A stretch of 64,000 nt of DNA, taken from contig NZ_QEKW01000003.1 of NCBI RefSeq assembly GCF_003096675.1, positions 1 to 64,000 on the forward strand, read 5' to 3'. A model generated the notes under the pieces. It was given only the letters and a program-made list of their open reading frames with translations. It did not search any database and was not told where the DNA came from. The position numbers and the translations under genes are program-made. Shown in pieces: positions 1 through 64,000 of this stretch. How positions within the stretch are numbered: the first letter of the stretch is position 1; each line of letters opens with the position of its first letter. This DNA is from Actinomycetospora cinnamomea (lineage in GTDB: Bacteria > Actinomycetota > Actinomycetes > Mycobacteriales > Pseudonocardiaceae).

Positions 1-95
1 GATTCTGTCCCTCAGCAAGACAGATCATCGCAGGTCAGGAGCACCTTTCGTCATTCAGACCCCGGTGTCAGAGCCGGTCCGGTGAAAGGCCTGGG

Positions 96-614
96 CTAGA
101 GGGCCCGGGCCCAGCGCGTGGCGGGCGCCGACCACTCCGGCGGCCGGTAGGGCCCGCCGTCGGCGTGCCAGCTGCGGTGGGCGTAGAACGCCTGGGCGGC
201 GGCGTTCGCCGTGTAGACCCACAGCACCGCTCGCCGGTAGCCGCACGCCGCGAGGTGGGCGATGCCCGCGTCGTGCAGCGCGGCGCCCGCCCCGGTGCCG
301 ATCACCGGCGGGTCGACGTAGAGGCTGTGCAGCTCGGCGCTGGGCAGGGTCGTGTCGCCGGAGACGTCGGGGACGCGCAGCGGCCCAACCGTGCAATAGC
401 CGCGCACCCCCGTGCCGTCCTCGGCCACGAACACCGCCGTCGGCTCCGGCGCGGCCATCGCCTGCCGGCGGGATGCGGCGAACACCGCCGGGTCCAGGGC
501 GTCGAGCCGGTCGTCGGCGACGATGCCGCGGTAGGTGTGCCGCCACCCCGCGACGGTGATCGCCCCGATCCGGTCGGCGTCGGCGTCGACGGCGCGGCGG
601 ATGGTCCACCCCAC
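96..614 (-). CDS. GNAT family N-acetyltransferase
   Basis: A 172-residue protein of GNAT fold, predicted to move an acetyl or acyl group from CoA to an amine; the acceptor cannot be read from sequence. The N-terminus (IRRAVDADADRI) has the usual beta1-alpha1 opening. Residues 94-112 carry the LYVDP strand followed by a glycine-rich turn (VIGTGAGAAL) that replaces the standard Q/RxxGxG/A pyrophosphate loop in somewhat degenerate form. AAAQAFYAHRSW near the C-terminus is the typical late helix and strand. The GTG start lies 4 nt after the stop of the MFS gene upstream on the same strand, so the two are probably cotranscribed and coupled. Family call firm, substrate unknown. Confidence 0.85.
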   Translation of the reverse strand: MGWTIRRAVDADADRIGAITVAGWRHTYRGIVADDRLDALDPAVFAASRRQAMAAPEPTAVFVAEDGTGVRGYCTVGPLRVPDVSGDTTLPSAELHSLYVDPPVIGTGAGAALHDAGIAHLAACGYRRAVLWVYTANAAAQAFYAHRSWHADGGPYRPPEWSAPATRWARAL

Positions 615-618
615 CGGT

Positions 619-1821
619 TCAGTCCCCGTCGGCCCGGGCGGCGACGCGTTCGGCCACGGGTTCCGCGCGCACGGGCGTGATCGCGATCGCTGCGAGCGGG
701 GCGAGGGCGGCGAGGGCGAAGCCGGCCGCGTAGCTCGACAGCCCGATGACCGCCCCGAGCACCGGCGGGGCAGCGGTCGCGACGAGGTTCTGGGTGGTGT
801 TCTGGATACCGAGCGCCCGCCCGGACCAGGCGGTACCGGCCATCTCGGCGGTCGCGGTGAACGCCAGCCCGTTGTCGGCGACGGTGATGATCGAGCCGGC
901 CGCGATGGCGGCGACGGCGACGGCCCCGACGGTCAGGTCGCCCAGCGCGAAGACCAGCAGCACGCCGGCGCTGGCCACCGCGAGCAGGCGCATCGGGCGC
1001 AGCCGCGAGCCCACGCGGTCGGACCACCAGCCGCTGGCGATGCGCCCGCCCGCCCCGGCGAGCTGCGCGACGGCCACGAACACCCCGGCCGCGCCCGGCG
1101 ACCACCCCTGCTCGCGCACCAGGTACTCCAGGGAGAAGGCCGAGATCGCGAACTGCGGCAGCACCAGCAGCGCGCTCGCCCCGTGCACGCGCGGCAGGAC
1201 CGCGCTGCGGTAGGGCGAGGCGGGCGGGGCCGCGCCGGGTTCCCGGGGCGCGCGCGGCGGGTCGGCGGCCGCGAGCAGCACGAGCCCGGCGCAGACGAGG
1301 CACGCCAGCGCCGGCCAGACCAGCGCGGACAGCGAGCCCTCGCGTGCCGCGAGCGTCGGGAGCACGAGGCCGGCCGCGGCCACGCCGAGGGGCTGCGCGG
1401 TCTGGCGGATGCCCATGGCGACGCCGCGCTCCTCGACGCCGAACCAGCCCATGATCAGCCGCCCGCTCGCGGCGTTCACCGAGGCGGCCCCGATCCCCGC
1501 CAGGACGAGCAGCGCGATCGCCACCACCAGCGAGCCCGGCGAGAGCAGCGCCAGCACGCCGCTGACCACCCCGCACGCGCCCAGGCCGAGCGCCATCGGC
1601 ACCCGCTCGCCGACGCGGTCGACGACCGCACCCCACGCGATCAGCGCGACGAGCAGCCCGAGCGTCGGCGCGGCCACCACCACGCCGACCGCGGCGAGCG
1701 AGAGCCCGCGCTCGTCGCGCAGGGTGGGGACGAGGAAGGGTACGCCGTAGACGAGCGCCGACGCCGCGGTCTGCGCCGCGACGCCGACGGCGAGGACGAC
1801 CCACCGCCGACGTGATCCCAC
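619..1821 (-). CDS. MFS transporter, 12 membrane segments
   Basis: A 400-residue major facilitator superfamily permease. Hydrophobic segments cover nearly the whole length and are compatible with 12 helices in two halves. The cytoplasmic loop-2/3 motif appears as GAVVDRVGERVP in the first half and as SGWWSDRVGSRLRP in the second, the internal repeat expected of the family. Substrate is unknown; the length and absence of a large central loop fit drug or metabolite exporters and small-acid symporters equally. The start is a GTG at 1821 preceded by no Shine-Dalgarno but by a TAGACA hexamer 6 nt away, consistent with a leaderless message. The GNAT gene follows closely. Confidence 0.88.
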   Translation of the reverse strand: MGSRRRWVVLAVGVAAQTAASALVYGVPFLVPTLRDERGLSLAAVGVVVAAPTLGLLVALIAWGAVVDRVGERVPMALGLGACGVVSGVLALLSPGSLVVAIALLVLAGIGAASVNAASGRLIMGWFGVEERGVAMGIRQTAQPLGVAAAGLVLPTLAAREGSLSALVWPALACLVCAGLVLLAAADPPRAPREPGAAPPASPYRSAVLPRVHGASALLVLPQFAISAFSLEYLVREQGWSPGAAGVFVAVAQLAGAGGRIASGWWSDRVGSRLRPMRLLAVASAGVLLVFALGDLTVGAVAVAAIAAGSIITVADNGLAFTATAEMAGTAWSGRALGIQNTTQNLVATAAPPVLGAVIGLSSYAAGFALAALAPLAAIAITPVRAEPVAERVAARADGD

Positions 1822-1827
1822 CCCGCC

Positions 1828-1833
1828 TGTCTA
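1828..1833 (-). promoter_or_regulatory. -10-like hexamer of a possible leaderless promoter for the MFS gene
   Basis: TAGACA on the minus strand lies 6 nt before the GTG start. Transcription would begin at or next to the start codon. No convincing -35 element is visible. Confidence 0.4.
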
Positions 1834-1880
1834 CGCCGGTACCGCCCACTGTGCAGGACGAGGTTCCCACATCGTGGGAT

Positions 1881-3773
1881 TCAGCGAAGCCCGGAGAGGA
1901 GGTCCGCGTCACCCGTGCGCGGCTGCCGGGCCCACGCGACCAGCACGGCGACCACCGCGACGAGCAGCGGCACGTCGCCCAGCACCCAGGTCAGCACGCC
2001 CGCCAGGTGCTGGTCGGCGGGCAGGTCGGGCGCCCACGGAAGGCGCAGGCGCACGAAGAAGTCGTCGATGAAGATCTGGCCCGCACCGCCGTCGGCCGGC
2101 AGCACCGGCGTCCGCGAGACGGGGTGGTCGGCCGCGAGCAGGGCCAGGCCGACGAGCGCGTGCACCGGCATCGTGGCGAGCAGGACCGTGAGCCGCGCGA
2201 GGTGCGGCAGCCCCGGTCCGTCGGGCGGCCCGGCGACCAGCGGGCCGAGGAACAGCACGCCGACGCCGAGGAACCACAGGGTCATCAGCGGCTGCAACCA
2301 GCCCAGCGGCTGGGTCAGGGCGAAGACGGGCGTCAGGTAGAGCAGCACCGGCGACGCGACGACGAGCACCACCCCGGCCAGCGGGCGGGTCAGCACCCGG
2401 ACCGTCGGCGCGGCGAGGACGTGCTCGAGCCACTCCGCGGGCCCCTCCGGACCGCCGGGCGGCGCCTCGGGGAGCGTGCGGCGGGCCAGGACGATCGGCG
2501 CGGCGAGCGCCAGGAGCAGCGGGACGGCGGTGGCGACGAGCATGTGCCCGGCGACGTGGACGGACAGCACGGCCGGCCCGTAGCGCCCGAGCCCCGACGA
2601 CGTCGCGACGACCAGCAGCGCGCACCCGCCGAACCACGCCAGCGACCGGCCCCACGGCCACCGCGCGCCCTCGCGGGCCAGGCGCCGCAGGCCGGCCGCG
2701 TAGAGCCCGGCGAGCAGCAGCGCGAGCGTGCCGGCGGTGAGGTCGGGACGCCAGGACGTCGCGAGCACCGGCGCGGTCGGTGGGGCGGCGAGGCCGTAGC
2801 CCAGCAGTGCGGTCGGCGTGCTCGCCGCGCCGGGGGCCTGCACCGGCGGCACCGCCCGGGTCGCGACCGCCGAGAGCCCGACGACGACCGCGAGCACGCC
2901 CAGCTCGACCACCCCGTGCACGCGCCCGGTGCGCCGCCGCCACAGCGCGGCACCGGCCAGCACCGCGAGCGCGGCCGTGAGCAGGACGAGCACGCCGAAG
3001 TCCGTGACGAGGCCGCCCGGCCCGTCCAGCGCGACCGCCGCCGCCACGGCGCCCGAGACCACGGTGACGACGCCCGCGAGCGTGCCGAGGCGCGCGGCCC
3101 GCCAGCGCGTCCGCGCGTCGACGTCGCCGCCGCCCAGCAACAGCACGCCGAGCGTCCCCGTCCACGCCGCGGCAGCGAGGACGTGGGCGGCGGTCGCCGG
3201 GAGCGCGAGGTCGTGGCCGACGCCGTCCGCGGCGTGCCCGGTCGCGACGGGCGCGAGGAGCCCCGCGCCCATGAGCACCAGCGTCCCGGCCGCGCCGCTC
3301 CAGCGCCGCACCTCCCCGAGGGCCAGGGCTGCCGTCACCCCGCAGGCCGCCGCGACCAGCCAGCTCAGCGGCTCGCCGCGGGCGAGCATGACCGTGGCCA
3401 GGCCCGGTCCCCCGGGCAGGCGTCCGCCGGTGGAGTCCGCGAGCGTCGCCAGCACCGACAGGGCCGCCGCGCCCGCCCCGACCCACGCCGCCCACCGTGC
3501 GATCCGCAGGCCCCGGCGCCCGGTGTCGGTGAACGGGTCGCCGCCGGCGGGCGGGGCGGCGATCACCAGCGCGACCAGCAGCCCGCCGACCGTCGCCGCC
3601 CCGGCCAGGTGCGCGACGGTGCGCAGGACCGGCACCGCGACGCGGACCGCGACCCCGGGATCGGCGAGCCCGAGCTCCGGGTAGCCGACCGGCCCGCGCA
3701 CGAGCACCGCGACGGCGGCGGCGAGCAGGCCGAGGACCACGGCACCGGCAGCGCCGGCGGCGCGGCGGGTCAC
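1881..3773 (-). CDS. CopD domain / cytochrome c oxidase assembly (CtaG) fusion membrane protein
   Basis: A 630-residue integral membrane protein joining two copper-related modules, an arrangement known in actinobacteria. Residues about 1-310 resemble the CopD copper-uptake domain, with conserved histidines in GHAADGVGHDLALP and TAAHVLAAAAWTG. Residues about 340-620 resemble caa3-type CtaG, with SVHVAGHMLVA as the histidine-bearing helix. CtaG-type proteins help deliver copper to the CuB site of cytochrome oxidase; CopD domains move copper across the membrane. The GTG start at 3773 is chosen because it overlaps the stop of the upstream gene by 4 bp (GTGA); longer open frame upstream belongs to antisense of that gene. 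No signal peptide beyond the first helix is obvious. Confidence 0.85.
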   Translation of the reverse strand: MTRRAAGAAGAVVLGLLAAAVAVLVRGPVGYPELGLADPGVAVRVAVPVLRTVAHLAGAATVGGLLVALVIAAPPAGGDPFTDTGRRGLRIARWAAWVGAGAAALSVLATLADSTGGRLPGGPGLATVMLARGEPLSWLVAAACGVTAALALGEVRRWSGAAGTLVLMGAGLLAPVATGHAADGVGHDLALPATAAHVLAAAAWTGTLGVLLLGGGDVDARTRWRAARLGTLAGVVTVVSGAVAAAVALDGPGGLVTDFGVLVLLTAALAVLAGAALWRRRTGRVHGVVELGVLAVVVGLSAVATRAVPPVQAPGAASTPTALLGYGLAAPPTAPVLATSWRPDLTAGTLALLLAGLYAAGLRRLAREGARWPWGRSLAWFGGCALLVVATSSGLGRYGPAVLSVHVAGHMLVATAVPLLLALAAPIVLARRTLPEAPPGGPEGPAEWLEHVLAAPTVRVLTRPLAGVVLVVASPVLLYLTPVFALTQPLGWLQPLMTLWFLGVGVLFLGPLVAGPPDGPGLPHLARLTVLLATMPVHALVGLALLAADHPVSRTPVLPADGGAGQIFIDDFFVRLRLPWAPDLPADQHLAGVLTWVLGDVPLLVAVVAVLVAWARQPRTGDADLLSGLR

Positions 3774-4228
3774 GGGTCGAGCCGGCCCGGGTAGCGGGCA
3801 CGGTACTCGTCCAGGTGCTGGGACTTGCAGACGTGCTGTTCCTTCTCGTTCTGCGCCTGGCGCATGCACTCGTCGAGCGTGCGCACCCCGCCGGTCTCGA
3901 GGTAGGTGACCGCGCCCGCGAGCGTGCTCCACTCCACCGCGACCGCGATCCCGACGGCGACGACACCCAGCGCCAGCCCGGCGAGCGGTCCGCGCCGGCC
4001 GACGTCGGCCCGCCCCCGTCGGCGCGCCAGCGCGGCCAGCCCGACGAGGACGGCGAGCAGCCCCAGCGCCAGGCCGCCCCATCCCGTCCACGCGCTGACC
4101 AGCGCCATCGCCCCCAGCACGGGCGCCGCGACGACCACCCCGGGGCGGCGGGAGGGTACCGGCGACCGGGCGGCGGCGTCGGTCGCCTCGGTCGCCTCGG
4201 TCGCGTCGGTCGCGGGCTCCGGGGGCAC
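3770..4228 (-). CDS. Small membrane protein upstream of CopD-CtaG
   Basis: A 152-residue protein with a Thr/Ala-rich N-terminus (repeated ATDATEATEATDA), two or three hydrophobic helices around residues 30-110 arranged like DUF4190-type proteins, and a charged C-terminal part with two cysteines 11 residues apart (DECMRQAQNEKEQHVCKS). That cysteine pair could bind metal or form a disulfide; this is inference from its position beside a copper gene. It overlaps the fusion gene downstream by 4 bp, so the two are very probably translated together. I do not recognise a named family with certainty. Confidence 0.72.
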   Translation of the reverse strand: MPPEPATDATEATEATDAAARSPVPSRRPGVVVAAPVLGAMALVSAWTGWGGLALGLLAVLVGLAALARRRGRADVGRRGPLAGLALGVVAVGIAVAVEWSTLAGAVTYLETGGVRTLDECMRQAQNEKEQHVCKSQHLDEYRARYPGRLDP

Positions 4229-4234
4229 GTCCCG

Positions 4235-4240
4235 ATCGTG
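4235..4240 (-). promoter_or_regulatory. -10-like hexamer before the small membrane protein
   Basis: CACGAT on the minus strand stands 6 nt before the GTG start at 4228. It would give a leaderless transcript for the copper-related operon. Weak match; position is the main support. Confidence 0.3.
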
Positions 4241-4290
4241 ACAAGCCCCCGGTCCCGGCCGCGCCGCGGGGGTGGGGATGCGCCGGATCC

Positions 4291-4374
4291 CGAAGCATCA
4301 CGGCGCGATCCGCCGGCGCGGCGCGAGCCGGGGGCGCGGGGGTCGACGGAGACGCTCCGGTTGTCGAAGCATCA
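4291..4374. repeat. Ten-base direct repeat CGAAGCATCA, two copies
   Basis: CGAAGCATCA occurs at 4291-4300 and 4365-4374, 74 nt apart, in the 160-nt gap upstream of the copper-related operon and downstream of the RDD gene. The spacing is near seven helical turns, so a regulator site is possible. Two ten-base copies alone are weak evidence. Confidence 0.35.
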
Positions 4375-4388
4375 GCGCGGTGGGGTGA

Positions 4389-5336
4389 TCAGCCGGGCGG
4401 CGCGAAGCCGCCGGTCGACGGGGCCCGCTCGGGCTCGGGTGCCGGCACGGAGTGCGTCGGAGCGCCCGGCCGTTCCGGCCGCGGGGCGGCGGGGAACGGG
4501 GCGGGGAACGGAGCGGCCGGGGCCGGGGCGACCGATGGTGGGGCCCCGGGCGAACCGCCCCACGCCGACCTCGCGCCCAGGCGGCGGACCTCGCGGCGGT
4601 GGCGCTCGCCGAGCACCGCGGCCAGGTAGGCCTCGGCCGGCACGCCCGCGGGTGGCGGCGGGGCGACGCGGGCGGCGACGTCGGCGGCCAGGCGGTCGGC
4701 GAGCGCGTACCGCACGGACCCCGCGATCTGCGGGGCGCGCACGAGGAACTGGCGCGCGGCCAGGGCCAGGTCGTCGGGCAGGCGGGAGAGCTCCCAGCCG
4801 GTGGCCCACGCCGCGAGCCGCGGATCCACCGGCGGCAGGCCGGTGAACGCCCCGCCCGGCAGGCGCTCGCGGACCACGACGGTGCCGGCCAGCAGGTCGC
4901 CGACCCGCTGGCCGCGCGACGAGCTCGCCGACACGACGATCCCGATCAGGCCGGTGAACAGCGAGAGCAGCCCGAAGTCGACGATGAACCCGGCGAGCGC
5001 GCGGGCCAGGGCGTGGCGGAAGACGATCGGCCCGCCGTCGACGCGCACCACCCGCAGCCCCATCGCGTACTTCCCCGGCGAGCGGCCACGGGTCAGCGTC
5101 TCCCACAGCAGCGGATAGCCCACGAACACGCCGACCGTCGTCGTCAGCGACACCGCCGCGGCGAGCGCCGGGTCGACCTCCGCGCCGACCGCCGACATCA
5201 CGAGCAGCACCGCGACGAGCAGCACGGCCATGAGCAGCACGTCGAGGGCCAGGGCGAGCGAGCGGCTCGGCAGGCGCGCGGTGCGGACGTCCAGCTCGAC
5301 CGCCTCGCCGATCACCACCCGCTCCACGACGACCAT
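4389..5336 (-). CDS. RDD family membrane protein (Rv3695-like)
   Basis: A 315-residue RDD-family protein. The family signature is visible near residues 18-30 (RTARLPSRSLALALD), followed by two long hydrophobic segments, the loop SPGKYAMGLRVVRVDGG, and a third hydrophobic region around residues 115-135. The last 80 residues are Pro/Ala-rich and probably disordered. RDD proteins are poorly defined; some act in ion exchange. It is divergent from the SpoIIM gene 41 nt away, as in the mycobacterial Rv3694c/Rv3695 pair. The true start is uncertain: in-frame GTG codons at 5327, 5318 and 5315 have better spacing to a -10-like hexamer or a GGAG than the ATG at 5336. Confidence 0.85.
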   Translation of the reverse strand: MVVVERVVIGEAVELDVRTARLPSRSLALALDVLLMAVLLVAVLLVMSAVGAEVDPALAAAVSLTTTVGVFVGYPLLWETLTRGRSPGKYAMGLRVVRVDGGPIVFRHALARALAGFIVDFGLLSLFTGLIGIVVSASSSRGQRVGDLLAGTVVVRERLPGGAFTGLPPVDPRLAAWATGWELSRLPDDLALAARQFLVRAPQIAGSVRYALADRLAADVAARVAPPPPAGVPAEAYLAAVLGERHRREVRRLGARSAWGGSPGAPPSVAPAPAAPFPAPFPAAPRPERPGAPTHSVPAPEPERAPSTGGFAPPG

Positions 5337-5364
5337 CGTGCCGCACGCGGGTGTCGCGGTCCGG

Positions 5365-5370
5365 CAGGAT
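5365..5370 (+). promoter_or_regulatory. -10-like hexamer for the SpoIIM gene
   Basis: CAGGAT ends 7 nt before the GTG at 5378. The same hexamer and spacing precede the VOC gene at 6860, which supports both the start choice and leaderless transcription. Confidence 0.4.
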
Positions 5371-5377
5371 CGGCGGT

Positions 5378-6385
5378 GTGGACGTCGACGCCTACGTCAC
5401 CGCGCACCGGCCCGAGTGGGACCGGCTCGCGGTGCTGCTCGCGCGGCGCCGCTGGACCGGCGAGGAGGTCGACGAGGCCGTGGCGCTCTACGAGCGCGCG
5501 GCCACCCACCTCTCGGTGGTGCGCTCCACCTCGCCCGACCCCGCCCTCGTCGCCCGGCTCTCGACGCTCGTCGCCCGCGCCCGCACGGCGATCACCGGCT
5601 CGGCGGGCCCGTCCTGGCGCGACGTCACGCGGTTCGCGACCGTCGGCTTCGCCGTGGCGCTCGCGGCATCGTGGCGGTGGTGGCTCACGACGCTGACGCT
5701 CAGTGCCGTGGTGATGGTCGCGGTCGGCACCTGGGTCGCCCGCTCCCCCGACGTGGCGTCGGCGATCCTGCCGCCCGCGGAGACCCGGCGGCTGGTGGAG
5801 GAGGACTTCGCGTCCTACTACAGCTCGAACCCGGCGTCGTCGTTCGCCGCACGGGTGTGGACCAACAACGCCTGGATCGCCGCGGTCTGCCTCGTCACCG
5901 GCGTGCTGATCCTGCCCGTGCTGTGGGTGCTGCTGCAGAACGTGGTCAACGTCGGCATCGCCGGCGGCATCCTCGCCGCCAACGGCCGCGCCGACCTCTT
6001 CTTCGGGCTGATCACGCCGCACGGGCTGCTCGAGCTGACCGCGCTGTTCGTCGCCGCCGGGGCCGGGCTGCGGCTGGGATGGTCGTGGATCGACCCCGGC
6101 CCGCTCAGCCGTTCGGAGTCCCTCGCGCGCCAGGGCCGCACCACGGTCGGGATCGCGCTCGGCGTCGCCGTCCTGCTGCTGGTGTCGGGCGTGATCGAGG
6201 CGTTCGTGACGCCGTCGGGGCTGCCGACCGCGGCGCGCATCGGCATCGGCGTGCTGGCCGAGGCCGGGTTCGTGGCCTACGTGCTGTGGGGCGTGGTGCT
6301 GGTGCGCCGCCACGGGTCCACGGCCCCCGCCCTGGCCGACCTCGGCACCGACCGGCGCGGTGCCGCGCTGCCGGCGGCGGGGTGA
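5378..6385 (+). CDS. Stage II sporulation protein M family (DUF95) membrane protein, Rv3694c-like
   Basis: A 335-residue SpoIIM-family integral membrane protein. The soluble N-terminal part (residues 1-100) has the YVTAHRPEWDRLAVLLAR opening common to actinobacterial members and is helical. The C-terminal two thirds hold about six hydrophobic helices, including the NVVNVGIAGGILAANGR stretch typical of DUF95. In Bacillus, SpoIIM works with SpoIID and SpoIIP in engulfment; actinobacterial members are not known to do this and travel with MoxR/DUF58 genes. The GTG at 5378 is preferred over one at 5351 because of the -10 hexamer just before it. The AraC gene begins 7 nt downstream. Confidence 0.87.
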   Translation: MDVDAYVTAHRPEWDRLAVLLARRRWTGEEVDEAVALYERAATHLSVVRSTSPDPALVARLSTLVARARTAITGSAGPSWRDVTRFATVGFAVALAASWRWWLTTLTLSAVVMVAVGTWVARSPDVASAILPPAETRRLVEEDFASYYSSNPASSFAARVWTNNAWIAAVCLVTGVLILPVLWVLLQNVVNVGIAGGILAANGRADLFFGLITPHGLLELTALFVAAGAGLRLGWSWIDPGPLSRSESLARQGRTTVGIALGVAVLLLVSGVIEAFVTPSGLPTAARIGIGVLAEAGFVAYVLWGVVLVRRHGSTAPALADLGTDRRGAALPAAG

Positions 6386-6392
6386 GCGCGTC

Positions 6393-6824
6393 GTGACGGC
6401 CCACCGCGCGCACCCACCCGTGCCCGAGGACCTCCTGGTCGGCCTGCGCCGCGCCCGCGACCGCATCGACCGGGACTACGCCCAGCCCCTCGACCTCGAC
6501 GACCTCGCCGCGGTCGCCGGGCTGTCGAAGTACCACTTCCTGCGCTGCTTCGCCCGCACCTACGGCCTGACCCCGCACGCCTACCTCACCGAGCGCCGCG
6601 TCGAGCGGGCCCAGGATCTGCTGCGCGCCACCAACCTCACGGTCACCGAGATCTGCCGGCTCGTCGGCTACGAGTCCCTCGGGTCGTTCTCGTCGCGGTT
6701 CCGCCAGCTCGTGGGCAGCAGCCCGTCGCAGTACCAGGCGCGGTGGGCCCTCACCGGCGCCCCGCGGGTCCCCGGCTGCTTCGTCCTGATGCACGGGCTG
6801 TCGGACCGAGCAATTCCGGAGTAG
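6393..6824 (+). CDS. Short AraC-type regulator, DNA-binding domain only
   Basis: A 143-residue protein that is essentially one AraC/XylS DNA-binding domain. Helix-turn-helix 1 is seen in LDLDDLAAVAGLSKYHFLRC and helix-turn-helix 2 in LTVTEICRLVGYESLGSF, followed by FSSRFRQLVGSSPSQYQ, the closing signature. There is no N-terminal cupin or sensor domain, so any ligand must act otherwise or activity follows protein level. The start GTG at 6393 comes 7 nt after the SpoIIM stop. The VOC gene follows 35 nt later, and AraC/VOC pairs of this type are common in actinobacteria, so the VOC gene is the likely target. The pair interrupts a conserved MoxR locus. Confidence 0.88.
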   Translation: MTAHRAHPPVPEDLLVGLRRARDRIDRDYAQPLDLDDLAAVAGLSKYHFLRCFARTYGLTPHAYLTERRVERAQDLLRATNLTVTEICRLVGYESLGSFSSRFRQLVGSSPSQYQARWALTGAPRVPGCFVLMHGLSDRAIPE

Positions 6825-6846
6825 CCGGGGCGCCCCGGTCACGCGG

Positions 6847-6852
6847 CAGGAT
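6847..6852 (+). promoter_or_regulatory. -10-like hexamer for the VOC gene
   Basis: CAGGAT stands 7 nt before the ATG at 6860, which has no Shine-Dalgarno. A separate leaderless transcript for the VOC gene is likely even though the AraC gene is close upstream. Confidence 0.42.
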
Positions 6853-6859
6853 CCTCTGC

Positions 6860-7288
6860 ATGATCACCAACATCTCGCTGGTCACCCTGTACGTCACCGA
6901 CCAGGACGACGCGAAGAAGTTCTACTGCGACGTCCTGGGGTTCGTGGAGGGCACGGACATCACGATGGGCGAGGGCTTCCGCTGGGTGACGGTCAAGCAC
7001 CCCCAGCACCCCGAGCTCGAGGTGACGCTCATGGTCCCCGGCCCGCCGCTCGACGAGGACATGGCCGGCGCGGTTCGGCGCGCGCTGGCCAACGGCACCA
7101 TGGGCGGCTTCGGGCTCACCACCGACGACTGCCGCGCCGACCACGAGCGGCTGGCCGAGCTGGGCGTCACGTTCGTGCAGGAGCCCCAGGAGCGCCCCTA
7201 CGGCGTGGAGGCCGTGATGCGCGACAACTCCGGCAACTGGCTGGTGCTCGTCGAGCCGCGGTCGTTCACCCCGGCCGACTTCGCCTGA
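6860..7288 (+). CDS. VOC superfamily (glyoxalase/bleomycin-resistance fold) protein
   Basis: A 142-residue VOC protein with the paired beta-alpha-beta-beta-beta modules of the fold. The first module starts NISLVTLYVTDQDDAKKFYCDVLGF and the second includes DHERLAELGVTFVQEP and ends with RDNSGNWLVLVEP. Metal ligands are suggested by the C-terminal glutamate in VLVEP and the acidic residue in the first strand region, but the N-terminal histidine usual in glyoxalase I is not present, so catalysis is uncertain. Members of this subgroup next to small AraC regulators are annotated as glyoxalase-like or as antibiotic-binding proteins. It ends just before a long palindrome and a convergent DUF58 gene. 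Confidence 0.85.
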   Translation: MITNISLVTLYVTDQDDAKKFYCDVLGFVEGTDITMGEGFRWVTVKHPQHPELEVTLMVPGPPLDEDMAGAVRRALANGTMGGFGLTTDDCRADHERLAELGVTFVQEPQERPYGVEAVMRDNSGNWLVLVEPRSFTPADFA

Positions 7289-7294
7289 CGGCAT

Positions 7295-7334
7295 GTGCGT
7301 GCTTTCCCGTGCTGGAGCACGGGAAACCACGCAC
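7295..7334. terminator. Long palindrome between convergent VOC and DUF58 genes
   Basis: Arms at 7295-7313 and 7316-7334 pair at 18 of 19 positions with a 2-nt centre. It begins 7 nt after the VOC stop and 12 nt beyond the DUF58 stop, where a bidirectional terminator is expected. There is no T-tract. The arm closely resembles the one at 22607 (GTGnGTGCTTnnCCGTGCT in both). Confidence 0.7.
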
Positions 7335-7345
7335 GAGAGCGCAGC

Positions 7346-8653
7346 TCAAAGGCGACCGGCTGCCTTGAGCGCGAGGTAGCGGTCCGCGACGGCCGGGGGC
7401 AGGTCGTCGGGGGCGGCGTCGACGACCTCGACGCCCCGGCGGGTGAGGCGCTCGACGACGCGGCGGCGGGCGGCGCGGGCGGTCTCGGCGGCCGCGGCGG
7501 TGTAGACGGCCTCGGCGTCGCCGCGCCCGGCGGCCATGACCGCGAGCTCCGGGTCGGCGACGGCCGCGACCAGCACGGCGTGGCGGCGCAGCAGGGCCGG
7601 CAGCACGGGGTCGAGGCCCTCGCGCACGGCCGCCTCGTCCAGCCCGGTGAGGAGCACGACCAGGCTGCGCCGCCCCGCCCGCGCCAGCACGGTCGCGGCG
7701 AGCAGGCGCATGTCGGTCTCGACCAGCCGGGGCTCGAGCGGGGCCATGGCCGTGACCAGCGCGGGCAGGAGGTCGCCGGCCGTGGCGCCCTGCACCGAGG
7801 CGTGGACCTCGCGGTCGAGGGCGACCAGGTCGACGCGGTCACCGCCCCGGGACGCCAGCGCGGCCAGCAGCAGCGCGGTGTCGAGCGCCGCGTCGAGCCG
7901 CGGGCCGTCACCCACCCGGCTCGCGGCGGCGCGCCCGGTGTCGATCACCACGAGCACGTGGCGGTCGCGCTCCGGGCGCCAGGTGCGCACCACCAGCTCG
8001 GGCGACCGCGCCGAGGCCCGCCAGTCCAGCGAGCGCACGTCGTCACCGGGGACGTACTCGCGCAACGAGTCGAACTCGGTGCCCTGCCCCCGCACCTGGA
8101 CCGCCCGCCGCCCGTCCAGCTCGCGCAGCCGGGCCAGCCGCGCGGGCAGGTGGCGGCGCGAGGAGAACGGCGGGAGCACCCGGACGCGGGCGGGCACGTC
8201 GCGCCGGCCCTGGCGCGCGGCGAGCCCGAGCGGGCCGGTCGAGCGCACCGTGACCCGCACGGCGTCGCGGTCGCCGCGCCGGGTGGGGGTCAGCGTGGTG
8301 ACGACCCGGCGCCGTTCCCCCGCCGGCACCACCAGCCGGTGCCGGGACGGGACCGCGCCGGCCGAGGGCTCCCACGCGTCGCGCAGCAGCAGCACCGCGC
8401 GCCGCCGGGTCGGGTTGCTCACGCGCAGGGCGACGTCGAGCGAGGCCCCCAGCCGCAGCGTCGTGACGGTGCCCGGCTCCTGCTCGCGCTCGAGCGCCAG
8501 GGCCCGGACGGGCACGGCCGCCAGCGCGTCGGCCACCGCCGCGAGCGCCAGCACCCCGGTCACGACGAGCACGCCGAGCAGCGAGGGCAGGGCGAACCCG
8601 ACGACCAGCGCGCCCAGCGCGACGAGCAGCGCGAGACGCCCGGTGACGGCCAC
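7346..8653 (-). CDS. DUF58 domain protein of the MoxR2-type locus (Rv3693-like)
   Basis: A 435-residue protein with two N-terminal membrane helices (residues 5-45) followed by a cytoplasmic or surface portion ending in DUF58. The diagnostic DUF58 stretch is around residues 205-245: GDDVRSLDWRASARS then RDRHVLVVIDTG, where the aspartate-rich DTG segment starts a VWA-like fold. DUF58 proteins occur with MoxR AAA+ ATPases, which are thought to act as chaperones for VWA partners. The GTG start at 8653 follows the MoxR stop by 8 nt; the much longer frame upstream is antisense coincidence. It ends a five-gene operon with the downstream palindrome as terminator. Confidence 0.87.
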   Translation of the reverse strand: MAVTGRLALLVALGALVVGFALPSLLGVLVVTGVLALAAVADALAAVPVRALALEREQEPGTVTTLRLGASLDVALRVSNPTRRRAVLLLRDAWEPSAGAVPSRHRLVVPAGERRRVVTTLTPTRRGDRDAVRVTVRSTGPLGLAARQGRRDVPARVRVLPPFSSRRHLPARLARLRELDGRRAVQVRGQGTEFDSLREYVPGDDVRSLDWRASARSPELVVRTWRPERDRHVLVVIDTGRAAASRVGDGPRLDAALDTALLLAALASRGGDRVDLVALDREVHASVQGATAGDLLPALVTAMAPLEPRLVETDMRLLAATVLARAGRRSLVVLLTGLDEAAVREGLDPVLPALLRRHAVLVAAVADPELAVMAAGRGDAEAVYTAAAAETARAARRRVVERLTRRGVEVVDAAPDDLPPAVADRYLALKAAGRL

Positions 8654-8661
8654 GCCCGCCC

Positions 8662-9684
<1,023 letters not shown>

Positions 9685-9715
9685 GTCCTCCCCTCCTCCG
9701 ACGCGCGCCATCCGA

Positions 9716-10939
9716 TCACGCGCCCGCGCCGGTCGCACCGGAGGCCTCGCGCACCGTGGCCCGCAGCCGGTCGAGCTCGTCGGCCAGCGCGACGAGCCCG
9801 GCGTCGTCGGCGGGCGGCGGCCCGTCCAGGACGTCCGCGACCCTCGCGGCCGGCCACCCGGTGCGGGCCGCGGCGGCGTCGGCGACGGCGGGCGCGCCCG
9901 CCCCCCGCGGCACTCCCAGGCGGGTCGCGAGGTCGCGGGTCGCGTCGTCGCGCAGCGCGGCCGCCGCCCGGTCCCGCGCCCCGGCGCGGCGGTAGAGCCG
10001 CGCCCGGCCCCGGACCGTCTCGCCGGCGGGCACCACGACGGGCAGGTCCTCGGCGACGACCGGGCCGAGGCGCCGGCCCCGCCACAGCGCGACCGCCAGC
10101 CCCGCGACCAGCAGCTGGACCGGCCCCCACAGCCAGCCCGGCGGCAGCAGCTCGGTGGGGGCCTGCTCCTGACCCGGCTCGGCCGGGGGCGGGACGGGCA
10201 GGTACCAGAGCAGCTCCGGGTGGGCGCCGAGCAGGGCGAGGGCGAGCGCGGCGTTGCCCCGCTCGTCCAGCGCGTCGTTGGTGAAGGGCGTCGCGTCCCC
10301 GACGACGGTGACCGTGCGTCCCCGGTCGCGGACCGCGACGAGGGAGGCCGCGCCGCTCGGGGTGCCCGTGGGGTAGCAGCGCGCGGCGAGGGGGTCGGTG
10401 GTGGTGTAGGCGGCGCCCGCGAGGTCGACGGGGCCGGCGAGCACGGCGGCCCGCAGCGCGCACGCCGGCGCGGCCGGCTCCGGGAGCTCGACGGGCTCGA
10501 TCGCCACGCGCCGGGCGAGCGCGGTGAGGGTGCGCTCGTCGGGGCGCACGAGGACCAGGTCGGCGCCCGACGCGGCGAGGGCGTCGCGCTGGCGGGTGCT
10601 CAGCTGCGCGGGCCGGGCGACGAACACCGTGCGGCCAGGCCCGGCGTCCGCGGCGTCGAGGTCGGTGACCGGCGTGACCCGCACGCCCCGGCCCTCGAGC
10701 ACGCGGACCAGCGCCATCGAGCCCTCGGGCGACGCGGCGTCGGGACGCAGCTCCCCGGTGCGCGGCGCGACGCCGACCAGCGCGACGAGCAGCGCCGCCG
10801 CCAGCACCAGCGCGCCGACGAGCACCGGGCCGCGCCGGCGCCGGCGCCTCGGGTTCGCAGCGAACGCCCTGTCGGCGTGCTCCCCTGAACTCGCTGCTTC
10901 GACGCGTCCGGAGTCCCCGTCGATCACGGTCTCGATCAC
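9716..10939 (-). CDS. DUF4350 domain membrane-anchored protein (Rv3691-like)
   Basis: A 407-residue protein with an Arg-rich cytoplasmic N-terminus (NPRRRRRRGPV), a membrane helix at about residues 38-58, a DUF4350 domain (GRTVFVARPAQLSTRQRDAL and following, Rossmann-like glutamine-amidotransferase-related fold), and a second membrane helix near residues 265-285 followed by a helical C-terminus. DUF4350 proteins are found almost only beside MoxR/DUF58/DUF4129 genes and have no proven reaction. The ATG start overlaps the DUF4129 stop by 4 bp (ATGA), so it is translationally coupled to its neighbour. The final residues are separated by 31 nt from the MoxR start. Confidence 0.82.
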   Translation of the reverse strand: MIETVIDGDSGRVEAASSGEHADRAFAANPRRRRRRGPVLVGALVLAAALLVALVGVAPRTGELRPDAASPEGSMALVRVLEGRGVRVTPVTDLDAADAGPGRTVFVARPAQLSTRQRDALAASGADLVLVRPDERTLTALARRVAIEPVELPEPAAPACALRAAVLAGPVDLAGAAYTTTDPLAARCYPTGTPSGAASLVAVRDRGRTVTVVGDATPFTNDALDERGNAALALALLGAHPELLWYLPVPPPAEPGQEQAPTELLPPGWLWGPVQLLVAGLAVALWRGRRLGPVVAEDLPVVVPAGETVRGRARLYRRAGARDRAAAALRDDATRDLATRLGVPRGAGAPAVADAAAARTGWPAARVADVLDGPPPADDAGLVALADELDRLRATVREASGATGAGA

Positions 10940-11592
10940 GAGGTGGGCACGAGCCGGGTGGCCGCGACGGTGGCGTCGGCCGCGCGCATCCGGGCGTCGG
11001 CGGCCGCGTCGGCGGGACGACCGCCGTAGACCGTCTCGTCGAACAGGTGCGCGGCCTCGGCCAGGGCGCCGGCCGCGCCGGGCAGGGCCCGGCCGCCCTC
11101 GCGCGCCGCGTCACCGGCGGTGCGGCCCCGGCGCGGCTCGAGGACGGTGCGTTCCTCCAGCGCGCGGACGATCGCCCGCATCCGCTCCCGGACCGCGTCG
11201 TCGTGGCGCCCCGCGCCGGCGTGGGTGTCGGCGCGACGCCGGTGCTCGTCGGCGCTCAGCTCGCTGCTGCCCAGGACGGCGCCCGGGGCGGACGCGGTGC
11301 GCAGCGTGGGACCGAAGCGGCGCCGGACGACGAGCACCACGGCGACCAGCAGGACGAGGAGCACCACCAGGCCCCAGCCCCCGCCCGGCGAGATGCCCGA
11401 GGCGGCGCGGAGCAGGTCGTCGAGGCGGCGGGCGAGCCACTGCAGACCCGAGAGCAGCGGGTCGGGCCGGGCGTCGCGGTAGACCTGCCGGGCGAGCTCC
11501 TCGCGCGCGAGCTCCCGGGCCGGATCGGCGCCGAGGTCGATCGGGACCGTCCCCGGCGAGGGCGCCCCCGGGGGCGAGGGGACGGCCGGCAC
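10936..11592 (-). CDS. DUF4129 domain protein (Rv3690-like)
   Basis: A 218-residue protein with a short N-terminal Pro-rich segment, a helical region containing LAREELARQVYRDARPDPL, one membrane helix (WGLVVLLVLLVAVVLVV) at about residues 75-92 and a C-terminal DUF4129 domain ending LFDETVYGGRPADAAADAR, which contains the conserved YGGR motif. DUF4129 is the usual partner of DUF4350 and MoxR; a transglutaminase domain is fused to it in other species but is absent here. The GTG at 11592 is chosen since it begins 2 nt after the stop of the membrane protein upstream; the longer open frame is antisense to other genes. Confidence 0.84.
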   Translation of the reverse strand: MPAVPSPPGAPSPGTVPIDLGADPARELAREELARQVYRDARPDPLLSGLQWLARRLDDLLRAASGISPGGGWGLVVLLVLLVAVVLVVRRRFGPTLRTASAPGAVLGSSELSADEHRRRADTHAGAGRHDDAVRERMRAIVRALEERTVLEPRRGRTAGDAAREGGRALPGAAGALAEAAHLFDETVYGGRPADAAADARMRAADATVAATRLVPTS

Positions 11593-11594
11593 GG

Positions 11595-12830
11595 TCAGCG
11601 CCCGCCGGCGGCGGCGCGCTGCAGCTCGATGTCGAAGCCCTCGCGGCGCATGCGCTGGTCGACGTAGAGCAGGCCGGTGACACCCGACTGGAACGGCGTG
11701 GTCAGGGTCATCGCGATGATGCCGCCGAGGGCGCTGAGCAGCAGGACCGGGAGCGTCACGCCGGCGGGGTCGGCGCTGCCGCTCGCGAACCCGAGCGCGC
11801 TGCCGAGCACCTGGAACGGCAGGCCGATCACGAGGCTGACGACCCCGGCGATGAGCGCGCCGAGCAACTGGATGCCGAACACCGGCCAGAACCGGCCACT
11901 GACCAGGAACCACGAGCGCCGCAGCGCCTCGCGCACGCCGACGCCCTCGAGCACGTAGGCCGGCGTCGCCAGCGAGAGCGACACGGAGATCCAGATGAGC
12001 ACCACGACTCCGGCGAGGAAGCCCAGCACCATGACGCCGACCCCCAGCGCCGTGTCGACGGCGAGCAGTACCAGCCCCGGCAGCAGGGCGACGGTGAGGA
12101 TCCCGATGCCGATGAGCGCGACCAGCAGCGCGACGGCGAGCACCCCGGGCACGCGGGGCCGCGCCGCACGCCACACCTCTCCCGCCTCGACCGGGGCGCC
12201 GAGCACCGAGCGGCTGATCACGACCATGAGCACGCCCGTGAGCACGGCCGTGGCGACGAGGGTGACGGCGACGAGCACCAGCCCCGTGACGCTCGCGCCG
12301 GCCAGCAGGCCCGTGAGCTGCGCGAGGTCGGGCGAGCCGCCGAGCGAGGTGGTGGACGACGCCAGGAAGAGCTGGAGGGCCACCTGCAGGAGCTGGCTGA
12401 TGACCGCGACGATCGCCGACGTGCCCAGCACGATGCGCGGGTGCGCGCGGATGTAGCCGAGCGCGCCGTCGAGGATCTCGCCCAGACCCAGCGGGCGCAG
12501 GGGGACGATGCCCGGCTTCGGTGCCCGGTGGGGCATCCCGAACGGGCCGGGCGCGCCCGGCCCCGGGGCGCCGTAGCCCCCGGGCGGCGGCCCGTACCCG
12601 CCGTGGCCGGGCGGGGGCCCGTACCCCGGACCCGGTGCGTAGGGCTGCGGACCGGGGGCGCCCTGCCCGGACGGGCCCTGGCCCGCAGCACCGTGGCCGG
12701 ACGACCCGCCCTCGGTCGCGCCCGGATCCCAGGCCGGCACCGCGCCGGGACCCGGCGTGCCCCGGGGCGGCGTGGGCTCGTCGCCGCGGGCCTCCGACGG
12801 CTCGCCGCTCGGGTCGGACGGACCACTCAC
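11595..12830 (-). CDS. Multi-span membrane protein with Gly/Pro-rich N-terminus (Rv3689-like)
   Basis: A 411-residue protein. The first 110 residues are disordered and rich in Gly, Pro, Tyr and Gln (PGYGPPPGHGGYGPPPGG), and the rest holds six to eight membrane helices that resemble the membrane domain found in glycerophosphodiester phosphodiesterase-type proteins (PLGLGEILDGALGYIRAHPR is the usual opening). No catalytic phosphodiesterase domain is present, so it is not an enzyme by this evidence. It is the first gene of the five-gene MoxR operon. The GTG at 12830 has a GGGAG site 9 nt upstream; the earlier ATG would overlap the divergent gene control region. Confidence 0.8.
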   Translation of the reverse strand: MSGPSDPSGEPSEARGDEPTPPRGTPGPGAVPAWDPGATEGGSSGHGAAGQGPSGQGAPGPQPYAPGPGYGPPPGHGGYGPPPGGYGAPGPGAPGPFGMPHRAPKPGIVPLRPLGLGEILDGALGYIRAHPRIVLGTSAIVAVISQLLQVALQLFLASSTTSLGGSPDLAQLTGLLAGASVTGLVLVAVTLVATAVLTGVLMVVISRSVLGAPVEAGEVWRAARPRVPGVLAVALLVALIGIGILTVALLPGLVLLAVDTALGVGVMVLGFLAGVVVLIWISVSLSLATPAYVLEGVGVREALRRSWFLVSGRFWPVFGIQLLGALIAGVVSLVIGLPFQVLGSALGFASGSADPAGVTLPVLLLSALGGIIAMTLTTPFQSGVTGLLYVDQRMRREGFDIELQRAAAGGR

Positions 12831-12929
12831 CTCGGGACGCTCCCCTCTCCGCACACCGTCGCCCCGATCGTCCCACGGACCCCCGACCGGCACGCGCGGA
12901 TCGCCGCCGGGCGCCCGGAGGCGGTCTGC

Positions 12930-12935
12930 CACGAT
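12930..12935 (+). promoter_or_regulatory. -10-like hexamer for the glycolipid-binding-fold gene
   Basis: CACGAT stands 8 nt before the GTG at 12944, with no Shine-Dalgarno between. This fits the leaderless pattern seen elsewhere in the window. Confidence 0.35.
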
Positions 12936-12943
12936 CTCCCCCC

Positions 12944-13534
12944 GTGGCCCTGCACTCCGCGCTGTGGCGGCGGCTCGACATCTCCGACGGTCTCGCCCAC
13001 GGCGCCCTCTCGGACTTCACCCCCGACCGGGAACACCCGGACGGGGCGCACCTGCTCGACGGCGCCGCGGTGGTGCGCGACGACGCGGGGGCGTGGTCGC
13101 TGCGGTTCTCTGTCATCGCCGACCGGGGCTGGCTGACCCGCACGGTGTTCGTCGAGGTGCTCGCCGACGACGGGCTCGAGCGGGTGACGCTGTCGGTCGA
13201 CGCGCTCGGCGAGTGGACCCTCGACGGCCGACCGTGGCCCGAGCTGCGCGGCTGCACCGACGTCGACGTGTCCGCGACGCCGCTGACCAACGCGCTGCCC
13301 GTGAACCGGCTGGGTCTGCCCGTCGGCGGCGAGGCGTCGGTCGACGTGGCGTGGCTGGACGTGCCCTCGCTCGCGGTGCACCGCGTCCGGCAGGTCTACC
13401 GCCGCGGGCCCGACGACGCGCGCGGCCTGGCGACCTACACCTACGCCGACCCGACCTACGGCGAGTTCGCGATCACCGTCGACCCGGTGGGGCTCGTCGT
13501 GGCCTATCAGGGGCTGTTCAACCGGGTCGGCTGA
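12944..13534 (+). CDS. Putative glycolipid-binding domain protein (DUF1089 type)
   Basis: A 196-residue soluble protein whose sequence fits the putative glycolipid-binding family: an early WRRLDISDGLAHG, a central DGLERVTLSVDALGEWTLDG, the TNALPVNRL motif and the late RQVYRRG...YTYADPTYGEFAITVD segment. The fold is a beta-barrel-like sheet; binding of glycolipid in the family is a structural suggestion, not a proven role here. It is divergent from the MoxR operon with 113 nt between starts. The GTG start is set by a -10-like hexamer 8 nt upstream and by alignment of the short N-terminus. A small palindrome follows the stop. Confidence 0.78.
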   Translation: MALHSALWRRLDISDGLAHGALSDFTPDREHPDGAHLLDGAAVVRDDAGAWSLRFSVIADRGWLTRTVFVEVLADDGLERVTLSVDALGEWTLDGRPWPELRGCTDVDVSATPLTNALPVNRLGLPVGGEASVDVAWLDVPSLAVHRVRQVYRRGPDDARGLATYTYADPTYGEFAITVDPVGLVVAYQGLFNRVG

Positions 13535-13536
13535 GT

Positions 13537-13547
13537 ACCCTCAGGGT
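13537..13547. repeat. Small palindrome ACCCT-C-AGGGT
   Basis: Five-base arms around one base, 2 nt after the stop at 13534 and 34 nt before the TVP38 gene. A related ACCCT/AGGGT palindrome sits at 53019-53031 upstream of the DUF574 gene. Too short to name; it may be an operator. Confidence 0.3.
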
Positions 13548-13580
13548 GTCCGGTTCCCGAGCCCGGGGTGGAGGCACGCG

Positions 13581-14270
13581 GTGGACACGGGTCGCGGCGA
13601 CGCCGCACGCGCTCGACCGCGGCTCCCTCGCGTCCGGGTCCGCTGGGTGGTCCTGGGCGCCCTGCTCCTCGTGGCCGTCGTCGTCGCCCTGACCGTGCCG
13701 ATGCCCGCCCCGCTCGCGCTGCGCGACCGGGTCGAGGCGCTGGGCGCGTGGGCGCCCGTGGCGTTCCTCCTGGTCCACGCGCTGGTGACCACCACGCCCC
13801 TGCCCCGCACCATGTTCTCGCTGTCCGCCGGTGTGCTGTTCGGGCCCTGGCTGGGGCTCGGGCTGTGCCTCGTGGCCAGCACGGTGTCCGCGGCCGTGGC
13901 GTTCGCGGTCGTGCGGCGTCTCGGCGGGCGGGCGGTCGAGCGCCTCGGACCGGGCCGGGTGCGCGCGGTCGAGGAGCGCATGTCGTCGCGCGGCCTGCTG
14001 TCGGTGACCTCGGTCCGGCTCGTGCCGGCCATCCCGTTCGCGCCGCTGAACTACACGCTCGGGGTCACCAGCGTGCGGTGGTGGCACTACCTGGTCGGTA
14101 CCGCGATCGGTCTCGTGCCCGGCACCTCCGCGGCCGTCCTCCTCGGCGACGCCGTCACCGGGTCGCTCTCCCCGGGCGCGCTCGGCGTGTTCGCGGTCAG
14201 CGGGACGATCGGCCTGGTCGGGGTGCTGCTGTGCGCCCGGACGCCGGCGGCGGGCCGAGGAAGTCGGTGA
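13581..14270 (+). CDS. TVP38/TMEM64 (SNARE-associated Golgi) family membrane protein
   Basis: A 229-residue membrane protein of the DedA/VTT superfamily. After a first helix (residues 22-42) come the typical reentrant segments: TTPLPRTMFSLSAGVLFGPWLG is the family signature and RLVPAIPFAPLNYTLGVT the second half of the VTT domain. Bacterial members are linked to lipid scrambling or undecaprenyl-phosphate recycling, but no specific substrate can be inferred. GTG start at 13581 with GGAGG 7 nt upstream. Its last 74 bp overlap the 3' end of the convergent BTAD regulator gene, an unusually long tail-to-tail overlap. Confidence 0.87.
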   Translation: MDTGRGDAARARPRLPRVRVRWVVLGALLLVAVVVALTVPMPAPLALRDRVEALGAWAPVAFLLVHALVTTTPLPRTMFSLSAGVLFGPWLGLGLCLVASTVSAAVAFAVVRRLGGRAVERLGPGRVRAVEERMSSRGLLSVTSVRLVPAIPFAPLNYTLGVTSVRWWHYLVGTAIGLVPGTSAAVLLGDAVTGSLSPGALGVFAVSGTIGLVGVLLCARTPAAGRGSR

Positions 14271-15870
14271 TCGCCTCGACGATGCGGGCCAGGTCGGCCG
14301 CGTCGGGCAGGTGGAAGGGCCCCTCCAGCGGCACCAGCCGGGCGTCGGGCAGACCGCGGGCGAGCTGCTGGGCGCCGCGGTAGGGGATGACCCGATCGCC
14401 GCGGTAGTGCATGACCAGGGCGGGGGCGGTGACCGCCGGGAGCAGCCCGGAGACGTCGGTGCGGTACATCTCCTCGAGGTATCCCGCGGCCACCTCCCCG
14501 TCGGCCGAGTCGCGCAGCACCCGCGCCAGGTGCCGCCCCGCGTCCGTCGAGGCCCCCGGCCGGTAGAGGTCGGCCAGCAGCCTCGCGCCCATCCCCCAGT
14601 GGCCGCGTGCGAGGTCGACGATCGCCTGGTTGACGCGAGCGTCGCGGAACACCTCGTGCGCGTTCGCGAACGTCCCCACGAGGATCAATCGGGTCACCAG
14701 ATCGGGCCGGCGCGCGGCCAGTGACACCGCGGCCGGCCCCGACTGGGACACCGCGAGCAGCGCGGCGGGGCCCGTGTGCTCCACCACCGCCTCGAGCTCC
14801 GCGACCGACGCGGCCAGCGAGAAGTCCACCTCCTCCGATCGCGACAGCCCGGCGCCGAGTCGGTCGTACAGCGTGAGGCGGGTGCCCCCGGCCAGGCGCT
14901 CGAGCAGGGAGGATCGGGGGTCCCGGCCGGAGGCGATGACGTCCAGGCTGGTCACCCAGGCGGGCACCACCACCAGCGGAGACCCGTCGCCGACCGTGGC
15001 GTGCGCGATGCGGCTGCCCGCGTGGCGCAGGTAGCGCACCTGGAGGGTGTCCAGGGTGCCGGCGACGCGGCCGGTAGCGCCCTCTACGGGGCGCGTCGGC
15101 GGGCGCGGTGTCGCGGGCGGCTCCACCGCATGGCTGAGGATCTCTCCCTGCAGCCGCCGGAGGGCCGCCGAGGGCTCCAGCCCGAGCTCCTCCGCCAGCC
15201 GCTCCCGGTAGTCCTGGTAGAGCTGCAACGCCGCGGTGTGGCGCCCGTGGGCGTAGAGCGCGCGCATGAGGACGGCCCGGGCCTCCTCCCGCAGCGGGTG
15301 GGCCTGGACGAAGCCCTCCATCTCCGGGATGACCGACTCCGCCCGGCCGAGCGCGAGGAGCATCCGCGCCCGCTCCTCGACGGCGGCCAGACGCAGCTCG
15401 TCCAGCCGGATGCCCTCGAGGGACGCGGGGTGGAGGTCGGCGAAGCCGTCGTAGGCCGGACCGCGCCACAGCGCCAGGGCCTCGTCGTAGAGCGCCGCGG
15501 CCTCGTCGCCGGTCGCCGACCGTGCTGCGGCGACGAGCCGCTCGAACCGCAGCGCGTCGACGTCGTCCGGGGGCACGGCCAGTGCGTAGCCGCGGGCGCC
15601 CGTCACCAGCTCGGCGTCGTCGGCCAGGACGTCGCCGAGGGCACGCCGCAGCCGGGACACCTGGCTGTACAGCGCCCCGGCCGGCTTGTCGGGAGGCGCG
15701 TCGCCCCACAGGTGGTCCACGAGGGTGTCCGCGGACACGGTCGCGCCGCGGGCGGCGAGGAGTGCGGCCAGCAGGGTCCGTTGCCGCTCACCGTGCACCG
15801 GACGAGGACCCCCCTCGCCGGCCACCTCGAGCGGCCCGAGGACACGGAACCTCGGCGCGGTGCTGGTCAC
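14197..15870 (-). CDS. BTAD (SARP/AfsR-type) regulator fused to an alpha/beta hydrolase domain
   Basis: A 557-residue regulator. Residues 6-95 are an OmpR-like winged helix (FRVLGPLEVAGEGGPRPVHG and LVDHLWGDAPP), 100-245 form the bacterial transcriptional activation domain (AVEERARMLLALGRAES, RLAEELGLEPSAALRRL), and 285-545 form an alpha/beta hydrolase. The hydrolase part keeps a possible triad: nucleophile Ser in AVSQSG, Asp in HYRGDRVIP and His in EGPFHLP. Such regulators activate secondary-metabolite or catabolic genes; the fused hydrolase could sense or process an ester ligand (inference). It is divergent, 152 nt away, from a gene whose product also begins with an alpha/beta hydrolase. 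Start GTG 15870 fits the conserved N-terminus. Confidence 0.87.
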   Translation of the reverse strand: MTSTAPRFRVLGPLEVAGEGGPRPVHGERQRTLLAALLAARGATVSADTLVDHLWGDAPPDKPAGALYSQVSRLRRALGDVLADDAELVTGARGYALAVPPDDVDALRFERLVAAARSATGDEAAALYDEALALWRGPAYDGFADLHPASLEGIRLDELRLAAVEERARMLLALGRAESVIPEMEGFVQAHPLREEARAVLMRALYAHGRHTAALQLYQDYRERLAEELGLEPSAALRRLQGEILSHAVEPPATPRPPTRPVEGATGRVAGTLDTLQVRYLRHAGSRIAHATVGDGSPLVVVPAWVTSLDVIASGRDPRSSLLERLAGGTRLTLYDRLGAGLSRSEEVDFSLAASVAELEAVVEHTGPAALLAVSQSGPAAVSLAARRPDLVTRLILVGTFANAHEVFRDARVNQAIVDLARGHWGMGARLLADLYRPGASTDAGRHLARVLRDSADGEVAAGYLEEMYRTDVSGLLPAVTAPALVMHYRGDRVIPYRGAQQLARGLPDARLVPLEGPFHLPDAADLARIVEAITDFLGPPPASGRTAAPRPGRSSR

Positions 15871-16022
15871 CGGCCGATTCTCTCCTCCCGGACCTCGATC
15901 GGGCCCGGGACGCGGGCGGCGTCTGTCGGCCCGGTGGCAGGTCGGCGACAGCCCGACGCCAACCGGGAGGTCGACGGTGGCCCGACCTGACCCCGCCACG
16001 ACCCCACCCGAGGAGCTCGACG

Positions 16023-18122
16023 ATGCGTGCCCGCTACCCCGACCACACCGGATCCGTCGACCGCGACGGCGTCCGGGTCCACTACGAGGTCTACGAGAAC
16101 GACGCACCCACGGTGGTGCTCATGCCGAGCTGGTCGATCGTGCACGCACGCGTGTGGAAGGCCCAGATCCCCTACCTGGCCCGCCACTGGCGGGTCGTCG
16201 TCGTCGACGGGCGGGGCAACGGGCGATCCGACCGCCCGACCGGGCCGACGGCCTATGCCGACGACCAGTACGTGGACGACACCATCGCCGTGCTCGACGC
16301 CACCACGACCACCGAGGCGCTGGTGGTCGCCCTGTCCCGTGGAGCGAAGTACGCGGTCCTGCTCGCCGCGCGCCACCCCGAGCGGGTCTCCGGCATGGCC
16401 CTCATCGCCCCGGGCATCCCGTTCACCTCCCATCCGGTGCTCACCGCCGCCCGGTTCACGGCCGAGGTGGCCGCACCGGAGGGCTGGGACAAGTTCAACG
16501 CGCGCCACTGGCGGGACGACTGGCCCGACTTCCTGGGGTTCTTCTTCGGCCGCGTCTTCCCCGAGCCCCACTCGAGCAAGCACATCGAGGACGGGGTCCG
16601 GTGGGGTCTCGACACCACGCCCGAGGTCGTCGTGGACACGATGCGGGCCCGGTTGGACGACCCGGTGGACTTCGAGACCGTCGTCGGGTCCCTCCGGTGT
16701 CCGGTGCTGGTCCTGCACGCGCCGGACGACGAGATCAATCCCTACGCGTGGGGCGCCCGCACGGCGGAGCTGACCGGGGGCACGCTCGTGACCCTCGAGG
16801 GTTCGGGGCACGCGCCGAACGCCCGCGACCCGGTGGTCGTCAACCGGCTCGTCCACGACTTCGCGTGCCGGGTCACCGGGCGCCGAGTCGACGCCCGGAC
16901 GTGGTCCCGCCCGAGATCGCGGCCACGGCGTGCGCTCTACCTCTCCTCCCCGATCGGGCTGGGGCACGTGCGCCGGGACCGGGCCGTGGCCGAGGAGCTG
17001 CGCCGGCGGGTGCCGGACCTGGCGATCGACTGGCTCACGCAGGACCCGGTGAGCTCGGTGCTGGCCCGCGCGGGGGAGCGGGTTCACCCGGCCGGTCGGT
17101 CCCTCGCCAGCGAGTCGGCACACCTGGAGTCGGAGTCCGGCGAGCACGACCTGCACTGCTTCCGGACGTTCCGCGAGATGGACGAGATCCTGGTCGCGAA
17201 CTTCCACCTGTTCCAGGAGGTCGTCGAGGACGGCGGCTACGACCTGGTCGTGGCCGACGAGGCGTGGGACGTCGACCACTTCTGGCACGAGCACCCCCAC
17301 CTCAAGCGGGCGCCGCTGGCGTGGCTCACCGACTTCGTCGGGTTCCTGCCCATGGACGACGGCGACGCGGAGGAGGCCCGGCTGGCCGCCGACCACAATG
17401 CCGAGATGCTCGAGCACGTGGAGCGGCACGGCTGGGTGCGCGACCGGTCGATCTTCGTCGGCAACCCTGAGGACGTCGTTCCGGGGACCTTCGGACCCGG
17501 GCTGCCCGGCATCCGCGAGTGGACCGAGGAGCACTTCTCGTTCCCCGGCTATGTGACGGGGTTCGACCCGGACACACTGAGCGACCGCGAGGCGTTGCGG
17601 GCCGAGCTCGGCTACTCCCCCGACGAGCAGGTCTGCCTGGTGACCGTCGGCGGATCGGGCGTGGGGACGGACCTGCTGCGCCGGGTCGTCGACGCCTACC
17701 CGGCCGCCGCGCGCCGTGTCCCCGGCCTGCGCATGGTCGTCGTGACCGGGCCGCGCATCGACCCGGCGGCGCTGCCCCGTCGCGACGGCGTGGAGGCCCG
17801 CGCCTACGTGCCGGACCTGCACCGGCATCTCGCCGCCTGCGACCTGGCGGTGGTGCAGGGCGGCCTCAGCACCACGATGGAGCTGACCGCGGCCAAGCGC
17901 CCGTTCCTCTACGTCCCCCTGCGGCACCACTTCGAGCAGCAGTACCACGTGCGCCACCGGCTGGACCGCCACGGCGCCGGCCGCCGCCTCGACTATGCCG
18001 GTGCGGACCCGGACGTCGTCGCGGAGGCGATCGCCACGGAGATCGGTCGGCCGGTCCGGTACCGGGACGTCGAGACCGACGGTGCCGCGCGGGCCGCCGA
18101 TCTGCTCGCCGAGCTGCTCTGA
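16023..18122 (+). CDS. Alpha/beta hydrolase fused to a MurG-like glycosyltransferase
   Basis: A 699-residue two-domain enzyme. Residues 1-285 are an alpha/beta hydrolase with Ser in ALSRGAKYAV, Asp in LHAPDDEINPY and His in EGSGHAPNARDP, a full candidate triad. Residues about 300-699 are a GT-B glycosyltransferase related to MurG and UDP-glucuronosyltransferases: YLSSPIGLGHVRRD opens the acceptor half and VVQGGLSTTMELTAAKRP with PLRHHFEQQYHV forms the nucleotide-sugar half. It may attach a sugar to, or trim, an ester-bearing natural product; donor and acceptor are unknown. The ATG at 16023 has GGAG upstream. The divergent BTAD-hydrolase regulator probably controls it. A strong terminator follows. 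Confidence 0.85.
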   Translation: MRARYPDHTGSVDRDGVRVHYEVYENDAPTVVLMPSWSIVHARVWKAQIPYLARHWRVVVVDGRGNGRSDRPTGPTAYADDQYVDDTIAVLDATTTTEALVVALSRGAKYAVLLAARHPERVSGMALIAPGIPFTSHPVLTAARFTAEVAAPEGWDKFNARHWRDDWPDFLGFFFGRVFPEPHSSKHIEDGVRWGLDTTPEVVVDTMRARLDDPVDFETVVGSLRCPVLVLHAPDDEINPYAWGARTAELTGGTLVTLEGSGHAPNARDPVVVNRLVHDFACRVTGRRVDARTWSRPRSRPRRALYLSSPIGLGHVRRDRAVAEELRRRVPDLAIDWLTQDPVSSVLARAGERVHPAGRSLASESAHLESESGEHDLHCFRTFREMDEILVANFHLFQEVVEDGGYDLVVADEAWDVDHFWHEHPHLKRAPLAWLTDFVGFLPMDDGDAEEARLAADHNAEMLEHVERHGWVRDRSIFVGNPEDVVPGTFGPGLPGIREWTEEHFSFPGYVTGFDPDTLSDREALRAELGYSPDEQVCLVTVGGSGVGTDLLRRVVDAYPAAARRVPGLRMVVVTGPRIDPAALPRRDGVEARAYVPDLHRHLAACDLAVVQGGLSTTMELTAAKRPFLYVPLRHHFEQQYHVRHRLDRHGAGRRLDYAGADPDVVAEAIATEIGRPVRYRDVETDGAARAADLLAELL

Positions 18123-18130
18123 CGGTGCAC

Positions 18131-18178
18131 GACGACAGGGGGCCCGGCGGGCGATGCCCGCCGGGCCCCCTCGTCGTC
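18131..18178. terminator. Intrinsic-type hairpin between convergent genes
   Basis: A perfect 15-bp GC stem (18138-18152 with 18156-18170, loop GAT) extended outward by about seven more pairs with one bulge. It lies between the glycosyltransferase stop (18122) and the convergent methyltransferase stop (18200). Its sequence is unrelated to the GTG-type palindromes. Confidence 0.75.
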
Positions 18179-18199
18179 CTGCTCGGACCACCGCCGTCG

Positions 18200-18889
18200 T
18201 CACCGGACGGCGATCCCCCAGGCCGCGGTGTTGACCGGCCAGAAGACCGAGTGGCGCAGTCGGCGCCGCTCGACCCGCACCTCGCTGAACCCGGCCCGTT
18301 CCACCGTGTCCGGGGTGGCCCGGTGCGGGTCGCAGCCCTCGAAGATCCAACCCCACGGGCGCCGGATCGCCCGCTGGACCCGGGCGCGGACACCGGGGCG
18401 CGGTGCGGCGACGTGCTCGACGAAGCGGAAGCGCCCACCGGGCCTCAGCACGCGGCGCACCTCGGCCAGCACGGCGTCGGGATCCCCGGCGGTGCACAGG
18501 ACCAGCGAGCAGATGACCTCGTCGATCGAGGCGTCGGGTAGGGGGATCGCCTCCGCGCCGACCGGCAGCACCGTCACCTCGATCCCGGCGGCCGCGCACC
18601 GCCGACGGAGCCGGTCGTGCATGCGCAGGCTCGGCTCGACGGCGTAGAGGTGGACGCCGGTCGGGAGGTGGTGGAGGTTCGCGCCGGTGCCGGCCCCGAT
18701 CTCCAGCACCGAGGCCCCGGGCTGCAGCCCGCTGAACGCCTGCTGCTTGTGGTCGCGGGCGACGTGGTTGAGGTAGCCGGCGAAGGCGGTGAAGAACCAG
18801 GCGTTGAACCGGCTCACCGCCCCGTGGTCGAAGGCGGGGCCGGCGTCCCCGGACGGGGACTCGTCGATCTCGGTGTCGGGGCGGGGCAT
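18200..18889 (-). CDS. Class I SAM-dependent methyltransferase
   Basis: A 229-residue methyltransferase. Motif I is VLEIGAGTGANLHHLP at about residues 62-77, with the acidic post-I residue in YAVEPS, and PDASIDEVICSLVLCTAG covers motifs III-IV region typical of UbiE/Methyltransf_11 enzymes acting on small molecules or quinones. RVLRPGGRFRFVEHV is the usual late motif. The start is set at the ATG at 18889, 8 nt after GAGGAG; a GTG three codons earlier overlaps that site. It faces the hydrolase-glycosyltransferase gene across a shared terminator, so it may serve the same product, but that is only proximity. Confidence 0.87.
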   Translation of the reverse strand: MPRPDTEIDESPSGDAGPAFDHGAVSRFNAWFFTAFAGYLNHVARDHKQQAFSGLQPGASVLEIGAGTGANLHHLPTGVHLYAVEPSLRMHDRLRRRCAAAGIEVTVLPVGAEAIPLPDASIDEVICSLVLCTAGDPDAVLAEVRRVLRPGGRFRFVEHVAAPRPGVRARVQRAIRRPWGWIFEGCDPHRATPDTVERAGFSEVRVERRRLRHSVFWPVNTAAWGIAVR

Positions 18890-18968
18890 GGCGTTCACTC
18901 CTCATCGTCGCTTCGAGCGTGACGAGGACGATCATCGGCGGATGCCCTGCCGTGCCGATGGCACCGGA

Positions 18969-18986
18969 CTGTCACGGACGTGACAG
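18969..18986. promoter_or_regulatory. Inverted repeat CTGTCAC-N4-GTGACAG
   Basis: Seven-base perfect arms around GGAC in the 139-nt gap between the lipoprotein stop (19029) and the methyltransferase start (18889). The short symmetric form with 4-nt centre looks like a dimer-binding operator rather than a terminator. Target would be the methyltransferase gene. Confidence 0.4.
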
Positions 18987-19028
18987 CACCCGCCGGGCCC
19001 GTGCGCCGCCGGGGGAACGCCGTCCCGA

Positions 19029-19349
19029 CTAGCTCCCGGGCGGCGGGGCCGGCGCGCCGGTCGGCTCCGGCTCCGGGGCGCTGGTGGCCGGCCCCTCCGT
19101 GGGCACGGGGCCCTCGGGCGGGCGTGGCGCCTCGGACGGCGCCGGGGGCGCGACCGGGTCGGGGGTGATGACACCGGGCTGCGGGGGCGGGCCCGGCGGC
19201 GGGAAGCCCGAGGTCGAGAAGGTGTTGGGGTCGGTGGGCGAACCCGGGGCCGGCTCGGCGCTGAAGACGCAGGCGCTCAGGGCGACGCTCGCGGCGAGCA
19301 GCACGCCCACCAGTCCCGCCACGCGTGCGGCCGTCCAGGTCTTCGGCAC
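19029..19349 (-). CDS. Small Pro-rich lipoprotein
   Basis: A 106-residue secreted lipoprotein. A basic N-terminus and a hydrophobic helix lead to the lipobox LSAC at about residues 23-26, giving acylated cysteine as the mature first residue. The rest is almost wholly Pro, Gly, Ser, Thr and Glu (STSGFPPPGPPPQPG) and is likely an unstructured surface peptide. The GTG at 19349 is used because GGAGGG precedes it and because it gives a proper signal peptide; an in-frame start further upstream lies inside a palindrome and would destroy the signal sequence. No known family; function not inferable. Confidence 0.68.
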   Translation of the reverse strand: MPKTWTAARVAGLVGVLLAASVALSACVFSAEPAPGSPTDPNTFSTSGFPPPGPPPQPGVITPDPVAPPAPSEAPRPPEGPVPTEGPATSAPEPEPTGAPAPPPGS

Positions 19350-19455
19350 TCGTGTCCCTCCCAGGTCGTCCCGCCGGCGTCGCCCGGCGCGGGCCGCGAC
19401 CCCCGTCGCCGGCGCGCAGACGGTATCGCGTCCCCGCGCCCCTCGTCCTCTCACC

Positions 19456-19503
19456 CCACGTGCGTGATCTTCTGAGCTATAGCTCAGAAGATCACGCACG
19501 TGG
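19456..19503. terminator. 48-bp perfect palindrome at the 3' end of the CrtU-like gene
   Basis: Positions 19456-19479 and 19480-19503 are exact reverse complements with no loop base left over. The TGA stop of the CrtU-like gene (19492-19494) is inside it. Position implies a terminator. Bases 19454-19501 are identical to 61994-62041 inside egtC. Confidence 0.75.
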
Positions 19504-21018
19504 ACGGGCGGCCAGGATCCCGCGCGGGCGGATGGAACGCATCGGCTCAGGGGCGACGCCCTCCTCGCGCAGGACGTCGTTGGCGGCGGTCACGGCGGTG
19601 ACCGCGGCCCGCTCCATCAGCGCGGACGGGACGTCGCACGCCACCCAGTCACCGGCCAGGCGCAGGCCGCGGGCGTCGGTCAGCACGCCCGGGCGCACGA
19701 GGTGGTAGCCGGGGTCGAAGCCGGGCGCGTTCGTGTACCGGTGGGCGTCGACGTCGATCACCCGGAGGTCGGCGGCCTCGGGCCACAGCGCCGCGATCTC
19801 CTCGCGCATCGCCGCGACGAGCTCGTCGAGCGACGCCCCCGAGGGGCAGGCGTAGGAGTGCAGCTCGACCACCGACCCGCCGCGCTCGCGCGCCCACCGC
19901 GCCGACCCGCCCTCGAGCCGGTGGAACAGCGTCACCGAGTCGAGCACCCGCTCGCGGGTGACGCCGGTGAACACCGCCCGCGAGGGGTCGACGTCGCCCT
20001 CGCAGAACAGGCGCGCCACGACGTACGGCTCGCCGCCGGGCAGGGCCGCGATGCGCCGGGCCAGCCCCGGGGCGGCGGCGACCAGCTCGGGCGAGGCGGC
20101 GACGAGGTCACGGGTGGCCGGCACGTCGGTCGCGACGACCAGGTGGCGGGCGTTCCGGGCGGGCTCGCGCTCCACGTCGACCGCCCACCCCCGCGCCCCG
20201 TCCGGGCGCAGCGACACCGCCCGCGCGCCGGTGGTCACCGTCGCCCCGTGCTTCTCGAGCAGGCGGGTGAACGGCTCCCACAGCGCGGTGCGGTAGTCCT
20301 CGGTCGGGGCGTCCATGCCCAGGCCCTCGGGGTTGCCGGTGAAGTAGAAGTGGCACATGGCCAGGAACTCGGCGGCGGAGTAGCGCTGCTCCACGTTGAA
20401 GAACGAGTGCGCGAAGACCTCGAAGAGCATCGCCCGGCCGCGGTCGGAGAAGCCGAGGGCGTCGAGCAGCTCGGCGGCGCTGCGGTGGTCGTGCTCGGCG
20501 TAGGTGCGCACCGGGTCGTAGTGCAGCATCGCCAGCGCCTCGTCGGCGTCGACGCGGCGCAGCTCGCGCAGCTTGAAGCTGGGGCTGCGCAGGACGAGCG
20601 CGACGAGGTTGAGCAGCGGGGTGCGCGGCAGCCGCGTGAAGTCCTCGGGCTCCCAGCCCACCGACGGCCGGCTCGCGATCGGGTAGCCGCCGACGTCAGC
20701 CAGGAAGCCGAGGTCGGGGTCGATCCGGCGCAGGACGTCGCGCAGCGTGTAGTACTGCCGGAAGAAGCCGTGGTAGCCGTGCTCGACGACGACCTCGCTG
20801 CCGTCGGCCAGCGTCCGGTCCCACGTGCCGAGCCGGCCCCCGAGGTGCGGGGCCGCCTCGAGCAGCTCGACACGCACCCCGCGCTCGGCGAGCACGAGCG
20901 CGGCGGAGACGCCGGCGATCCCGCCGCCGACGACGACGGCGGTGGCGTCCGGACCCACGCGCTGCGGGAGGTCGGGCCGGGCGCGCACGTGGTGGTGGGG
21001 ACGGAACAGGCCGGACAC
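19492..21018 (-). CDS. CrtU-like FAD-dependent carotenoid desaturase family enzyme
   Basis: A 508-residue flavoprotein. The dinucleotide-binding GGGIAGVSAALVLAERG at about residues 28-44 is followed by ELLEAAPHLGGRLGTW, the second part of the FAD motif. GYHGFFRQYYTLRDVLRR resembles the conserved segment of isorenieratene synthase (CrtU) and related carotenoid-ring desaturases rather than phytoene desaturase; GLRLAGDWVACDVPSALMERA is the C-terminal FAD motif. CrtU desaturates and methyl-shifts beta-rings; no other carotenoid gene is nearby, so the substrate remains open. Start GTG 21018 with TAGGCT 8 nt before it. The stop codon lies inside a long palindrome. Confidence 0.75.
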   Translation of the reverse strand: MSGLFRPHHHVRARPDLPQRVGPDATAVVVGGGIAGVSAALVLAERGVRVELLEAAPHLGGRLGTWDRTLADGSEVVVEHGYHGFFRQYYTLRDVLRRIDPDLGFLADVGGYPIASRPSVGWEPEDFTRLPRTPLLNLVALVLRSPSFKLRELRRVDADEALAMLHYDPVRTYAEHDHRSAAELLDALGFSDRGRAMLFEVFAHSFFNVEQRYSAAEFLAMCHFYFTGNPEGLGMDAPTEDYRTALWEPFTRLLEKHGATVTTGARAVSLRPDGARGWAVDVEREPARNARHLVVATDVPATRDLVAASPELVAAAPGLARRIAALPGGEPYVVARLFCEGDVDPSRAVFTGVTRERVLDSVTLFHRLEGGSARWARERGGSVVELHSYACPSGASLDELVAAMREEIAALWPEAADLRVIDVDAHRYTNAPGFDPGYHLVRPGVLTDARGLRLAGDWVACDVPSALMERAAVTAVTAANDVLREEGVAPEPMRSIRPRGILAARPRA

Positions 21019-21026
21019 GGAGGCAG

Positions 21027-21032
21027 AGCCTA
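21027..21032 (-). promoter_or_regulatory. -10-like hexamer for the CrtU-like gene
   Basis: TAGGCT on the minus strand lies 8 nt before the GTG start, a close match to the actinobacterial -10 element and leaderless spacing. Confidence 0.45.
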
Positions 21033-21131
21033 GGCCGCCCGGCGGGCATGGGCCCGGCGGGACGGGGGCACCTAGCCGAGCACCGACGCCCGACGAGTGG
21101 GGCGTCACAGCGTGCGAGCGGGAGGGGACCG

Positions 21132-22598
21132 ATGCCCGAGACCGAGCGGGAACGCCGCGTGATCGACGAGGTCACGAAGGGGCTGATCATCGGCGGGGCG
21201 GTGCGCGACGCGACCGAGCAGAAGACGTTCGGCGTCGAGGATCCCTCCACCGGCCAGATCCTCTGCGACGTGGCCGACGCCTCGCCGGAGGACGGGATGG
21301 CCGCGCTGGAGGCCGCGCACACGGCGCAGCCCGACTGGGCGGCCGCGGCCCCGCGCGAGCGGGGCGAGATCCTGCGCCGCGCCTTCGAGCTGATCACCGA
21401 GCGCGCCGACGACATCGCGATGCTCATGACCCTGGAGATGGGCAAGCCGCTCGCCGAGTCCAAGGCCGAGATCACCTACGCCGCGGAGTTCTTCCGCTGG
21501 TTCTCCGAGGAGGCCGTGCGCATCTCCGGGGAGTGGAAGGTCAACGCCACCGGCTCGGGCCGGGTGCTGGTCATGCGCCAGCCGATCGGGCCCTGCCTGC
21601 TGATCACGCCGTGGAACTTCCCGCTGGCGATGGGCACCCGCAAGATCGGCCCGGCGATCGCGGCAGGCTGCACGATGGTCATCAAGCCGGCCTCGCTGAC
21701 GCCGCTGACCATCCTCAAGCTCGCCGACATCCTCGCCGAGGCGGGCCTGCCCGACGGCGTGCTCAACGTCGTCACCACGAAGTCCACCGGCAAGGTGATG
21801 GGCCCGCTGATCACCGACGGGCGCATCCGCAAGCTCTCGTTCACCGGCTCCACCGAGATCGGGCAGAAGCTGCTGCAGCAGGCGTCGGAGCAGGTGCTCA
21901 AGACGTCGATGGAGCTCGGGGGCAACGCGCCGTTCGTCGTGTGCGCCGACGCCGACGTCGACGACGCGGTGCAGGGCGCGATGCTCGCCAAGATGCGCAA
22001 CATCGGCGAGGCGTGCACCGCGGCCAACCGCTTCTACGTGCACGCCGACGTCGCCGAGGAGTTCACGAAGAAGCTCACCGAGCGGATGGGCGACATGAAG
22101 GTCGGGCGGGGCACCGAGGAGGGCGTCGAGGTCGGCCCGCTGGTGGAGGCCGACCAGCGCGACAAGGTCGCCGAGCTGGTCGACGACGCGGTGCAGAAGG
22201 GCGCCACGGTGCGCACGGGCGGGCGGATCCCGTCGGGCCAGGGGTACTTCTACCCGCCCACCGTGCTCTCCGACGTGCCCACCTCGGCCCGCCTGGCCAA
22301 GGAGGAGATCTTCGGCCCGGTGGCGCCGATCTTCACGTTCACCGAGGACGACGAGGCGATCCGGGCGGCCAACGACACCGAGTTCGGGCTGGTCAGCTAC
22401 CTGTACACCAAGGACCTCTCCCGGGCGATCAGGCTCTCCGAGCGCCTCGAGGCCGGCATGGTCGGGCTCAACCAGGGCATGGTGTCCAACGCCGGCGCCC
22501 CGTTCGGCGGCTGGAAGCAGTCCGGCCTGGGCCGCGAGGGCGGCAGCGTCGGCATCGACGAGTACCTGGAGATCAAGTACGTGGCGATGAACGTTTGA
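21132..22598 (+). CDS. gabD: NAD(P)-dependent succinate-semialdehyde dehydrogenase
   Basis: A 488-residue aldehyde dehydrogenase closest to succinate-semialdehyde dehydrogenases. It shows the cofactor segment TPWNFPLAMGTRKIGPA, FTGSTEIGQKL, the catalytic glutamate in MELGGNAPFV and the catalytic cysteine in NIGEACTAANRFYV; the C-terminal EIFGPVAPIFTF is standard. It would oxidise succinate semialdehyde to succinate, closing GABA or 4-hydroxybutyrate breakdown. The ATG start has GGAGGGG 4 nt upstream. No GABA transaminase is next to it; a transhydrogenase able to make its substrate is encoded 11 kb away at 33149. It ends 8 nt before a palindrome shared with the convergent DUF3616 gene. Confidence 0.85.
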   Translation: MPETERERRVIDEVTKGLIIGGAVRDATEQKTFGVEDPSTGQILCDVADASPEDGMAALEAAHTAQPDWAAAAPRERGEILRRAFELITERADDIAMLMTLEMGKPLAESKAEITYAAEFFRWFSEEAVRISGEWKVNATGSGRVLVMRQPIGPCLLITPWNFPLAMGTRKIGPAIAAGCTMVIKPASLTPLTILKLADILAEAGLPDGVLNVVTTKSTGKVMGPLITDGRIRKLSFTGSTEIGQKLLQQASEQVLKTSMELGGNAPFVVCADADVDDAVQGAMLAKMRNIGEACTAANRFYVHADVAEEFTKKLTERMGDMKVGRGTEEGVEVGPLVEADQRDKVAELVDDAVQKGATVRTGGRIPSGQGYFYPPTVLSDVPTSARLAKEEIFGPVAPIFTFTEDDEAIRAANDTEFGLVSYLYTKDLSRAIRLSERLEAGMVGLNQGMVSNAGAPFGGWKQSGLGREGGSVGIDEYLEIKYVAMNV

Positions 22599-22606
22599 GC
22601 TCCGCT

Positions 22607-22652
22607 CTTGTGAGTGCTTGTCCGTGCTGGGGCACGGACAAGCACTCACAAG
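22607..22652. terminator. Perfect 21-bp-stem palindrome between convergent genes
   Basis: Arms 22607-22627 and 22632-22652 are exact reverse complements around TGGG. It follows the dehydrogenase stop by 8 nt and contains the TGA of the convergent DUF3616 gene (22646-22648) in its right arm. Closely related in sequence to the palindrome at 7295. Confidence 0.78.
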
Positions 22653-23632
22653 GCCGTAGGCCAAAGGTCCCCCACGAGGGTCTGGTCGTCGAGGCGGTGG
22701 GCGGCGGGGGTGTCGTGCAGCACGAGCAGGCCCTCGGGCAGCACGGCGAGGCCCTCGGGGCGGTCGCACCCCACGCCGACGGCGAGCTCGGCCACGACCT
22801 CGACCTCCTCGCGCCGGATCGCCGGCGGCAGCGGGTTCGCCGCCGCCCCGGGCAGGCGCACGATCCGGGCCGGGCCGTCGAGCACCATCGTCGGCCCGAC
22901 CAGGACGAGCAGGTCGTCGCCGTCGCGGGCGAGGTCGCGCACGCCCAGCCCGTCGAGGTCGGCGACGTGCTTGGTGACGCCGTCGAGCACCAGCTCGGCG
23001 CCCTCGGCGCGCAGCGCGAGCGCGAGCAGCACCGCCCACCCCCGCAGCACCGGGCCGCGCAGGCCGAGGAGCACCCGGTCCCCCACCACCGCGAGCCCCT
23101 CGACGTCGAACCCGTTGTCCTTGCCGGGCACGCCGAGGAACGGGCCCAGGTGCTCGTCGTCGGCCAGCGCCCCGAGCAGCCCGCGCCGTCCCGACGGCAG
23201 CCGGGCCCCGGCGCCCGCCGCGGGCCACGGCCCGTCCGGACCGTCACGCAGGGGCAGCCGGGCCAGCAGCCGCCGGGACTTCTCCGCCGACACCCGGGCC
23301 AGCCGGGCCTGCACCTCCCCCGCCGGCGTCCCGGGCCGGACCCGCTTGCGCTTCGCGCTGTGCGAGCCCACCACCCACAGCGCCCCGTCGACGAGGTCGA
23401 GGCCCTCCGCGTCGACCTCGTCCCCCGGTTTCCCGGGCAGCGTCACGGCGTCGGCCAGCGGCACCTCCTCGGGACTCCCCCAGCCCTCCCCGTCGCGGCG
23501 CAGGCGCAGCAGGGACGCGCCCTCGTCGGGGGCGAGGAAGAGGGTGTCGCCCGCCGCCGCCACCCCGGAGACGTCGAGCCCGCTCGTGGCGGCGTGGACC
23601 CCGAGGTGCAGCCGGACGGGTCGCACGGTCAC
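22646..23632 (-). CDS. DUF3616 domain protein
   Basis: A 328-residue protein of the DUF3616 family, likely a beta-propeller-like structure with repeated strands such as GDTLFLAPDEGASLLRL, GALWVVGSHSAKRKR, DVEGLAVVGDRVLLGL and RPEGLAVLPEGLLVLHD. The two EGL segments are characteristic. No catalytic residues are known for the family. The GTG at 23632 is used because GAGGG stands just before it and it begins 7 nt after the stop of the lipoprotein gene, forming an operon. Its stop codon is supplied by the palindrome at 22607-22652. Confidence 0.8.
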   Translation of the reverse strand: MTVRPVRLHLGVHAATSGLDVSGVAAAGDTLFLAPDEGASLLRLRRDGEGWGSPEEVPLADAVTLPGKPGDEVDAEGLDLVDGALWVVGSHSAKRKRVRPGTPAGEVQARLARVSAEKSRRLLARLPLRDGPDGPWPAAGAGARLPSGRRGLLGALADDEHLGPFLGVPGKDNGFDVEGLAVVGDRVLLGLRGPVLRGWAVLLALALRAEGAELVLDGVTKHVADLDGLGVRDLARDGDDLLVLVGPTMVLDGPARIVRLPGAAANPLPPAIRREEVEVVAELAVGVGCDRPEGLAVLPEGLLVLHDTPAAHRLDDQTLVGDLWPTAL

Positions 23633-23639
23633 CGGACCC

Positions 23640-24092
23640 TCACCGCCGCGTGAACGTGAAGACCGCGGTCCGCCCGTCCGACGACTCGAGCCGCACGGTC
23701 GAACCGTCCTCCACGAAGGTGCCGCCCTGCGGGATGCGGGTGACGGTGCCGTCGTCCTCGATGTCCGCCCAGCCGGCACCGAGCGCGTTCACCGTGAAGT
23801 CGACGCCGTCGTTGTTCCGCGGCGGGCGGCGGGTGGTGGAGCGGCCCGCCCGCGAGGTCTGGTTGGGGTCGGGCTGGCTGACCTCGACCGGGGCACCGGT
23901 GACGGTCGCGCGGCAGTTGTTCCCCGAGCAGCTCACCGAGCTCGAGGTGCCGCCGCAGCCGGCGAGCAGGCCGCCCGCGACGAGGGCGACGGCGAGGGTG
24001 CCGAGCACCACCGGCCGCCGGCGCGGACCCGGCGGAGCACCGTCGCGGGTCGGGGCGGTGCGTGATCGGCGTGCAGGGGCTGTGACGGTCAT
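23640..24092 (-). CDS. Lipoprotein with Cys-pair N-terminus
   Basis: A 150-residue predicted lipoprotein. An Arg-rich N-terminus, a hydrophobic stretch (VVLGTLAVALVAGGL) and the lipobox LAGC at about residues 42-45 give a membrane-attached product. Just after this come two more cysteines (VSCSGNNC), possibly a disulfide. The rest is a compact beta-rich domain ending GRTAVFTFTRR. No family recognised. The ATG and the signal-like N-terminus agree. The DUF3616 gene follows by 7 nt, suggesting the two products act together at the cell surface, though DUF3616 itself has no obvious signal peptide here. Confidence 0.72.
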   Translation of the reverse strand: MTVTAPARRSRTAPTRDGAPPGPRRRPVVLGTLAVALVAGGLLAGCGGTSSSVSCSGNNCRATVTGAPVEVSQPDPNQTSRAGRSTTRRPPRNNDGVDFTVNALGAGWADIEDDGTVTRIPQGGTFVEDGSTVRLESSDGRTAVFTFTRR

Positions 24093-24164
24093 GGGTGCAC
24101 CTCGTCGTGACGCTGCGTCGATAGTCGCGCAGAGTATGTCCCATCCGGCCCAGCGCCCCGGCGG

Positions 24165-25718
24165 CTACCCGATCGTGGAGTGACGCTCGGTGAGAAACGG
24201 GCGGACGACGTCGCCGACGACCTCGGCCGCGAATCCCGGGGCGTCGGCGGCCGCCACGTCCCGCACGGCGTACGCCTGGTCCCCGGCGGCCGTGGTCAGC
24301 CAGAGCGTCGCCAGCCCCACGCGCCGCTGGAACCACGACTGCCGCACCGACCAGCCGATGACCCCGTCGCGACGCAGGACGACCGTGCGTCGCCGCACGA
24401 GCCCGCCGCGCACGACGACGTAGGCCTCGTGCACCGCGTGCCCCAGCGCGCGGTACGCGGCCCGTCCGAGCAGGGGCCCGGCGACCAGCCCGGCCACCGC
24501 CACCGCGGCCGCCGCGACGAGGAACGGCCCCGCGACCACGGCTCCCAGCGCCGCCAGCACCAGGGCGGGGACCAGCGCGCCCGCCGTCGCCCAGCGCACC
24601 CGCCGGCCCCGCGCCGCGACCGGGTGCGTGCGCATCACGGCGGCACGCGTCGGCGACACCGGCTCGCGCAGCACCGCGGCCGCGACCCGCTCGGCGAGCT
24701 CCCGGGGGGCGGCGGGCAGGAGGCCGGCCGCGTCGGTCCTCTCCTCGCCGCCCGCCGTCGCGAGGCCCGTCGCGACGGCGTCGACGCGGGCGGCGCCGGC
24801 GGTGCGCACGCCCAGCGGCTCGACCAGCGCGACCCCGCGCAGGCGGCGTTCCTCCAGCGTCGTCGAGCGGGTCGTCAGCAGGCCCCGCCGCACCCGCAGC
24901 GTCCCCGACGGCTCGCGCTCGAGCCGGTAGGACCACCAGGCCTCGACGAACGCGGCGACCGAGGCGACGGCGCCGACGACGAGGACCGCGGTGAGCCCCA
25001 CGGCGACGGTCCCGAGTGTCCCGAGCCGGCGCCACCCGGCGACGACTGCGTCCACGACCGTGCTCTCCAACCCGACCCACTGCGCCACCTGCATGACGGC
25101 GCCGGCGGCGGCCGCGCCGAGCGCCGGGGTGAGGAACGACAGCGGCGCGTAGCGGGTCCACCGCGGGTCGAGGGCGGCGAGCAGGCCGGTGCCGGCGGTC
25201 TCGTCGTCCCGCCGGCGGACGAGCAGCTCGCTCCGCAGGGCCTCGGCCTCCTCGCGGCGCACGCACCGCAGCTCCAGCGGCCGGTCGGCGACGGAGGCCC
25301 GCCGGGCCGTGTCCACGCGGAGCGTCGCGAGCCCCAGCACCCGCGCCACCGGGTCGGCGTGTACGTCGACCGACCGGATGCGCTCGCGGGGCAGGCTGCG
25401 CCGCGTCCGCACGAGGATCCCGGAGTGCAGCTCGACGCGCTCGAGCCCGACGCGGAAGCGGGTCCGCGCGAGCCGCACCTTCTCCGCGCCCACCACGACA
25501 CCGACGAGCGCGACCACGGCGCCGACGACGATCCCCGCGACCAGGGCCGTCGCCCCGGAGCCCCGTGCCGCGAAGCCGGCCACGGTCGGCACGCCACCCG
25601 CGACGCCGACCCCGAGCGTCAGGGCGCCCGACGCCAGCGCGGTGCGGGGGTCGAGGCGGCGCCACGGCACCTCCCCCGTCGCGGGTGCGCCGGCCTCGCG
25701 GACCTCCGCGCGCGTCAC
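24165..25718 (-). CDS. PH-domain (DUF304/YdbT-like) membrane protein
   Basis: A 517-residue membrane protein with several hydrophobic pairs, each followed by a bacterial PH domain (bPH2). PH-type segments are visible as ELHSGILVRTRRSLPRERI, LRVRRGLLTTRSTTLEERRL and YVVVRGGLVRRRTVVLRRDGV, giving three copies. This triplication is the pattern of Bacillus YdbT, encoded next to YdbS, proteins linked to resistance to heterologous toxins and antibiotics. Start GTG 25718 overlaps the stop of the upstream partner by 4 bp. No direct function is proven in actinobacteria. Confidence 0.85.
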   Translation of the reverse strand: MTRAEVREAGAPATGEVPWRRLDPRTALASGALTLGVGVAGGVPTVAGFAARGSGATALVAGIVVGAVVALVGVVVGAEKVRLARTRFRVGLERVELHSGILVRTRRSLPRERIRSVDVHADPVARVLGLATLRVDTARRASVADRPLELRCVRREEAEALRSELLVRRRDDETAGTGLLAALDPRWTRYAPLSFLTPALGAAAAGAVMQVAQWVGLESTVVDAVVAGWRRLGTLGTVAVGLTAVLVVGAVASVAAFVEAWWSYRLEREPSGTLRVRRGLLTTRSTTLEERRLRGVALVEPLGVRTAGAARVDAVATGLATAGGEERTDAAGLLPAAPRELAERVAAAVLREPVSPTRAAVMRTHPVAARGRRVRWATAGALVPALVLAALGAVVAGPFLVAAAAVAVAGLVAGPLLGRAAYRALGHAVHEAYVVVRGGLVRRRTVVLRRDGVIGWSVRQSWFQRRVGLATLWLTTAAGDQAYAVRDVAAADAPGFAAEVVGDVVRPFLTERHSTIG

Positions 25719-26227
25719 GTCGCGTCCCCGGGCACGGCACGCGTCTCGCGGGTGAGCCGGTGGGCGAGGGCGTCGGCCTCGTCGCCGGCGAGCCCCGCGA
25801 CCGTGACCGCGCCCTTGGCCGACGCGGTGGTGACCACGAGCGTCGCCAGCCCGAGACGCCGCTGCAGCGGGCCGCGCGTGGGGTCGACCGTCTGCACCCG
25901 CGACAGCGGCGCCGCCCGCCACTCCTGCCACGCGTAGCCCGAGCGCGTGTAGACGGCCTCGTCGGTGACCTCCCAGCGGTGCACGCGGTACCAGTACGCG
26001 GGCAGCGCGAGCCCGACGACGAGCCCCACGGCGGCGACGACGCCCGCGGCGAGGCCCAGCCACGCCGCGGCCGGCGCGATCAGCCACGCGAGCACGAGCA
26101 GCACCACGACGGCCGCGCCGGGCCAGCCCAGGGCGTGGATCCGCCACCAGGTGCGCACTCGGGGCGGCAGGGGGTGTGTCGGGGGTCGCAGGCCCACCTC
26201 GTCGCGGGACGGCTCGGTGATGACCAC
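25715..26227 (-). CDS. PH-domain (YdbS-like) small membrane protein
   Basis: A 170-residue protein with two adjacent membrane helices (residues 33-85) and one bPH2 domain (EVTDEAVYTRSGYAWQEWRAAPLSRVQTVDPTRG in parts, then RRLGLATLVVTTASAKGAVTVAGL). The arrangement matches YdbS, partner of YdbT, and it overlaps the YdbT-like gene by 4 bp. The GTG start has GAGGAG 7 nt upstream. The pair probably forms one membrane complex. Role unknown beyond the Bacillus link to bacteriocin resistance. Confidence 0.85.
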   Translation of the reverse strand: MVITEPSRDEVGLRPPTHPLPPRVRTWWRIHALGWPGAAVVVLLVLAWLIAPAAAWLGLAAGVVAAVGLVVGLALPAYWYRVHRWEVTDEAVYTRSGYAWQEWRAAPLSRVQTVDPTRGPLQRRLGLATLVVTTASAKGAVTVAGLAGDEADALAHRLTRETRAVPGDAT

Positions 26228-26328
26228 GGGCAGGCTCCTCGGCGACGGCGACGGGACCGTGATCGTCGCGCGCCGTGCGACGGGATCACCACGGTCGTCG
26301 GTACCGCGGTGACGGACCGAAGGTGGAC

Positions 26329-27111
26329 TCAGCCCAGGGCCTCGGCCAGCACCTCGGCCAGGTCCGCGGGCTCCCAGCCGTGTGCGGCGCCGGGCACCTC
26401 GGCCCGCGTCGCGCCGGGCAGCGCGTCAGCGAGCGCGTCGGCCGCGTCGACGAGGAAGGGCCAGGAGGTGGTGCCGGTGAGCACGGTGGTCGGCACCGTC
26501 ACACGCGCCAGGGTGCCGTCGGCCAGCGCGTCCGCCGCCCACGCCAGCGCCTCGGCGTCGGCGGACATCGTCGGCGCGATCCGCAGGTATCGCTCGCGGT
26601 CGGGTCCGCCGAGGATCCCGTCGAGCCACTCGGGGGGCATGCCCTCCATCGCGAACCGCAGCACGGCCTCGCGGTCACCGGCCGCGGCGCGCTCGAGGAT
26701 GCCCGCGCGCCACGCCCGGGCCTCGGCGCCGCCCTCGGTGCCGACCGGCACCTCCCACAGCACCAGCGCGTCGACGCCCGGCATCTGCGTCGCAGCCGCC
26801 AGCGCGATCGCCCCGCCCGAGGAGCTGCCGTAGAGCGCGGCGCGCCCACCCAGCTCGTCGAGCAGCGCCGCGACCGCCGCGACCTCGCCGGCCAGCGTGG
26901 CAACGCCGTCGGCCGGGTCACCGGAGTCCCCGCGCCCGGGCCGGTCGTGGTGCACCACGTCGAAGCCGCGGCCGGCGAGCTCGGTGGTCAGCGCGCGGGT
27001 CGCCGGGTCGGTGGCCCGCATCTGCCCGAGGCCGCCGACGAGGATCAGTGGGCGCCCGCCCGACCCTGCGCGGTCATAGGCGATCCGGACCCCGTCGACG
27101 ACCACGTCCAC
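26329..27111 (-). CDS. Alpha/beta hydrolase
   Basis: A 260-residue alpha/beta hydrolase. LILVGGLGQMRATDP forms the oxyanion region, nucleophile Ser lies in LYGSSSGGAIALA (GxSxG), an acidic residue candidate sits near TVPTTVLTGTTSWP, and the histidine in PGAAHGWEP completes a triad. The N-terminus VVDGVRIAYDRAGSGGRP is usual. Substrate unknown. Its start is 3 nt after the stop of the glutamyl-tRNA synthetase gene, a very tight arrangement that argues for cotranscription, although no functional link is obvious; a peptidyl- or aminoacyl-ester hydrolase is a speculative option. Confidence 0.85.
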   Translation of the reverse strand: MDVVVDGVRIAYDRAGSGGRPLILVGGLGQMRATDPATRALTTELAGRGFDVVHHDRPGRGDSGDPADGVATLAGEVAAVAALLDELGGRAALYGSSSGGAIALAAATQMPGVDALVLWEVPVGTEGGAEARAWRAGILERAAAGDREAVLRFAMEGMPPEWLDGILGGPDRERYLRIAPTMSADAEALAWAADALADGTLARVTVPTTVLTGTTSWPFLVDAADALADALPGATRAEVPGAAHGWEPADLAEVLAEALG

Positions 27112-27114
27112 GGC

Positions 27115-28782
27115 TCAGCCCGCCAGCGCCCGGAGGCGGCGCACGACCTCGTCGCCGCCCAGGGCCCGGGTGACCTCGTAGAGGTCGGGGCTGCGCTGCG
27201 CGCCGGTGATCGCCACGCGGACGACGTTCGCGGCGTCGCGGAGCATGCCCGGGTACGCGTCGGGGTCCTTCTTGTACGTCTTCGGGTTGGGCGCGAAGCC
27301 GTGCCGGGCCGCGAGGTCCCGGATCTGCTGGAACCAGGTCGGCTGGTCGCCCTCGTGGACGTAGCCGTCGGCGAGGTCGGCGGCCACCGCGCGCACCAGC
27401 GCCGGGTCGAGCCCGCCGAAGCGCTCGTCCCCCGCGTCGGTGACGTCGGTGAACAGCTCGGGGAAGAAGAAGCCGTAGGCCTCGCGGAAGTCCGACCACT
27501 TCGCGAGGTCCTTGCGGGGGTTCTCCACGCCGACCCGCTCGACGTCGATCGCCGCGGCGGCCAGCTCGGGGTTCGCGTCGAGCACCTTGACGATCTCGGG
27601 GTCGTACTCCGACGCCCAACCCCGCACCCCGGCGAGCACCTCGGGCCCGGGCAGCGTGGCAATGTGGTCGGCGGAGATGTCGGACAGCTTCACCGTGTCG
27701 ACCAGCGGCCCGGCCAGCCCGAACTCGTCGAGGCGAAGCGGCGTGGCGAGCGCCTCAACCAGCGGCAGCTCGGCCAGGCGGGGGTTGGCCAGCCCCCGCA
27801 GGTAGTACTGCACGGCGGGCACGGGGTAGCCGGCCTCGAGGTAGAAGTCGACGGCGGCCTCGGCGTCCTTGCGCTTGGAGAGCTTGCGCTTCGAGCCGCC
27901 CTCCTGCTTCATCAGCGGCGCGAGGTGCGCGTAGTCGACCGGCGCGAAGCCCAGCGCGGCGAACAGCTGGCGGTGCACGGGCACCGACGACAGCCACTCC
28001 TCGGTGCGCACGACGAGGGTTGTCCGCATGAGGTGGTCGTCGACGACGTGCGCGAAGTGGTAGGTCGGCAGCCGGAGCGAGCTGTCCGAGCTCTTGAGGA
28101 TCACCACGTCGTTGTGGTTGTCCTCCATCTCCACCCGGCCCCGCAGCCGGTCGGTGAACGCGAACCGCTCCCCCACCGCACCGTCGGACCGGAACCGCGC
28201 GACCCAGGGCGTCCCGGCCTCGAGCGCCGCGCGCACGTCGGACTCGCTCGCATCGCGCCACGGCGCCCAGCGCCCGTAGTAGCCGGTGGGGAGCTTCAGC
28301 GTCCGCTGGGCCTCGGCGATCTGCGCGAGCTCCTCCTTGGTCGCGAAGTCCGGGTAGGCCTTCCCCTGACGCATGAGCTCGCGGACGTAGGTCTGGTAGA
28401 TCGCCGCGCGCTGCGACTGGTGGTACGGCCCGTAGTCGCCGCGCGGCTCCGGCAGCGCCGTGAACACCAGGTCGCCCTCGTCGGGCACCAGGTCGAAAGC
28501 CTCGAACGCGCGCCGGAACTGCGCGTCGGCGCCCGCGACCTCCCGGCTCTGGTCGGTGTCCTCGATGCGCAGCACGTAGACGCCGCCCGTCGAGTGCGCG
28601 AGGTCGCGCGACACCATCGCCGTGTAGAGACCGCCGACGTGCACGAAGCCCGTCGGGCTGGGCCCGAAGCGGGTGACGAGGGCGCCCTCGGGCAGACCGC
28701 GCGGCGGGTAGCGCTCCTCGAGCTCGGCGGGCTCGGGCAGGTCGTCGGGGAAGAGGCCGTCGACGAGGGCGCGGTCGAGCAT
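27115..28782 (-). CDS. gltX: Glutamyl-tRNA synthetase, atypical long form
   Basis: A 555-residue class I synthetase. The HIGH-type motif is PSPTGFVHVGG, RIEDTD follows as in all GluRS, and KRKLSKRKDA is the KMSKS-type loop. It differs from the usual actinobacterial enzyme (about 490 residues, FCPSPTGTPHVG): the 25-residue N-terminal extension, the segment YGPYHQSQRAAIYQTYVREL and the lengthened C-terminal domain look like the clostridial-type long GluRS. It should charge tRNA-Glu, and possibly tRNA-Gln in the two-step pathway. A TAGGAT hexamer 8 nt before the ATG suggests a leaderless message. Whether it is the only GluRS of the cell cannot be seen here. Confidence 0.88.
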   Translation of the reverse strand: MLDRALVDGLFPDDLPEPAELEERYPPRGLPEGALVTRFGPSPTGFVHVGGLYTAMVSRDLAHSTGGVYVLRIEDTDQSREVAGADAQFRRAFEAFDLVPDEGDLVFTALPEPRGDYGPYHQSQRAAIYQTYVRELMRQGKAYPDFATKEELAQIAEAQRTLKLPTGYYGRWAPWRDASESDVRAALEAGTPWVARFRSDGAVGERFAFTDRLRGRVEMEDNHNDVVILKSSDSSLRLPTYHFAHVVDDHLMRTTLVVRTEEWLSSVPVHRQLFAALGFAPVDYAHLAPLMKQEGGSKRKLSKRKDAEAAVDFYLEAGYPVPAVQYYLRGLANPRLAELPLVEALATPLRLDEFGLAGPLVDTVKLSDISADHIATLPGPEVLAGVRGWASEYDPEIVKVLDANPELAAAAIDVERVGVENPRKDLAKWSDFREAYGFFFPELFTDVTDAGDERFGGLDPALVRAVAADLADGYVHEGDQPTWFQQIRDLAARHGFAPNPKTYKKDPDAYPGMLRDAANVVRVAITGAQRSPDLYEVTRALGGDEVVRRLRALAG

Positions 28783-28790
28783 GGGGACCG

Positions 28791-28796
28791 ATCCTA
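28791..28796 (-). promoter_or_regulatory. -10-like hexamer for gltX
   Basis: TAGGAT on the minus strand stands 8 nt before the ATG of gltX in the 30-nt gap after the SPFH gene. It would allow gltX to be transcribed independently and without a leader. Confidence 0.45.
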
Positions 28797-28812
28797 CGAG
28801 GTGGTCCCCGGC

Positions 28813-29994
28813 TCAGACGGTGTCGGTGGGCACGCCGCCCTCGCCGCCGGCGTGCCGTCCGGACCCGTTCGCGCCCGGCTCGGCGACGGCCGCGTCGGCG
28901 CGCTGCTCGGCCGCCGCGACGACCTTGGCGATCTCGGGGTCGGTCGAGGTGTCGAACCAGTCGGCGACGTCGTCGTCGGTGGCCCCCGGGCGCGATACGC
29001 CGGCCCCGTCGTCCGGGGTCGGCTGGTACCGGAAGACGCCGTCCTCGCCCGGCGCCCCGAGCATCCTGGTGAAGCCCTCGAGCGCCTTGCCGAAGTCGCT
29101 GGGCACCACCCAGAGCTTGTTGGCCTCGCCCTGCGCCATCTGCGGCAGCGTCTGCAGGTACTGGTAGGCCAGCATCTCCGGCGTCGGGCGACCGGCCTTG
29201 ATCGCGGCGAACGTCTTCTCGATCGCCTTGGCCTCGCCCTGAGCCTGGTAGTACTGCGCGGCACGCTCGCCCTGTGCGCGCAGCATCGTCGACTGCCGCT
29301 CGGCCTCCGCGGCGAGGATGGCCGCCTGCTTCGCGCCCTCGGCCGAGAGGATCGCGGCCTGCTTGTTGCCCTGGGCCTCGGCGATCGCGGCCTCGCGGTG
29401 CCCCTCGGCGGTGAGGATCATCGCGCGCTTCTCGCGGTCGGCCTTCATCTGCCGCTCCATCGAGTCCTGGATCGACGGCGGCGGGTCGATGGCCTTGAGC
29501 TCGACGCGGACGACGCGCAGCCCCCACGGCCCGGTGGCGTCGTCGAGGGCCCGCCGCAGCCCGGTGTTGATCATCTCGCGGGACGTCAGGGCCTGTTCGA
29601 GGCTCATCCCGCCGACGACGTCGCGCAGCGTGGTGGTGGTCAGCTGCTGGACGCCGTTGATGTAGTCGTTGATCTCGTAGACGGCGTTGCGGGGCTCGGT
29701 GACCTGGTAGTAGACGACCGTGTCGATCGAGACCGTCAGGTTGTCCTGGGTGATCACCGGCTGCGGCGGGAACGACACCACCTGCTCCCACAGCGCCACC
29801 CGCTCGCGGATGCGGTCGATGAACGGCACCAGGAACGTCAGCCCCGGCGACGCGGTGCGCTGGTAGCGCCCGAGCCGCTCGATGACCGCGGCCTCCGCCT
29901 GGCGGACGACGGTGATGCTCTTGACGACCGCCGTCACGACGAGGATCAGCACGGCGGCGATCACGATGTACAGCACGAGCGTGACGGGTTCCAT
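28813..29994 (-). CDS. SPFH/band 7 (paraslipin-type) membrane protein
   Basis: A 393-residue stomatin-like protein. One N-terminal membrane helix (residues 5-25) is followed by the SPFH domain (AEAAVIERLGRYQRTASPG, REMINTGLRRALDDATGPWG), then an Ala/Glu-rich coiled coil (AEGHREAAIAEAQGNKQAAI) around residues 190-260, and an acidic disordered tail. Such proteins oligomerise into membrane-associated scaffolds and are coexpressed with NfeD partners. The ATG overlaps the stop of the NfeD gene (ATGA). QMAQGEANKLWVVPSDFGKAL is the conserved C-terminal motif of paraslipins. Role: membrane organisation or protein quality control, by family. Confidence 0.92.
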   Translation of the reverse strand: MEPVTLVLYIVIAAVLILVVTAVVKSITVVRQAEAAVIERLGRYQRTASPGLTFLVPFIDRIRERVALWEQVVSFPPQPVITQDNLTVSIDTVVYYQVTEPRNAVYEINDYINGVQQLTTTTLRDVVGGMSLEQALTSREMINTGLRRALDDATGPWGLRVVRVELKAIDPPPSIQDSMERQMKADREKRAMILTAEGHREAAIAEAQGNKQAAILSAEGAKQAAILAAEAERQSTMLRAQGERAAQYYQAQGEAKAIEKTFAAIKAGRPTPEMLAYQYLQTLPQMAQGEANKLWVVPSDFGKALEGFTRMLGAPGEDGVFRYQPTPDDGAGVSRPGATDDDVADWFDTSTDPEIAKVVAAAEQRADAAVAEPGANGSGRHAGGEGGVPTDTV

Positions 29995-30470
29995 CAGCTC
30001 TCTCCCTGCAGGGGTGGGTGGGGTGTGGTCGCCCCCGAGCCGGCGACGACGGCGGTCGCGCCACGGATGTCGACCACGATCACGGCCTCGCCCGCCGCGA
30101 GCACGTCGCCCTCGTCCAGAGCGCGGGCGGTCCAGAGGGCGCCGGCGATGCGGACCGTGCCCGCCTCCGGGCCGTGGATGGTCTCGACGACCTCGGCCGG
30201 GACGCCGAGAAGGGCCCGGGGGCCCGCGTTGACCTCGCCGTCGGGGGCCCGGCGGTCCAGTCGACGGCGCAGCGCGGGCCGGGCGAGGAGGACGAGCGCG
30301 GCGGCGGCCAGCGCGAACACGGCGACATCGGCACCGAGCGGCACGCCCAGCGCGGAGGCCCCGGCGGCCGCGAGCGCGGCACCGCCGAGCATGAGCAGCA
30401 CGAACTCGCCGGAGAGCATCTCGGCGGCGACCAGCAGGACTCCCGCGATCAGCCACAGCAGCGGGATCAC
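29994..30470 (-). CDS. NfeD family membrane protein, SPFH partner
   Basis: A 158-residue NfeD protein. Two or three hydrophobic helices (LLWLIAGVLLVAAEMLSGEF and later AVFALAAAALVLLA) precede a C-terminal OB fold that contains the family motif (GPEAGTVRIAGALWTARALDEG, split by strands). NfeD proteins bind SPFH partners; here the genes overlap by 4 bp. This is the short form without the ClpP-like protease domain. The start is uncertain: the GTG at 30470 gives the standard beginning at the first helix, while other GTG codons up to 30503 are possible. Nothing visible sets a ribosome site. Confidence 0.85.
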   Translation of the reverse strand: MIPLLWLIAGVLLVAAEMLSGEFVLLMLGGAALAAAGASALGVPLGADVAVFALAAAALVLLARPALRRRLDRRAPDGEVNAGPRALLGVPAEVVETIHGPEAGTVRIAGALWTARALDEGDVLAAGEAVIVVDIRGATAVVAGSGATTPHPPLQGES

Positions 30471-30511
30471 ATCGCCGAGTGTGCCAGACGCCACAGTCAC
30501 CGCGGGTGGTT

Positions 30512-31453
30512 TCAGGGGCCGACCGTGACGAAGTCGATCAGCTGCTCCATGGCGGTGATGAGGGGCGTCTCGAGGTCGGTCCACGTCGAGACCGACGCCA
30601 GGACGCGGTGGGCGCCGTCCCGCTCGTCGCCCCAGCCGAGGGCCTCGCACACGCCCTTCTTCCACTCGATCCCGCGCGGGATCGTCGGCCACGCCGCGAT
30701 CCCCACCGCCCGGGGCTTCACGGCCTCCCAGATGTCGACGTAGGGGTGCCCGAGCACGAGGACGTGCGCGGCGGCGGGGCCCAGCTCGCGGCGCAGGCCC
30801 TCGGCGATGCGTGACTCCTTGGAGCCGGTGACGAGGTGGTCGACGAGGACCCCGAGCCGCCGGTCGGGGCCCGGCCCGAACTCCTGGGCGGCCTCCACGA
30901 GCACGTCGGCACCGTGGAGGGGCTCGACGACCACGCCCTCGACGCGCAGGTCGTGGCCCCAGACGCGCTCGACGATCGCGGCGTCGTGCAGGCCCTCGAC
31001 CCAGATGCGGTGGGGCAGCGCGGTCTTCGCGCGGTGGGCCTCCACCCGCCGCGAGCCCGAGGCCGAGCGCTGCGGCGTCGTCGACGGACCGGCCGCGCGC
31101 TGGGGCGGCACGAGCGTCGCCGGACGGCCCTCGTGCAGGAACGCGGCGGGTTTGTTGGGAAAGAGCCTGCGCCGTCCCGCGGAGTCCTCGAGCACGACCT
31201 CTCGGACGTCGGCGCGGATCACGGCCCCGCAGAACGTCTCGGCGGCGTCCTCCACGACGAGCCCCGGCTCGGCGACGACGGAGACGACCTCGCGCTTCGG
31301 CCTGTGCGGAGCGAGCCCCGGCAGACCCCCGGTGCGCCCGGCGCCCGACGAGGGCGTGCCGCCGCGACCCGGCGCCCGCACGGCCCCGCCGGTGGAGCGG
31401 AAACCGGGATCGCCGGAGGAGCCGTGCATGCCCCGGCCCTGAGTCCTCGCCAC
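30512..31453 (-). CDS. DUF3097 domain protein
   Basis: A 313-residue protein of the actinobacterial DUF3097 family. After a Gly/Ser/Arg-rich N-terminal 60 residues come the conserved blocks VEGLHDAAIVERVWGHDLR, GVLVDHLVTGSKESRIAEGL, LVLGHPYVDIWEAVKPRA and AWPTIPRGIEWKKGVCEAL. The VEGLHDA and acidic DHLV pieces recall TOPRIM-like folds, in which conserved Glu and Asp residues hold magnesium; this relation is inferred from motif order only. The GTG at 31453 is favoured by a TAGCGT hexamer 8 nt upstream; an internal ATG 8 codons later is the alternative. Confidence 0.82.
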   Translation of the reverse strand: MARTQGRGMHGSSGDPGFRSTGGAVRAPGRGGTPSSGAGRTGGLPGLAPHRPKREVVSVVAEPGLVVEDAAETFCGAVIRADVREVVLEDSAGRRRLFPNKPAAFLHEGRPATLVPPQRAAGPSTTPQRSASGSRRVEAHRAKTALPHRIWVEGLHDAAIVERVWGHDLRVEGVVVEPLHGADVLVEAAQEFGPGPDRRLGVLVDHLVTGSKESRIAEGLRRELGPAAAHVLVLGHPYVDIWEAVKPRAVGIAAWPTIPRGIEWKKGVCEALGWGDERDGAHRVLASVSTWTDLETPLITAMEQLIDFVTVGP

Positions 31454-31461
31454 GGGCCCGG

Positions 31462-31467
31462 ACGCTA
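31462..31467 (-). promoter_or_regulatory. -10-like hexamer for the DUF3097 gene
   Basis: TAGCGT on the minus strand, 8 nt before the GTG start, fits a leaderless promoter. Confidence 0.42.
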
Positions 31468-31522
31468 ACGGCGCACGCCGGTCGTCCGGGGTCGACACGC
31501 CCAGCGTCGCGTCGGCGGGGCG

Positions 31523-31670
31523 GGCGGTTCGTGGAGCGAGGGTCACCCCCGCTGCCCCGGACGCAGCCAGGGCGTCCCTTGCTGCGGCGGGCGGGCGGGG
31601 TGGGGGGCGGTTCGTGGAGCGAGGGTCACCCCCGCTGCCCCGGGCGCAGCCAGGGCGTCCCTCGCTCCAC
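31523..31670. repeat. Two tandem copies of a 57-bp repeat with hairpin ends
   Basis: Copies at about 31523-31579 and 31606-31662 differ at only one or two bases, with an 83-bp period. The second copy is bounded by GTGGAGCGAGGG (31614-31625) and its exact reverse complement CCCTCGCTCCAC (31659-31670); the matching right end of copy one is degraded. The block fills half of the 287-nt divergent gap between the DUF3097 gene and the gene at 31741. It looks like a REP- or MITE-like element that duplicated in place. Confidence 0.65.
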
Positions 31671-31727
31671 ACCCCGGGCCGGCGGCGTCTCGGTGCCCGC
31701 TCGGCGGCCGGGGTCGCCGAGCGCCCG

Positions 31728-31733
31728 TATCGT
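31728..31733 (+). promoter_or_regulatory. -10-like hexamer for the hypothetical gene at 31741
   Basis: TATCGT stands 7 nt before the GTG start with no Shine-Dalgarno between. Good leaderless geometry. Confidence 0.42.
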
Positions 31734-31740
31734 CGTCCGG

Positions 31741-32532
31741 GTGCCCTGCCCGAGTGCCTCCCTGGCCGTCTGGAGCGCGGCGTGGCTCGCCGGCTCCGCC
31801 GCGGCCGACGACGTCCTCGACGCGCTGGCCCCGTGGTCCGAGGCCCACGACGTGGTCGCCGCCGACGCCGCGACGGCTGCCGTGACCGATCTGCCGACCC
31901 CGGACCGCGCCGGCACGGGCATGGCCGCCCTGCTCGTCCTCGCCCGCCGTCGCACCGCGCCGATCGGGGCCGACGCGCGGCTGGTCATGCCTGCCCCGGG
32001 CGACGTCCGCGGCCTGCCGGGACCTGCCGCGCTGCGGGTCGCGGCGCTGGAGGCCGGCGAGTGCGCGGTGCTCGCGGGCGCCGGACTCGCCGCCGTACCC
32101 GCGCCCGTCGCCGACGGCGTGCTGCGCTGGACCGTGCACCTCGTCGACGACGTCCCACCCGGGCCGCACCCGAGCCTGTCCGAGGCCGAGCACGACCTGC
32201 GCGGGTCGGTACGCGACGCCGCCGACACCCTCGCCGCGATGGACGTCGCCCGGCCCCGGGCGGGCGTGCGCGAGGAGATCGCCGACGCCCTGCGCCGCCG
32301 CCCCCACGCCGCCTGGCCGGCAGGGACGCCGGGCCGTCCCCTGCGGGTCCTCCAGCACGCCGACGAGGTCGAGGCGATCCTCGTCGCGGCTTCCGGCGAC
32401 GACCCGGGCGGCGCGGTGTCCGCCTCCGCCGCCCTCGCGCGCACCGACGCCCTGCGCCCCCTGGCCACGGCCGTGCGCGCGGCCCGCGTCGCCGCCGTCG
32501 CCGAGACCGTCCGGGCGCTCACCGCCGCCTGA
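31741..32532 (+). CDS. Conserved-looking hypothetical protein, Ala-rich
   Basis: A 263-residue soluble protein with no family I can name. It is rich in Ala, Asp and Arg, with no signal peptide or membrane helix. Notable stretches are ASLAVWSAAWLAGSAAADDVLDAL at the start in parts, TAPIGADARLVMPAPGDVRG near residue 80, and RPLRVLQHADEVEAILVAA near residue 205. It lies divergent from the DUF3097 gene, and this neighbour pair is my only context clue. The GTG start is supported by the -10 hexamer 7 nt upstream. Coding is supported by consistent amino-acid use over the full length and clean convergent spacing to the FmdB gene. Confidence 0.68.
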   Translation: MPCPSASLAVWSAAWLAGSAAADDVLDALAPWSEAHDVVAADAATAAVTDLPTPDRAGTGMAALLVLARRRTAPIGADARLVMPAPGDVRGLPGPAALRVAALEAGECAVLAGAGLAAVPAPVADGVLRWTVHLVDDVPPGPHPSLSEAEHDLRGSVRDAADTLAAMDVARPRAGVREEIADALRRRPHAAWPAGTPGRPLRVLQHADEVEAILVAASGDDPGGAVSASAALARTDALRPLATAVRAARVAAVAETVRALTAA

Positions 32533-32649
32533 GCCCGGGCTCCCGCTGATCAGCAGGCTCCCCCTCCAGGCCGCGTGGAGAACCACGGCCACCCGGCAGG
32601 CCTGATGATCATCCAGTCGGCACGGGGACACGGTTTCCGGCCGCGTCGA

Positions 32650-33129
32650 CTAATGCCCGTGCCCGTGGCCGTGCCCGTGGCCGTGGCCGTGCCCGCCCGA
32701 GGAGCCCCCGCCGTCCCCGGACGACGGTGGCGACGACCCCGACGACCCCGACGACCCCGACGACCCCGATGCGCCGGGCAGGTACGGCTCGCCCTTGCGC
32801 AGGGGCGCACGCTCGTAGCGACCCTCGTGCGCCGCGACGGGGCGGGTGTCCCCGCGCAGCTCCGGGTGCTTGGCCTCGAGACGCTCGCGCTTCTCCCACT
32901 GGCGTTGCAGGCCGGTCACGTACTCCCGGTCGCCGTGGTGGGTGCCCCGCCACGTCTGGGGCATGTACTCCTTGGACGGACCCGGGTCGGCGAGGCCGTG
33001 CAGGGCCGGGCGGGACGGGACCTTGCGCGCCTCCCCGCCGCACTCCGGGCACGGCGGGGTGGGCGCCGAGAGGGCGACCAGACGTTCGAAGCGCACGCCG
33101 CAGTCGCAGCGGTAGTCGTAGATCGGCAC
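32650..33129 (-). CDS. FmdB-type zinc ribbon protein with His/Gly tail
   Basis: A 159-residue protein. Residues 1-42 form an FmdB/CxxC zinc ribbon: PIYDYRCDCGVRFER and PPCPECGGEARK give four cysteine ligands. The middle is charged. The C-terminus has an (SSG)n run followed by GHGHGHGHGHGH, twelve alternating residues that should bind nickel, zinc or copper. These tails are encoded by 9-bp and 6-bp tandem repeats, prone to slippage. FmdB was first noted as a regulator of formamidase; most members have no tested role. It starts 19 nt after the transhydrogenase stop, in the same operon. Confidence 0.84.
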   Translation of the reverse strand: MPIYDYRCDCGVRFERLVALSAPTPPCPECGGEARKVPSRPALHGLADPGPSKEYMPQTWRGTHHGDREYVTGLQRQWEKRERLEAKHPELRGDTRPVAAHEGRYERAPLRKGEPYLPGASGSSGSSGSSGSSPPSSGDGGGSSGGHGHGHGHGHGHGH

Positions 33130-33148
33130 AGCGCCACCAGGCCTCGGG

Positions 33149-34441
33149 TTACCAGTTCTGGATCGACTTCCGGAAGATGTCCGCGATGTCGTCCTCGGTC
33201 GGCATCCGCGGGCAGGTGGCCAGCAGACGCTGCTGCTTCATGGTCCCGTCGACGAGGTCTCCGATGTCGTCCTCGCCGAAGCCGACCTCGCCGATCCCGT
33301 TGGGGATGTGGATGTCGCGCATCAGCTCGGTGACCACGTGCGGCAACTGCTCCGAGGCGTCGTTCTGCTTCTCCGCATCCGGCCCGAGCAACCGCGCGGC
33401 GGTCATGTGCCGGTCGGGGGCGGAGGAGAAGCTGAACCGGAACGCCTCCGGCGCGGTCAGCGACACCGACATGCCGTGCGGCACCATCGGCTCGTCCTGC
33501 GGGTAGCCCGCGGGACGGAAGTCGCGCACCTGGCCGGCGATCGGGTAGGCGTTGGCGTGGGGGATGTGCACCCCGGAGTTGCCGAAGCCCATCCCCGCGA
33601 ACGTCGCCGCCATCATCATGTCCATGCGGGCGTCGACGTCCTCCTCGCCCCGCTCCACCGCCGTGCGGAACGAGCGCGCGAGCAGCGTCATGGACTTCTC
33701 GCACCACAGGTCGGAGACCGGGTTGGAGCCGCAGTAGGTCACCCGCTCCTCGGGCTTCTTGCGGTCGAAGCTCGTGTACCAGCGCGCGGTGTAGGACTCG
33801 AGTGCGTGGCAGACGATGTCCATGCCCGCCGACGCCGTGACCTCCGGCGGCAGGGTCATCGTCAGCAGCGGGTCGACCACGGCCATGGTCGGGCGCAGAC
33901 GCCAGTGGCTGATGCCGGTCTTCACCCGCAGTGAGAGCACGTCGAGGATGCACATCGCCGTGGACTCCGAGCCCGTGCCCGCAGTGGTGGGCACCGCGAT
34001 GAGCGGCTTGAGCTGGCCCGGCGGCACCTGGGCCTTGCCGACCGGCTTGTTGATGTAGTCCATCAGGTCGCCGGGGTAGGTCGTCAGCAGGTTGACGGCC
34101 TTGGCGGTGTCGATGGCCGAGCCGCCGCCGACCGCGACGAACCCGTCCCACGGACCCTGCTCCGTGGCGTAGCCGACGGCCTTGTTCATCGAGTCGTCGG
34201 TGGGCTCGACGTGCACGCCGTCGAAGATCTCGACGGTCATGTCGTAGCGGCGGATCTGGTCGGCGATGCGGTCGGGCAGGCCCGTCTGCTGCATGCCGGG
34301 GTCCGTGATGAGCAGGATGCGCTGCGCCCCGTACTGGGACAGGTCGAAGCCGATCTCGTCACAGGCGCCGGCGCCGAACTTCAGCGGCGGGGCGCCCCAC
34401 GTGAACACCGACTCTTCGGTGGGGACCGGGGGGACGCTCAT
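33149..34441 (-). CDS. Iron-containing alcohol dehydrogenase, hydroxyacid-oxoacid transhydrogenase (ADHFE1-like)
   Basis: A 430-residue group III alcohol dehydrogenase. GGGSAIDTAKAV binds NAD; metal ligands are the Asp and His of GMDIVCHALESY, with further histidines in MVPHGMSVSL and HIPHANAYP. Gene-specific segments (TWGAPPLKFGAGACDEIGFD, WYTSFDRKKPEERVTY) fit hydroxyacid-oxoacid transhydrogenase, which converts 4-hydroxybutyrate to succinate semialdehyde while reducing 2-oxoglutarate, better than NDMA-dependent methanol dehydrogenase. It lies 16 nt after a lactonase-like gene. Together they resemble the blcC/blcB part of gamma-butyrolactone catabolism. Start ATG with GGAG 10 nt upstream. 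Confidence 0.82.
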   Translation of the reverse strand: MSVPPVPTEESVFTWGAPPLKFGAGACDEIGFDLSQYGAQRILLITDPGMQQTGLPDRIADQIRRYDMTVEIFDGVHVEPTDDSMNKAVGYATEQGPWDGFVAVGGGSAIDTAKAVNLLTTYPGDLMDYINKPVGKAQVPPGQLKPLIAVPTTAGTGSESTAMCILDVLSLRVKTGISHWRLRPTMAVVDPLLTMTLPPEVTASAGMDIVCHALESYTARWYTSFDRKKPEERVTYCGSNPVSDLWCEKSMTLLARSFRTAVERGEEDVDARMDMMMAATFAGMGFGNSGVHIPHANAYPIAGQVRDFRPAGYPQDEPMVPHGMSVSLTAPEAFRFSFSSAPDRHMTAARLLGPDAEKQNDASEQLPHVVTELMRDIHIPNGIGEVGFGEDDIGDLVDGTMKQQRLLATCPRMPTEDDIADIFRKSIQNW

Positions 34442-34457
34442 GGGGGTGGAGCTCCGA

Positions 34458-35279
34458 TCAGGTGTAGTGGCCGCCGTTGCCCACGGTCTTGAGCTGCCGG
34501 ATCTGGTCGGGGTCGTGGCCGAAGACCACGGTCGCGTCCGTCTCCTCCGCGATGCCGCGGATCTTCTCGACGGACGAGTAGAACTGGCCCATGTCGTTGA
34601 CGATGGCCGCCGGCGTGGTGGGCGGGCCGTAGCTCTCCCCCATGTACACCGCGTCCGAGGTGAAGATCATGGTGCCGGTGTCGGGCAGGTCGACGCGCAT
34701 CGACATGCATCCAGGGGTGTGCCCCGGTGTCTGCAACAGCGTCACCCCGGGCAGGAACTCGGTGTCGCCCGAGACCGTCTCCCAGTTCAGGTCCTGGTAG
34801 TCGGTCTTGAGGTGGGCGCCGGTGAAGAGCCCGTCGAACCCGAACGCGAACTCCTTCTCCTTGTCGCTGCAGACGAGCTTCGCGGAGGAGTCCTTGAACA
34901 TGTCGGCGTTGCCGCAGTGGTCGAAGTGCAGGTGCGAGAGCACCACGTAGTCGATCTGGTCGGTGCCGATGCCGAGCTGGCGCAGCCGCGAGTCGAGGAA
35001 CTCCTCCTCGCTGACCTTCTCGTACGGGAAGAAGTCCTGCAGGCCCGTCGGGCCCCACCGCTCCTCCCAGTCCCGCGGGCAGCTCGTGTCCCACAGCAGG
35101 GTGCCGTCGGGGGTCTCGACGAGGACGCAGTGGGTGGGGACGTCGGCCCACTCGGTGGGCTGGTCACGCATCTGGCGGGGGCGGATCGAACGCCCGGGCT
35201 TGAGCAGCAACCACGTGAGGTCCGCGGTCATCGCCCCGCAGTCCAGGATGCTGACCTTGATCTCGCCGCTCGCCGCCAT
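34458..35279 (-). CDS. Metallo-beta-lactamase-fold lactonase (N-acyl homoserine / gamma-butyrolactonase type)
   Basis: A 273-residue MBL-fold hydrolase. The zinc motif HxHxDH is in VVLSHLHFDHCGNAD near residue 105, with further ligands at TPGHTPGC (His), TSDAVY (Asp) and FGHDPDQ (His). Length, the early LDCGAMTADLTW and the conserved tyrosine-bearing loop place it with AiiA/AttM-type lactonases, which open homoserine lactones or gamma-butyrolactone. Operon partner downstream is a 4-hydroxybutyrate-oxidising type enzyme, so gamma-butyrolactone is the likelier substrate. ATG at 35279 has GGAGG 8 nt upstream. A promoter with internal palindrome lies 92 nt before it. Confidence 0.85.
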   Translation of the reverse strand: MAASGEIKVSILDCGAMTADLTWLLLKPGRSIRPRQMRDQPTEWADVPTHCVLVETPDGTLLWDTSCPRDWEERWGPTGLQDFFPYEKVSEEEFLDSRLRQLGIGTDQIDYVVLSHLHFDHCGNADMFKDSSAKLVCSDKEKEFAFGFDGLFTGAHLKTDYQDLNWETVSGDTEFLPGVTLLQTPGHTPGCMSMRVDLPDTGTMIFTSDAVYMGESYGPPTTPAAIVNDMGQFYSSVEKIRGIAEETDATVVFGHDPDQIRQLKTVGNGGHYT

Positions 35280-35370
35280 TGAGGGATCCTCCGGGGTGCC
35301 ACGTGCAGATGGGGGAACACGGCCGGGTCGCCGCACGACGATGCATGCAACACCGACCACGTGACGCCGG

Positions 35371-35399
35371 ACACTAGCCACGCCGACGATCATCGGCAA
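35371..35399 (-). promoter_or_regulatory. Promoter TTGCCG-N17-TAGTGT with palindrome in the spacer
   Basis: On the minus strand TTGCCG (35394-35399) and TAGTGT (35371-35376) are exactly 17 nt apart, upstream of the lactonase operon. A near-perfect 14-bp palindrome (35383-35396, 12 of 14 symmetric) fills the spacer and overlaps the -35 box, the classic position for a repressor site. Confidence 0.5.
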
Positions 35400-35423
35400 C
35401 AGGGCGCGGAGGGCTCCCCCGCC

Positions 35424-36482
35424 TCAGCGCGTGGGCCTCGCGGCGGGCTCGCAGCAGCCCGGGTGGCACGGGGTGCCGTTGCACCCCACCCCCGCACGCG
35501 GCCCGGTCCCGAGCTCGCGGACCGGCGCCGCGTCGGTCTGCTCGGCGATCAGCTCGACGACCATCTCGACGAAGCGCGGGTCGGAGCCGGCGCTCGCGGC
35601 GCGGGCGAAGCCCATGCCCAGCTTCTCGGCGTGCGCGGCGGCTTCGTTGTCGAGGTCCCAGACCACCTCGAGGTGGTCGGAGACGAAGCCGACCGGGCTC
35701 ACGACGACGGCACCGACCCCGCGGTCGTGCAGGTCGTCCAGGTGGTCGACGATGTCCGGCTCGAGCCACGGGATCTGCGGGGGGCCGGAGCGCGACTGCC
35801 ACACGAGGTCGTGCTCGGACGTCCCGACGGCGTCGGCGACGAGGCGGGCGGCCTCGGTCATCTGCCGCGAGTACCGGTGCCCGCCCTCCTCGGGCGGCCC
35901 GGCGGTGCGGTCGGCCGAGAGCGGGATGGAGTGCGCGGTGAACACGAGCCGGGCGTCGTGCCCCGCGTCGAGGCGCTCGCGTGCCGCGCGCACCCCGTCG
36001 GCGACGGACGCGACGAACAGCGGGTGGTCGTAGAAGTGGCGCAGCTTGACGAGGTCCGGCGCCGACCCGGTCCGCTCGATCGCGGCCTCCCGGGCCCGGG
36101 CGATGTCCTCGTGGTACTGACGGCAGGCCGAGTACCCGCCGTAGGCGCTGGTCGCGAACACGAGCGCGCGGCGCACGCCGTCGCGCGCCATCCCGGTCAC
36201 CGTGTCCGCGGCGAGGGGGTGCCAGTTGCGGTTGCCGAAGTACACCGGCAGGTCCCGCCCGGACTCCCGCAGCGCCCGTGACAGGTCGGCGACCAGGCGG
36301 CGGTTCAGCTCGTTGATCGGGCTCACGCCGCCGAAGTGCTGGTAGTGCTCCTCGACCGCGTCGAGGCGCTCGGGCGGCACGCCCCGCCCGCGGGTGACGT
36401 TCTCGAGGAACGGTCGCACCTCGTCCGGGCCCTCGGGTCCGCCGAAGGACAGCACCAGCACGGCGTCGTAGGGGTCGCTCAC
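35424..36482 (-). CDS. hemH: Coproporphyrin/protoporphyrin ferrochelatase with C-terminal Fe-S cysteines
   Basis: A 352-residue ferrochelatase that inserts Fe2+ into the porphyrin ring; in actinobacteria the substrate is coproporphyrin III (CpfC). It opens YDAVLVLSFGGPEGPDEVRPFL, has the catalytic histidine in VFTAHSIPLS and glutamate in SDHLEVVWDLD. The C-terminal CNGTPCHPGCCEP supplies the cysteines that ligate a [2Fe-2S] cluster in the mycobacterial enzyme. It follows inhA by 37 nt, matching fabG1-inhA-hemZ of M. tuberculosis. Start GTG 36482 gives the conserved N-terminus. Confidence 0.95.
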   Translation of the reverse strand: MSDPYDAVLVLSFGGPEGPDEVRPFLENVTRGRGVPPERLDAVEEHYQHFGGVSPINELNRRLVADLSRALRESGRDLPVYFGNRNWHPLAADTVTGMARDGVRRALVFATSAYGGYSACRQYHEDIARAREAAIERTGSAPDLVKLRHFYDHPLFVASVADGVRAARERLDAGHDARLVFTAHSIPLSADRTAGPPEEGGHRYSRQMTEAARLVADAVGTSEHDLVWQSRSGPPQIPWLEPDIVDHLDDLHDRGVGAVVVSPVGFVSDHLEVVWDLDNEAAAHAEKLGMGFARAASAGSDPRFVEMVVELIAEQTDAAPVRELGTGPRAGVGCNGTPCHPGCCEPAARPTR

Positions 36483-36519
36483 GACCCCAGCATCCCCCCG
36501 GATCCGGCGAGCTACACGG

Positions 36520-37287
36520 TCAGGCGCCCATGGCGTGGTAGCCGCCGTCGGCGTGGACGACCTCCCCGGTGGTGGCCGGCAGCCAGTCGGAGAGCAGCGC
36601 GCAGATGGTCTTCGCCACCGGCGTCGGGTCGGCGAGGTCCCAGCCCAGCGGCGAGCGCTGCACCCAGGCCTCCTCGAAGGTGTCGAAGCCGGGGATCGAC
36701 TTCGCGGCCATGGTGCGCACCGGGCCGGCGGCGACGAGGTTCGCGCGGATGCCCTCGGGGCCGAGGTCGCGCGCGAGGTAGCGGGTGGTGGCCTCGAGCG
36801 CGGCCTTGGCCACACCCATCCAGTCGTAGCCGGGCCAGGCGACGGTGTTGTCGAAGTCCATGCCGACCAGCGACGAACCGCGGCCCAGCAGAGGCCTGCA
36901 GGCCATCGCGAGGGACTTGAACGAGTACGCCGAGACCTCGACGGCGGTGGCGACGTCGGACCACTGCGTGTGCAGGAAGTTGCCGCCGAGCGCCTCCATG
37001 GGCGCGAAGCCGATCGAGTGCAGCACGCCGTCGAGGCCGTCGACGTGCTCGCGGACGTTGTCGGCGAGGGCGTCCAGGTGCTCCTGGTTCTGCACGTCCA
37101 GCTCGATCACCGGCGCCTCCTGCGGGAGGCGCTGCGCGACGCGCTTGACCAGCGACAGGCGCCCGAAACCGGTGAGCACCACCGTCGCCCCCGCCTCCTG
37201 AGCGGCCTTCGCCGCGTGGAAGGCGATCGAGGCGTCGGTGATGATCCCCGTGACGAGGACGCGCTTGCCCTCGAGCAGGCCTGTCAT
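36520..37287 (-). CDS. inhA: Enoyl-ACP reductase InhA
   Basis: A 255-residue NADH-dependent enoyl-ACP reductase of the FAS-II system. GKRVLVTGIITDASIAFHAA contains the altered GxxxxxxSxA cofactor motif of InhA. HSIGFAP holds the isoniazid-NAD adduct region (Ser94 in M. tuberculosis), and the active-site Tyr and Lys are in YDWMGVAKAALE. PATTGEVVHADGGYHAMG is the standard end. Substrates would be long-chain enoyl-ACPs for membrane or mycolate-type lipids. It follows fabG by 21 nt and precedes ferrochelatase. Whether this organism makes mycolates cannot be told from this window. Confidence 0.95.
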   Translation of the reverse strand: MTGLLEGKRVLVTGIITDASIAFHAAKAAQEAGATVVLTGFGRLSLVKRVAQRLPQEAPVIELDVQNQEHLDALADNVREHVDGLDGVLHSIGFAPMEALGGNFLHTQWSDVATAVEVSAYSFKSLAMACRPLLGRGSSLVGMDFDNTVAWPGYDWMGVAKAALEATTRYLARDLGPEGIRANLVAAGPVRTMAAKSIPGFDTFEEAWVQRSPLGWDLADPTPVAKTICALLSDWLPATTGEVVHADGGYHAMGA

Positions 37288-37308
37288 GTGTCTCCTCGGT
37301 GATCGGTT

Positions 37309-39099
<1,791 letters not shown>

Positions 39100-39103
<4 letters not shown>

Positions 39104-40269
39104 GCCCTCCCGAACGGGCCGGGGGACGCCGCGGAACGGAGCTCGATCCCGGCATCGGGAGACGCCCCGGGAGATGTCGCGGCCCCGGGAGCGGGCGTCG
39201 GCACCCGCCCCGTGGTGGCCCCGCCCGACCAGCCGCGCTTGCGGGCGACGGCGAAGCGCACGACGTCGGCGACCCAGTCGCGGTCGGTGCGCAGGACGAG
39301 GTGCGCCGCGCCGGCCCCGCGCAGCGCCGCGGCGACCCGGGCCCGGTGCGCGGCGGCCTCGGCGGCGAAGCGCCGGCGCAGCGTCGCCGTCGTGGTCACC
39401 TCGCGGCGGTGCCCCGTCTCGGGGTCGGCGAGCACCACCGTGCCCACGTCGGGCAGCTCCTCGTCGCGGGGGTCGACCACCTCGACCGCCAGCAGGTCGT
39501 GACGGGCCCGCAGTGCCCGCAACGCGCGCTCCCAGTCCACGTCGCCGAGGAAGTCGGACACCACGACCACCAACCCGCGCCGTCGCGGCGGGCGACGCAG
39601 CGCCTCGAGCGCCCCGGGCAGGTCGCCGCGCGTGCCCTCCGGGGCCGGCGGGGTGCCGGCGATCCGGCGCAGCAGCTCGCGCGCCGCGGTCTCCCCGCCG
39701 CGCGCGGGCAGGCGCTCGGTCCGCGCGCCGGTGGCGACCACGGCGCCGACGCGGTTGCCCCCGCCGCGGGTGAGGTGGACGACCGCCGCGCACGCCGCGA
39801 CCACGAGGTCGCGCTTCTCGCAGGCCGCGGTGCCGAAGTCGAGGCTCGGCGAGAGGTCGACGACGAGCTGCGTCTCGAGCTCGCGGTCGGCGATGGTCTC
39901 GCGGATGTGCGGCTCGGTGGTGCGCGCGGTGACCGCCCAGTCCATGCGGCGCACGTCGTCGCCGGGCTGGTAGGGCCGCGGCTCCCCCGGCTCGGTGCCG
40001 GGGCCCGGCACGAGACCGAGGTGGTTGCCCTGCAGCAGCCCGTCGAGGCGGCGGCGGACCGTGAGCTCCAGGGTGCGCAGCGAGGCCGCCAGGCGGGCCT
40101 GGGCCCGCTCGCCCGAGACGTCCCCCGCGGTCACCGGCGCCGGCGAGGTCGGCGGCGGCGCCCACTCCGGACGCACCTCGCCGGCCGGCGTCGTCGCCGG
40201 GGGCGCAGCCGGAGGTCGCGGCCCGGGGTTGGGCACCCGCGCCGCCGGTGTGTCGTCGTGCTGTGTCAC
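39100..40269 (-). CDS. DUF58 domain protein (Rv1480-like)
   Basis: A 389-residue soluble DUF58 protein. A Pro-rich N-terminus of 45 residues precedes the fold; DUF58 signature is YQPGDDVRRMDWAVTARTTE followed by ETQLVVDLSPSLDFGT, a degenerate VWA start. Unlike the DUF58 protein at 7346, this one has no N-terminal membrane helices, so the two paralogues should act in different places. In M. tuberculosis the neighbour MoxR1 region is essential for normal growth in some screens; no biochemical role is set. Start 10 nt after the MoxR stop on the same strand. Confidence 0.9.
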
Positions 40270-40279
40270 GGGTCCGGGA

Positions 40280-41380
40280 TCATCGTCCCGCCGCCGGCAC
40301 CGGGGCGGGGCCCATGCCGACCGGGCGCGCCGACACCTGGGGCAGCGGGACGGTCTGCAGCACGCGCGTCACGACGTGGTCGACCGGGACGCCGTCGGCC
40401 AGCGCGTCGTACGAGAGCACGAGGCGGTGGCGCAGCACGTCCGGGGCGATGTCCACGACGTCCTGGGGCAGCACGTAGTCGCGCCCGCGGACCAGGGCGA
40501 GCGCGCGGGCGCCCGCGATGATCCCCAGCGACGCGCGCGGCGAGGCGCCGTAGGCCACCCAGCCGCCCACATCGGTCATGCCGTGCTCGGCGGGCGCACG
40601 CGTGGCCACGACGAGGCGCACGACGTAGTCGACGAGCGCGTGGTGCACGAACACCTGCGCCGCGACGTCCTGGAGCCGGCGCAGCTCGCCGGGGTCGAGC
40701 ACGCGGTGCGGCGAGGGCGGGCTCACGCCCATCCGGTAGACGATCTCGCGCTCCTCGTCGGCCGTCGGGTACTCGACGAGGATCTTGAACAGGAAGCGGT
40801 CGCGCTGCGCCTCGGGCAGCGGGTAGACACCCTCGTTCTCGATCGGGTTCTGCGTGGCGAGCACGAGGAACGGGTCGGGCATCGGATGCGTCTCGCCGCC
40901 GATGGAGACGTGGCGCTCGGCCATCACCTCGAGCATCGCCGACTGCACCTTCGCCGGCGCACGGTTGATCTCGTCGGCCAGCACGAAGTTCGAGACGACC
41001 GGCCCGAGCTCGACGTCGAACTCCTCGCGGCCCTGGCGGTAGATCCGCGTGCCGAGGATGTCCGCGGGCACGAGGTCGGGGGTGAACTGGATACGGGCGA
41101 ACGATCCGCCCACGACGCGCGCGAACGTCTCCACCGCGAGCGTCTTCGCCACCCCGGGCACACCCTCGAGCAGGAGGTGGCCCTTGGCCAGCAACCCGAC
41201 GAGCATCCGCTCGACGAGCCGGTCCTGGCCGACGATGACGCGCTTGACCTCGAGCACGGTGCGCTCGAGCTGCTCGGCGTCGTGCGCCGGCGTGGCCTGC
41301 TGCGTCTCCTGGTCGAACGCTCGAGCTCCTCGGTCGGCGTGCTCCCTCGGACGCTGCGTCTCCCCGGGCTGATCGGTCAC
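40280..41380 (-). CDS. moxR1: MoxR family AAA+ ATPase (MoxR1-like)
   Basis: A 366-residue AAA+ ATPase. Walker A GVPGVAKTL, Walker B FVLADEINRAPAKVQ, sensor 1 in LATQNPIENEGVYPLPEAQ, and the lid motif ASPRASLGIIAGARALAL. The first 35 residues are polar and disordered (QPGETQRPREHADRGA). It likely acts on the VWA and DUF58 proteins encoded behind it. GTG 41380 is chosen because GGGAGGG lies 6 nt upstream and because upstream in-frame codons give Pro-rich junk. RipA-like gene lies 166 nt beyond on the same strand. Confidence 0.94.
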   Translation of the reverse strand: MTDQPGETQRPREHADRGARAFDQETQQATPAHDAEQLERTVLEVKRVIVGQDRLVERMLVGLLAKGHLLLEGVPGVAKTLAVETFARVVGGSFARIQFTPDLVPADILGTRIYRQGREEFDVELGPVVSNFVLADEINRAPAKVQSAMLEVMAERHVSIGGETHPMPDPFLVLATQNPIENEGVYPLPEAQRDRFLFKILVEYPTADEEREIVYRMGVSPPSPHRVLDPGELRRLQDVAAQVFVHHALVDYVVRLVVATRAPAEHGMTDVGGWVAYGASPRASLGIIAGARALALVRGRDYVLPQDVVDIAPDVLRHRLVLSYDALADGVPVDHVVTRVLQTVPLPQVSARPVGMGPAPVPAAGR

Positions 41381-41546
41381 CCCGCGTCCCTCCCCGATCG
41401 CCCCGGCGTCCGCCGGTGGCAGTCGCTGTCCCACGGTCCCCACCGGACGTGGGCGTCCGGGGCGGCACGGTACCCGCCACGCGTCCAGGCAACGGGACGG
41501 CCGGTGAGGGTGCCGTGAACGCCTCGGTCGGCACGGTCCCGGGTGG

Positions 41547-42890
41547 TCAGAGCAGCCGGGTCACGGTCGGGACGATCTCGTCGTCCAGCCGCAGGGACGT
41601 GATCCGGACGGTCTTCCCCGACTCGGGGGCCTCGACCATCTGGTCCTCGCCGTTCACCCTGCCCAGGTAGAGCGCGACGTGGTGCACCGCGCCCGCCCCG
41701 TCGTCCTCGGCCCAGAACAGCAGGTCGCCGGGACGTCGCTCCGCCAGCGGCACCCGCGGCCCCGCCTCGGCCTGGTAGCCGCTGTAGTGCGGCAGGTCCT
41801 TCCCGGCGGCGGCGAACGCGTAGATCATCAGCCCGGAGCAGTCGAACCCGGTCTTCGCGAAGTCGCCGAAGCTGTCGGCCACGCCCCCGTCACGGATGCC
41901 CAGGGTCGGACCCTCGGCGTCGCCGCCGCCCCAGGCGTAGACGACGCCGAGCTGCGAGAGGGCCCGTTCGAGGACGGTGCGGACCTCGTCGCTCATCCCG
42001 GTCGTGTCGACGCCGGCGGCGGCCAGCGGGTCCTCCGCGGCGTCCGGTGTCGTCGCGGCGAGCCGGATTCGCTCGTCGCGGGCCGCCTCGCGGGCGCTCG
42101 CGGCCTCGTCGAACGCCTCGGCGCGCTCCCGCTGGGCCGCGAGTGCCGGGTCGGCGGCCTCGAGCTCGGCCAGGCGCGCCTCGGCGGCGTCGCGTTCCGC
42201 GCCGAGCTCGCGCAGCCGCGCGGACTGGGCGTCGGTGTCCGTGCGCACCCGCGCCAGCTCGGCGTCCGCGGCTGCGCGGGCCTCCGCGGCGCGGGCGGCG
42301 GCCGTGTCGGCCTCCTCCCGGGCGGCCCGGGCCCGGGAGTCGGCGTTGGCCGCCTCGATCCGCGCCAGCTCGGCCCGCTCGAGCGCCTCCCGCTGGTCGG
42401 CCGTCACGACCTCACGCAGGTGCGCCCGCGCCGCGACGTCGTCGGGGCCCGCCGCACCGGAGAGCACCGAGAGCGGGCCGAGGACGTCGGCCTGCTGGAA
42501 CCACGCGGTGATCCACGCGTCGACGTCGGCCCGGGCGCGCTCGGCGGCGGCCACGGCCGCGTCGGCGCCCCGCCGGCTCTCCTCGGCGGCGCGGCGGGCC
42601 TCGTCCGCGCGCTGCCGGGCGGCGGTGTCGTCGGCGAGGGCGCGGTTGGCGAGTTCCTGGCGCTCGCCGAGGTCCTCGGTGAGGGCGTCCAGCGCGGCGC
42701 GTGCGGAGGCGATGCGGGCCACCAGCGAACCCGCCTCCCCGGCCCGGTCGGTGGCGGGATCCGGGGACGGGGGCGGCGTCGGCGGCACCGGCGTCGCCGG
42801 TCCGGCGAGCGCGGCGGGTGCGGCGGGTGCGGTGAGCAGCAGCGAGAGGAGGAGGCCGACCAGGACCGCGGGGGTGCGCAGGGCGGGCAC
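41547..42890 (-). CDS. Secreted NlpC/P60 endopeptidase with coiled coil (RipA-like)
   Basis: A 447-residue exported peptidoglycan endopeptidase. A signal peptide (LVGLLLSLLLTAPAAPAALA) covers residues 8-28, then a Pro-rich stretch, a long Ala/Glu/Arg coiled coil at about 50-275 (ADDTAARQRADEARRAAEES), and a C-terminal NlpC/P60 domain with catalytic Cys in TGFDCSGLM, His in VHHVALYLG and a third polar residue further on. It would cut D-Glu-mDAP bonds at division sites; the coiled coil inhibits or localises RipA. Position beside moxR1 and opposite aconitase equals Rv1477. RipB and Rv1476 are absent. GTG 42890 has GGAGGA 5 nt upstream. Confidence 0.9.
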   Translation of the reverse strand: MPALRTPAVLVGLLLSLLLTAPAAPAALAGPATPVPPTPPPSPDPATDRAGEAGSLVARIASARAALDALTEDLGERQELANRALADDTAARQRADEARRAAEESRRGADAAVAAAERARADVDAWITAWFQQADVLGPLSVLSGAAGPDDVAARAHLREVVTADQREALERAELARIEAANADSRARAAREEADTAAARAAEARAAADAELARVRTDTDAQSARLRELGAERDAAEARLAELEAADPALAAQRERAEAFDEAASAREAARDERIRLAATTPDAAEDPLAAAGVDTTGMSDEVRTVLERALSQLGVVYAWGGGDAEGPTLGIRDGGVADSFGDFAKTGFDCSGLMIYAFAAAGKDLPHYSGYQAEAGPRVPLAERRPGDLLFWAEDDGAGAVHHVALYLGRVNGEDQMVEAPESGKTVRITSLRLDDEIVPTVTRLL

Positions 42891-43286
42891 GCCGTCCTCC
42901 TCCGTCGGGCTCGTGGCGGGCCCGTGCACCCTGGACGGCGGTGACGCCCCGGGTGCGGACCGACACGCGCTGGTGTGGTGCGCATCGCCCGGGTGGGTGG
43001 CGTGATCACGCTCGCCCGTGGCGCGCGTGGGCCGCCCCGCCGCAGGTCGCGGCCTAGACTGGGACGGGTCGGGAGTGCGCCGCCCGGGCGGGTGCGCGAG
43101 ACTCCGGACCGACCCCCGGGTCGAGCGTCGTCGACACAGCGGACCACCACCTCGAGGCGTCCCGTTCGGACCCGCCGCGGCGCGGGAACCCGGAGGGGCC
43201 GCCCGGCGACGCCGCCGGGACCCACCGACCCCGGAGCGCGGACGAGCGCCACCCACCCGCCGCGCCCGTGAGGAACAAGGAGGAAC
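42891..43286. other. 396-nt divergent control region between ripA-like and acnA genes
   Basis: No gene is convincing here. It holds the ribosome site of the RipA-like gene (GGAGGAGG next to 42895), a TAGACT hexamer at 43055-43060 that fits an actinobacterial -10 box for acnA, and GGAGGAAC before 43287. If TAGACT is used, acnA has a leader of about 220 nt, long for this window and a possible place for iron or redox control. I see no clear IdeR box or strong hairpin. Confidence 0.5.
43055..43060 (+). promoter_or_regulatory. Candidate -10 box of acnA
   Basis: TAGACT, one of the best -10 matches in the window, in the divergent region upstream of acnA. No TTGAC-like -35 is visible 17 nt upstream. 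Confidence 0.4.
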
Positions 43287-46133
<2,847 letters not shown>

Positions 46134-46154
46134 GCGGGCTCCCGGGTTTCGGGA

Positions 46155-46199
46155 CGAACGCGCTGTTCGCTGCGCTAGAGGCAGCGAACAGCGCGTTCG
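46155..46199. terminator. Perfect 19-bp-stem palindrome after acnA
   Basis: Arms 46155-46173 and 46181-46199 are exact reverse complements around a 7-nt loop. It starts 22 nt after the acnA stop and precedes the aldolase gene on the same strand, so it should end the acnA transcript. Architecture like the other palindromes though sequence differs (CGAACGCGCTGTTCGC). Confidence 0.72.
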
Positions 46200-46309
46200 C
46201 TGCTTTCGGGGGGCCTCACGGAACCAGCCCGCCAACCCGCCGTCGTCCGCCGCCGGGGCATGGCGGGCGTCGTCGCGGTCAATCCTCGCCGTGACGGAAG
46301 GAGAGGACG

Positions 46310-47335
46310 ATGACGACGCTGTCCACCCTGCAGGAGACCGCGCGCGAGATCCTCGCCGACGGCAAGGGCATCCTCGCGGCCGACGAGAGCACCGGCACGA
46401 TCACCAAGCGCCTCGAGGCCGTGGGGGTGGAGTCCACCGAGGAGAACCGGCGGCGCTTCCGCGACCTGCTGTTCACGACGAAGGACGTCGAGCAGCGCCT
46501 CGGCGGGGTGATCCTCTACGACGAGACCGTGCGTCAGGACGCGCTCGACGGGACCGGCATGGTCGAGACGCTGCGCCGGCGCGGGATTGTGCCGGGCATC
46601 AAGGTCGACGCGGGTGCCAAGGACCTCGCGGGCTTCCCGGGCGAGAAGGTCACCGAGGGTCTCGACGGGCTCCGCGAGCGCTTCGCCGAGTACGCCGCGC
46701 TCGGTCTGCGGTTCGCGAAGTGGCGCTCGGTCATCAGCGTGTCGGAGGCGCTGCCCACCCCGACGGCGATCGAGGTCAACGCGCACGCCCAGGCCCGCTA
46801 CGCCGCGCTGGCGCAGGAGGCCGGGCTGGTGCCGATCGTGGAACCGGAGTCGATCATGGACGGCGACCACGGGATCGACCGCTCCGCCGAGGTCACCGAG
46901 CAGGTCCTGGCCGCGACGGTCGAGCACCTGCGCCGCCAGCGCGTCGCGCTCGAGGGCGTGCTGGTGAAGACGAACATGGTGGTCTCCGGCTACGCGGGCG
47001 CCGACCAGGCCGGACCCGACGAGGTCGCCGACCGCACCGTCGAGGTGCTGCGGCGCACCATTCCGGCCGCGGTGCCGGGCATCGTGTTCCTCTCCGGCGG
47101 CCAGGACGACGCCCAGGCCAACGCCAACCTCGACGCGATCGCCCGCCGGGGCCCCCAGCCGTGGACGATCAGCTTCTCCTACGCCCGCGCGCTGCAGGGC
47201 CGCCCGATGGCGGTGTGGGCGGGGGCCGAGGAGAACGTGGCCGCGGCCCAGGACGCGTTCGCCACGCGCCTGCGGCTCACCGGTGCCGCCAACCGCGGCG
47301 ACTGGAGCTCCGAGGCCGAGCGCGCGGCGTCGTGA
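46310..47335 (+). CDS. Fructose-bisphosphate aldolase class I
   Basis: A 341-residue class I aldolase, the metal-free Schiff-base type usual in eukaryotes and found in some bacteria. ILADGKGILAADESTGTITKR is the N-terminal signature; the Schiff-base lysine is in EGVLVKTNMVV; Glu in VEPESIMDGDH and GIVFLSGGQDD match the active-site lining. It splits fructose 1,6-bisphosphate to dihydroxyacetone phosphate and glyceraldehyde 3-phosphate. The C-terminus lacks the terminal Tyr of muscle aldolase. ATG has GGAGAGG about 6 nt upstream. Monocistronic, with the acnA palindrome upstream and a convergent HAD gene downstream. Confidence 0.93.
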   Translation: MTTLSTLQETAREILADGKGILAADESTGTITKRLEAVGVESTEENRRRFRDLLFTTKDVEQRLGGVILYDETVRQDALDGTGMVETLRRRGIVPGIKVDAGAKDLAGFPGEKVTEGLDGLRERFAEYAALGLRFAKWRSVISVSEALPTPTAIEVNAHAQARYAALAQEAGLVPIVEPESIMDGDHGIDRSAEVTEQVLAATVEHLRRQRVALEGVLVKTNMVVSGYAGADQAGPDEVADRTVEVLRRTIPAAVPGIVFLSGGQDDAQANANLDAIARRGPQPWTISFSYARALQGRPMAVWAGAEENVAAAQDAFATRLRLTGAANRGDWSSEAERAAS

Positions 47336-47398
47336 CCTCCTCGCCGCGCCACGGTGCGGGGGTCGGTGGCGTCGCACGGCGAGCGCACCCGACGGGGA

Positions 47399-48061
47399 TC
47401 AGGCCTGTGGCTCCTGAGGCTTCAGCGAGGGGACGTCCGCGGTGAGCTCGTCGACCGACGAGTAGACCGACGTCGCGCCGGCCTCGCGGAGCTCCTCGTT
47501 CGAGAAGCCGCCGGTGCGCACGGCCACCGACGGCAGCCCGAGGCGGGCGGCGGCCCGGCAGTCCCACACGGAGTCGCCGACGACCACCGCGGCCTCGGCG
47601 CCGACCCGCTCCATGGCGACCTGCAGCAGGTCGGGCGCGGGCTTGGTCTGCTCGACGTCGCCGGAGCTCACCCAGGCGTCGGCGAGCTCGCCGGCCTCGA
47701 TCAGCTCGGCGTAGCGCTCGACGTGGTGCGGCTTGCCCGAGCTCGCCATGACCAGCGTGAACCCGGCGTCCTTGACCGCCTCGAGCAGGGCGTGGGCGCC
47801 CGGCAGCGCGCTGATCTCGTCGAGCATGGCGTCGGCCTCCTCGGTCCAGGCCGCGCGGATGTCGTCGCCGTGGCGGGCGTCCACGTCCTCCCCGGCGACG
47901 GCACCGACGAGCTGGTCGCCGCCCATGCCGATGTGACGGTGGATCGTCCACACCGGGATCGTGACGTCGTAGCGGCGGAACGCGCGGTACCACGCGAGCG
48001 CGTGGTGGTAGTTGGTGTCGACGAGCGTGCCGTCGACGTCGAGGATCACGGTGCCGGTCAT
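47399..48061 (-). CDS. HAD-superfamily phosphatase (phosphoglycolate phosphatase-like)
   Basis: A 220-residue HAD hydrolase of the IA subgroup. Motif I DVDGTLVDT contains the nucleophile Asp and the second Asp, motif II is VMASSGKP, motif III the Lys of TKPAPDLL and motif IV VVVGDSVWD. A helical cap lies at residues 20-90. These act on small phosphoesters; substrate not determined. The start codon lies within a 12-bp-stem hairpin (48059-48096), so the translation site may be masked. It follows the betA-like gene by 42 nt on the same strand and may be in the betaine operon. Confidence 0.88.
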   Translation of the reverse strand: MTGTVILDVDGTLVDTNYHHALAWYRAFRRYDVTIPVWTIHRHIGMGGDQLVGAVAGEDVDARHGDDIRAAWTEEADAMLDEISALPGAHALLEAVKDAGFTLVMASSGKPHHVERYAELIEAGELADAWVSSGDVEQTKPAPDLLQVAMERVGAEAAVVVGDSVWDCRAAARLGLPSVAVRTGGFSNEELREAGATSVYSSVDELTADVPSLKPQEPQA

Positions 48062-48096
48062 GGTCCCCGGAATCCCCGGTGGACCCGGGGACCATG
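48059..48096. promoter_or_regulatory. Hairpin covering the start of the HAD gene
   Basis: Arms CATGGTCCCCGG (48059-48070) and its exact reverse complement (48085-48096) enclose 14 nt. On the minus strand the second arm ends in the ATG itself. In RNA it would bury the start codon and any ribosome site. It may instead end transcription after betA (stop at 48104). Confidence 0.55.
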
Positions 48097-48103
48097 CCGG
48101 CCG

Positions 48104-49945
48104 TCAGCCGTCGCTCGGGGTGAACCCGGCGCGGGCGTCGCCGGTCATCGCGGGTTCGCCCCGGACCTCCGCGGGCCGGGCGAGCGCCGGGTCGCCGCCC
48201 CCGGTGCGGGCGGGCGCCGGGACCGCCCGGGCCGCGCTGGGCGGGTCGGTGGTGGCGTCCCACGCGTCGTTGCGCGGGTCGCCCGGGGGGTAGAGGGGCA
48301 TGCCCTCGCCGGCCCGGTAGTACGGCACGTCGAGCGGAGCCAGCGGGGTGTTGCCCATGATCAGGTCGGCGGCCTTCTCGGCGACCATCATCACCGGGGC
48401 GTAGATGTTGCCGTTGGTGACGTAGGGGAACACCGAGGCGTCCACCACCCGGACGCCGTCGACGCCGTGCACCCGCATGCTGCCCGGGTCGACGACGCTG
48501 TCCCGTCCGACGCCCATCTTCGCGGTGCACGAGGGGTGCAGCGCGGTCTCGGCGTCGCGGGCGACCCAGTCGAGGATCTCGTCGTCGGTCTCCACCGACG
48601 GCCCGGGCGAGATCTCCCCGGCACTGAACGGCGCGAACGCCGGCTGTTCGAGGATGTTGCGCGCGGCCCGGACCATCTCGATCCACTCGCGCCGGTCGTT
48701 CTCGGTCGACAGGTAGTTGAACCGGATCTCGGGATGCTGCCGCGGATCGGTGCTCCTGATCTTCACCGTGCCGCGCACGTCGGAGAACATCGGCCCGATG
48801 TGCACCTGGTAGCCGTGCTCGGCGGCCGGCTGCGAACCGTCGTAGCGGATCGCGATGGGCAGGAAGTGGAACATCTCGTTGGGCCACGCGACCCGGTCGT
48901 TGCTGCGGATGAATCCGCCGGCCTCGAAGTGGTTGCTGGCCCCGACGCCCGTGCGCGCCAACCACTCCAGGCCGATGCGCGGCATGTGCCGCCGCTTGAG
49001 CCAGGGGGCGATCGAGACCGGCTGCTTGCTGGCGTGCTGGATGTAGACCTCGAGGTGGTCCTGCAGGTTCTCCCCCACGGGGAGGTCGGCGACGACGCCG
49101 ATGCCGAGCTGTTGCAGCTCCGCGGCGTTGCCGATACCGGCGAGCTGCAGCAGCTGCGGGGATCCGAACGCGCCCCCGCACAGGACGACCTCGCGCGCCG
49201 CCGCGTGCCGGTGCAGCCTGCCGCCGCGGAGGTAGTCCACCCCGGTGACCCGGCTGCCCCGGGTCGTCAGGCCGGTGACCGTGGCCAGGGTCTCGATCGT
49301 CAGGTTCTTGCGGTTCTTCACCGGGTGCAGGTAGGCCCGGGCCGCGCTGAGCCTGCGGGCACGGTGCACGTTGCGGTCGAACTTCGCGAAGCCCTCCTGG
49401 CGGTAACCGTTGACGTCGTCGGTCAACGGATAGCCGGCCTCCTGCACCGCCTCGAAGAACGCGCCGAACAGCGGGGTGTCGGCCGGTCCGCGCTCGAGGA
49501 CGAGCGGGCCCGAGCCGCCCCGCCAGGCGTCGGCGCCGGCGAGGCAGGTCTCCATGCGCTTGAAGTACGGCAGGCAGTGGGCGTAGTCCCAGCTCGCCAT
49601 GCCTTCGTCCTGCGCCCAGCGCTGGAGGTCCATCGGGTTGCCGCGCTGGAAGATCATGCCGTTGATCGAGCTGGAACCGCCCAGCACCTTGCCGCGAGCG
49701 TGGTAGACGCGCCGGCCGCCCATGTACGGCTCGGGCTCGGACTCGTACTTCCAGTCGTAGAGCCGGTTGCCGATCGGGTAGGGCAGGGCGGCGGGCATGT
49801 GGATGAACGGGTCGACGATGAAGTCGGTGCGGCCCGCCTCGAGGACGAGGACCTTCGTTCCGGGGTCGGCGCTGAGCCGGTTGCCCAGGGCGGAACCGGC
49901 CGAGCCACCTCCGACGATGACGTAGTCCCAGGTCTGCTCGGTCAC
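48104..49945 (-). CDS. betA: Choline dehydrogenase / GMC oxidoreductase
   Basis: A 613-residue GMC flavoprotein. [19 protein letters not shown] binds [23 protein letters not shown] and [15 protein letters not shown] are the two GMC signatures, and the catalytic His is in [12 protein letters not shown] with the partner Asn in [11 protein letters not shown]. It should oxidise choline to betaine aldehyde, or a related alcohol. The last 60 residues are Pro/Ala-rich and beyond the usual BetA end (about 556). GTG 49945 has AAGGAGG 4 nt upstream. It follows a betB-like gene by 46 nt, so glycine betaine synthesis is the likely pathway; other aryl- or alkyl-alcohol substrates remain possible. Confidence 0.87.
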
Positions 49946-49991
49946 AAGTCCTCCTTGGTCTGCGCGGGCGTCGATGTCGTCGGCGGCGCGC

Positions 49992-51494
49992 TCACGAACC
50001 GCTCCCCGGGGTCGACCGGCTGGTCGACGAGGGGAACCACCCGGTCGGTCCCGGCCGGGTGTTGGTCCAGATGTGCTTCGGCTCCTGGTACTCGGCCAGG
50101 CCGGCGCGCCCGAGCTCGCGCCCGACGCCGGAGTGGCCGAAGCCGCCCCACTCGGCGGCCGGGACGTAGGGCCCGAAGTCGTTGATCCAGATCGTGCCGT
50201 GGCGCAGGCGGGCCGCGACCTCCTCGCACGTGCCGTGGTCGGCGGAGAACACAGCACCCGCCAGGCCGTACTCGGTGTCGTTGGCGATCCGCACCGCGTC
50301 GTCGAGGTCGGTGAACGTCTCGACGGTGAGCACCGGGCCGAACGACTCGTCGTGGACCACCGACATGTCCTGGTTGCAGTGGTCGAGGATCGTCGGCGGG
50401 TAGTAGTAGCCGTTCGCGAGGCGCTCGTCGGTGGGGCGCTCGCCGCCGCAGCGCAGCACCGCGCCCTCCGCGACGCCCGCGGCCACGTACGCCTCGACCT
50501 TCTCCCGGTGCGCGGCGGAGATGAGCGGACCGGTCTCGGTGTCGGGGTCGTCGGGCCCGCCGAGGCGGATCCGCTGCGCCCGCTCGACGAGGTCGTCGAC
50601 GATCCGGTCGTGCGCGGACTCCTCGACCACGAGCCGCGCGCCCGCGGAGCACACCTGTCCGGAGTGCAGGAAGATCGCGGTGAGCGCGTTGTCCACCGCG
50701 GTCTCGTGGTCGGCGTCGGCGAAGAGCACGAACGGGTTCTTGCCGCCCAGCTCCAGGGCCACCTTCTTCACGGTCGCCGACGCCGACTCCATGATCCGCC
50801 GTCCGGTCACCAGCCCGCCGGTGAAGCTGACCATGTCGACGTCCGGGTGGCTGGACAGCGGCGCGCCCGCGCTCGCGCCGGCACCGAGCACGAGGTTGGC
50901 GACGCCGTCGGGCACGCCGGCCTCGGCCAGCAGCTCGACGAGGATGATCGCCGTGTGCGGGGTCAGCTCGCTGGGCTTGAGCACGAAGCTGCAGCCCGCG
51001 CCCAGCGCCGGGGCCACCTTCCACGCGGTCTGGAGCAGCGGGTAGTTCCACGGCGTGATCAGGCCGCACACGCCGACCGGCTCGTGGACGACCTTGCTGC
51101 GCGCGGTCGGGATGCCGGTCTCCACCAGCCGGCCGTCGTCGGCGGCCGCGAGGTGGCCGAACCAGCGGAAACAGTTCGTGACGTCGTCGACGTCGATCTC
51201 GCTCTCGGCGACCCGCTTGCCGGTGTCGCGGGTCTCGGCGCGGGCGATGCGGTCGCGGTCGCGCTGGAGCAGGTCGGCCACGCGCAGGAGCAGGTCACCC
51301 CGCTGCGCCGCGGGCACCGAGGACCACCGGGCGTCGTCGAACGCGCGGCGCGCCGCGGCGATCGCCTTCTCGGTGTCCTTCGCCCCGGCCTCGTCGACCT
51401 CCGCGACGAGGCTCCCGTCGGCGGGAGACCGGATCTCCCGACGTCCTCCGTCGACCGCCGAGGTCCACGCTCCGTCGATGAACAGCTGCCCCAC
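49992..51494 (-). CDS. betB: Betaine-aldehyde dehydrogenase type ALDH
   Basis: A 500-residue aldehyde dehydrogenase. Cofactor loop [21 protein letters not shown], glutamate in [12 protein letters not shown], catalytic cysteine in [14 protein letters not shown], and [12 protein letters not shown] are all present. [11 protein letters not shown] and the pairing with a GMC oxidoreductase support betaine-aldehyde oxidation to glycine betaine. The C-terminal 12 residues are Ser/Thr-rich and look like read-through beyond a usual end, with no frame break visible. The ATG has weak upstream signals; a GATACT hexamer (51549-51554 region, minus strand) may be its -10. Confidence 0.88.
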
Positions 51495-51593
51495 GCCCGG
51501 CGCCTCCTCGGCCTCGTCACCCGGTCGGCCCCACGACGGGCCCGGACGAGTATCGCCCCGGTGCCCCGGCCGACACCATCCTCGTCGGGGACC

Positions 51594-52130
51594 TCAGCGC
51601 CCGTGGTCCCCCGCGGCGGCGCGGGCGACGAGGCTCGCTCGCCCGCCGGACTCCTCCTGGTGGAGCACCGCGAGGTGGCCGAACGCCGCGAGGAGCTCGC
51701 CCGGTGGCGCCCGGAACGGGCCCCCGGAGCCGCTCAACACCGTCACCACCAGCAATCCACCCGGGGCGAGCGCGGCGGTCAGGGCCGGGTACAGGCGAGG
51801 GTCGCGGAAGCGCTGGCAGACCACGACGTCGTAGGGCCCGGCGACCGGCAGCCCCTCGGCGAGGTCGGCCTCGATCCACCGGACCGCCTCGCCGCCCGGC
51901 CGGGCCCGGCCCGCGGCGAGCCCCACCGGGGACACGTCGACGGCGTCGACGGCGAGACCGCGCGCGGCGAGCCACACCGCGACCTCGCCCCGCCCGCAGG
52001 CGACGTCGAGGGCACGCCCGGCGGCGGGCAGCAGGTGCTCCCGACCGACCAGCGCGTCGGGCGGGGCGGGCTCGGCGAGGCGGCCGTCGGCGAAGCGGGC
52101 GTCCCAGCGCTCGCGGTCGGACGCGCTCAC
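51594..52130 (-). CDS. Small class I SAM-dependent methyltransferase
   Basis: A 178-residue methyltransferase. Motif I is ALDVACGRGEVAVWLA with acidic post-I VDAVDVSP, motif IV region is GPYDVVVCQRFRDP and the late beta turn is LAPGGLLVVTV. The shape matches tellurite-resistance/TehB-like small methyltransferases with a short N-terminal MSASDRERWDARFADG-type opening (many members start with a WD..Y/FADG motif). Substrate unknown. It ends 100 nt from betB and begins 10 nt after the DUF574 gene, so those two form an operon. Confidence 0.86.
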   Translation of the reverse strand: MSASDRERWDARFADGRLAEPAPPDALVGREHLLPAAGRALDVACGRGEVAVWLAARGLAVDAVDVSPVGLAAGRARPGGEAVRWIEADLAEGLPVAGPYDVVVCQRFRDPRLYPALTAALAPGGLLVVTVLSGSGGPFRAPPGELLAAFGHLAVLHQEESGGRASLVARAAAGDHGR

Positions 52131-52140
52131 CGGGCCGGCC

Positions 52141-52980
52141 TCAGGGCTTGCGGCCCACCACGCCGGCGATGCAGCGCTGGGCGGCGACGAGGGGCTTGAG
52201 CTGAGGGCCGTCCGGCCACCACTTCACGCACAGCTCGAGGCCGGGGTCCACCAGATCCAGGCCCGGCATCATCGCGAGGATCTGCTCGCGGGTGCGGAAC
52301 CGGCCGGTGCCCAGCGGGCTGTGCAGGAAGACGTCCTCCATGCGCCGGGCCACGACGCTGTCCTCGTCCTGCGGGTCGAGGAAGTGGCTCAGCGCGACGT
52401 AGCTGCCCGAGGGCAGGGCGTCGACGTACTGCTTCATGATCTCGGTGCAGGACAGCCCGGTCTCGTCGTAGTGGTGCAGCGTTCCGAGCTGCAGCAGCGC
52501 GATCGGCCGCGCGAAGTCGAGGTTGCGGGTGACCACGGGGTCCTCGAGCACCTCGCGGGGGTTCGTGAGGTCGCCCGGGGAGAAGAACGTCCGGTCGTTC
52601 TCCTCGAGGAGGGCTCGCCCGTGCGCGACGACCGTCGGGTCGTTGTCGACGTAGACGACCCGGGCCTCCGGGCGCAGGCGCTGCGCCGCCTGGTGGGTGT
52701 TCTCCGCGGTGGGCAGCCCGGAGCCGAGGTCGAGGAACTGGTCGATGCCGGCCTCGCCGGCGAGGAACCGGACCGCCCGCACGAGGAAGGCGCGGTGGTC
52801 GACGGTGAACTGCTCGATCTCCGGCGCGACCTGGCGCAGCTTCTCGACGACCTCGCGGTCGGCGGGGTAGTTGTCCTTGCCGCCCAGCGCCGTGTCGTAG
52901 ACGCGCGCGATGCTCGCCTTCGTCGTGTCGATGAAACTGGGTGCGGACCCCGAACGGGACGAGGAATGCGCAGCGGTCAT
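52141..52980 (-). CDS. SAM-dependent methyltransferase, DUF574 (Methyltransf_19) family
   Basis: A 279-residue protein of the actinobacterial DUF574 family. Early IARVYDTALGGKDNYPADRE is diagnostic, with motif I FLDLGSGLPTAENTHQ, post-I VVYVDNDPTVVAHG and PIALLQLGTLHHYDE later. It is found in dozens of copies in some actinomycetes, often near XRE/DUF397 regulators, as here (divergent, 193 nt to the XRE start). Substrates are not known. The ATG has GGGAAG 4 nt upstream. A 13-bp palindrome (53019-53031) overlaps a TAGGGT hexamer in its upstream region. Confidence 0.9.
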   Translation of the reverse strand: MTAAHSSSRSGSAPSFIDTTKASIARVYDTALGGKDNYPADREVVEKLRQVAPEIEQFTVDHRAFLVRAVRFLAGEAGIDQFLDLGSGLPTAENTHQAAQRLRPEARVVYVDNDPTVVAHGRALLEENDRTFFSPGDLTNPREVLEDPVVTRNLDFARPIALLQLGTLHHYDETGLSCTEIMKQYVDALPSGSYVALSHFLDPQDEDSVVARRMEDVFLHSPLGTGRFRTREQILAMMPGLDLVDPGLELCVKWWPDGPQLKPLVAAQRCIAGVVGRKP

Positions 52981-53018
52981 CGGCTTCCCATCAGGCGTGC
53001 GATCGCGAACGGGCGCTC

Positions 53019-53031
53019 ACCCTAGGAGGGT
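53019..53031. promoter_or_regulatory. Palindrome ACCCTAGGAGGGT at a possible -10 box
   Basis: Five-base arms around AGG, containing TAGGGT read on the minus strand about 40 nt before the DUF574 gene start. It could be an operator for the divergent XRE protein. Short, so uncertain. Confidence 0.32.
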
Positions 53032-53173
53032 AACGGCGCGCGGGCGGTCCCGGGGCGAGGAGCGGACACGCGCTGCGCCCGGCGTGTAACGTCTCGTGCT
53101 CGGCGGCACGCCCGGGGCACGTGGGGACCGTGGGACGGCCGTCCGGGGACCCGACAGCGGGGAGCGGACCACC

Positions 53174-54049
53174 GTGGCCGAGTGGGAACAGGGCGAGCCG
53201 GAGGGCACCGGGCCCACCGCGCGCCGGATCATCCTGGGCGCGCAGCTGCGCCGCCTGCGCGAGCGCGCCGGTGTCGCCCGCTCCGAGGCCGCGTGGTCGA
53301 TCCGCGGGTCCGACTCGAAGATGAGCCGCCTCGAGGCCGGCAAGGTCGGCTTCAAGGAGCGCGACGTCTCCGACCTGCTGACGATGTACGGCGTCACCGC
53401 GGCCGACGAGCGCGAGCTGTTGCTCGACATGACCAGGCGCAGCAACGAGCCGGGCTGGTGGCAGCCGTACGGCGACGTCCTGCCCGCCTGGTTCGAGGAC
53501 TACGTCGGCCTGGAGATGAGCGCCTCGCGCATCCAGACCTACGAGCTGCTGTTCGTGCCGGGCCTGCTGCAGACCGAGGACTACGCGCGCGCGGTCATCA
53601 CCTCGGGCCACCCCGACCGCGCGACGCCGGACGACGAGCGGCGCCTCCAGGTGCGCATGCGCCGCCAGCAGACCCTGGGCCGCCGCGACGCGCCGACGTT
53701 CTGGGCGATCCTCGACGAGTCCGTGTTGCACCGGCCCATCGGGGGTCCCTCGGCGCTCGTCGCGCAGGTGGAGCACCTGCTCGAGCTGGCCGCGCTGCCC
53801 AACGTCGTCATCCAGGTCCTGCCGTTCACGATGTCCGGCTACGCCGCCGAGAGCTCGTTCTCGATCCTGCGCTTCGCCGAGCCCGAGCTGCCCGACCTCG
53901 TCTACCAGGAGCACCTCACGGCCGCGGCCTACCTGGACAAGCGCAGCGAGGTCGAGGCGTACAGCCGCGTGATGGACCGCGTGGCCGTCGACGCGCTGAC
54001 CCCGGACGAGACGCGCCAGTACCTCACCAAGCTCGCCGCCGAGCGCTGA
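53174..54049 (+). CDS. XRE-family regulator with DUF5753 domain
   Basis: A 291-residue regulator. Residues 15-75 form the helix-turn-helix (LGAQLRRLRERAGVARSEAA, SKMSRLEAGKVGFKE) and residues 100-280 the DUF5753 domain (YELLFVPGLLQTEDYARAVI, VIQVLPFTMSGYAAESSFSIL). This is the WhiJ-type architecture, used with a DUF397 partner encoded next to it to control development or secondary metabolism in actinomycetes. GTG 53174 is chosen for GGAGCGG upstream and the typical start of the HTH. Two TGCACGTGCA sites downstream at 54075 and 54128 are candidate targets. Confidence 0.92.
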   Translation: MAEWEQGEPEGTGPTARRIILGAQLRRLRERAGVARSEAAWSIRGSDSKMSRLEAGKVGFKERDVSDLLTMYGVTAADERELLLDMTRRSNEPGWWQPYGDVLPAWFEDYVGLEMSASRIQTYELLFVPGLLQTEDYARAVITSGHPDRATPDDERRLQVRMRRQQTLGRRDAPTFWAILDESVLHRPIGGPSALVAQVEHLLELAALPNVVIQVLPFTMSGYAAESSFSILRFAEPELPDLVYQEHLTAAAYLDKRSEVEAYSRVMDRVAVDALTPDETRQYLTKLAAER

Positions 54050-54074
54050 ATCCGCCCGGACGGCACCCGCCGCG

Positions 54075-54137
54075 TGCACGTGCATCCGCAAGGATCCGTT
54101 GCTACTGTCCGGTCTGCACCCACCGGATGCACGTGCA
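54075..54137. promoter_or_regulatory. Paired operator: 14-bp inverted repeat containing TGCACGTGCA twice
   Basis: TGCACGTGCATCCG (54075-54088) and its exact reverse complement (54124-54137) flank a TACTGT hexamer (54103-54108) upstream of the DUF397 gene. The palindrome TGCACGTGCA occurs in both arms, 53 bp apart, about five helical turns, so bound dimers would face the same side and could loop. Confidence 0.6.
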
Positions 54138-54155
54138 GATGAGCGAGGCGGTCGC

Positions 54156-54404
54156 ATGGGCCAGGTCCCGAACGCACGCGTCGCCCTCCCCGACGTGACG
54201 TGGCGCAAGAGCGCGCGCTCGGGCAAGCAGGGCAACTGCGTCGAGCTCGCCCCCGTGCCCGCCCAGGGCGTCGCGGTGCGCAACTCGCGGTTCCCGGAGG
54301 GTCCGGCGTTGGTCTTCTCCGTCGCCGAGCTGTCGTCGTTCCTCGCCGACATCAAGCGGGGCGCGTACGACGACCTGCTCGGCGACGCGCGGTCCTCGTC
54401 GTGA
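54156..54404 (+). CDS. DUF397 domain protein
   Basis: An 82-residue protein that is one DUF397 domain: TWRKSARSGKQGNCVELA is the hallmark, followed by VAVRNSRFPEGPALVF and a C-terminal helix SSFLADIKRGAYD. DUF397 proteins are encoded beside XRE/DUF5753 regulators and are thought to bind and modulate them, in toxin-antitoxin-like fashion in some reports. ATG 54156 has GAGG 8 nt upstream. It overlaps the next gene by 4 bp. Confidence 0.92.
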   Translation: MGQVPNARVALPDVTWRKSARSGKQGNCVELAPVPAQGVAVRNSRFPEGPALVFSVAELSSFLADIKRGAYDDLLGDARSSS

Positions 54405-54700
54405 GGCGCGCCGGTCCCGGCCGCCCGCTGTGGCTGACGTGCGCCGTCGACGGCACCGACCACGCCGTGTCGGACGCCGCGTTCCTGGCGGCCCAGGGCG
54501 GCGACGGGCGCTACGAGGCGATGTGCCGGGCCACCGTCTGGGCCTCCTCCCTCGCCGCGCCCCCGGCGAGCCGGTGTCCCTCCTGCGCAGCTGCCGCGGG
54601 CGAGGCGCCCGGCGTCGAGGACCGTCGCCCTCGGAGCCGGTTCGCTCGACTGGTGCCCACGCCTCCACCTGACCGGCGATCCCGCCGCCGATCGGCGTAG
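54401..54700 (+). CDS. Small cysteine-containing protein coupled to DUF397
   Basis: A 99-residue protein beginning with GTG that overlaps the DUF397 stop (GTGA). The first 65 residues contain LWLTCAVDGTDHAVSD, RYEAMCRATVWAS and RCPSC, four cysteines that could form a zinc ribbon. The last 30 residues are Arg/Pro-rich. Similar small proteins accompany DUF397 genes in related actinomycetes as far as I recall, without a name. Role unknown; it may join the XRE/DUF397 switch. Confidence 0.68.
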   Translation: MRRAGPGRPLWLTCAVDGTDHAVSDAAFLAAQGGDGRYEAMCRATVWASSLAAPPASRCPSCAAAAGEAPGVEDRRPRSRFARLVPTPPPDRRSRRRSA

Positions 54701-54790
54701 CGTCATCATTCTTTGTCCGGACGATACGGTCCGTCCCCGATCGGTGGGGTGCCAGCGTCCGGCCGATCGCTGTGCGTGATAACGCGGGTG

Positions 54791-54796
54791 TAGGCT
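54791..54796 (+). promoter_or_regulatory. Candidate -10 box of the roadblock operon
   Basis: TAGGCT, 34 nt before the GTG at 54831, in a less GC-rich 130-nt leader (contains CATCATTCTTTG). It implies a short leader with GAAAGGG as ribosome site, which favours 54831 over the GTG at 54798. Confidence 0.42.
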
Positions 54797-54830
54797 CGTG
54801 ACCGCATCGAGAGGCGAGCGAAAGGGTTCC

Positions 54831-55649
54831 GTGATCAAGGAGGCCGCACGACCGGGGGCTCCCGCGGACCCGGCGACCCCGTCGCCGGGTGCGGAACGGC
54901 TGGCGCCGGTCCGCGACCTGCCGGGTCTCGCCCACGCGTGCCTCCTCGACGCGTCCGGTGGGCGTGTGCTCGCCGAGATCGGGGCCGACGAGGGTGGCGC
55001 CACCGCAGCGGTGCTCGCCTGGGGCCACCGGGCCGGAGCGGTCGCGACCGACCGGGGCCGGACCCTCGAGGACCTCATCGTCACCACCGACGTCGCGTAC
55101 CACCTGGTGCGCGCGGTCGGCGGCGTCGCGGACGGTCCGTGGGTCTACCTGCGCGTGCGCCGCGACGAGGGCAACCTCGCCCTGGCACGGCGGCGGCTCG
55201 CCGCGATCACCACCGCCGCCCCGGCCGGGGCCACGCCGGCCCCCGACCCGTCCCCCGCCGTCCGGTCGAGCAGTGGTCCGGTCGGCGTCCCGTTCCCCCG
55301 GCGGACCCCGGCGGCGACCCCGGCCGTCCCGGCCGTGCCGTCGGTCCCGGCCGCACCACCGTCCCGGGCGAGCCCGCCGGCAGCGTCGCCGGCGCCCGCC
55401 CCGTGGGCCCGACCGCCGGCCGGGCGCACGACGGCCGTCCCGGTCGCCGTGCCCGCCCTGCCCGCGCCCCGCGCGCCGGCGGGTCCCGCCGCCGTCGTAG
55501 CCGCCCGGCCCCAGCCGCCGGCCGAGCCCGCACGGCTACCCACGACGATGCGCGACAGTGCCGGGGTCCTCACCCAGCGCTGGCGCACCGACCCGGAGAC
55601 GTTGCGCCGCGTGCTCGCCGGCCTGCTGCGTCTCGGACCGACCGCGTGA
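54831..55649 (+). CDS. Roadblock/LC7-like protein 1 with Pro/Ala linker
   Basis: A 272-residue protein. Residues about 20-125 have the pattern of a roadblock/LC7-like domain (GLAHACLLDASGGRVLAEIG, LEDLIVTTDVAYHLVRAVG, VYLRVRRDEGNLALARRRL), clearly parallel to the next gene product. A Pro/Ala-rich linker of about 110 residues follows, then a short helical end (DPETLRRVLAGLLRL). Roadblock proteins usually act on small GTPases; none is encoded nearby. GAAAGGG is 4 nt before the GTG at 54831. First of three related tandem genes. Confidence 0.7.
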   Translation: MIKEAARPGAPADPATPSPGAERLAPVRDLPGLAHACLLDASGGRVLAEIGADEGGATAAVLAWGHRAGAVATDRGRTLEDLIVTTDVAYHLVRAVGGVADGPWVYLRVRRDEGNLALARRRLAAITTAAPAGATPAPDPSPAVRSSSGPVGVPFPRRTPAATPAVPAVPSVPAAPPSRASPPAASPAPAPWARPPAGRTTAVPVAVPALPAPRAPAGPAAVVAARPQPPAEPARLPTTMRDSAGVLTQRWRTDPETLRRVLAGLLRLGPTA

Positions 55650-55716
55650 CGGCCGTCGCCGGTCGCCCCGCACTCCCCACCCGCTCCCCCGGAGCGACCC
55701 CGACACGGAGGAATCA

Positions 55717-56157
55717 GTGAGCGACATCGAGTACGCCCTCAACCAGGCCGCGAACATCAAGGGCGCGTTCGCCGTGGCGATCGTCGACTACGACAGCGGC
55801 ATGACCCTCGGCTCGCGCGGCGGCAGCGCCGAGTTCGACCTCGACGTGGCCGCCCCCGGCAACAGCGAGGTCGTGCGCGCGAAGTTCGACGTGATGCAGA
55901 AGCTGGGGCTGCGCGAGACGATCGAGGACATCCTCATCACGCTCGACACGCAGTACCACCTCATCCGGCCGATCTACTCGAACGGCGACGACAAGCTGTT
56001 CTTCTACCTGGTGCTCAACCGCCAGCAGGCCAACCTCGCCATGGCGCGGCGCGACCTGCGGATGATCGGCCAGCGCTTCTACCTCGACGACCCGTCCTCG
56101 GCCCCGGCCGTCCCGCCGCAGGACCAGGGCTACTACCAGCAGGTCGGGCGCCGCTGA
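55717..56157 (+). CDS. Roadblock/LC7-like protein 2
   Basis: A 146-residue single-domain protein. ALNQAANIKGAFAVAIVDYD then GMTLGSRGG opens the fold, with NSEVVRAKFDVMQKLGLRET as the central helix, TIEDILITLDTQYHLIRPIY as strands, and VLNRQQANLAMARRDLRMI as the last helix; these blocks match products 1 and 3. It is the most conserved-looking of the trio and probably the core. The C-terminal 20 residues are disordered. GTG 55717 has GGAGG 5 nt upstream. 67 nt after gene 1 and 28 nt before gene 3. Confidence 0.75.
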   Translation: MSDIEYALNQAANIKGAFAVAIVDYDSGMTLGSRGGSAEFDLDVAAPGNSEVVRAKFDVMQKLGLRETIEDILITLDTQYHLIRPIYSNGDDKLFFYLVLNRQQANLAMARRDLRMIGQRFYLDDPSSAPAVPPQDQGYYQQVGRR

Positions 56158-56185
56158 CGACGAGGAACGGACGGGGGCGGCGAGG

Positions 56186-56911
56186 GTGGGGCGTCATCGC
56201 CACCTGACGTGCGTGCGGTCGGACGGGCTGTCGGCGGTGCTCAAGCCGCTGCTCGACGACCGGCGCATCCTCGCCGCCACCCTCGTCGACGTCGGGAGCG
56301 GGCTGATCCTCGACGGCTACGCCGACGACCCCTCCCTCGCCGACCTCGAGCTCCTCGGGGCGGGCCACGCCGACCTCGTCCGCGCGTCGGACGCCCTCGG
56401 CACGGCCGACGACACCGGGCCCCGCGCCGAGCTCACCGTCGACACCGGCGACGGCCGCCACCACCTCCTGCACGCCGTGCCCGACCCGCACGGCGACCGG
56501 CTGGTGGTGGCGGTCGTCGTCCGGGGCGCCGCCCGCCACGTCGAGCGGGCCCGCCGCCGCCTGCGCCAGGTCGAGGTCGAGGCCCTCACCGCGGGCCCGA
56601 CCCTCCAGCGTCGCCCGGTGAACGGGAGCTGGGAGGTCGAGCCGACCGCGCCCGCCTCCCCCGACCCCGCCTCCCCCGGCCCCGCCTCCCCCGACCCCGC
56701 CTCGCCCGACCCCGGCGAGCACCCCGAGACCCACGACGCGCCGCCCGCGCGGCCGGTGTCGCTCGCACCGCTCTCGGCCATGTCGCCGCGAGGCCCGGCC
56801 GGCCCCACCGCGTCCCACGGTTCCCCGCCGTCGTGGACCGTGTCCTCGGTGGCCGCGCTCGGCGAGGGGCGGGCTCAGCGGTCCCCGGGCCGGACCAGCC
56901 CGCTCTCGTAG
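56186..56911 (+). CDS. Roadblock/LC7-like protein 3 with repeat-rich tail
   Basis: A 241-residue protein whose first 130 residues repeat the fold (ILAATLVDVGSGLILDGYA, LELLGAGHADLVRASDALG, RLVVAVVVRGAARHVERAR). The rest is disordered with ASPDPASPGPASPDPASPDP, encoded by a 15-bp tandem repeat at about 56651-56715. The last 37 bp overlap the convergent response-regulator gene. GTG start at 56186 with GGCGAGGG nearby. With products 1 and 2 it suggests a hetero-oligomer of roadblock subunits. Confidence 0.68.
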   Translation: MGRHRHLTCVRSDGLSAVLKPLLDDRRILAATLVDVGSGLILDGYADDPSLADLELLGAGHADLVRASDALGTADDTGPRAELTVDTGDGRHHLLHAVPDPHGDRLVVAVVVRGAARHVERARRRLRQVEVEALTAGPTLQRRPVNGSWEVEPTAPASPDPASPGPASPDPASPDPGEHPETHDAPPARPVSLAPLSAMSPRGPAGPTASHGSPPSWTVSSVAALGEGRAQRSPGRTSPLS

Positions 56912-57537
56912 GCCGCGACCACGAGTTGGGCCCGGTCCCGGGCCCCGAGCTTGGTCAGCAGCCGGCTGACGTACGTCCGCGCCGTGTCGGGGCTCAGGTG
57001 CAGCGCGGCACCGATCTCCGCGTTCGACCGTCCGGTGCCGACCTGCGCCAGAACGTCCCGCTCCCGGGGCGTGAGCCCGGCGACCCGGGCCGTGTCCGGG
57101 GCCGGCGTCCGGGCCGCCGCGGCGAGCACCCGGCGGGTCACGGACGGGGAGAGCAGCGCGTCGCCGCGCGCCACCGTGCGCACGGCCTCCCGCAGGGCCT
57201 CGGGCCCGGTGTCCTTGAGCAGGAAGCCTGCCGCGCCCGCGCGGATCGCGTCGAAGAGGTACTCGTCGTCGTCGAAGGTGGTCAGCACGACCACGTGCAC
57301 GCCGGCGAGGGCCGGGTCGGCCACGATCGCGCGGGTGGCCCGCAGACCGTCGGTGCCGGGCATGCGAACGTCCATCAGCACCACGTCCGGCCGCTCGGTC
57401 CGCACGACGGCCAGCCCCGTCGCGCCGTCCCCGGCCTCCCCGACGACCGCGAGGTCGGGCGCGCGCTCGAGCAGGGCCCGCAGGCCGGTGCGCACGAGGT
57501 GCTGGTCGTCCACGAGCACCACCCGCACCTCGCTCAC
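56875..57537 (-). CDS. NarL/FixJ-type response regulator
   Basis: A 220-residue response regulator. Receiver at residues 3-120: acidic pocket in VVLVDDQHLVRTG, phosphorylation Asp in DVVLMDVRMPG, Lys in GFLLKDTGPEAL. The LuxR-type output helix-turn-helix is LTPRERDVLAQVGTGRSNAEIG with LSPDTARTYVSRLLTKLG. It pairs with the histidine kinase gene upstream, overlapping by 4 bp (GTGA). Probable target is the divergent operon at 58850, whose promoter region has a 12-bp direct repeat. Confidence 0.94.
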   Translation of the reverse strand: MSEVRVVLVDDQHLVRTGLRALLERAPDLAVVGEAGDGATGLAVVRTERPDVVLMDVRMPGTDGLRATRAIVADPALAGVHVVVLTTFDDDEYLFDAIRAGAAGFLLKDTGPEALREAVRTVARGDALLSPSVTRRVLAAAARTPAPDTARVAGLTPRERDVLAQVGTGRSNAEIGAALHLSPDTARTYVSRLLTKLGARDRAQLVVAAYESGLVRPGDR

Positions 57538-58676
57538 GGCCGGCTCCGGCGCACCGGGAGGTGGGCGTGGACGCGGTAGCCGCCGTCCCGCGTCGTGCCG
57601 GCGTCGAGCGCGCCCCCGAGCAGCTCGACGCGCTCGGTCATGCCCCGCAGCCCGTGCCGGGCGCCCGCCGGCCCCGGTGCGGGCCCGCGCCCGTCGTCGA
57701 CGACGTCCAGGGTGAGCCCGGCGGCGTCGGCGCACACCGTGACGGTGGCCCGGCCGGCGTGGGCGTGCCGCAGGGTGTTGGTCAGCGCCTCCTGCACGAT
57801 CCGGTACGCGGTGGCGCCGGTGACCACGGGCAGGCCGTCCACCTCGCCCTCGACGTGCAGGTCGACCGGCAGGCCGCCGCCGGTGACCCGCTCGGCGAGC
57901 GCGGCGAGCCCGTCGAGTCCCGGCGCGGGTCCGCGCTCCGCCTGCCGGCGCAGGGTGCCGACGGTGGCGCGCAGCTCGGTCATCGCCCCGGCGCCGGCGG
58001 TCCGGATCGCGGCGAGCGCGGTGCGGGCGGCGGGCCCGTCCCCGTCGTCGAGCGCCTCCTGCGCCGCCGCGGACTGCACCGCGACGACCGACATCGCGTG
58101 GCCCAACGTGTCGTGCAGCTCCCGCGCGATGCGCACCCGCTCGGCCTCGACCTGCGCGGCGGCCTCACGCCGGCGCTCCTCGTCGGCCGCGGCGGCGCGC
58201 CGGGCGTACTCCGCCCGCAGCGAGCGGCGGTTGCGCACCGCGTCCCCGAGCGCGACCGCCGCGGCCACGAGCGCCGCCTCCGAGCCGAGGCCGGCGCCGA
58301 GGACGACGGCGAGGTCGTCGCCCTCGACGAGCCGGGCCGTGACCGAGACGGCGAGCAGCACCGCTCCGATGGCCGCCGCCGCGAGGGCCCGCCCGCGCTC
58401 GGCGGCGAGGTAGAGCGCGGGCGCCACCGGCGCCGCGAGCCCCATCGCGGGCAGGTCGAGCACGTAGTACAGCGCGAGGGCCACCGAGGTCGTTAGGAGG
58501 ACCGGCAGCGGCCACTGCCGGGCGAGCAGCAGCGACCCCGCGAGCACGACGGCGAACGCGGCGGCGAGCCCGACCCGGCTCGCCGGGCCGGGATCGGTGA
58601 GCACCGCGATCGCCACGAGGGCGGCGACCGCGAGGGCGAGCAGCGCCTCGACGCGGGTGGGACGGGCGATCGGCAC
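57534..58676 (-). CDS. Histidine kinase, NarL-pair type (HisKA_3)
   Basis: A 380-residue sensor kinase with about five to six N-terminal membrane helices and no large extracellular loop, suggesting it senses a membrane or small lipid-soluble signal. Phospho-acceptor His is in RIARELHDTLGHAMSVVAVQ (HisKA_3), ATP-binding N box in IVQEALTNTLRHAHAG, G box in DVVDDGRGPAPG and HGLRGMTERVELLGG. GTG 58676 has a TACGCT hexamer 8 nt upstream, fixing the start. Divergent from a three-gene membrane/cupin operon. Confidence 0.93.
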   Translation of the reverse strand: MPIARPTRVEALLALAVAALVAIAVLTDPGPASRVGLAAAFAVVLAGSLLLARQWPLPVLLTTSVALALYYVLDLPAMGLAAPVAPALYLAAERGRALAAAAIGAVLLAVSVTARLVEGDDLAVVLGAGLGSEAALVAAAVALGDAVRNRRSLRAEYARRAAAADEERRREAAAQVEAERVRIARELHDTLGHAMSVVAVQSAAAQEALDDGDGPAARTALAAIRTAGAGAMTELRATVGTLRRQAERGPAPGLDGLAALAERVTGGGLPVDLHVEGEVDGLPVVTGATAYRIVQEALTNTLRHAHAGRATVTVCADAAGLTLDVVDDGRGPAPGPAGARHGLRGMTERVELLGGALDAGTTRDGGYRVHAHLPVRRSRP

Positions 58677-58684
58677 CCTGCCGG

Positions 58685-58690
58685 AGCGTA
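58685..58690 (-). promoter_or_regulatory. -10-like hexamer for the histidine kinase gene
   Basis: TACGCT on the minus strand, 8 nt before the GTG at 58676; leaderless geometry. Confidence 0.42.
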
Positions 58691-58714
58691 GGCCCGCGGC
58701 GGCCCGCGCACCGC

Positions 58715-58759
58715 CGTCGAGAGGCGTGCGTCGCGGGCGACGGCGTACGTCGAGAGGCG
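58715..58759. promoter_or_regulatory. Direct repeat CGTCGAGAGGCG, two copies 33 bp apart
   Basis: The 12-mer occurs at 58715-58726 and 58748-58759 in the 173-nt gap between the kinase gene and the membrane/cupin operon. Spacing is about three helical turns. This is the expected place for binding by the adjacent response regulator. Confidence 0.52.
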
Positions 58760-58806
58760 ACACCGGCCCGCGCCGCGACGCGGCAGACCGGCGCACGGCC
58801 CGCTCC

Positions 58807-58812
58807 TAGCGT
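58807..58812 (+). promoter_or_regulatory. Candidate -10 box of the membrane/cupin operon
   Basis: TAGCGT, 37 nt before the ATG at 58850 and downstream of the direct repeats. A CCAGGAGG ribosome site precedes the ATG. Confidence 0.4.
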
Positions 58813-58849
58813 CCGGGGCCGACCGAACCGCACCGCCAGGAGGCCCGCG

Positions 58850-59386
58850 ATGTCCCGCGCCACGCTCACCACGGCCGCGCTCGCCGCGACCGTGTGGACG
58901 ACCATGATCTCGTTCGGCGGCATCGCCGCCGAGACCGTGATCCTCTACCCGAACATCTTCGCCGACGCCCCGGCGTCGCTGGAGCGAGCCCGCGACTTCC
59001 TCGTCGTCTCCGGGCCGAGCGACTACTACCCGCCGCTCGGCGCGGCGACGGTCCTGACGCTGCTCGCCGCCACCGTCCTCACGTGGCGGGAGCCGCGCCT
59101 GCGTTGGTGGGCCGCCGCCGCGGCCGCGGTCTTCGTCGTCTGCGAGTTCCTCTTCTCCGCCGCCTTCTTCTGGCCCCGCAACGAGATCATGTTCGTCGAC
59201 CCGCTCGGGGCGCACTCGCCCGCGTACCTGCGGGAGGTCGCTGCGGAGTTCGTCGCCGGGCACGGGGTGCGCCTCGTCGGGAGCGCCGTGACCGCGGGGC
59301 TGGCGTTCGTCGCCCTGTGGCGCCGGCTCCGGTCCACCGCCGCGGCGCACCCCGGGGCCGCTCAGCGTCTCGAGGCCGCCCGATGA
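58850..59386 (+). CDS. Four-helix membrane protein (DUF1772-like)
   Basis: A 178-residue membrane protein with four hydrophobic segments: residues 5-27, 62-78, 86-110 and 140-158. The first helix TVWTTMISFGGIAAETVILYPNIF and FFWPRNEIMF recall DUF1772-type proteins, but I hold this only as likely. ATG at 58850 has GGAGG 6 nt upstream. It overlaps the next gene by 4 bp. The divergent two-component system probably controls it. Confidence 0.75.
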   Translation: MSRATLTTAALAATVWTTMISFGGIAAETVILYPNIFADAPASLERARDFLVVSGPSDYYPPLGAATVLTLLAATVLTWREPRLRWWAAAAAAVFVVCEFLFSAAFFWPRNEIMFVDPLGAHSPAYLREVAAEFVAGHGVRLVGSAVTAGLAFVALWRRLRSTAAAHPGAAQRLEAAR

Positions 59387-59850
59387 GCGGCGACCGGACC
59401 CTCGGGTTCTCCTGGCCGGTGCTGATCGCGCTCGCCGCCCTGGCCGCCGTGCGCATCCCCCTGCACGACCTCGGGACCGTCGAGGAGGGCACCGCGCTCG
59501 CCGCGGTGCTCGTGGTCGTCCCGCCCGCGTGCTGGGTCGGCGTCGTGTTCTGGCGCCGTCCCCCGCACCCGTTCGGGACCGTCGTGGTGATCGGCGCCCT
59601 GTACGGAGTGTTCCTCGCCGCCGGTCACCAGCTGTTCTGGGACGCCGCCTTCGCCGGTGCGGCGCCGGCCCTGGGCGGCCGCCTCGCCGGGACCGACCCG
59701 GCCACCACCGAGGTCGTCCTGCGGGTGGCGACCGCGGCGTCGAGCCTGGTCACCGGCACACTCGTGGGCGTGGTCGCCGGCGCGGTCGCCGCAGTGCTGT
59801 GCCGCGTCGTGCCCGAGCGTCCGTCGAGCCCCTCGGAGAACCCGCGATGA
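59383..59850 (+). CDS. Four-helix membrane protein
   Basis: A 155-residue membrane protein with helices at about 10-25, 37-55, 65-83 and 115-142 (SSLVTGTLVGVVAGAVAAVL). No family recognised. The ATG overlaps the preceding stop (ATGA) and the next gene overlaps its stop in the same way, so three genes are translated as a chain. Confidence 0.7.
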   Translation: MSGDRTLGFSWPVLIALAALAAVRIPLHDLGTVEEGTALAAVLVVVPPACWVGVVFWRRPPHPFGTVVVIGALYGVFLAAGHQLFWDAAFAGAAPALGGRLAGTDPATTEVVLRVATAASSLVTGTLVGVVAGAVAAVLCRVVPERPSSPSENPR

Positions 59851-60329
59851 CCGAGCACCCCGTGCTCCACCTGCCCACGGGCGAGACCGTCACGATCCTG
59901 CGGTCGGGCCGGGACGGGGGCGGCACCTTCGAGATCGAGGGGGTGCTCCCGCCCGGTCTCGCGGGGCCACCGCGGCACCGCCATCGGACGCAGACCGAGA
60001 CGTTCACGGTGCTGGAGGGACGCCTCCGCGTGGTGGTCGGACGCGAGGCCCGCGTGCTGCGCCCCGGCGAGACCGCCGTCGTCCCCCCGACGGTGGCGCA
60101 CGGCTTCGCCAACCCCTTCGACGAGCCCGCCCGCATCCGCGCGACCGAGGAGCCCGCCGGACCGCTCGAGGACCAGTTCCGGGCGCTCGCGCGGGCCGGC
60201 CGGATGCCGCCGCTGCGCGAGCTCGCGGCGATCAACGTCCGCCACGGCCTCCCGTTCGCCCTCGCCGGCGTCCCCGAGGCGGTGCAGCGTCCGGTGTGGC
60301 GGCTGCTGGCCCGGCTGCACCGCGGGTGA
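59847..60329 (+). CDS. Cupin domain protein
   Basis: A 160-residue single-domain cupin. Cupin motif 1 is RHRHRTQTETFTVLEGRLRV with metal-binding His and Glu, and motif 2 is PGETAVVPPTVAHGFANP with the second His. The C-terminal 55 residues are helical (EDQFRALARAGRMPPL, RPVWRLLARL). Metal-dependent oxygenase, isomerase or binding roles are all possible. ATG overlaps the previous stop by 4 bp. It converges on egtD with 8 nt between stops. Confidence 0.85.
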   Translation: MTEHPVLHLPTGETVTILRSGRDGGGTFEIEGVLPPGLAGPPRHRHRTQTETFTVLEGRLRVVVGREARVLRPGETAVVPPTVAHGFANPFDEPARIRATEEPAGPLEDQFRALARAGRMPPLRELAAINVRHGLPFALAGVPEAVQRPVWRLLARLHRG

Positions 60330-60337
60330 GGCGGGCG

Positions 60338-61309
60338 TCAGCGACGGCAGGCCAGCGACAGGGCGAAGCGGCCCTGCGGGTCGGTGAACCAGCCGTCGTG
60401 GGAGAACCCGGCGGCGTCCAGCTCGCCGCGGATGCCCTCGCGGGTGAACTTCGTGGAGATCTCGGTGCGCATCTCCTCGGCCGCGGCGAAGTCGACCTCC
60501 AGGTCGAGCTCGGGCACGCGCACCCGCATCGCCCGCCGCGCCCGCAGGCGCATCTCGATGCGGCTCGACTGCGGCACCCACACCGCCAGGTGGTCGAAGC
60601 CCGAGCGGTCGAAGTCGGCGCCGAGCACCCGGTTGAGCACCGCGAGGACGTTGAGGTCGAAGGCGGCGGTCACGCCGTCCCGGTCGTCGTAGGCCGCGAC
60701 CAGCGTCGCCTCGTCCTTGACCAGGTCGGTGCCGACGAGGAACGCCTCCCCCGGGTCCAGCGCGTCGGCCAGCGCCGCGAGGAACACCTGGCGGTCGCCG
60801 GGCTCGAAGTTCCCCAGCGTCCCGCCGAGCAGCGCCACCAGCCGGCGCCCGTCGCGCGGCACGCTTCGCAGGTCACGGGTGAAGTCGGCGACGACGCCGT
60901 GGACGTCGAGCCCCGGGTAGGCCTCGACCAGGCCCGGCACCGCCTCCTCGAGCGCCGACGGCGAGACGTCCACGGGCACGTAACGACGCAGCGTGCCCGC
61001 GCGGTGCAGCGCGTCGAGCAGCACCGGGGTCTTCGACGAGGACCCCGAGCCCAGCTCGACGAGCGTGTCGGCGGCCGCGGCGCGGGCGATCGTGTCGGCG
61101 TGCTCGGCGAGGGCCTCGCGCTCGGCGGTGAAGGGGTAGTACTCCGGCAGCGCGGTGATCTGCTCGAACAGCTCGCTCCCCCGGGCGTCGTAGAGCCACT
61201 GCGGGGACAGCACCTTCGGGGTCGCGGTCAGACCGCGGCGGGCGTCGGCGCGGAGCGCGGCGTCGGCGTCGTCGGCGGTGAGGTGTACGTCGAGCGCGGG
61301 CAGGCTCAT
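60338..61309 (-). CDS. egtD: L-histidine N-alpha-methyltransferase EgtD
   Basis: A 323-residue enzyme that trimethylates histidine to hercynine with SAM, the first committed step of ergothioneine synthesis. TPKVLSPQWLYDARGSELFEQI and LPEYYPFTAEREAL are the histidine-pocket blocks, LVELGSGSSSKTPVLLDAL is the SAM motif I, and PVDVSPSALEEA post-I. Usual length is about 321. The ATG at 61309 matches the family start (LPALDVHLT); an upstream GTG at 61342 is in frame. It follows egtC by 52 nt. No EgtE-like PLP lyase gene follows. Confidence 0.95.
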   Translation of the reverse strand: MSLPALDVHLTADDADAALRADARRGLTATPKVLSPQWLYDARGSELFEQITALPEYYPFTAEREALAEHADTIARAAAADTLVELGSGSSSKTPVLLDALHRAGTLRRYVPVDVSPSALEEAVPGLVEAYPGLDVHGVVADFTRDLRSVPRDGRRLVALLGGTLGNFEPGDRQVFLAALADALDPGEAFLVGTDLVKDEATLVAAYDDRDGVTAAFDLNVLAVLNRVLGADFDRSGFDHLAVWVPQSSRIEMRLRARRAMRVRVPELDLEVDFAAAEEMRTEISTKFTREGIRGELDAAGFSHDGWFTDPQGRFALSLACRR

Positions 61310-61361
61310 CGGTGTCGGTTCACGTCCTGGGGGTCGGGACACGCTTCTCGCGTGCCGGCGT

Positions 61362-62195
61362 TCACGGCAGCGGGAACGGGCCGTGCGGCGAGAGGGCCGT
61401 GACGGTCACGGCCGGTGGGTCGTGCGGGCCGCCGGGGCGGGCGACGAGCAGGGACCCGTCGGGCACCGCGGTCCACGCGGCGTCGTCGTCGAGGGGCTCG
61501 GAGGCGACGGTGACGGCCCCGTCGGCGTGGGTGCGGTACGACAGGGCGTGGTCCACGGCCGTGGCCACGACCTGCGCGCCGTCGGAGAGCAGCAGGTTCA
61601 GCCGCGACGCGGGGGCGGCGGCGAGGGCCTCGGTGACGACGCCGGCGACCGCGTCGGCGGCGTCCTTGCCCGCCGCGATGCGGGCGCGCACCAGTGCCCA
61701 GAGCAGCGCGGAGTCGGTGGCCGCCTCGAGGGTCAGCAGGTCGAGGGCGGGGAGGGTCGCGGCCAGGTCGGCCACGCTGTGCGGCCAGCCCCGGACCACC
61801 CCGTTGTGGCTGAACAGCCACGTCGACCCGCCCGCCTCGCCACGGAACGGCGCGCACGCCGCCGTCGACACGGGCATGCCCACGGTCGCCGAGCGCACCG
61901 CGGCCACCAGCGCGGTGGTCTCCACCGCCCGCGCGAGGTCGAGGAACGACGCGTCGGTCCACATCGGGTCGTCGCGGCGGTACAGCACCGGCTCCCCACG
62001 TGCGTGATCTTCTGAGCTATAGCTCAGAAGATCACGCACGTACCAGCCGACGCCGAACCCGTCGGCGTTGACGGTGCCGCCGCCACGCATGTCCGAAGGG
62101 GCGTAGCTCTGCACCAGCAACGAGTGCGGCGGCTCGGTCACGACCGCGGCGAGCGTGACCGGCGTCGGGCCCAGGTGGGCCAGGTGGCGGCACAC
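61362..62195 (-). CDS. egtC: Ergothioneine biosynthesis amidohydrolase EgtC with palindromic insert
   Basis: A 277-residue class II glutamine-amidotransferase-type hydrolase that removes the gamma-glutamyl group from hercynyl-gamma-glutamyl-cysteine sulfoxide. The N-terminal nucleophile Cys2 is in MCRHLAHLG; VQSYAPSD, NADGFGVGW, AAVRSATVGMP and FSHNGVVRGW are family blocks. Residues 53-67 (VRDLLSYSSEDHARG) are encoded by a palindrome identical to one at 19454 and are absent from the EgtC sequences I know, where NADGxGVGW is followed closely by the RR..PxW.D segment. Reading frame is kept. GTG 62195 starts 1 nt after the egtB stop. Confidence 0.92.
   Translation of the reverse strand: MCRHLAHLGPTPVTLAAVVTEPPHSLLVQSYAPSDMRGGGTVNADGFGVGWYVRDLLSYSSEDHARGEPVLYRRDDPMWTDASFLDLARAVETTALVAAVRSATVGMPVSTAACAPFRGEAGGSTWLFSHNGVVRGWPHSVADLAATLPALDLLTLEAATDSALLWALVRARIAAGKDAADAVAGVVTEALAAAPASRLNLLLSDGAQVVATAVDHALSYRTHADGAVTVASEPLDDDAAWTAVPDGSLLVARPGGPHDPPAVTVTALSPHGPFPLP
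61998..62041. repeat. 44-bp perfect palindrome inside egtC
   Basis: Positions 61998-62019 and 62020-62041 are exact reverse complements. Together with four flanking bases (61994-61997) it is identical over 48 bp to 19454-19501, in the same orientation relative to the host gene. Of its three reading phases only one is open, and egtC uses that one. Confidence 0.9.
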
Positions 62196-62196
62196 G

Positions 62197-63594
62197 TCAG
62201 GCGGACCGGGCGCAGCGGAAGCCGGAGAAGATCTGCCGGCGGATCGGCAGGTCCCAGTTGCGGAACGTCGTGCGGGCGTTGGGGGTGCCGACGCCGAACG
62301 ACGACCCGCGCAGCATCCGGAAGTCGCCGCCGAAGAACACCTCGGAGTACTCCTTGTACGGGAACGGCTCGAACCCCGGGTAACCCTCGAACCCGGAGTC
62401 GCACCACTCCCACACGTCGCCGACGAGCTGGTGCACGCCCAGCGGCGACGCGCCGGCCGGGTAGGCGCCGACCGGAGCGGGCTGCAGGTGACGCTGGTCG
62501 AGGTTGGCGCGCTCGGGAGTGGGGTCCTCGTCGCCCCACGGGAAGCGCCGGGTGGTGCCCGTGGCGTGGTCGTAGCGGGCCGCGAACTCCCACTCGGCCT
62601 CGGTGGGCAGGCGCTTGCCCGCCCACGCCGCGTAGGCCGCCGCCTCCCCGAAGCTCACGTGCAGCACCGGCTGGTCGGCCGGGATCTCCTCGCGCACCCC
62701 GAACGACGTCCGGTACCAGCGCCCGTCCGCGCGCTCCCAGCTCATCGGCGCGGTCCAGCCCTCGGCCCGGATGTGCTCCCACCCCTCGGGCGACCACCAG
62801 CGCGGGTCGTCGTACCCGCCGGCGTCGACGAACCGGGCGTACTCGGCGTTGGTCACCGGCGCCGCGTCGAGCCAGAAGTCGGCGACGCGCACGGGGTGCG
62901 CGGGCTTCTCGTTGTCCAGCGCGAAGGGCTCGCTGGACGTGCCCATCAGGAACTCCGCGCCGGGGTGGAACACCTCCGTGCCGGGCAGGCCGCGGACGAC
63001 GGACGGCGGCGGCGGGTCGGCGTGCAGCACCGGCGCTCCGGCGCGGAGCTGGTGGGTGGCGAGCATCGTCTCCACGTGCTGCTGCTCGTGCTGGACGATC
63101 ATGCCGAACAGGAAGCCGCCGGCGAGCGTGCGGCGCTCGTCGAACGACGTCGCGTCGAGGTGGGCCAGCGCCCGCTCGCGCACGCGGTCGCCGTACACCC
63201 GCGCCTCGTCCGGATCGAGCAGCGGCAGCGCGGGCCGGCCGGCGCGCGGGTTGGTGAACGCGTCGTAGAGGTGGTCGACGTCCTCGCGCACGCCGTCGAC
63301 CAGGTCGGTGTCGGCCGCCCCGCGGCGCACCAGCCAGAAGTCCTCCATGTTCGCGATGTGCGCGACGTCCCAGTGGAACGGCGACATCAGCGGCGAGTGC
63401 TGGCGGGTGAAGTCGGCGTCGTCGGGGTCGAAGACGTCGTGGGTCAGCGCGCGGGTGCGGGCCCGGGCGGCCGCGAGCTCGGCGGCGAGGCGGCGACGGA
63501 GCGCGGCCCGTTCGGTGCCGCCGGGGCCGGTGCACGTGCTGGGGTCGGTGCTGGGGTCGGTGCTGGGGTCGGTGCTGGGGTCGGTGGCGGTCAC
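62197..63594 (-). CDS. egtB: Hercynine oxygenase EgtB (sulfoxide synthase)
   Basis: A 465-residue iron enzyme that joins hercynine and gamma-glutamylcysteine with O2 to form the sulfoxide. The DinB-like N-terminal half has the iron histidines in SPFHWDVAHIANMEDFW and QHEQQHVETML; the C-terminal FGE-sulfatase domain includes GTEVFHPGAEFLMGT, KRLPTEAEWEFAARYD and LVGDVWEWCDS. Residues 4-20 are four (S)TDP repeats from a 12-bp tandem repeat, beyond the usual start. GTG 63594 overlaps the egtA stop by 4 bp; a later start is possible if the repeats are leader. Confidence 0.95.
   Translation of the reverse strand: MTATDPSTDPSTDPSTDPSTCTGPGGTERAALRRRLAAELAAARARTRALTHDVFDPDDADFTRQHSPLMSPFHWDVAHIANMEDFWLVRRGAADTDLVDGVREDVDHLYDAFTNPRAGRPALPLLDPDEARVYGDRVRERALAHLDATSFDERRTLAGGFLFGMIVQHEQQHVETMLATHQLRAGAPVLHADPPPPSVVRGLPGTEVFHPGAEFLMGTSSEPFALDNEKPAHPVRVADFWLDAAPVTNAEYARFVDAGGYDDPRWWSPEGWEHIRAEGWTAPMSWERADGRWYRTSFGVREEIPADQPVLHVSFGEAAAYAAWAGKRLPTEAEWEFAARYDHATGTTRRFPWGDEDPTPERANLDQRHLQPAPVGAYPAGASPLGVHQLVGDVWEWCDSGFEGYPGFEPFPYKEYSEVFFGGDFRMLRGSSFGVGTPNARTTFRNWDLPIRRQIFSGFRCARSA
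63538..63585. repeat. Four perfect 12-bp tandem repeats in the 5' end of egtB
   Basis: The unit GCTGGGGTCGGT is repeated four times without error, encoding DPST on the minus strand. The unit length is a multiple of three, so copy number can change without frame loss. Confidence 0.85.
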
Positions 63595-64000
63595 GGTCGC
63601 TCACCTCCGGGTCGGGGGGCCGGTGACGGCTCGGTGTCGTCGGGATCGGGGGGCAGCTGGGTCTCGGCCTCGTCGAGGGGCTCGTCGGCCGGGCAGCGCC
63701 CGCGCAGGACGCGCCTGCTGATCACCCGTTCGACGAGTTCGCGGACGTCGTCGTCGAGGTCGGCGAACGCCGGCCCGGCCAGGGTGCGGTGGGCCTGGGT
63801 GAAGACCTCACCGGCGGCGCGGCGCAGCACCCGGTCGGCGAGCCCGTGGCGCGCCGCGGCGGTCCAGCGGCCGACCGCGGGCTCGGCGGCGGCGCGCGCC
63901 CGGGCGACGGTGTCGGCGTCGGACATCAGCGCGGCCACCACCACCAGCGGCACGACCCACTCGTCGCCGGCCTGCTGGTCGAGGTAGCGCACCTCGAGGT
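63591..64000 (-). CDS. egtA: Glutamate-cysteine ligase EgtA, C-terminal part (cut by window end)
   Basis: The last 136 or so residues of EgtA, which makes gamma-glutamylcysteine for EgtB. YLDQQAGDEWVVPLVVVAALMSD is the family's LDaqp...VPvavtaaLldD region. The tail (PPDPDDTEPSPAPRP) is acidic and disordered. The true start is beyond 64000; a GTG at 63992 is internal. It overlaps egtB by 4 bp, giving the order egtA-B-C-D as in mycobacteria. Confidence 0.88.
   Translation of the reverse strand, partial: LEVRYLDQQAGDEWVVPLVVVAALMSDADTVARARAAAEPAVGRWTAAARHGLADRVLRRAAGEVFTQAHRTLAGPAFADLDDDVRELVERVISRRVLRGRCPADEPLDEAETQLPPDPDDTEPSPAPRPGGERP

What the first reader, a model, noticed from the sequence alone, without database searches (positions are those of the whole stretch)
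61994..62041. A terminator-like palindrome is inserted in frame in the egtC coding sequence
Seen: 48 bases at 61994-62041 equal 19454-19501 exactly; 44 of them are a perfect palindrome. At 19454 the palindrome ends a CrtU-like gene and supplies its TGA. In egtC it is read in the only open phase of three and adds about 15 residues (53-67) between two conserved blocks. Known: EgtC proteins I can recall have only a few residues there. Inferred: a mobile palindromic element, comparable in logic to Rickettsia palindromic elements, that can end genes or be tolerated inside one. It may also lower transcription into egtD downstream.
Basis: partly seen in the sequence, partly recalled or inferred. Interest (0 to 1): 0.8.

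Follow-up and report, generated by a model that had tools for sequence, protein, structure and literature searches.

The report
Palindromes renewing themselves inside bacterial genes
A 44-letter DNA palindrome that normally sits at the ends of genes in a soil actinobacterium is also built in frame into several of its genes, and comparison of species suggests that scattered copies overwrite one another while staying palindromic.

Summary
61994-62041 equals 19454-19501; 61998-62041 is a perfect 44-bp palindrome read in egtC's only open phase. It is not an assembly error: its 40-bp core occurs 24 times exactly in this genome (genus inferred: Actinomycetospora). Family members, ~40-bp spacerless palindromes GTG[A/C]G…C[T/G]CAC, sit at gene 3' ends (19 of 20 in the window's contig), often between convergent genes. 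Nine own copies lie in frame inside seven or eight genes (one doubtful).

The egtC insert is inherited: 8 of 18 genus genomes have a palindrome at that codon, with differing sequences. At five in-gene sites (40 copies) 92.5% of stem pairs hold, and 14 of 18 pair positions changed on both sides. Copies in different genes of one genome resemble each other more than chance allows (0/10,000 permutations): concerted evolution. G·U is not favoured over A·C (8 vs 15; few cases), giving no support for RNA-hairpin selection. KdpB shows filled and empty loops in sister species. No RAYT-type transposase domain or target duplication was found.

Best reading: a new REP/RPE-like family without RAYT, probably gene-end terminators, copied within genomes. 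Termination and the copying mechanism are inferred; repeated insertion at hot spots is the main rival.

The parts
61998..62041 (.). 44-bp perfect spacerless palindrome inside egtC (the element; the 48-bp match to the other copy starts at 61994)
   Evidence: RNA hairpin -37.3 kcal/mol, z -11
61362..62195 (-). egtC (class-II glutamine amidotransferase, 277 aa) carrying the in-frame insert, residues 53-67 VRDLLSYSSEDHARG
   Evidence: PDB 4zfk, 4zfj, 4zfl EgtC; GATase_4
62197..63594 (-). egtB-like gene upstream of egtC
   Evidence: FGE-sulfatase and DinB_2 domains
60338..61309 (-). egtD-like gene downstream of egtC (start by my caller; the ORF list starts it at 61342)
   Evidence: Methyltransf_33 (histidine-specific methyltransferase)
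19456..19503 (.). second copy of the palindrome in the window (48 bp perfect), at a gene 3' end
19492..21018 (-). CrtU-like FAD oxidoreductase gene whose TGA stop lies in the palindrome (ends at position 8 of the 40-bp core)
   Evidence: Amino_oxidase
7295..7334 (.). family member of another sub-type between convergent gene ends
   Evidence: absent at the orthologous place of G178
22607..22652 (.). family member of another sub-type between convergent genes 21132-22598 (+) and 22646-23632 (-); a different palindrome sits at the same place in G178 (C18:153817-153862)
38077..38126 (.). related GC-rich palindrome at the 3' end of gene 38126-39103 (-)
   Evidence: no palindrome at the orthologous place of G178

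Best explanation
The palindrome belongs to a dispersed family of about 40-44-bp spacerless palindromes of Actinomycetospora; the same outer motif is abundant in several other genera of its family. Its normal place is the 3' end of genes, where it probably works as a two-way transcription-ending hairpin and in about a quarter of cases supplies the stop codon. SHOWN: position, copy number, in-frame residence in several conserved genes, filled and empty sites, palindromes kept while their sequences change, and similarity between copies in unrelated genes of one genome. INFERRED: copies are rewritten from other copies in the same genome by a DNA-level process. Hairpin or cruciform formation could stall or break replication, and repair or template switching, helped by the shared outer GTG[AC]G and central stretches, would copy a sister element and re-match the arms. 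In egtC the element is a tolerated passenger: translation passes it in its only stop-free phase, and the inserted peptide changes whenever the palindrome is rewritten. INFERRED: the translating ribosome keeps the hairpin from ending egtC-egtD transcription.
For: 24 exact core copies in the genome. Gene 3' ends: 19 of 20 family palindromes in own contig C3, against 30% of random intergenic positions; 60 of 74 own copies examined. In-gene copies: 9 own, 9 of 9 in the open phase. Inherited insert: egtC 8 of 18 genomes; MocR-type gene 10 of 18, with no family palindrome in the loci of the other 8; HldE-like gene 9 copies. Palindromicity with changes on both sides: 34 distinct in-gene copies, 92.5% of cells paired vs 75.0% shuffled, 14 of 18 pairs doubly changed, covariation 0.456 vs 0.151 (0/500), at most 0.124 when slid. 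Concerted evolution: within-genome distance 8.9 vs 11.9 expected, 0/10,000; P 0.004 without G000 and G189. Same gene ends with different palindromes in own and G178. Presence and absence: KdpB loop filled in G243, empty in its sister G210.
Against: No enzyme or intermediate was identified. The permutation does not model rate differences between lineages, and relatedness of sequences inflates the shuffle control. Independent insertion of each genome's dominant type into the same hot spots would also give within-genome similarity. Some sites resist rewriting (egtC in G178 stays near type A while its HldE-like and MocR copies are type B). Flank symmetry beyond 44 bp is no more than composition gives, so hairpin-templated repair leaves no extra trace there. 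The G.U versus A.C difference is small (8 vs 15, two-sided P 0.21). The bases after the stem show no U-tract. Four own contig-C3 palindromes have no counterpart at the orthologous G178 place. Termination is untested. The G227 egtC palindrome ends exactly where its contig ends, so its perfection could be an assembly effect.
Confidence: 0.6

Rival explanations
1. Classic mobile element: a transposase in trans repeatedly inserts the palindromes into preferred loops and gene ends; each different palindrome at a site is a separate insertion.
For: The KdpB loop is filled with different palindromes in G000, G250, G235 and G243, imperfectly in G219 outside the main clade, and empty in G189, G166, G210 and G135. 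Outer ends are conserved. Copies are absent at some orthologous gene ends.
Against: No Y1_Tnp (PF01797, the RAYT domain) match in 0 of 18 genus genomes, while the same search rang in 5 of 14 control genomes; other transposase families were not searched. No target duplication abutting the 40- or 44-bp unit: 0 of 42 own type-A sites with a direct repeat of 3 or more. MocR-type and HldE-like sites are filled in every main-clade genome where they were read (10 and 9 genomes), which fits one old insertion better.
Confidence: 0.27
2. Stepwise selection for an RNA hairpin inside the message (attenuator or pause site), each site evolving alone by compensated changes.
For: Strong covariation of the stem and a very stable hairpin.
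Against: In 40 in-gene copies, mismatches in the sense strand are 8 G.U, 15 A.C and 31 other, so no wobble preference, on small numbers; gene-end copies also show none (own one-gene ends 7 vs 7, own two-gene ends 7 vs 11, G178 12 vs 14). Unrelated genes in one genome share identical 40-mers, which independent evolution would not give.
Confidence: 0.1
3. The inserted peptide is selected for a protein function.
For: The reading frame stays open in 40 of 40 in-gene copies at the five sites.
Against: Peptides at one site differ widely (egtC: VRDLLSYSSEDHAR, VSEPPGYSTEVRSR, VSGIRGHDREFRS) and unrelated enzymes in one genome share the same peptide. Some relatives have short loops instead (4zfk).
Confidence: 0.03
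4. Assembly error or chance repeat.
For: None for the window; one relative's contig (G227 C170) ends exactly at its egtC palindrome.
Against: 24 exact core copies across many of the 50 contigs and separate assemblies of other species with inserts at the same codon.
Confidence: 0.01

Closest known systems
REP elements (GTAG- and CGTC-tagged palindromic repeats; PMC3733652: abstract, passages and the section on genome distribution read)
   Same: Short palindromes, many per genome, just downstream of genes and between convergent genes; ends can supply stop codons; some lie inside genes; different REPs at about the same site of recB in two Xanthomonas species.
   Different: Here both ends are the same and paired, with no one-ended GTAG or CGTC tag; no RAYT-domain match was found; concerted change of in-gene copies was measured; the word 'actinobacteria' does not occur in that paper's main text.
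Rickettsia palindromic elements (RPE; passages in review PMC10969869 and in PMC6649704; original papers not read, one look-up not held)
   Same: Palindromic repeat inserted in frame into many unrelated genes, encoding a shared peptide.
   Different: The review describes RPEs of about 150 bp (PMC3733652 also lists RPE-4 and RPE-6 as CGTC repeats); this unit is 44 bp. PMC6649704 says Rickettsia elements lose repeat identity with time, whereas here palindromes inside genes stay or become perfect again.
Coding palindromes of Nematomorpha mitochondria (PMC6649704: abstract and discussion read)
   Same: Perfect inverted repeats kept inside protein genes, gained and lost between species, with a conversion or template-switch process proposed.
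   Different: Those reach 284 bp and encode conserved protein regions; here one repeated bacterial family adds extra residues and also serves at gene ends.
Quasipalindrome template-switch mutation (PMC7202029 passages; PMC8604942 abstract)
   Same: Known process that makes imperfect palindromes more perfect, producing paired changes.
   Different: As described there it acts within one palindrome; it does not explain sharing of one sequence among unrelated genes.
Intrinsic transcription terminators (general knowledge)
   Same: Stable hairpin at 3' ends, often shared by convergent genes.
   Different: No U-tract after the stem; termination not tested; also present inside reading frames.

Membership tests
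REP (GTAG/CGTC) | Short palindrome, many dispersed copies, mainly just 3' of genes | tested here: met
REP (GTAG/CGTC) | Unpaired GTAG or CGTC tag at one end | tested here: not met
   Unit is symmetric; letters next to own type-A sites show no one-ended tag
REP (GTAG/CGTC) | Associated RAYT (Y1_Tnp) transposase | tested here: not met
   0 of 18 genus genomes; positive in 5 of 14 controls. CGTC REPs also lack a dedicated one (PMC3733652 abstract)
Rickettsia palindromic elements | In-frame insertion into many unrelated genes in an open phase | tested here: met
   9 of 9 own in-gene copies in phase 0; one (L280) lies at a gene start and may be upstream of the true start. Among named loci 6 of 8 in-gene calls were in phase 0; the other two (L110, L126) are doubtful gene calls
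Rickettsia palindromic elements | Length about 150 bp (as described in PMC10969869) | tested here: not met
   44 bp
Rickettsia palindromic elements | Sequence relationship with Rickettsia elements | not tested
   No comparison was run
MITE | Target-site duplication | tested here: not met
   0 of 42 own type-A sites with abutting direct repeats of 3 or more
Intrinsic terminator | Stable hairpin at gene 3' ends | tested here: met
Intrinsic terminator | U-tract after the stem | tested here: not met
   Own type-A sites: letters after the stem are A or G, then mostly G
Intrinsic terminator | Ends transcription in vivo | not testable with these tools
   Needs Term-seq
Known Rfam RNA family | Match above gathering score | tested here: not met
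   0 matches in the window

The most novel reading that the evidence does not exclude
A class of gene-end palindromes without RAYT that spread and overwrite one another by DNA-level copying, so that segments of unrelated proteins (EgtC, an HldE-like kinase, a MocR-type regulator, a glycosyltransferase, KdpB, NRPS) change together to the same new peptide in each species: concerted evolution of scattered 40-bp units inside coding genes.
Probability: 0.45. Interest if true: 0.82.

Novelty: new variant of a known kind. Interest (0 to 1): 0.66.

Why it matters
How REP-like palindromes arise, spread and stay palindromic is an old open question, and 'evolution by gene conversion?' was asked in the title of a 1988 review (seen only as a reference). 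Here the same sites can be followed across about ten related species, inside genes whose flanks fix orthology. Insertion, turnover and rewriting can therefore be separated. It also suggests a route by which unrelated proteins acquire the same peptide with no selection on the protein.

Tried and rejected
Chance or assembly error: rejected. RAYT-driven REP: PF01797 in 0 of 18 genomes. Target duplication and site-specific flank symmetry: none above expectation. My idea that symmetric flanks beyond 44 bp prove hairpin-templated repair failed, because the symmetry equals composition. RNA-level selection: no G·U excess, on small numbers. Known RNA family: none in the window. Plasmid copies: none found with two queries. 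Palindrome from gene fusion: judged unlikely, because MocR-type genes in loci without any family palindrome match over nearly their full length in 6 of 8 outgroup genomes, and in two pieces in the other 2. Literature: nine searches. In the titles and abstract starts listed (capped lists, for example 10 of 507 and 12 of 1,015) I saw no paper on such repeats in Actinomycetospora or Pseudonocardiaceae. This covers only the held open-access library and only what was listed.

Caveats: gene calls come from my own codon-usage caller, not a standard annotator. The own-genome census covers contig C3 whole plus loci around sites found by type-A-like patterns, so its in-gene fraction leans to type A. The 'named' set (55 rows: 46 at gene ends, 8 in genes, 1 other) overlaps the G178 genome (6 rows), so I do not add the sets up. 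Two of its in-gene calls (L110, L126) are in another phase and doubtful. No KdpB orthologue was read in G178 and G227, G258 gave only a weak match, and no KdpB loci were cut. G219 gave no HldE-like or heptosyltransferase match and G250 no HldE-like match and only part of the heptosyltransferase. The first EgtC DNA alignment showed 9 of 18 genomes because of a start-codon filter and was replaced. Outgroup MocR loops were not read residue by residue, since the anchors failed; only absence of family palindromes in their loci was shown. The tree rests on three proteins (MocR for 10 genomes only) and leaves out genomes with little sequence. The G227 egtC palindrome abuts its contig end.

The exact 44-mer count is 20 (24 applies to the 28- and 40-bp cores).

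Full report
What is there. Window 61994-62041 equals 19454-19501, and 61998-62041 is a perfect 44-bp palindrome. It lies in egtC (61362-62195, minus) between egtB-like and egtD-like genes. It is read in the one phase without a stop as VRDLLSYSSEDHARG, residues 53-67. The solved EgtC 4zfk has 11 residues fewer there. The copy at 19456-19503 ends an FAD oxidoreductase gene and supplies its TGA.

How many and where. The 28-bp core occurs 24 times exactly in the genome and the 32-bp core 53 times with up to 3 mismatches. Among the loci read, 24 hold the exact 40-mer and 20 the exact 44-mer. Of 297 genomes of the family searched, 7 hold the core within 3 mismatches, and these 7 are among the 18 of the same genus. 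A scan of named genomes found it in Actinomycetospora succinea, straminea, chibensis and callitridis and no other record (36 stretches; the window's own genome may be left out). The wider outer motif CGTGMGYG-N26-CRCKCACG is found 60 times in the own genome and in 16 of 18 genus genomes. It is also abundant in several other genera of the family (57 of 120 genomes with any match; up to 457 in one; reversed-pattern control 0-2), with other stem sequences.

Gene ends. In the window's contig C3 (464 kb, read whole), 20 family palindromes were found. 19 have their centre within 60 bp of a gene 3' end, against 30% of random intergenic positions; one, in egtC, is inside a gene. Of 74 own copies examined, 33 are shared by two convergent gene ends, 27 lie at one gene end, 9 are inside reading frames and 5 elsewhere. 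Of 93 own gene ends listed, the stop codon is inside the stem in 25 and lies 0-12 nt before it in 58.

Inside genes. The nine own in-gene copies are in phase 0 (9 of 9). They lie in egtC, a MocR-type regulator (GntR + aminotransferase), an HldE-like protein (PfkB + cytidylyltransferase), KdpB, a family 9 glycosyltransferase, a carboxyltransferase (at its start, so doubtful) and NRPS gene or genes (three copies). Five of the nine are exact copies of the genome's commonest 40-mer. Gene-end copies, though not translated, also keep phase 0 open: 78 of 80 distinct 40-mers, against a mean of 63.6 and a maximum of 76 in 200 arm shuffles. The 40-mers are related, so this is suggestive only.

Comparison across species. 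In egtC, 8 of 18 genomes (G000, G250, G178, G135, G235, G189, G166, G227) have a palindrome at the same codon and 10 have a short loop. The palindromes differ: G227 has a perfect one of very different sequence, but it ends exactly at its contig end; G166 and G235 have paired changes. In the MocR-type gene 10 genomes have it; the loci of the other 8 hold no family palindrome. The HldE-like gene has 9 copies and the glycosyltransferase 9; 7 outgroup HldE-like loci read hold none. In KdpB the loop is filled in G000, G250, G235 and G243. It is short (VADDGRALG or VADG[S/A]RALG) in G189, G166, G210 and G135. G219, outside the main clade, has an imperfect palindrome there. On a tree from three proteins without the inserts, G243 (filled) and G210 (empty) are sisters (support 1.0; two deeper nodes weak, 0.48 and 0.68). 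Gain in one or loss in the other is open, though the short loops look alike across lineages, which favours repeated gain.

Palindromes are kept while sequences change. On 34 distinct in-gene units, 92.5% of stem cells pair (shuffled 75.0%) and 14 of 18 pairs carry changes on both sides. Covariation is 0.456 against 0.151 shuffled (0 of 500) and at most 0.124 when slid. In 40 copies the mismatches in the sense strand are 8 G·U, 15 A·C and 31 other, of 720 pairs. An RNA hairpin under selection should favour G·U over A·C. The difference is not significant (P 0.21), so this only fails to support an RNA cause and leaves a DNA-level one as the simpler reading.

Concerted evolution. For the five sites, copies in different genes of one genome differ by 8.9 of 40 letters on average (62 pairs). 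Same-gene copies of different genomes differ by 11.0 (151 pairs). When genome labels are shuffled within genes the within-genome mean is 11.9, and 0 of 10,000 shuffles reach the observed value. It still holds without G000 and G189 (P 0.004). Examples: own egtC, MocR-type and HldE-like copies are identical to each other and to 21 other own copies. In G178 the HldE-like copy equals two gene-end copies of type B. In G210 the MocR-type and glycosyltransferase copies differ by one letter. Exceptions: G178 egtC stays near type A, and G243 has type A in two genes and other types in the HldE-like gene and KdpB. At gene ends, own and G178 have palindromes at the same orthologous places with different stems in four cases matched on both flanks (own 19456, 22607, 124636, 169781) and a fifth matched on its left flank only (own 209296 with G178 328777). 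Four own palindromes lack a counterpart there (7295, 38077, 73449, 108393; at 73449 G178 has a hairpin of another kind).

Mechanism. Shown: place, inheritance, turnover, pairing, within-genome similarity, patchy presence at one loop. Not found: RAYT domain (0 of 18), target duplications, extra flank symmetry, U-tract. Other transposase families were not searched. Inferred: gene-end terminator role; rewriting from other copies through hairpin-induced stalling or breakage with repair or template switching. Template switching that perfects palindromes is described for E. coli (PMC7202029, passages) and yeast genes (PMC8604942, abstract). The link to scattered copies is my inference. Independent insertion of each genome's dominant type into hot spots is the main rival, and the KdpB pattern favours repeated gain at that site.

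Known relatives. REPs share the place and can supply stop codons and sit in genes (PMC3733652). They differ by their one-ended tag and, for GTAG types, a RAYT. Rickettsia elements share the in-frame logic (PMC10969869) but are described as longer and as losing identity (PMC6649704). So this works like both and is filed under neither by the tests made.

Verdict. Real, reproducible and more general than the finding said. It is a new variant of REP/RPE-like repeats. The surprising part is renewal of palindromes inside conserved genes.

Noticed in passing
Pseudonocardiaceae genomes G004, G020, G028, G054, G058, G065 and others: The outer motif CGTGMGYG-N26-CRCKCACG occurs 100-457 times in genomes of several other genera with their own stem sequences (for example CGTGAGTGGTAAGGACGGTT...), an apparently family-wide repeat class.
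   Followed up: partly
G178 C19:280233-280337 and C11:239741-239848 (L116, L303): Two family palindromes of different sub-type lie about 65 bp apart, start to start.
   Followed up: no
L338 (G219 kdpB): A genome outside the main clade has an imperfect palindrome of another sequence in the same KdpB loop, suggesting an insertion hot spot.
   Followed up: partly
L083 (G227 C170 end): The contig of G227 ends at its egtC palindrome, as if the repeat or hairpin stopped assembly.
   Followed up: partly
L032:3900-3939, L033:680-719 and 3818-3857: Three palindromes lie in frame in NRPS condensation and adenylation regions of one or two giant genes; two are in equivalent places of different adenylation domains.
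   Followed up: partly
window 7295-7334, 22607-22652, 38077-38126: Other hairpins at gene ends in this window share the GTG[A/C/T]G outer stem but have GC-rich stems with a small central mismatch.
   Followed up: partly
egtC of G210 and G243 (L073, L074): These sister species lack the egtC insert although they keep it in the MocR-type and HldE-like genes; loss, gene replacement or a later gain elsewhere is undecided.
   Followed up: no
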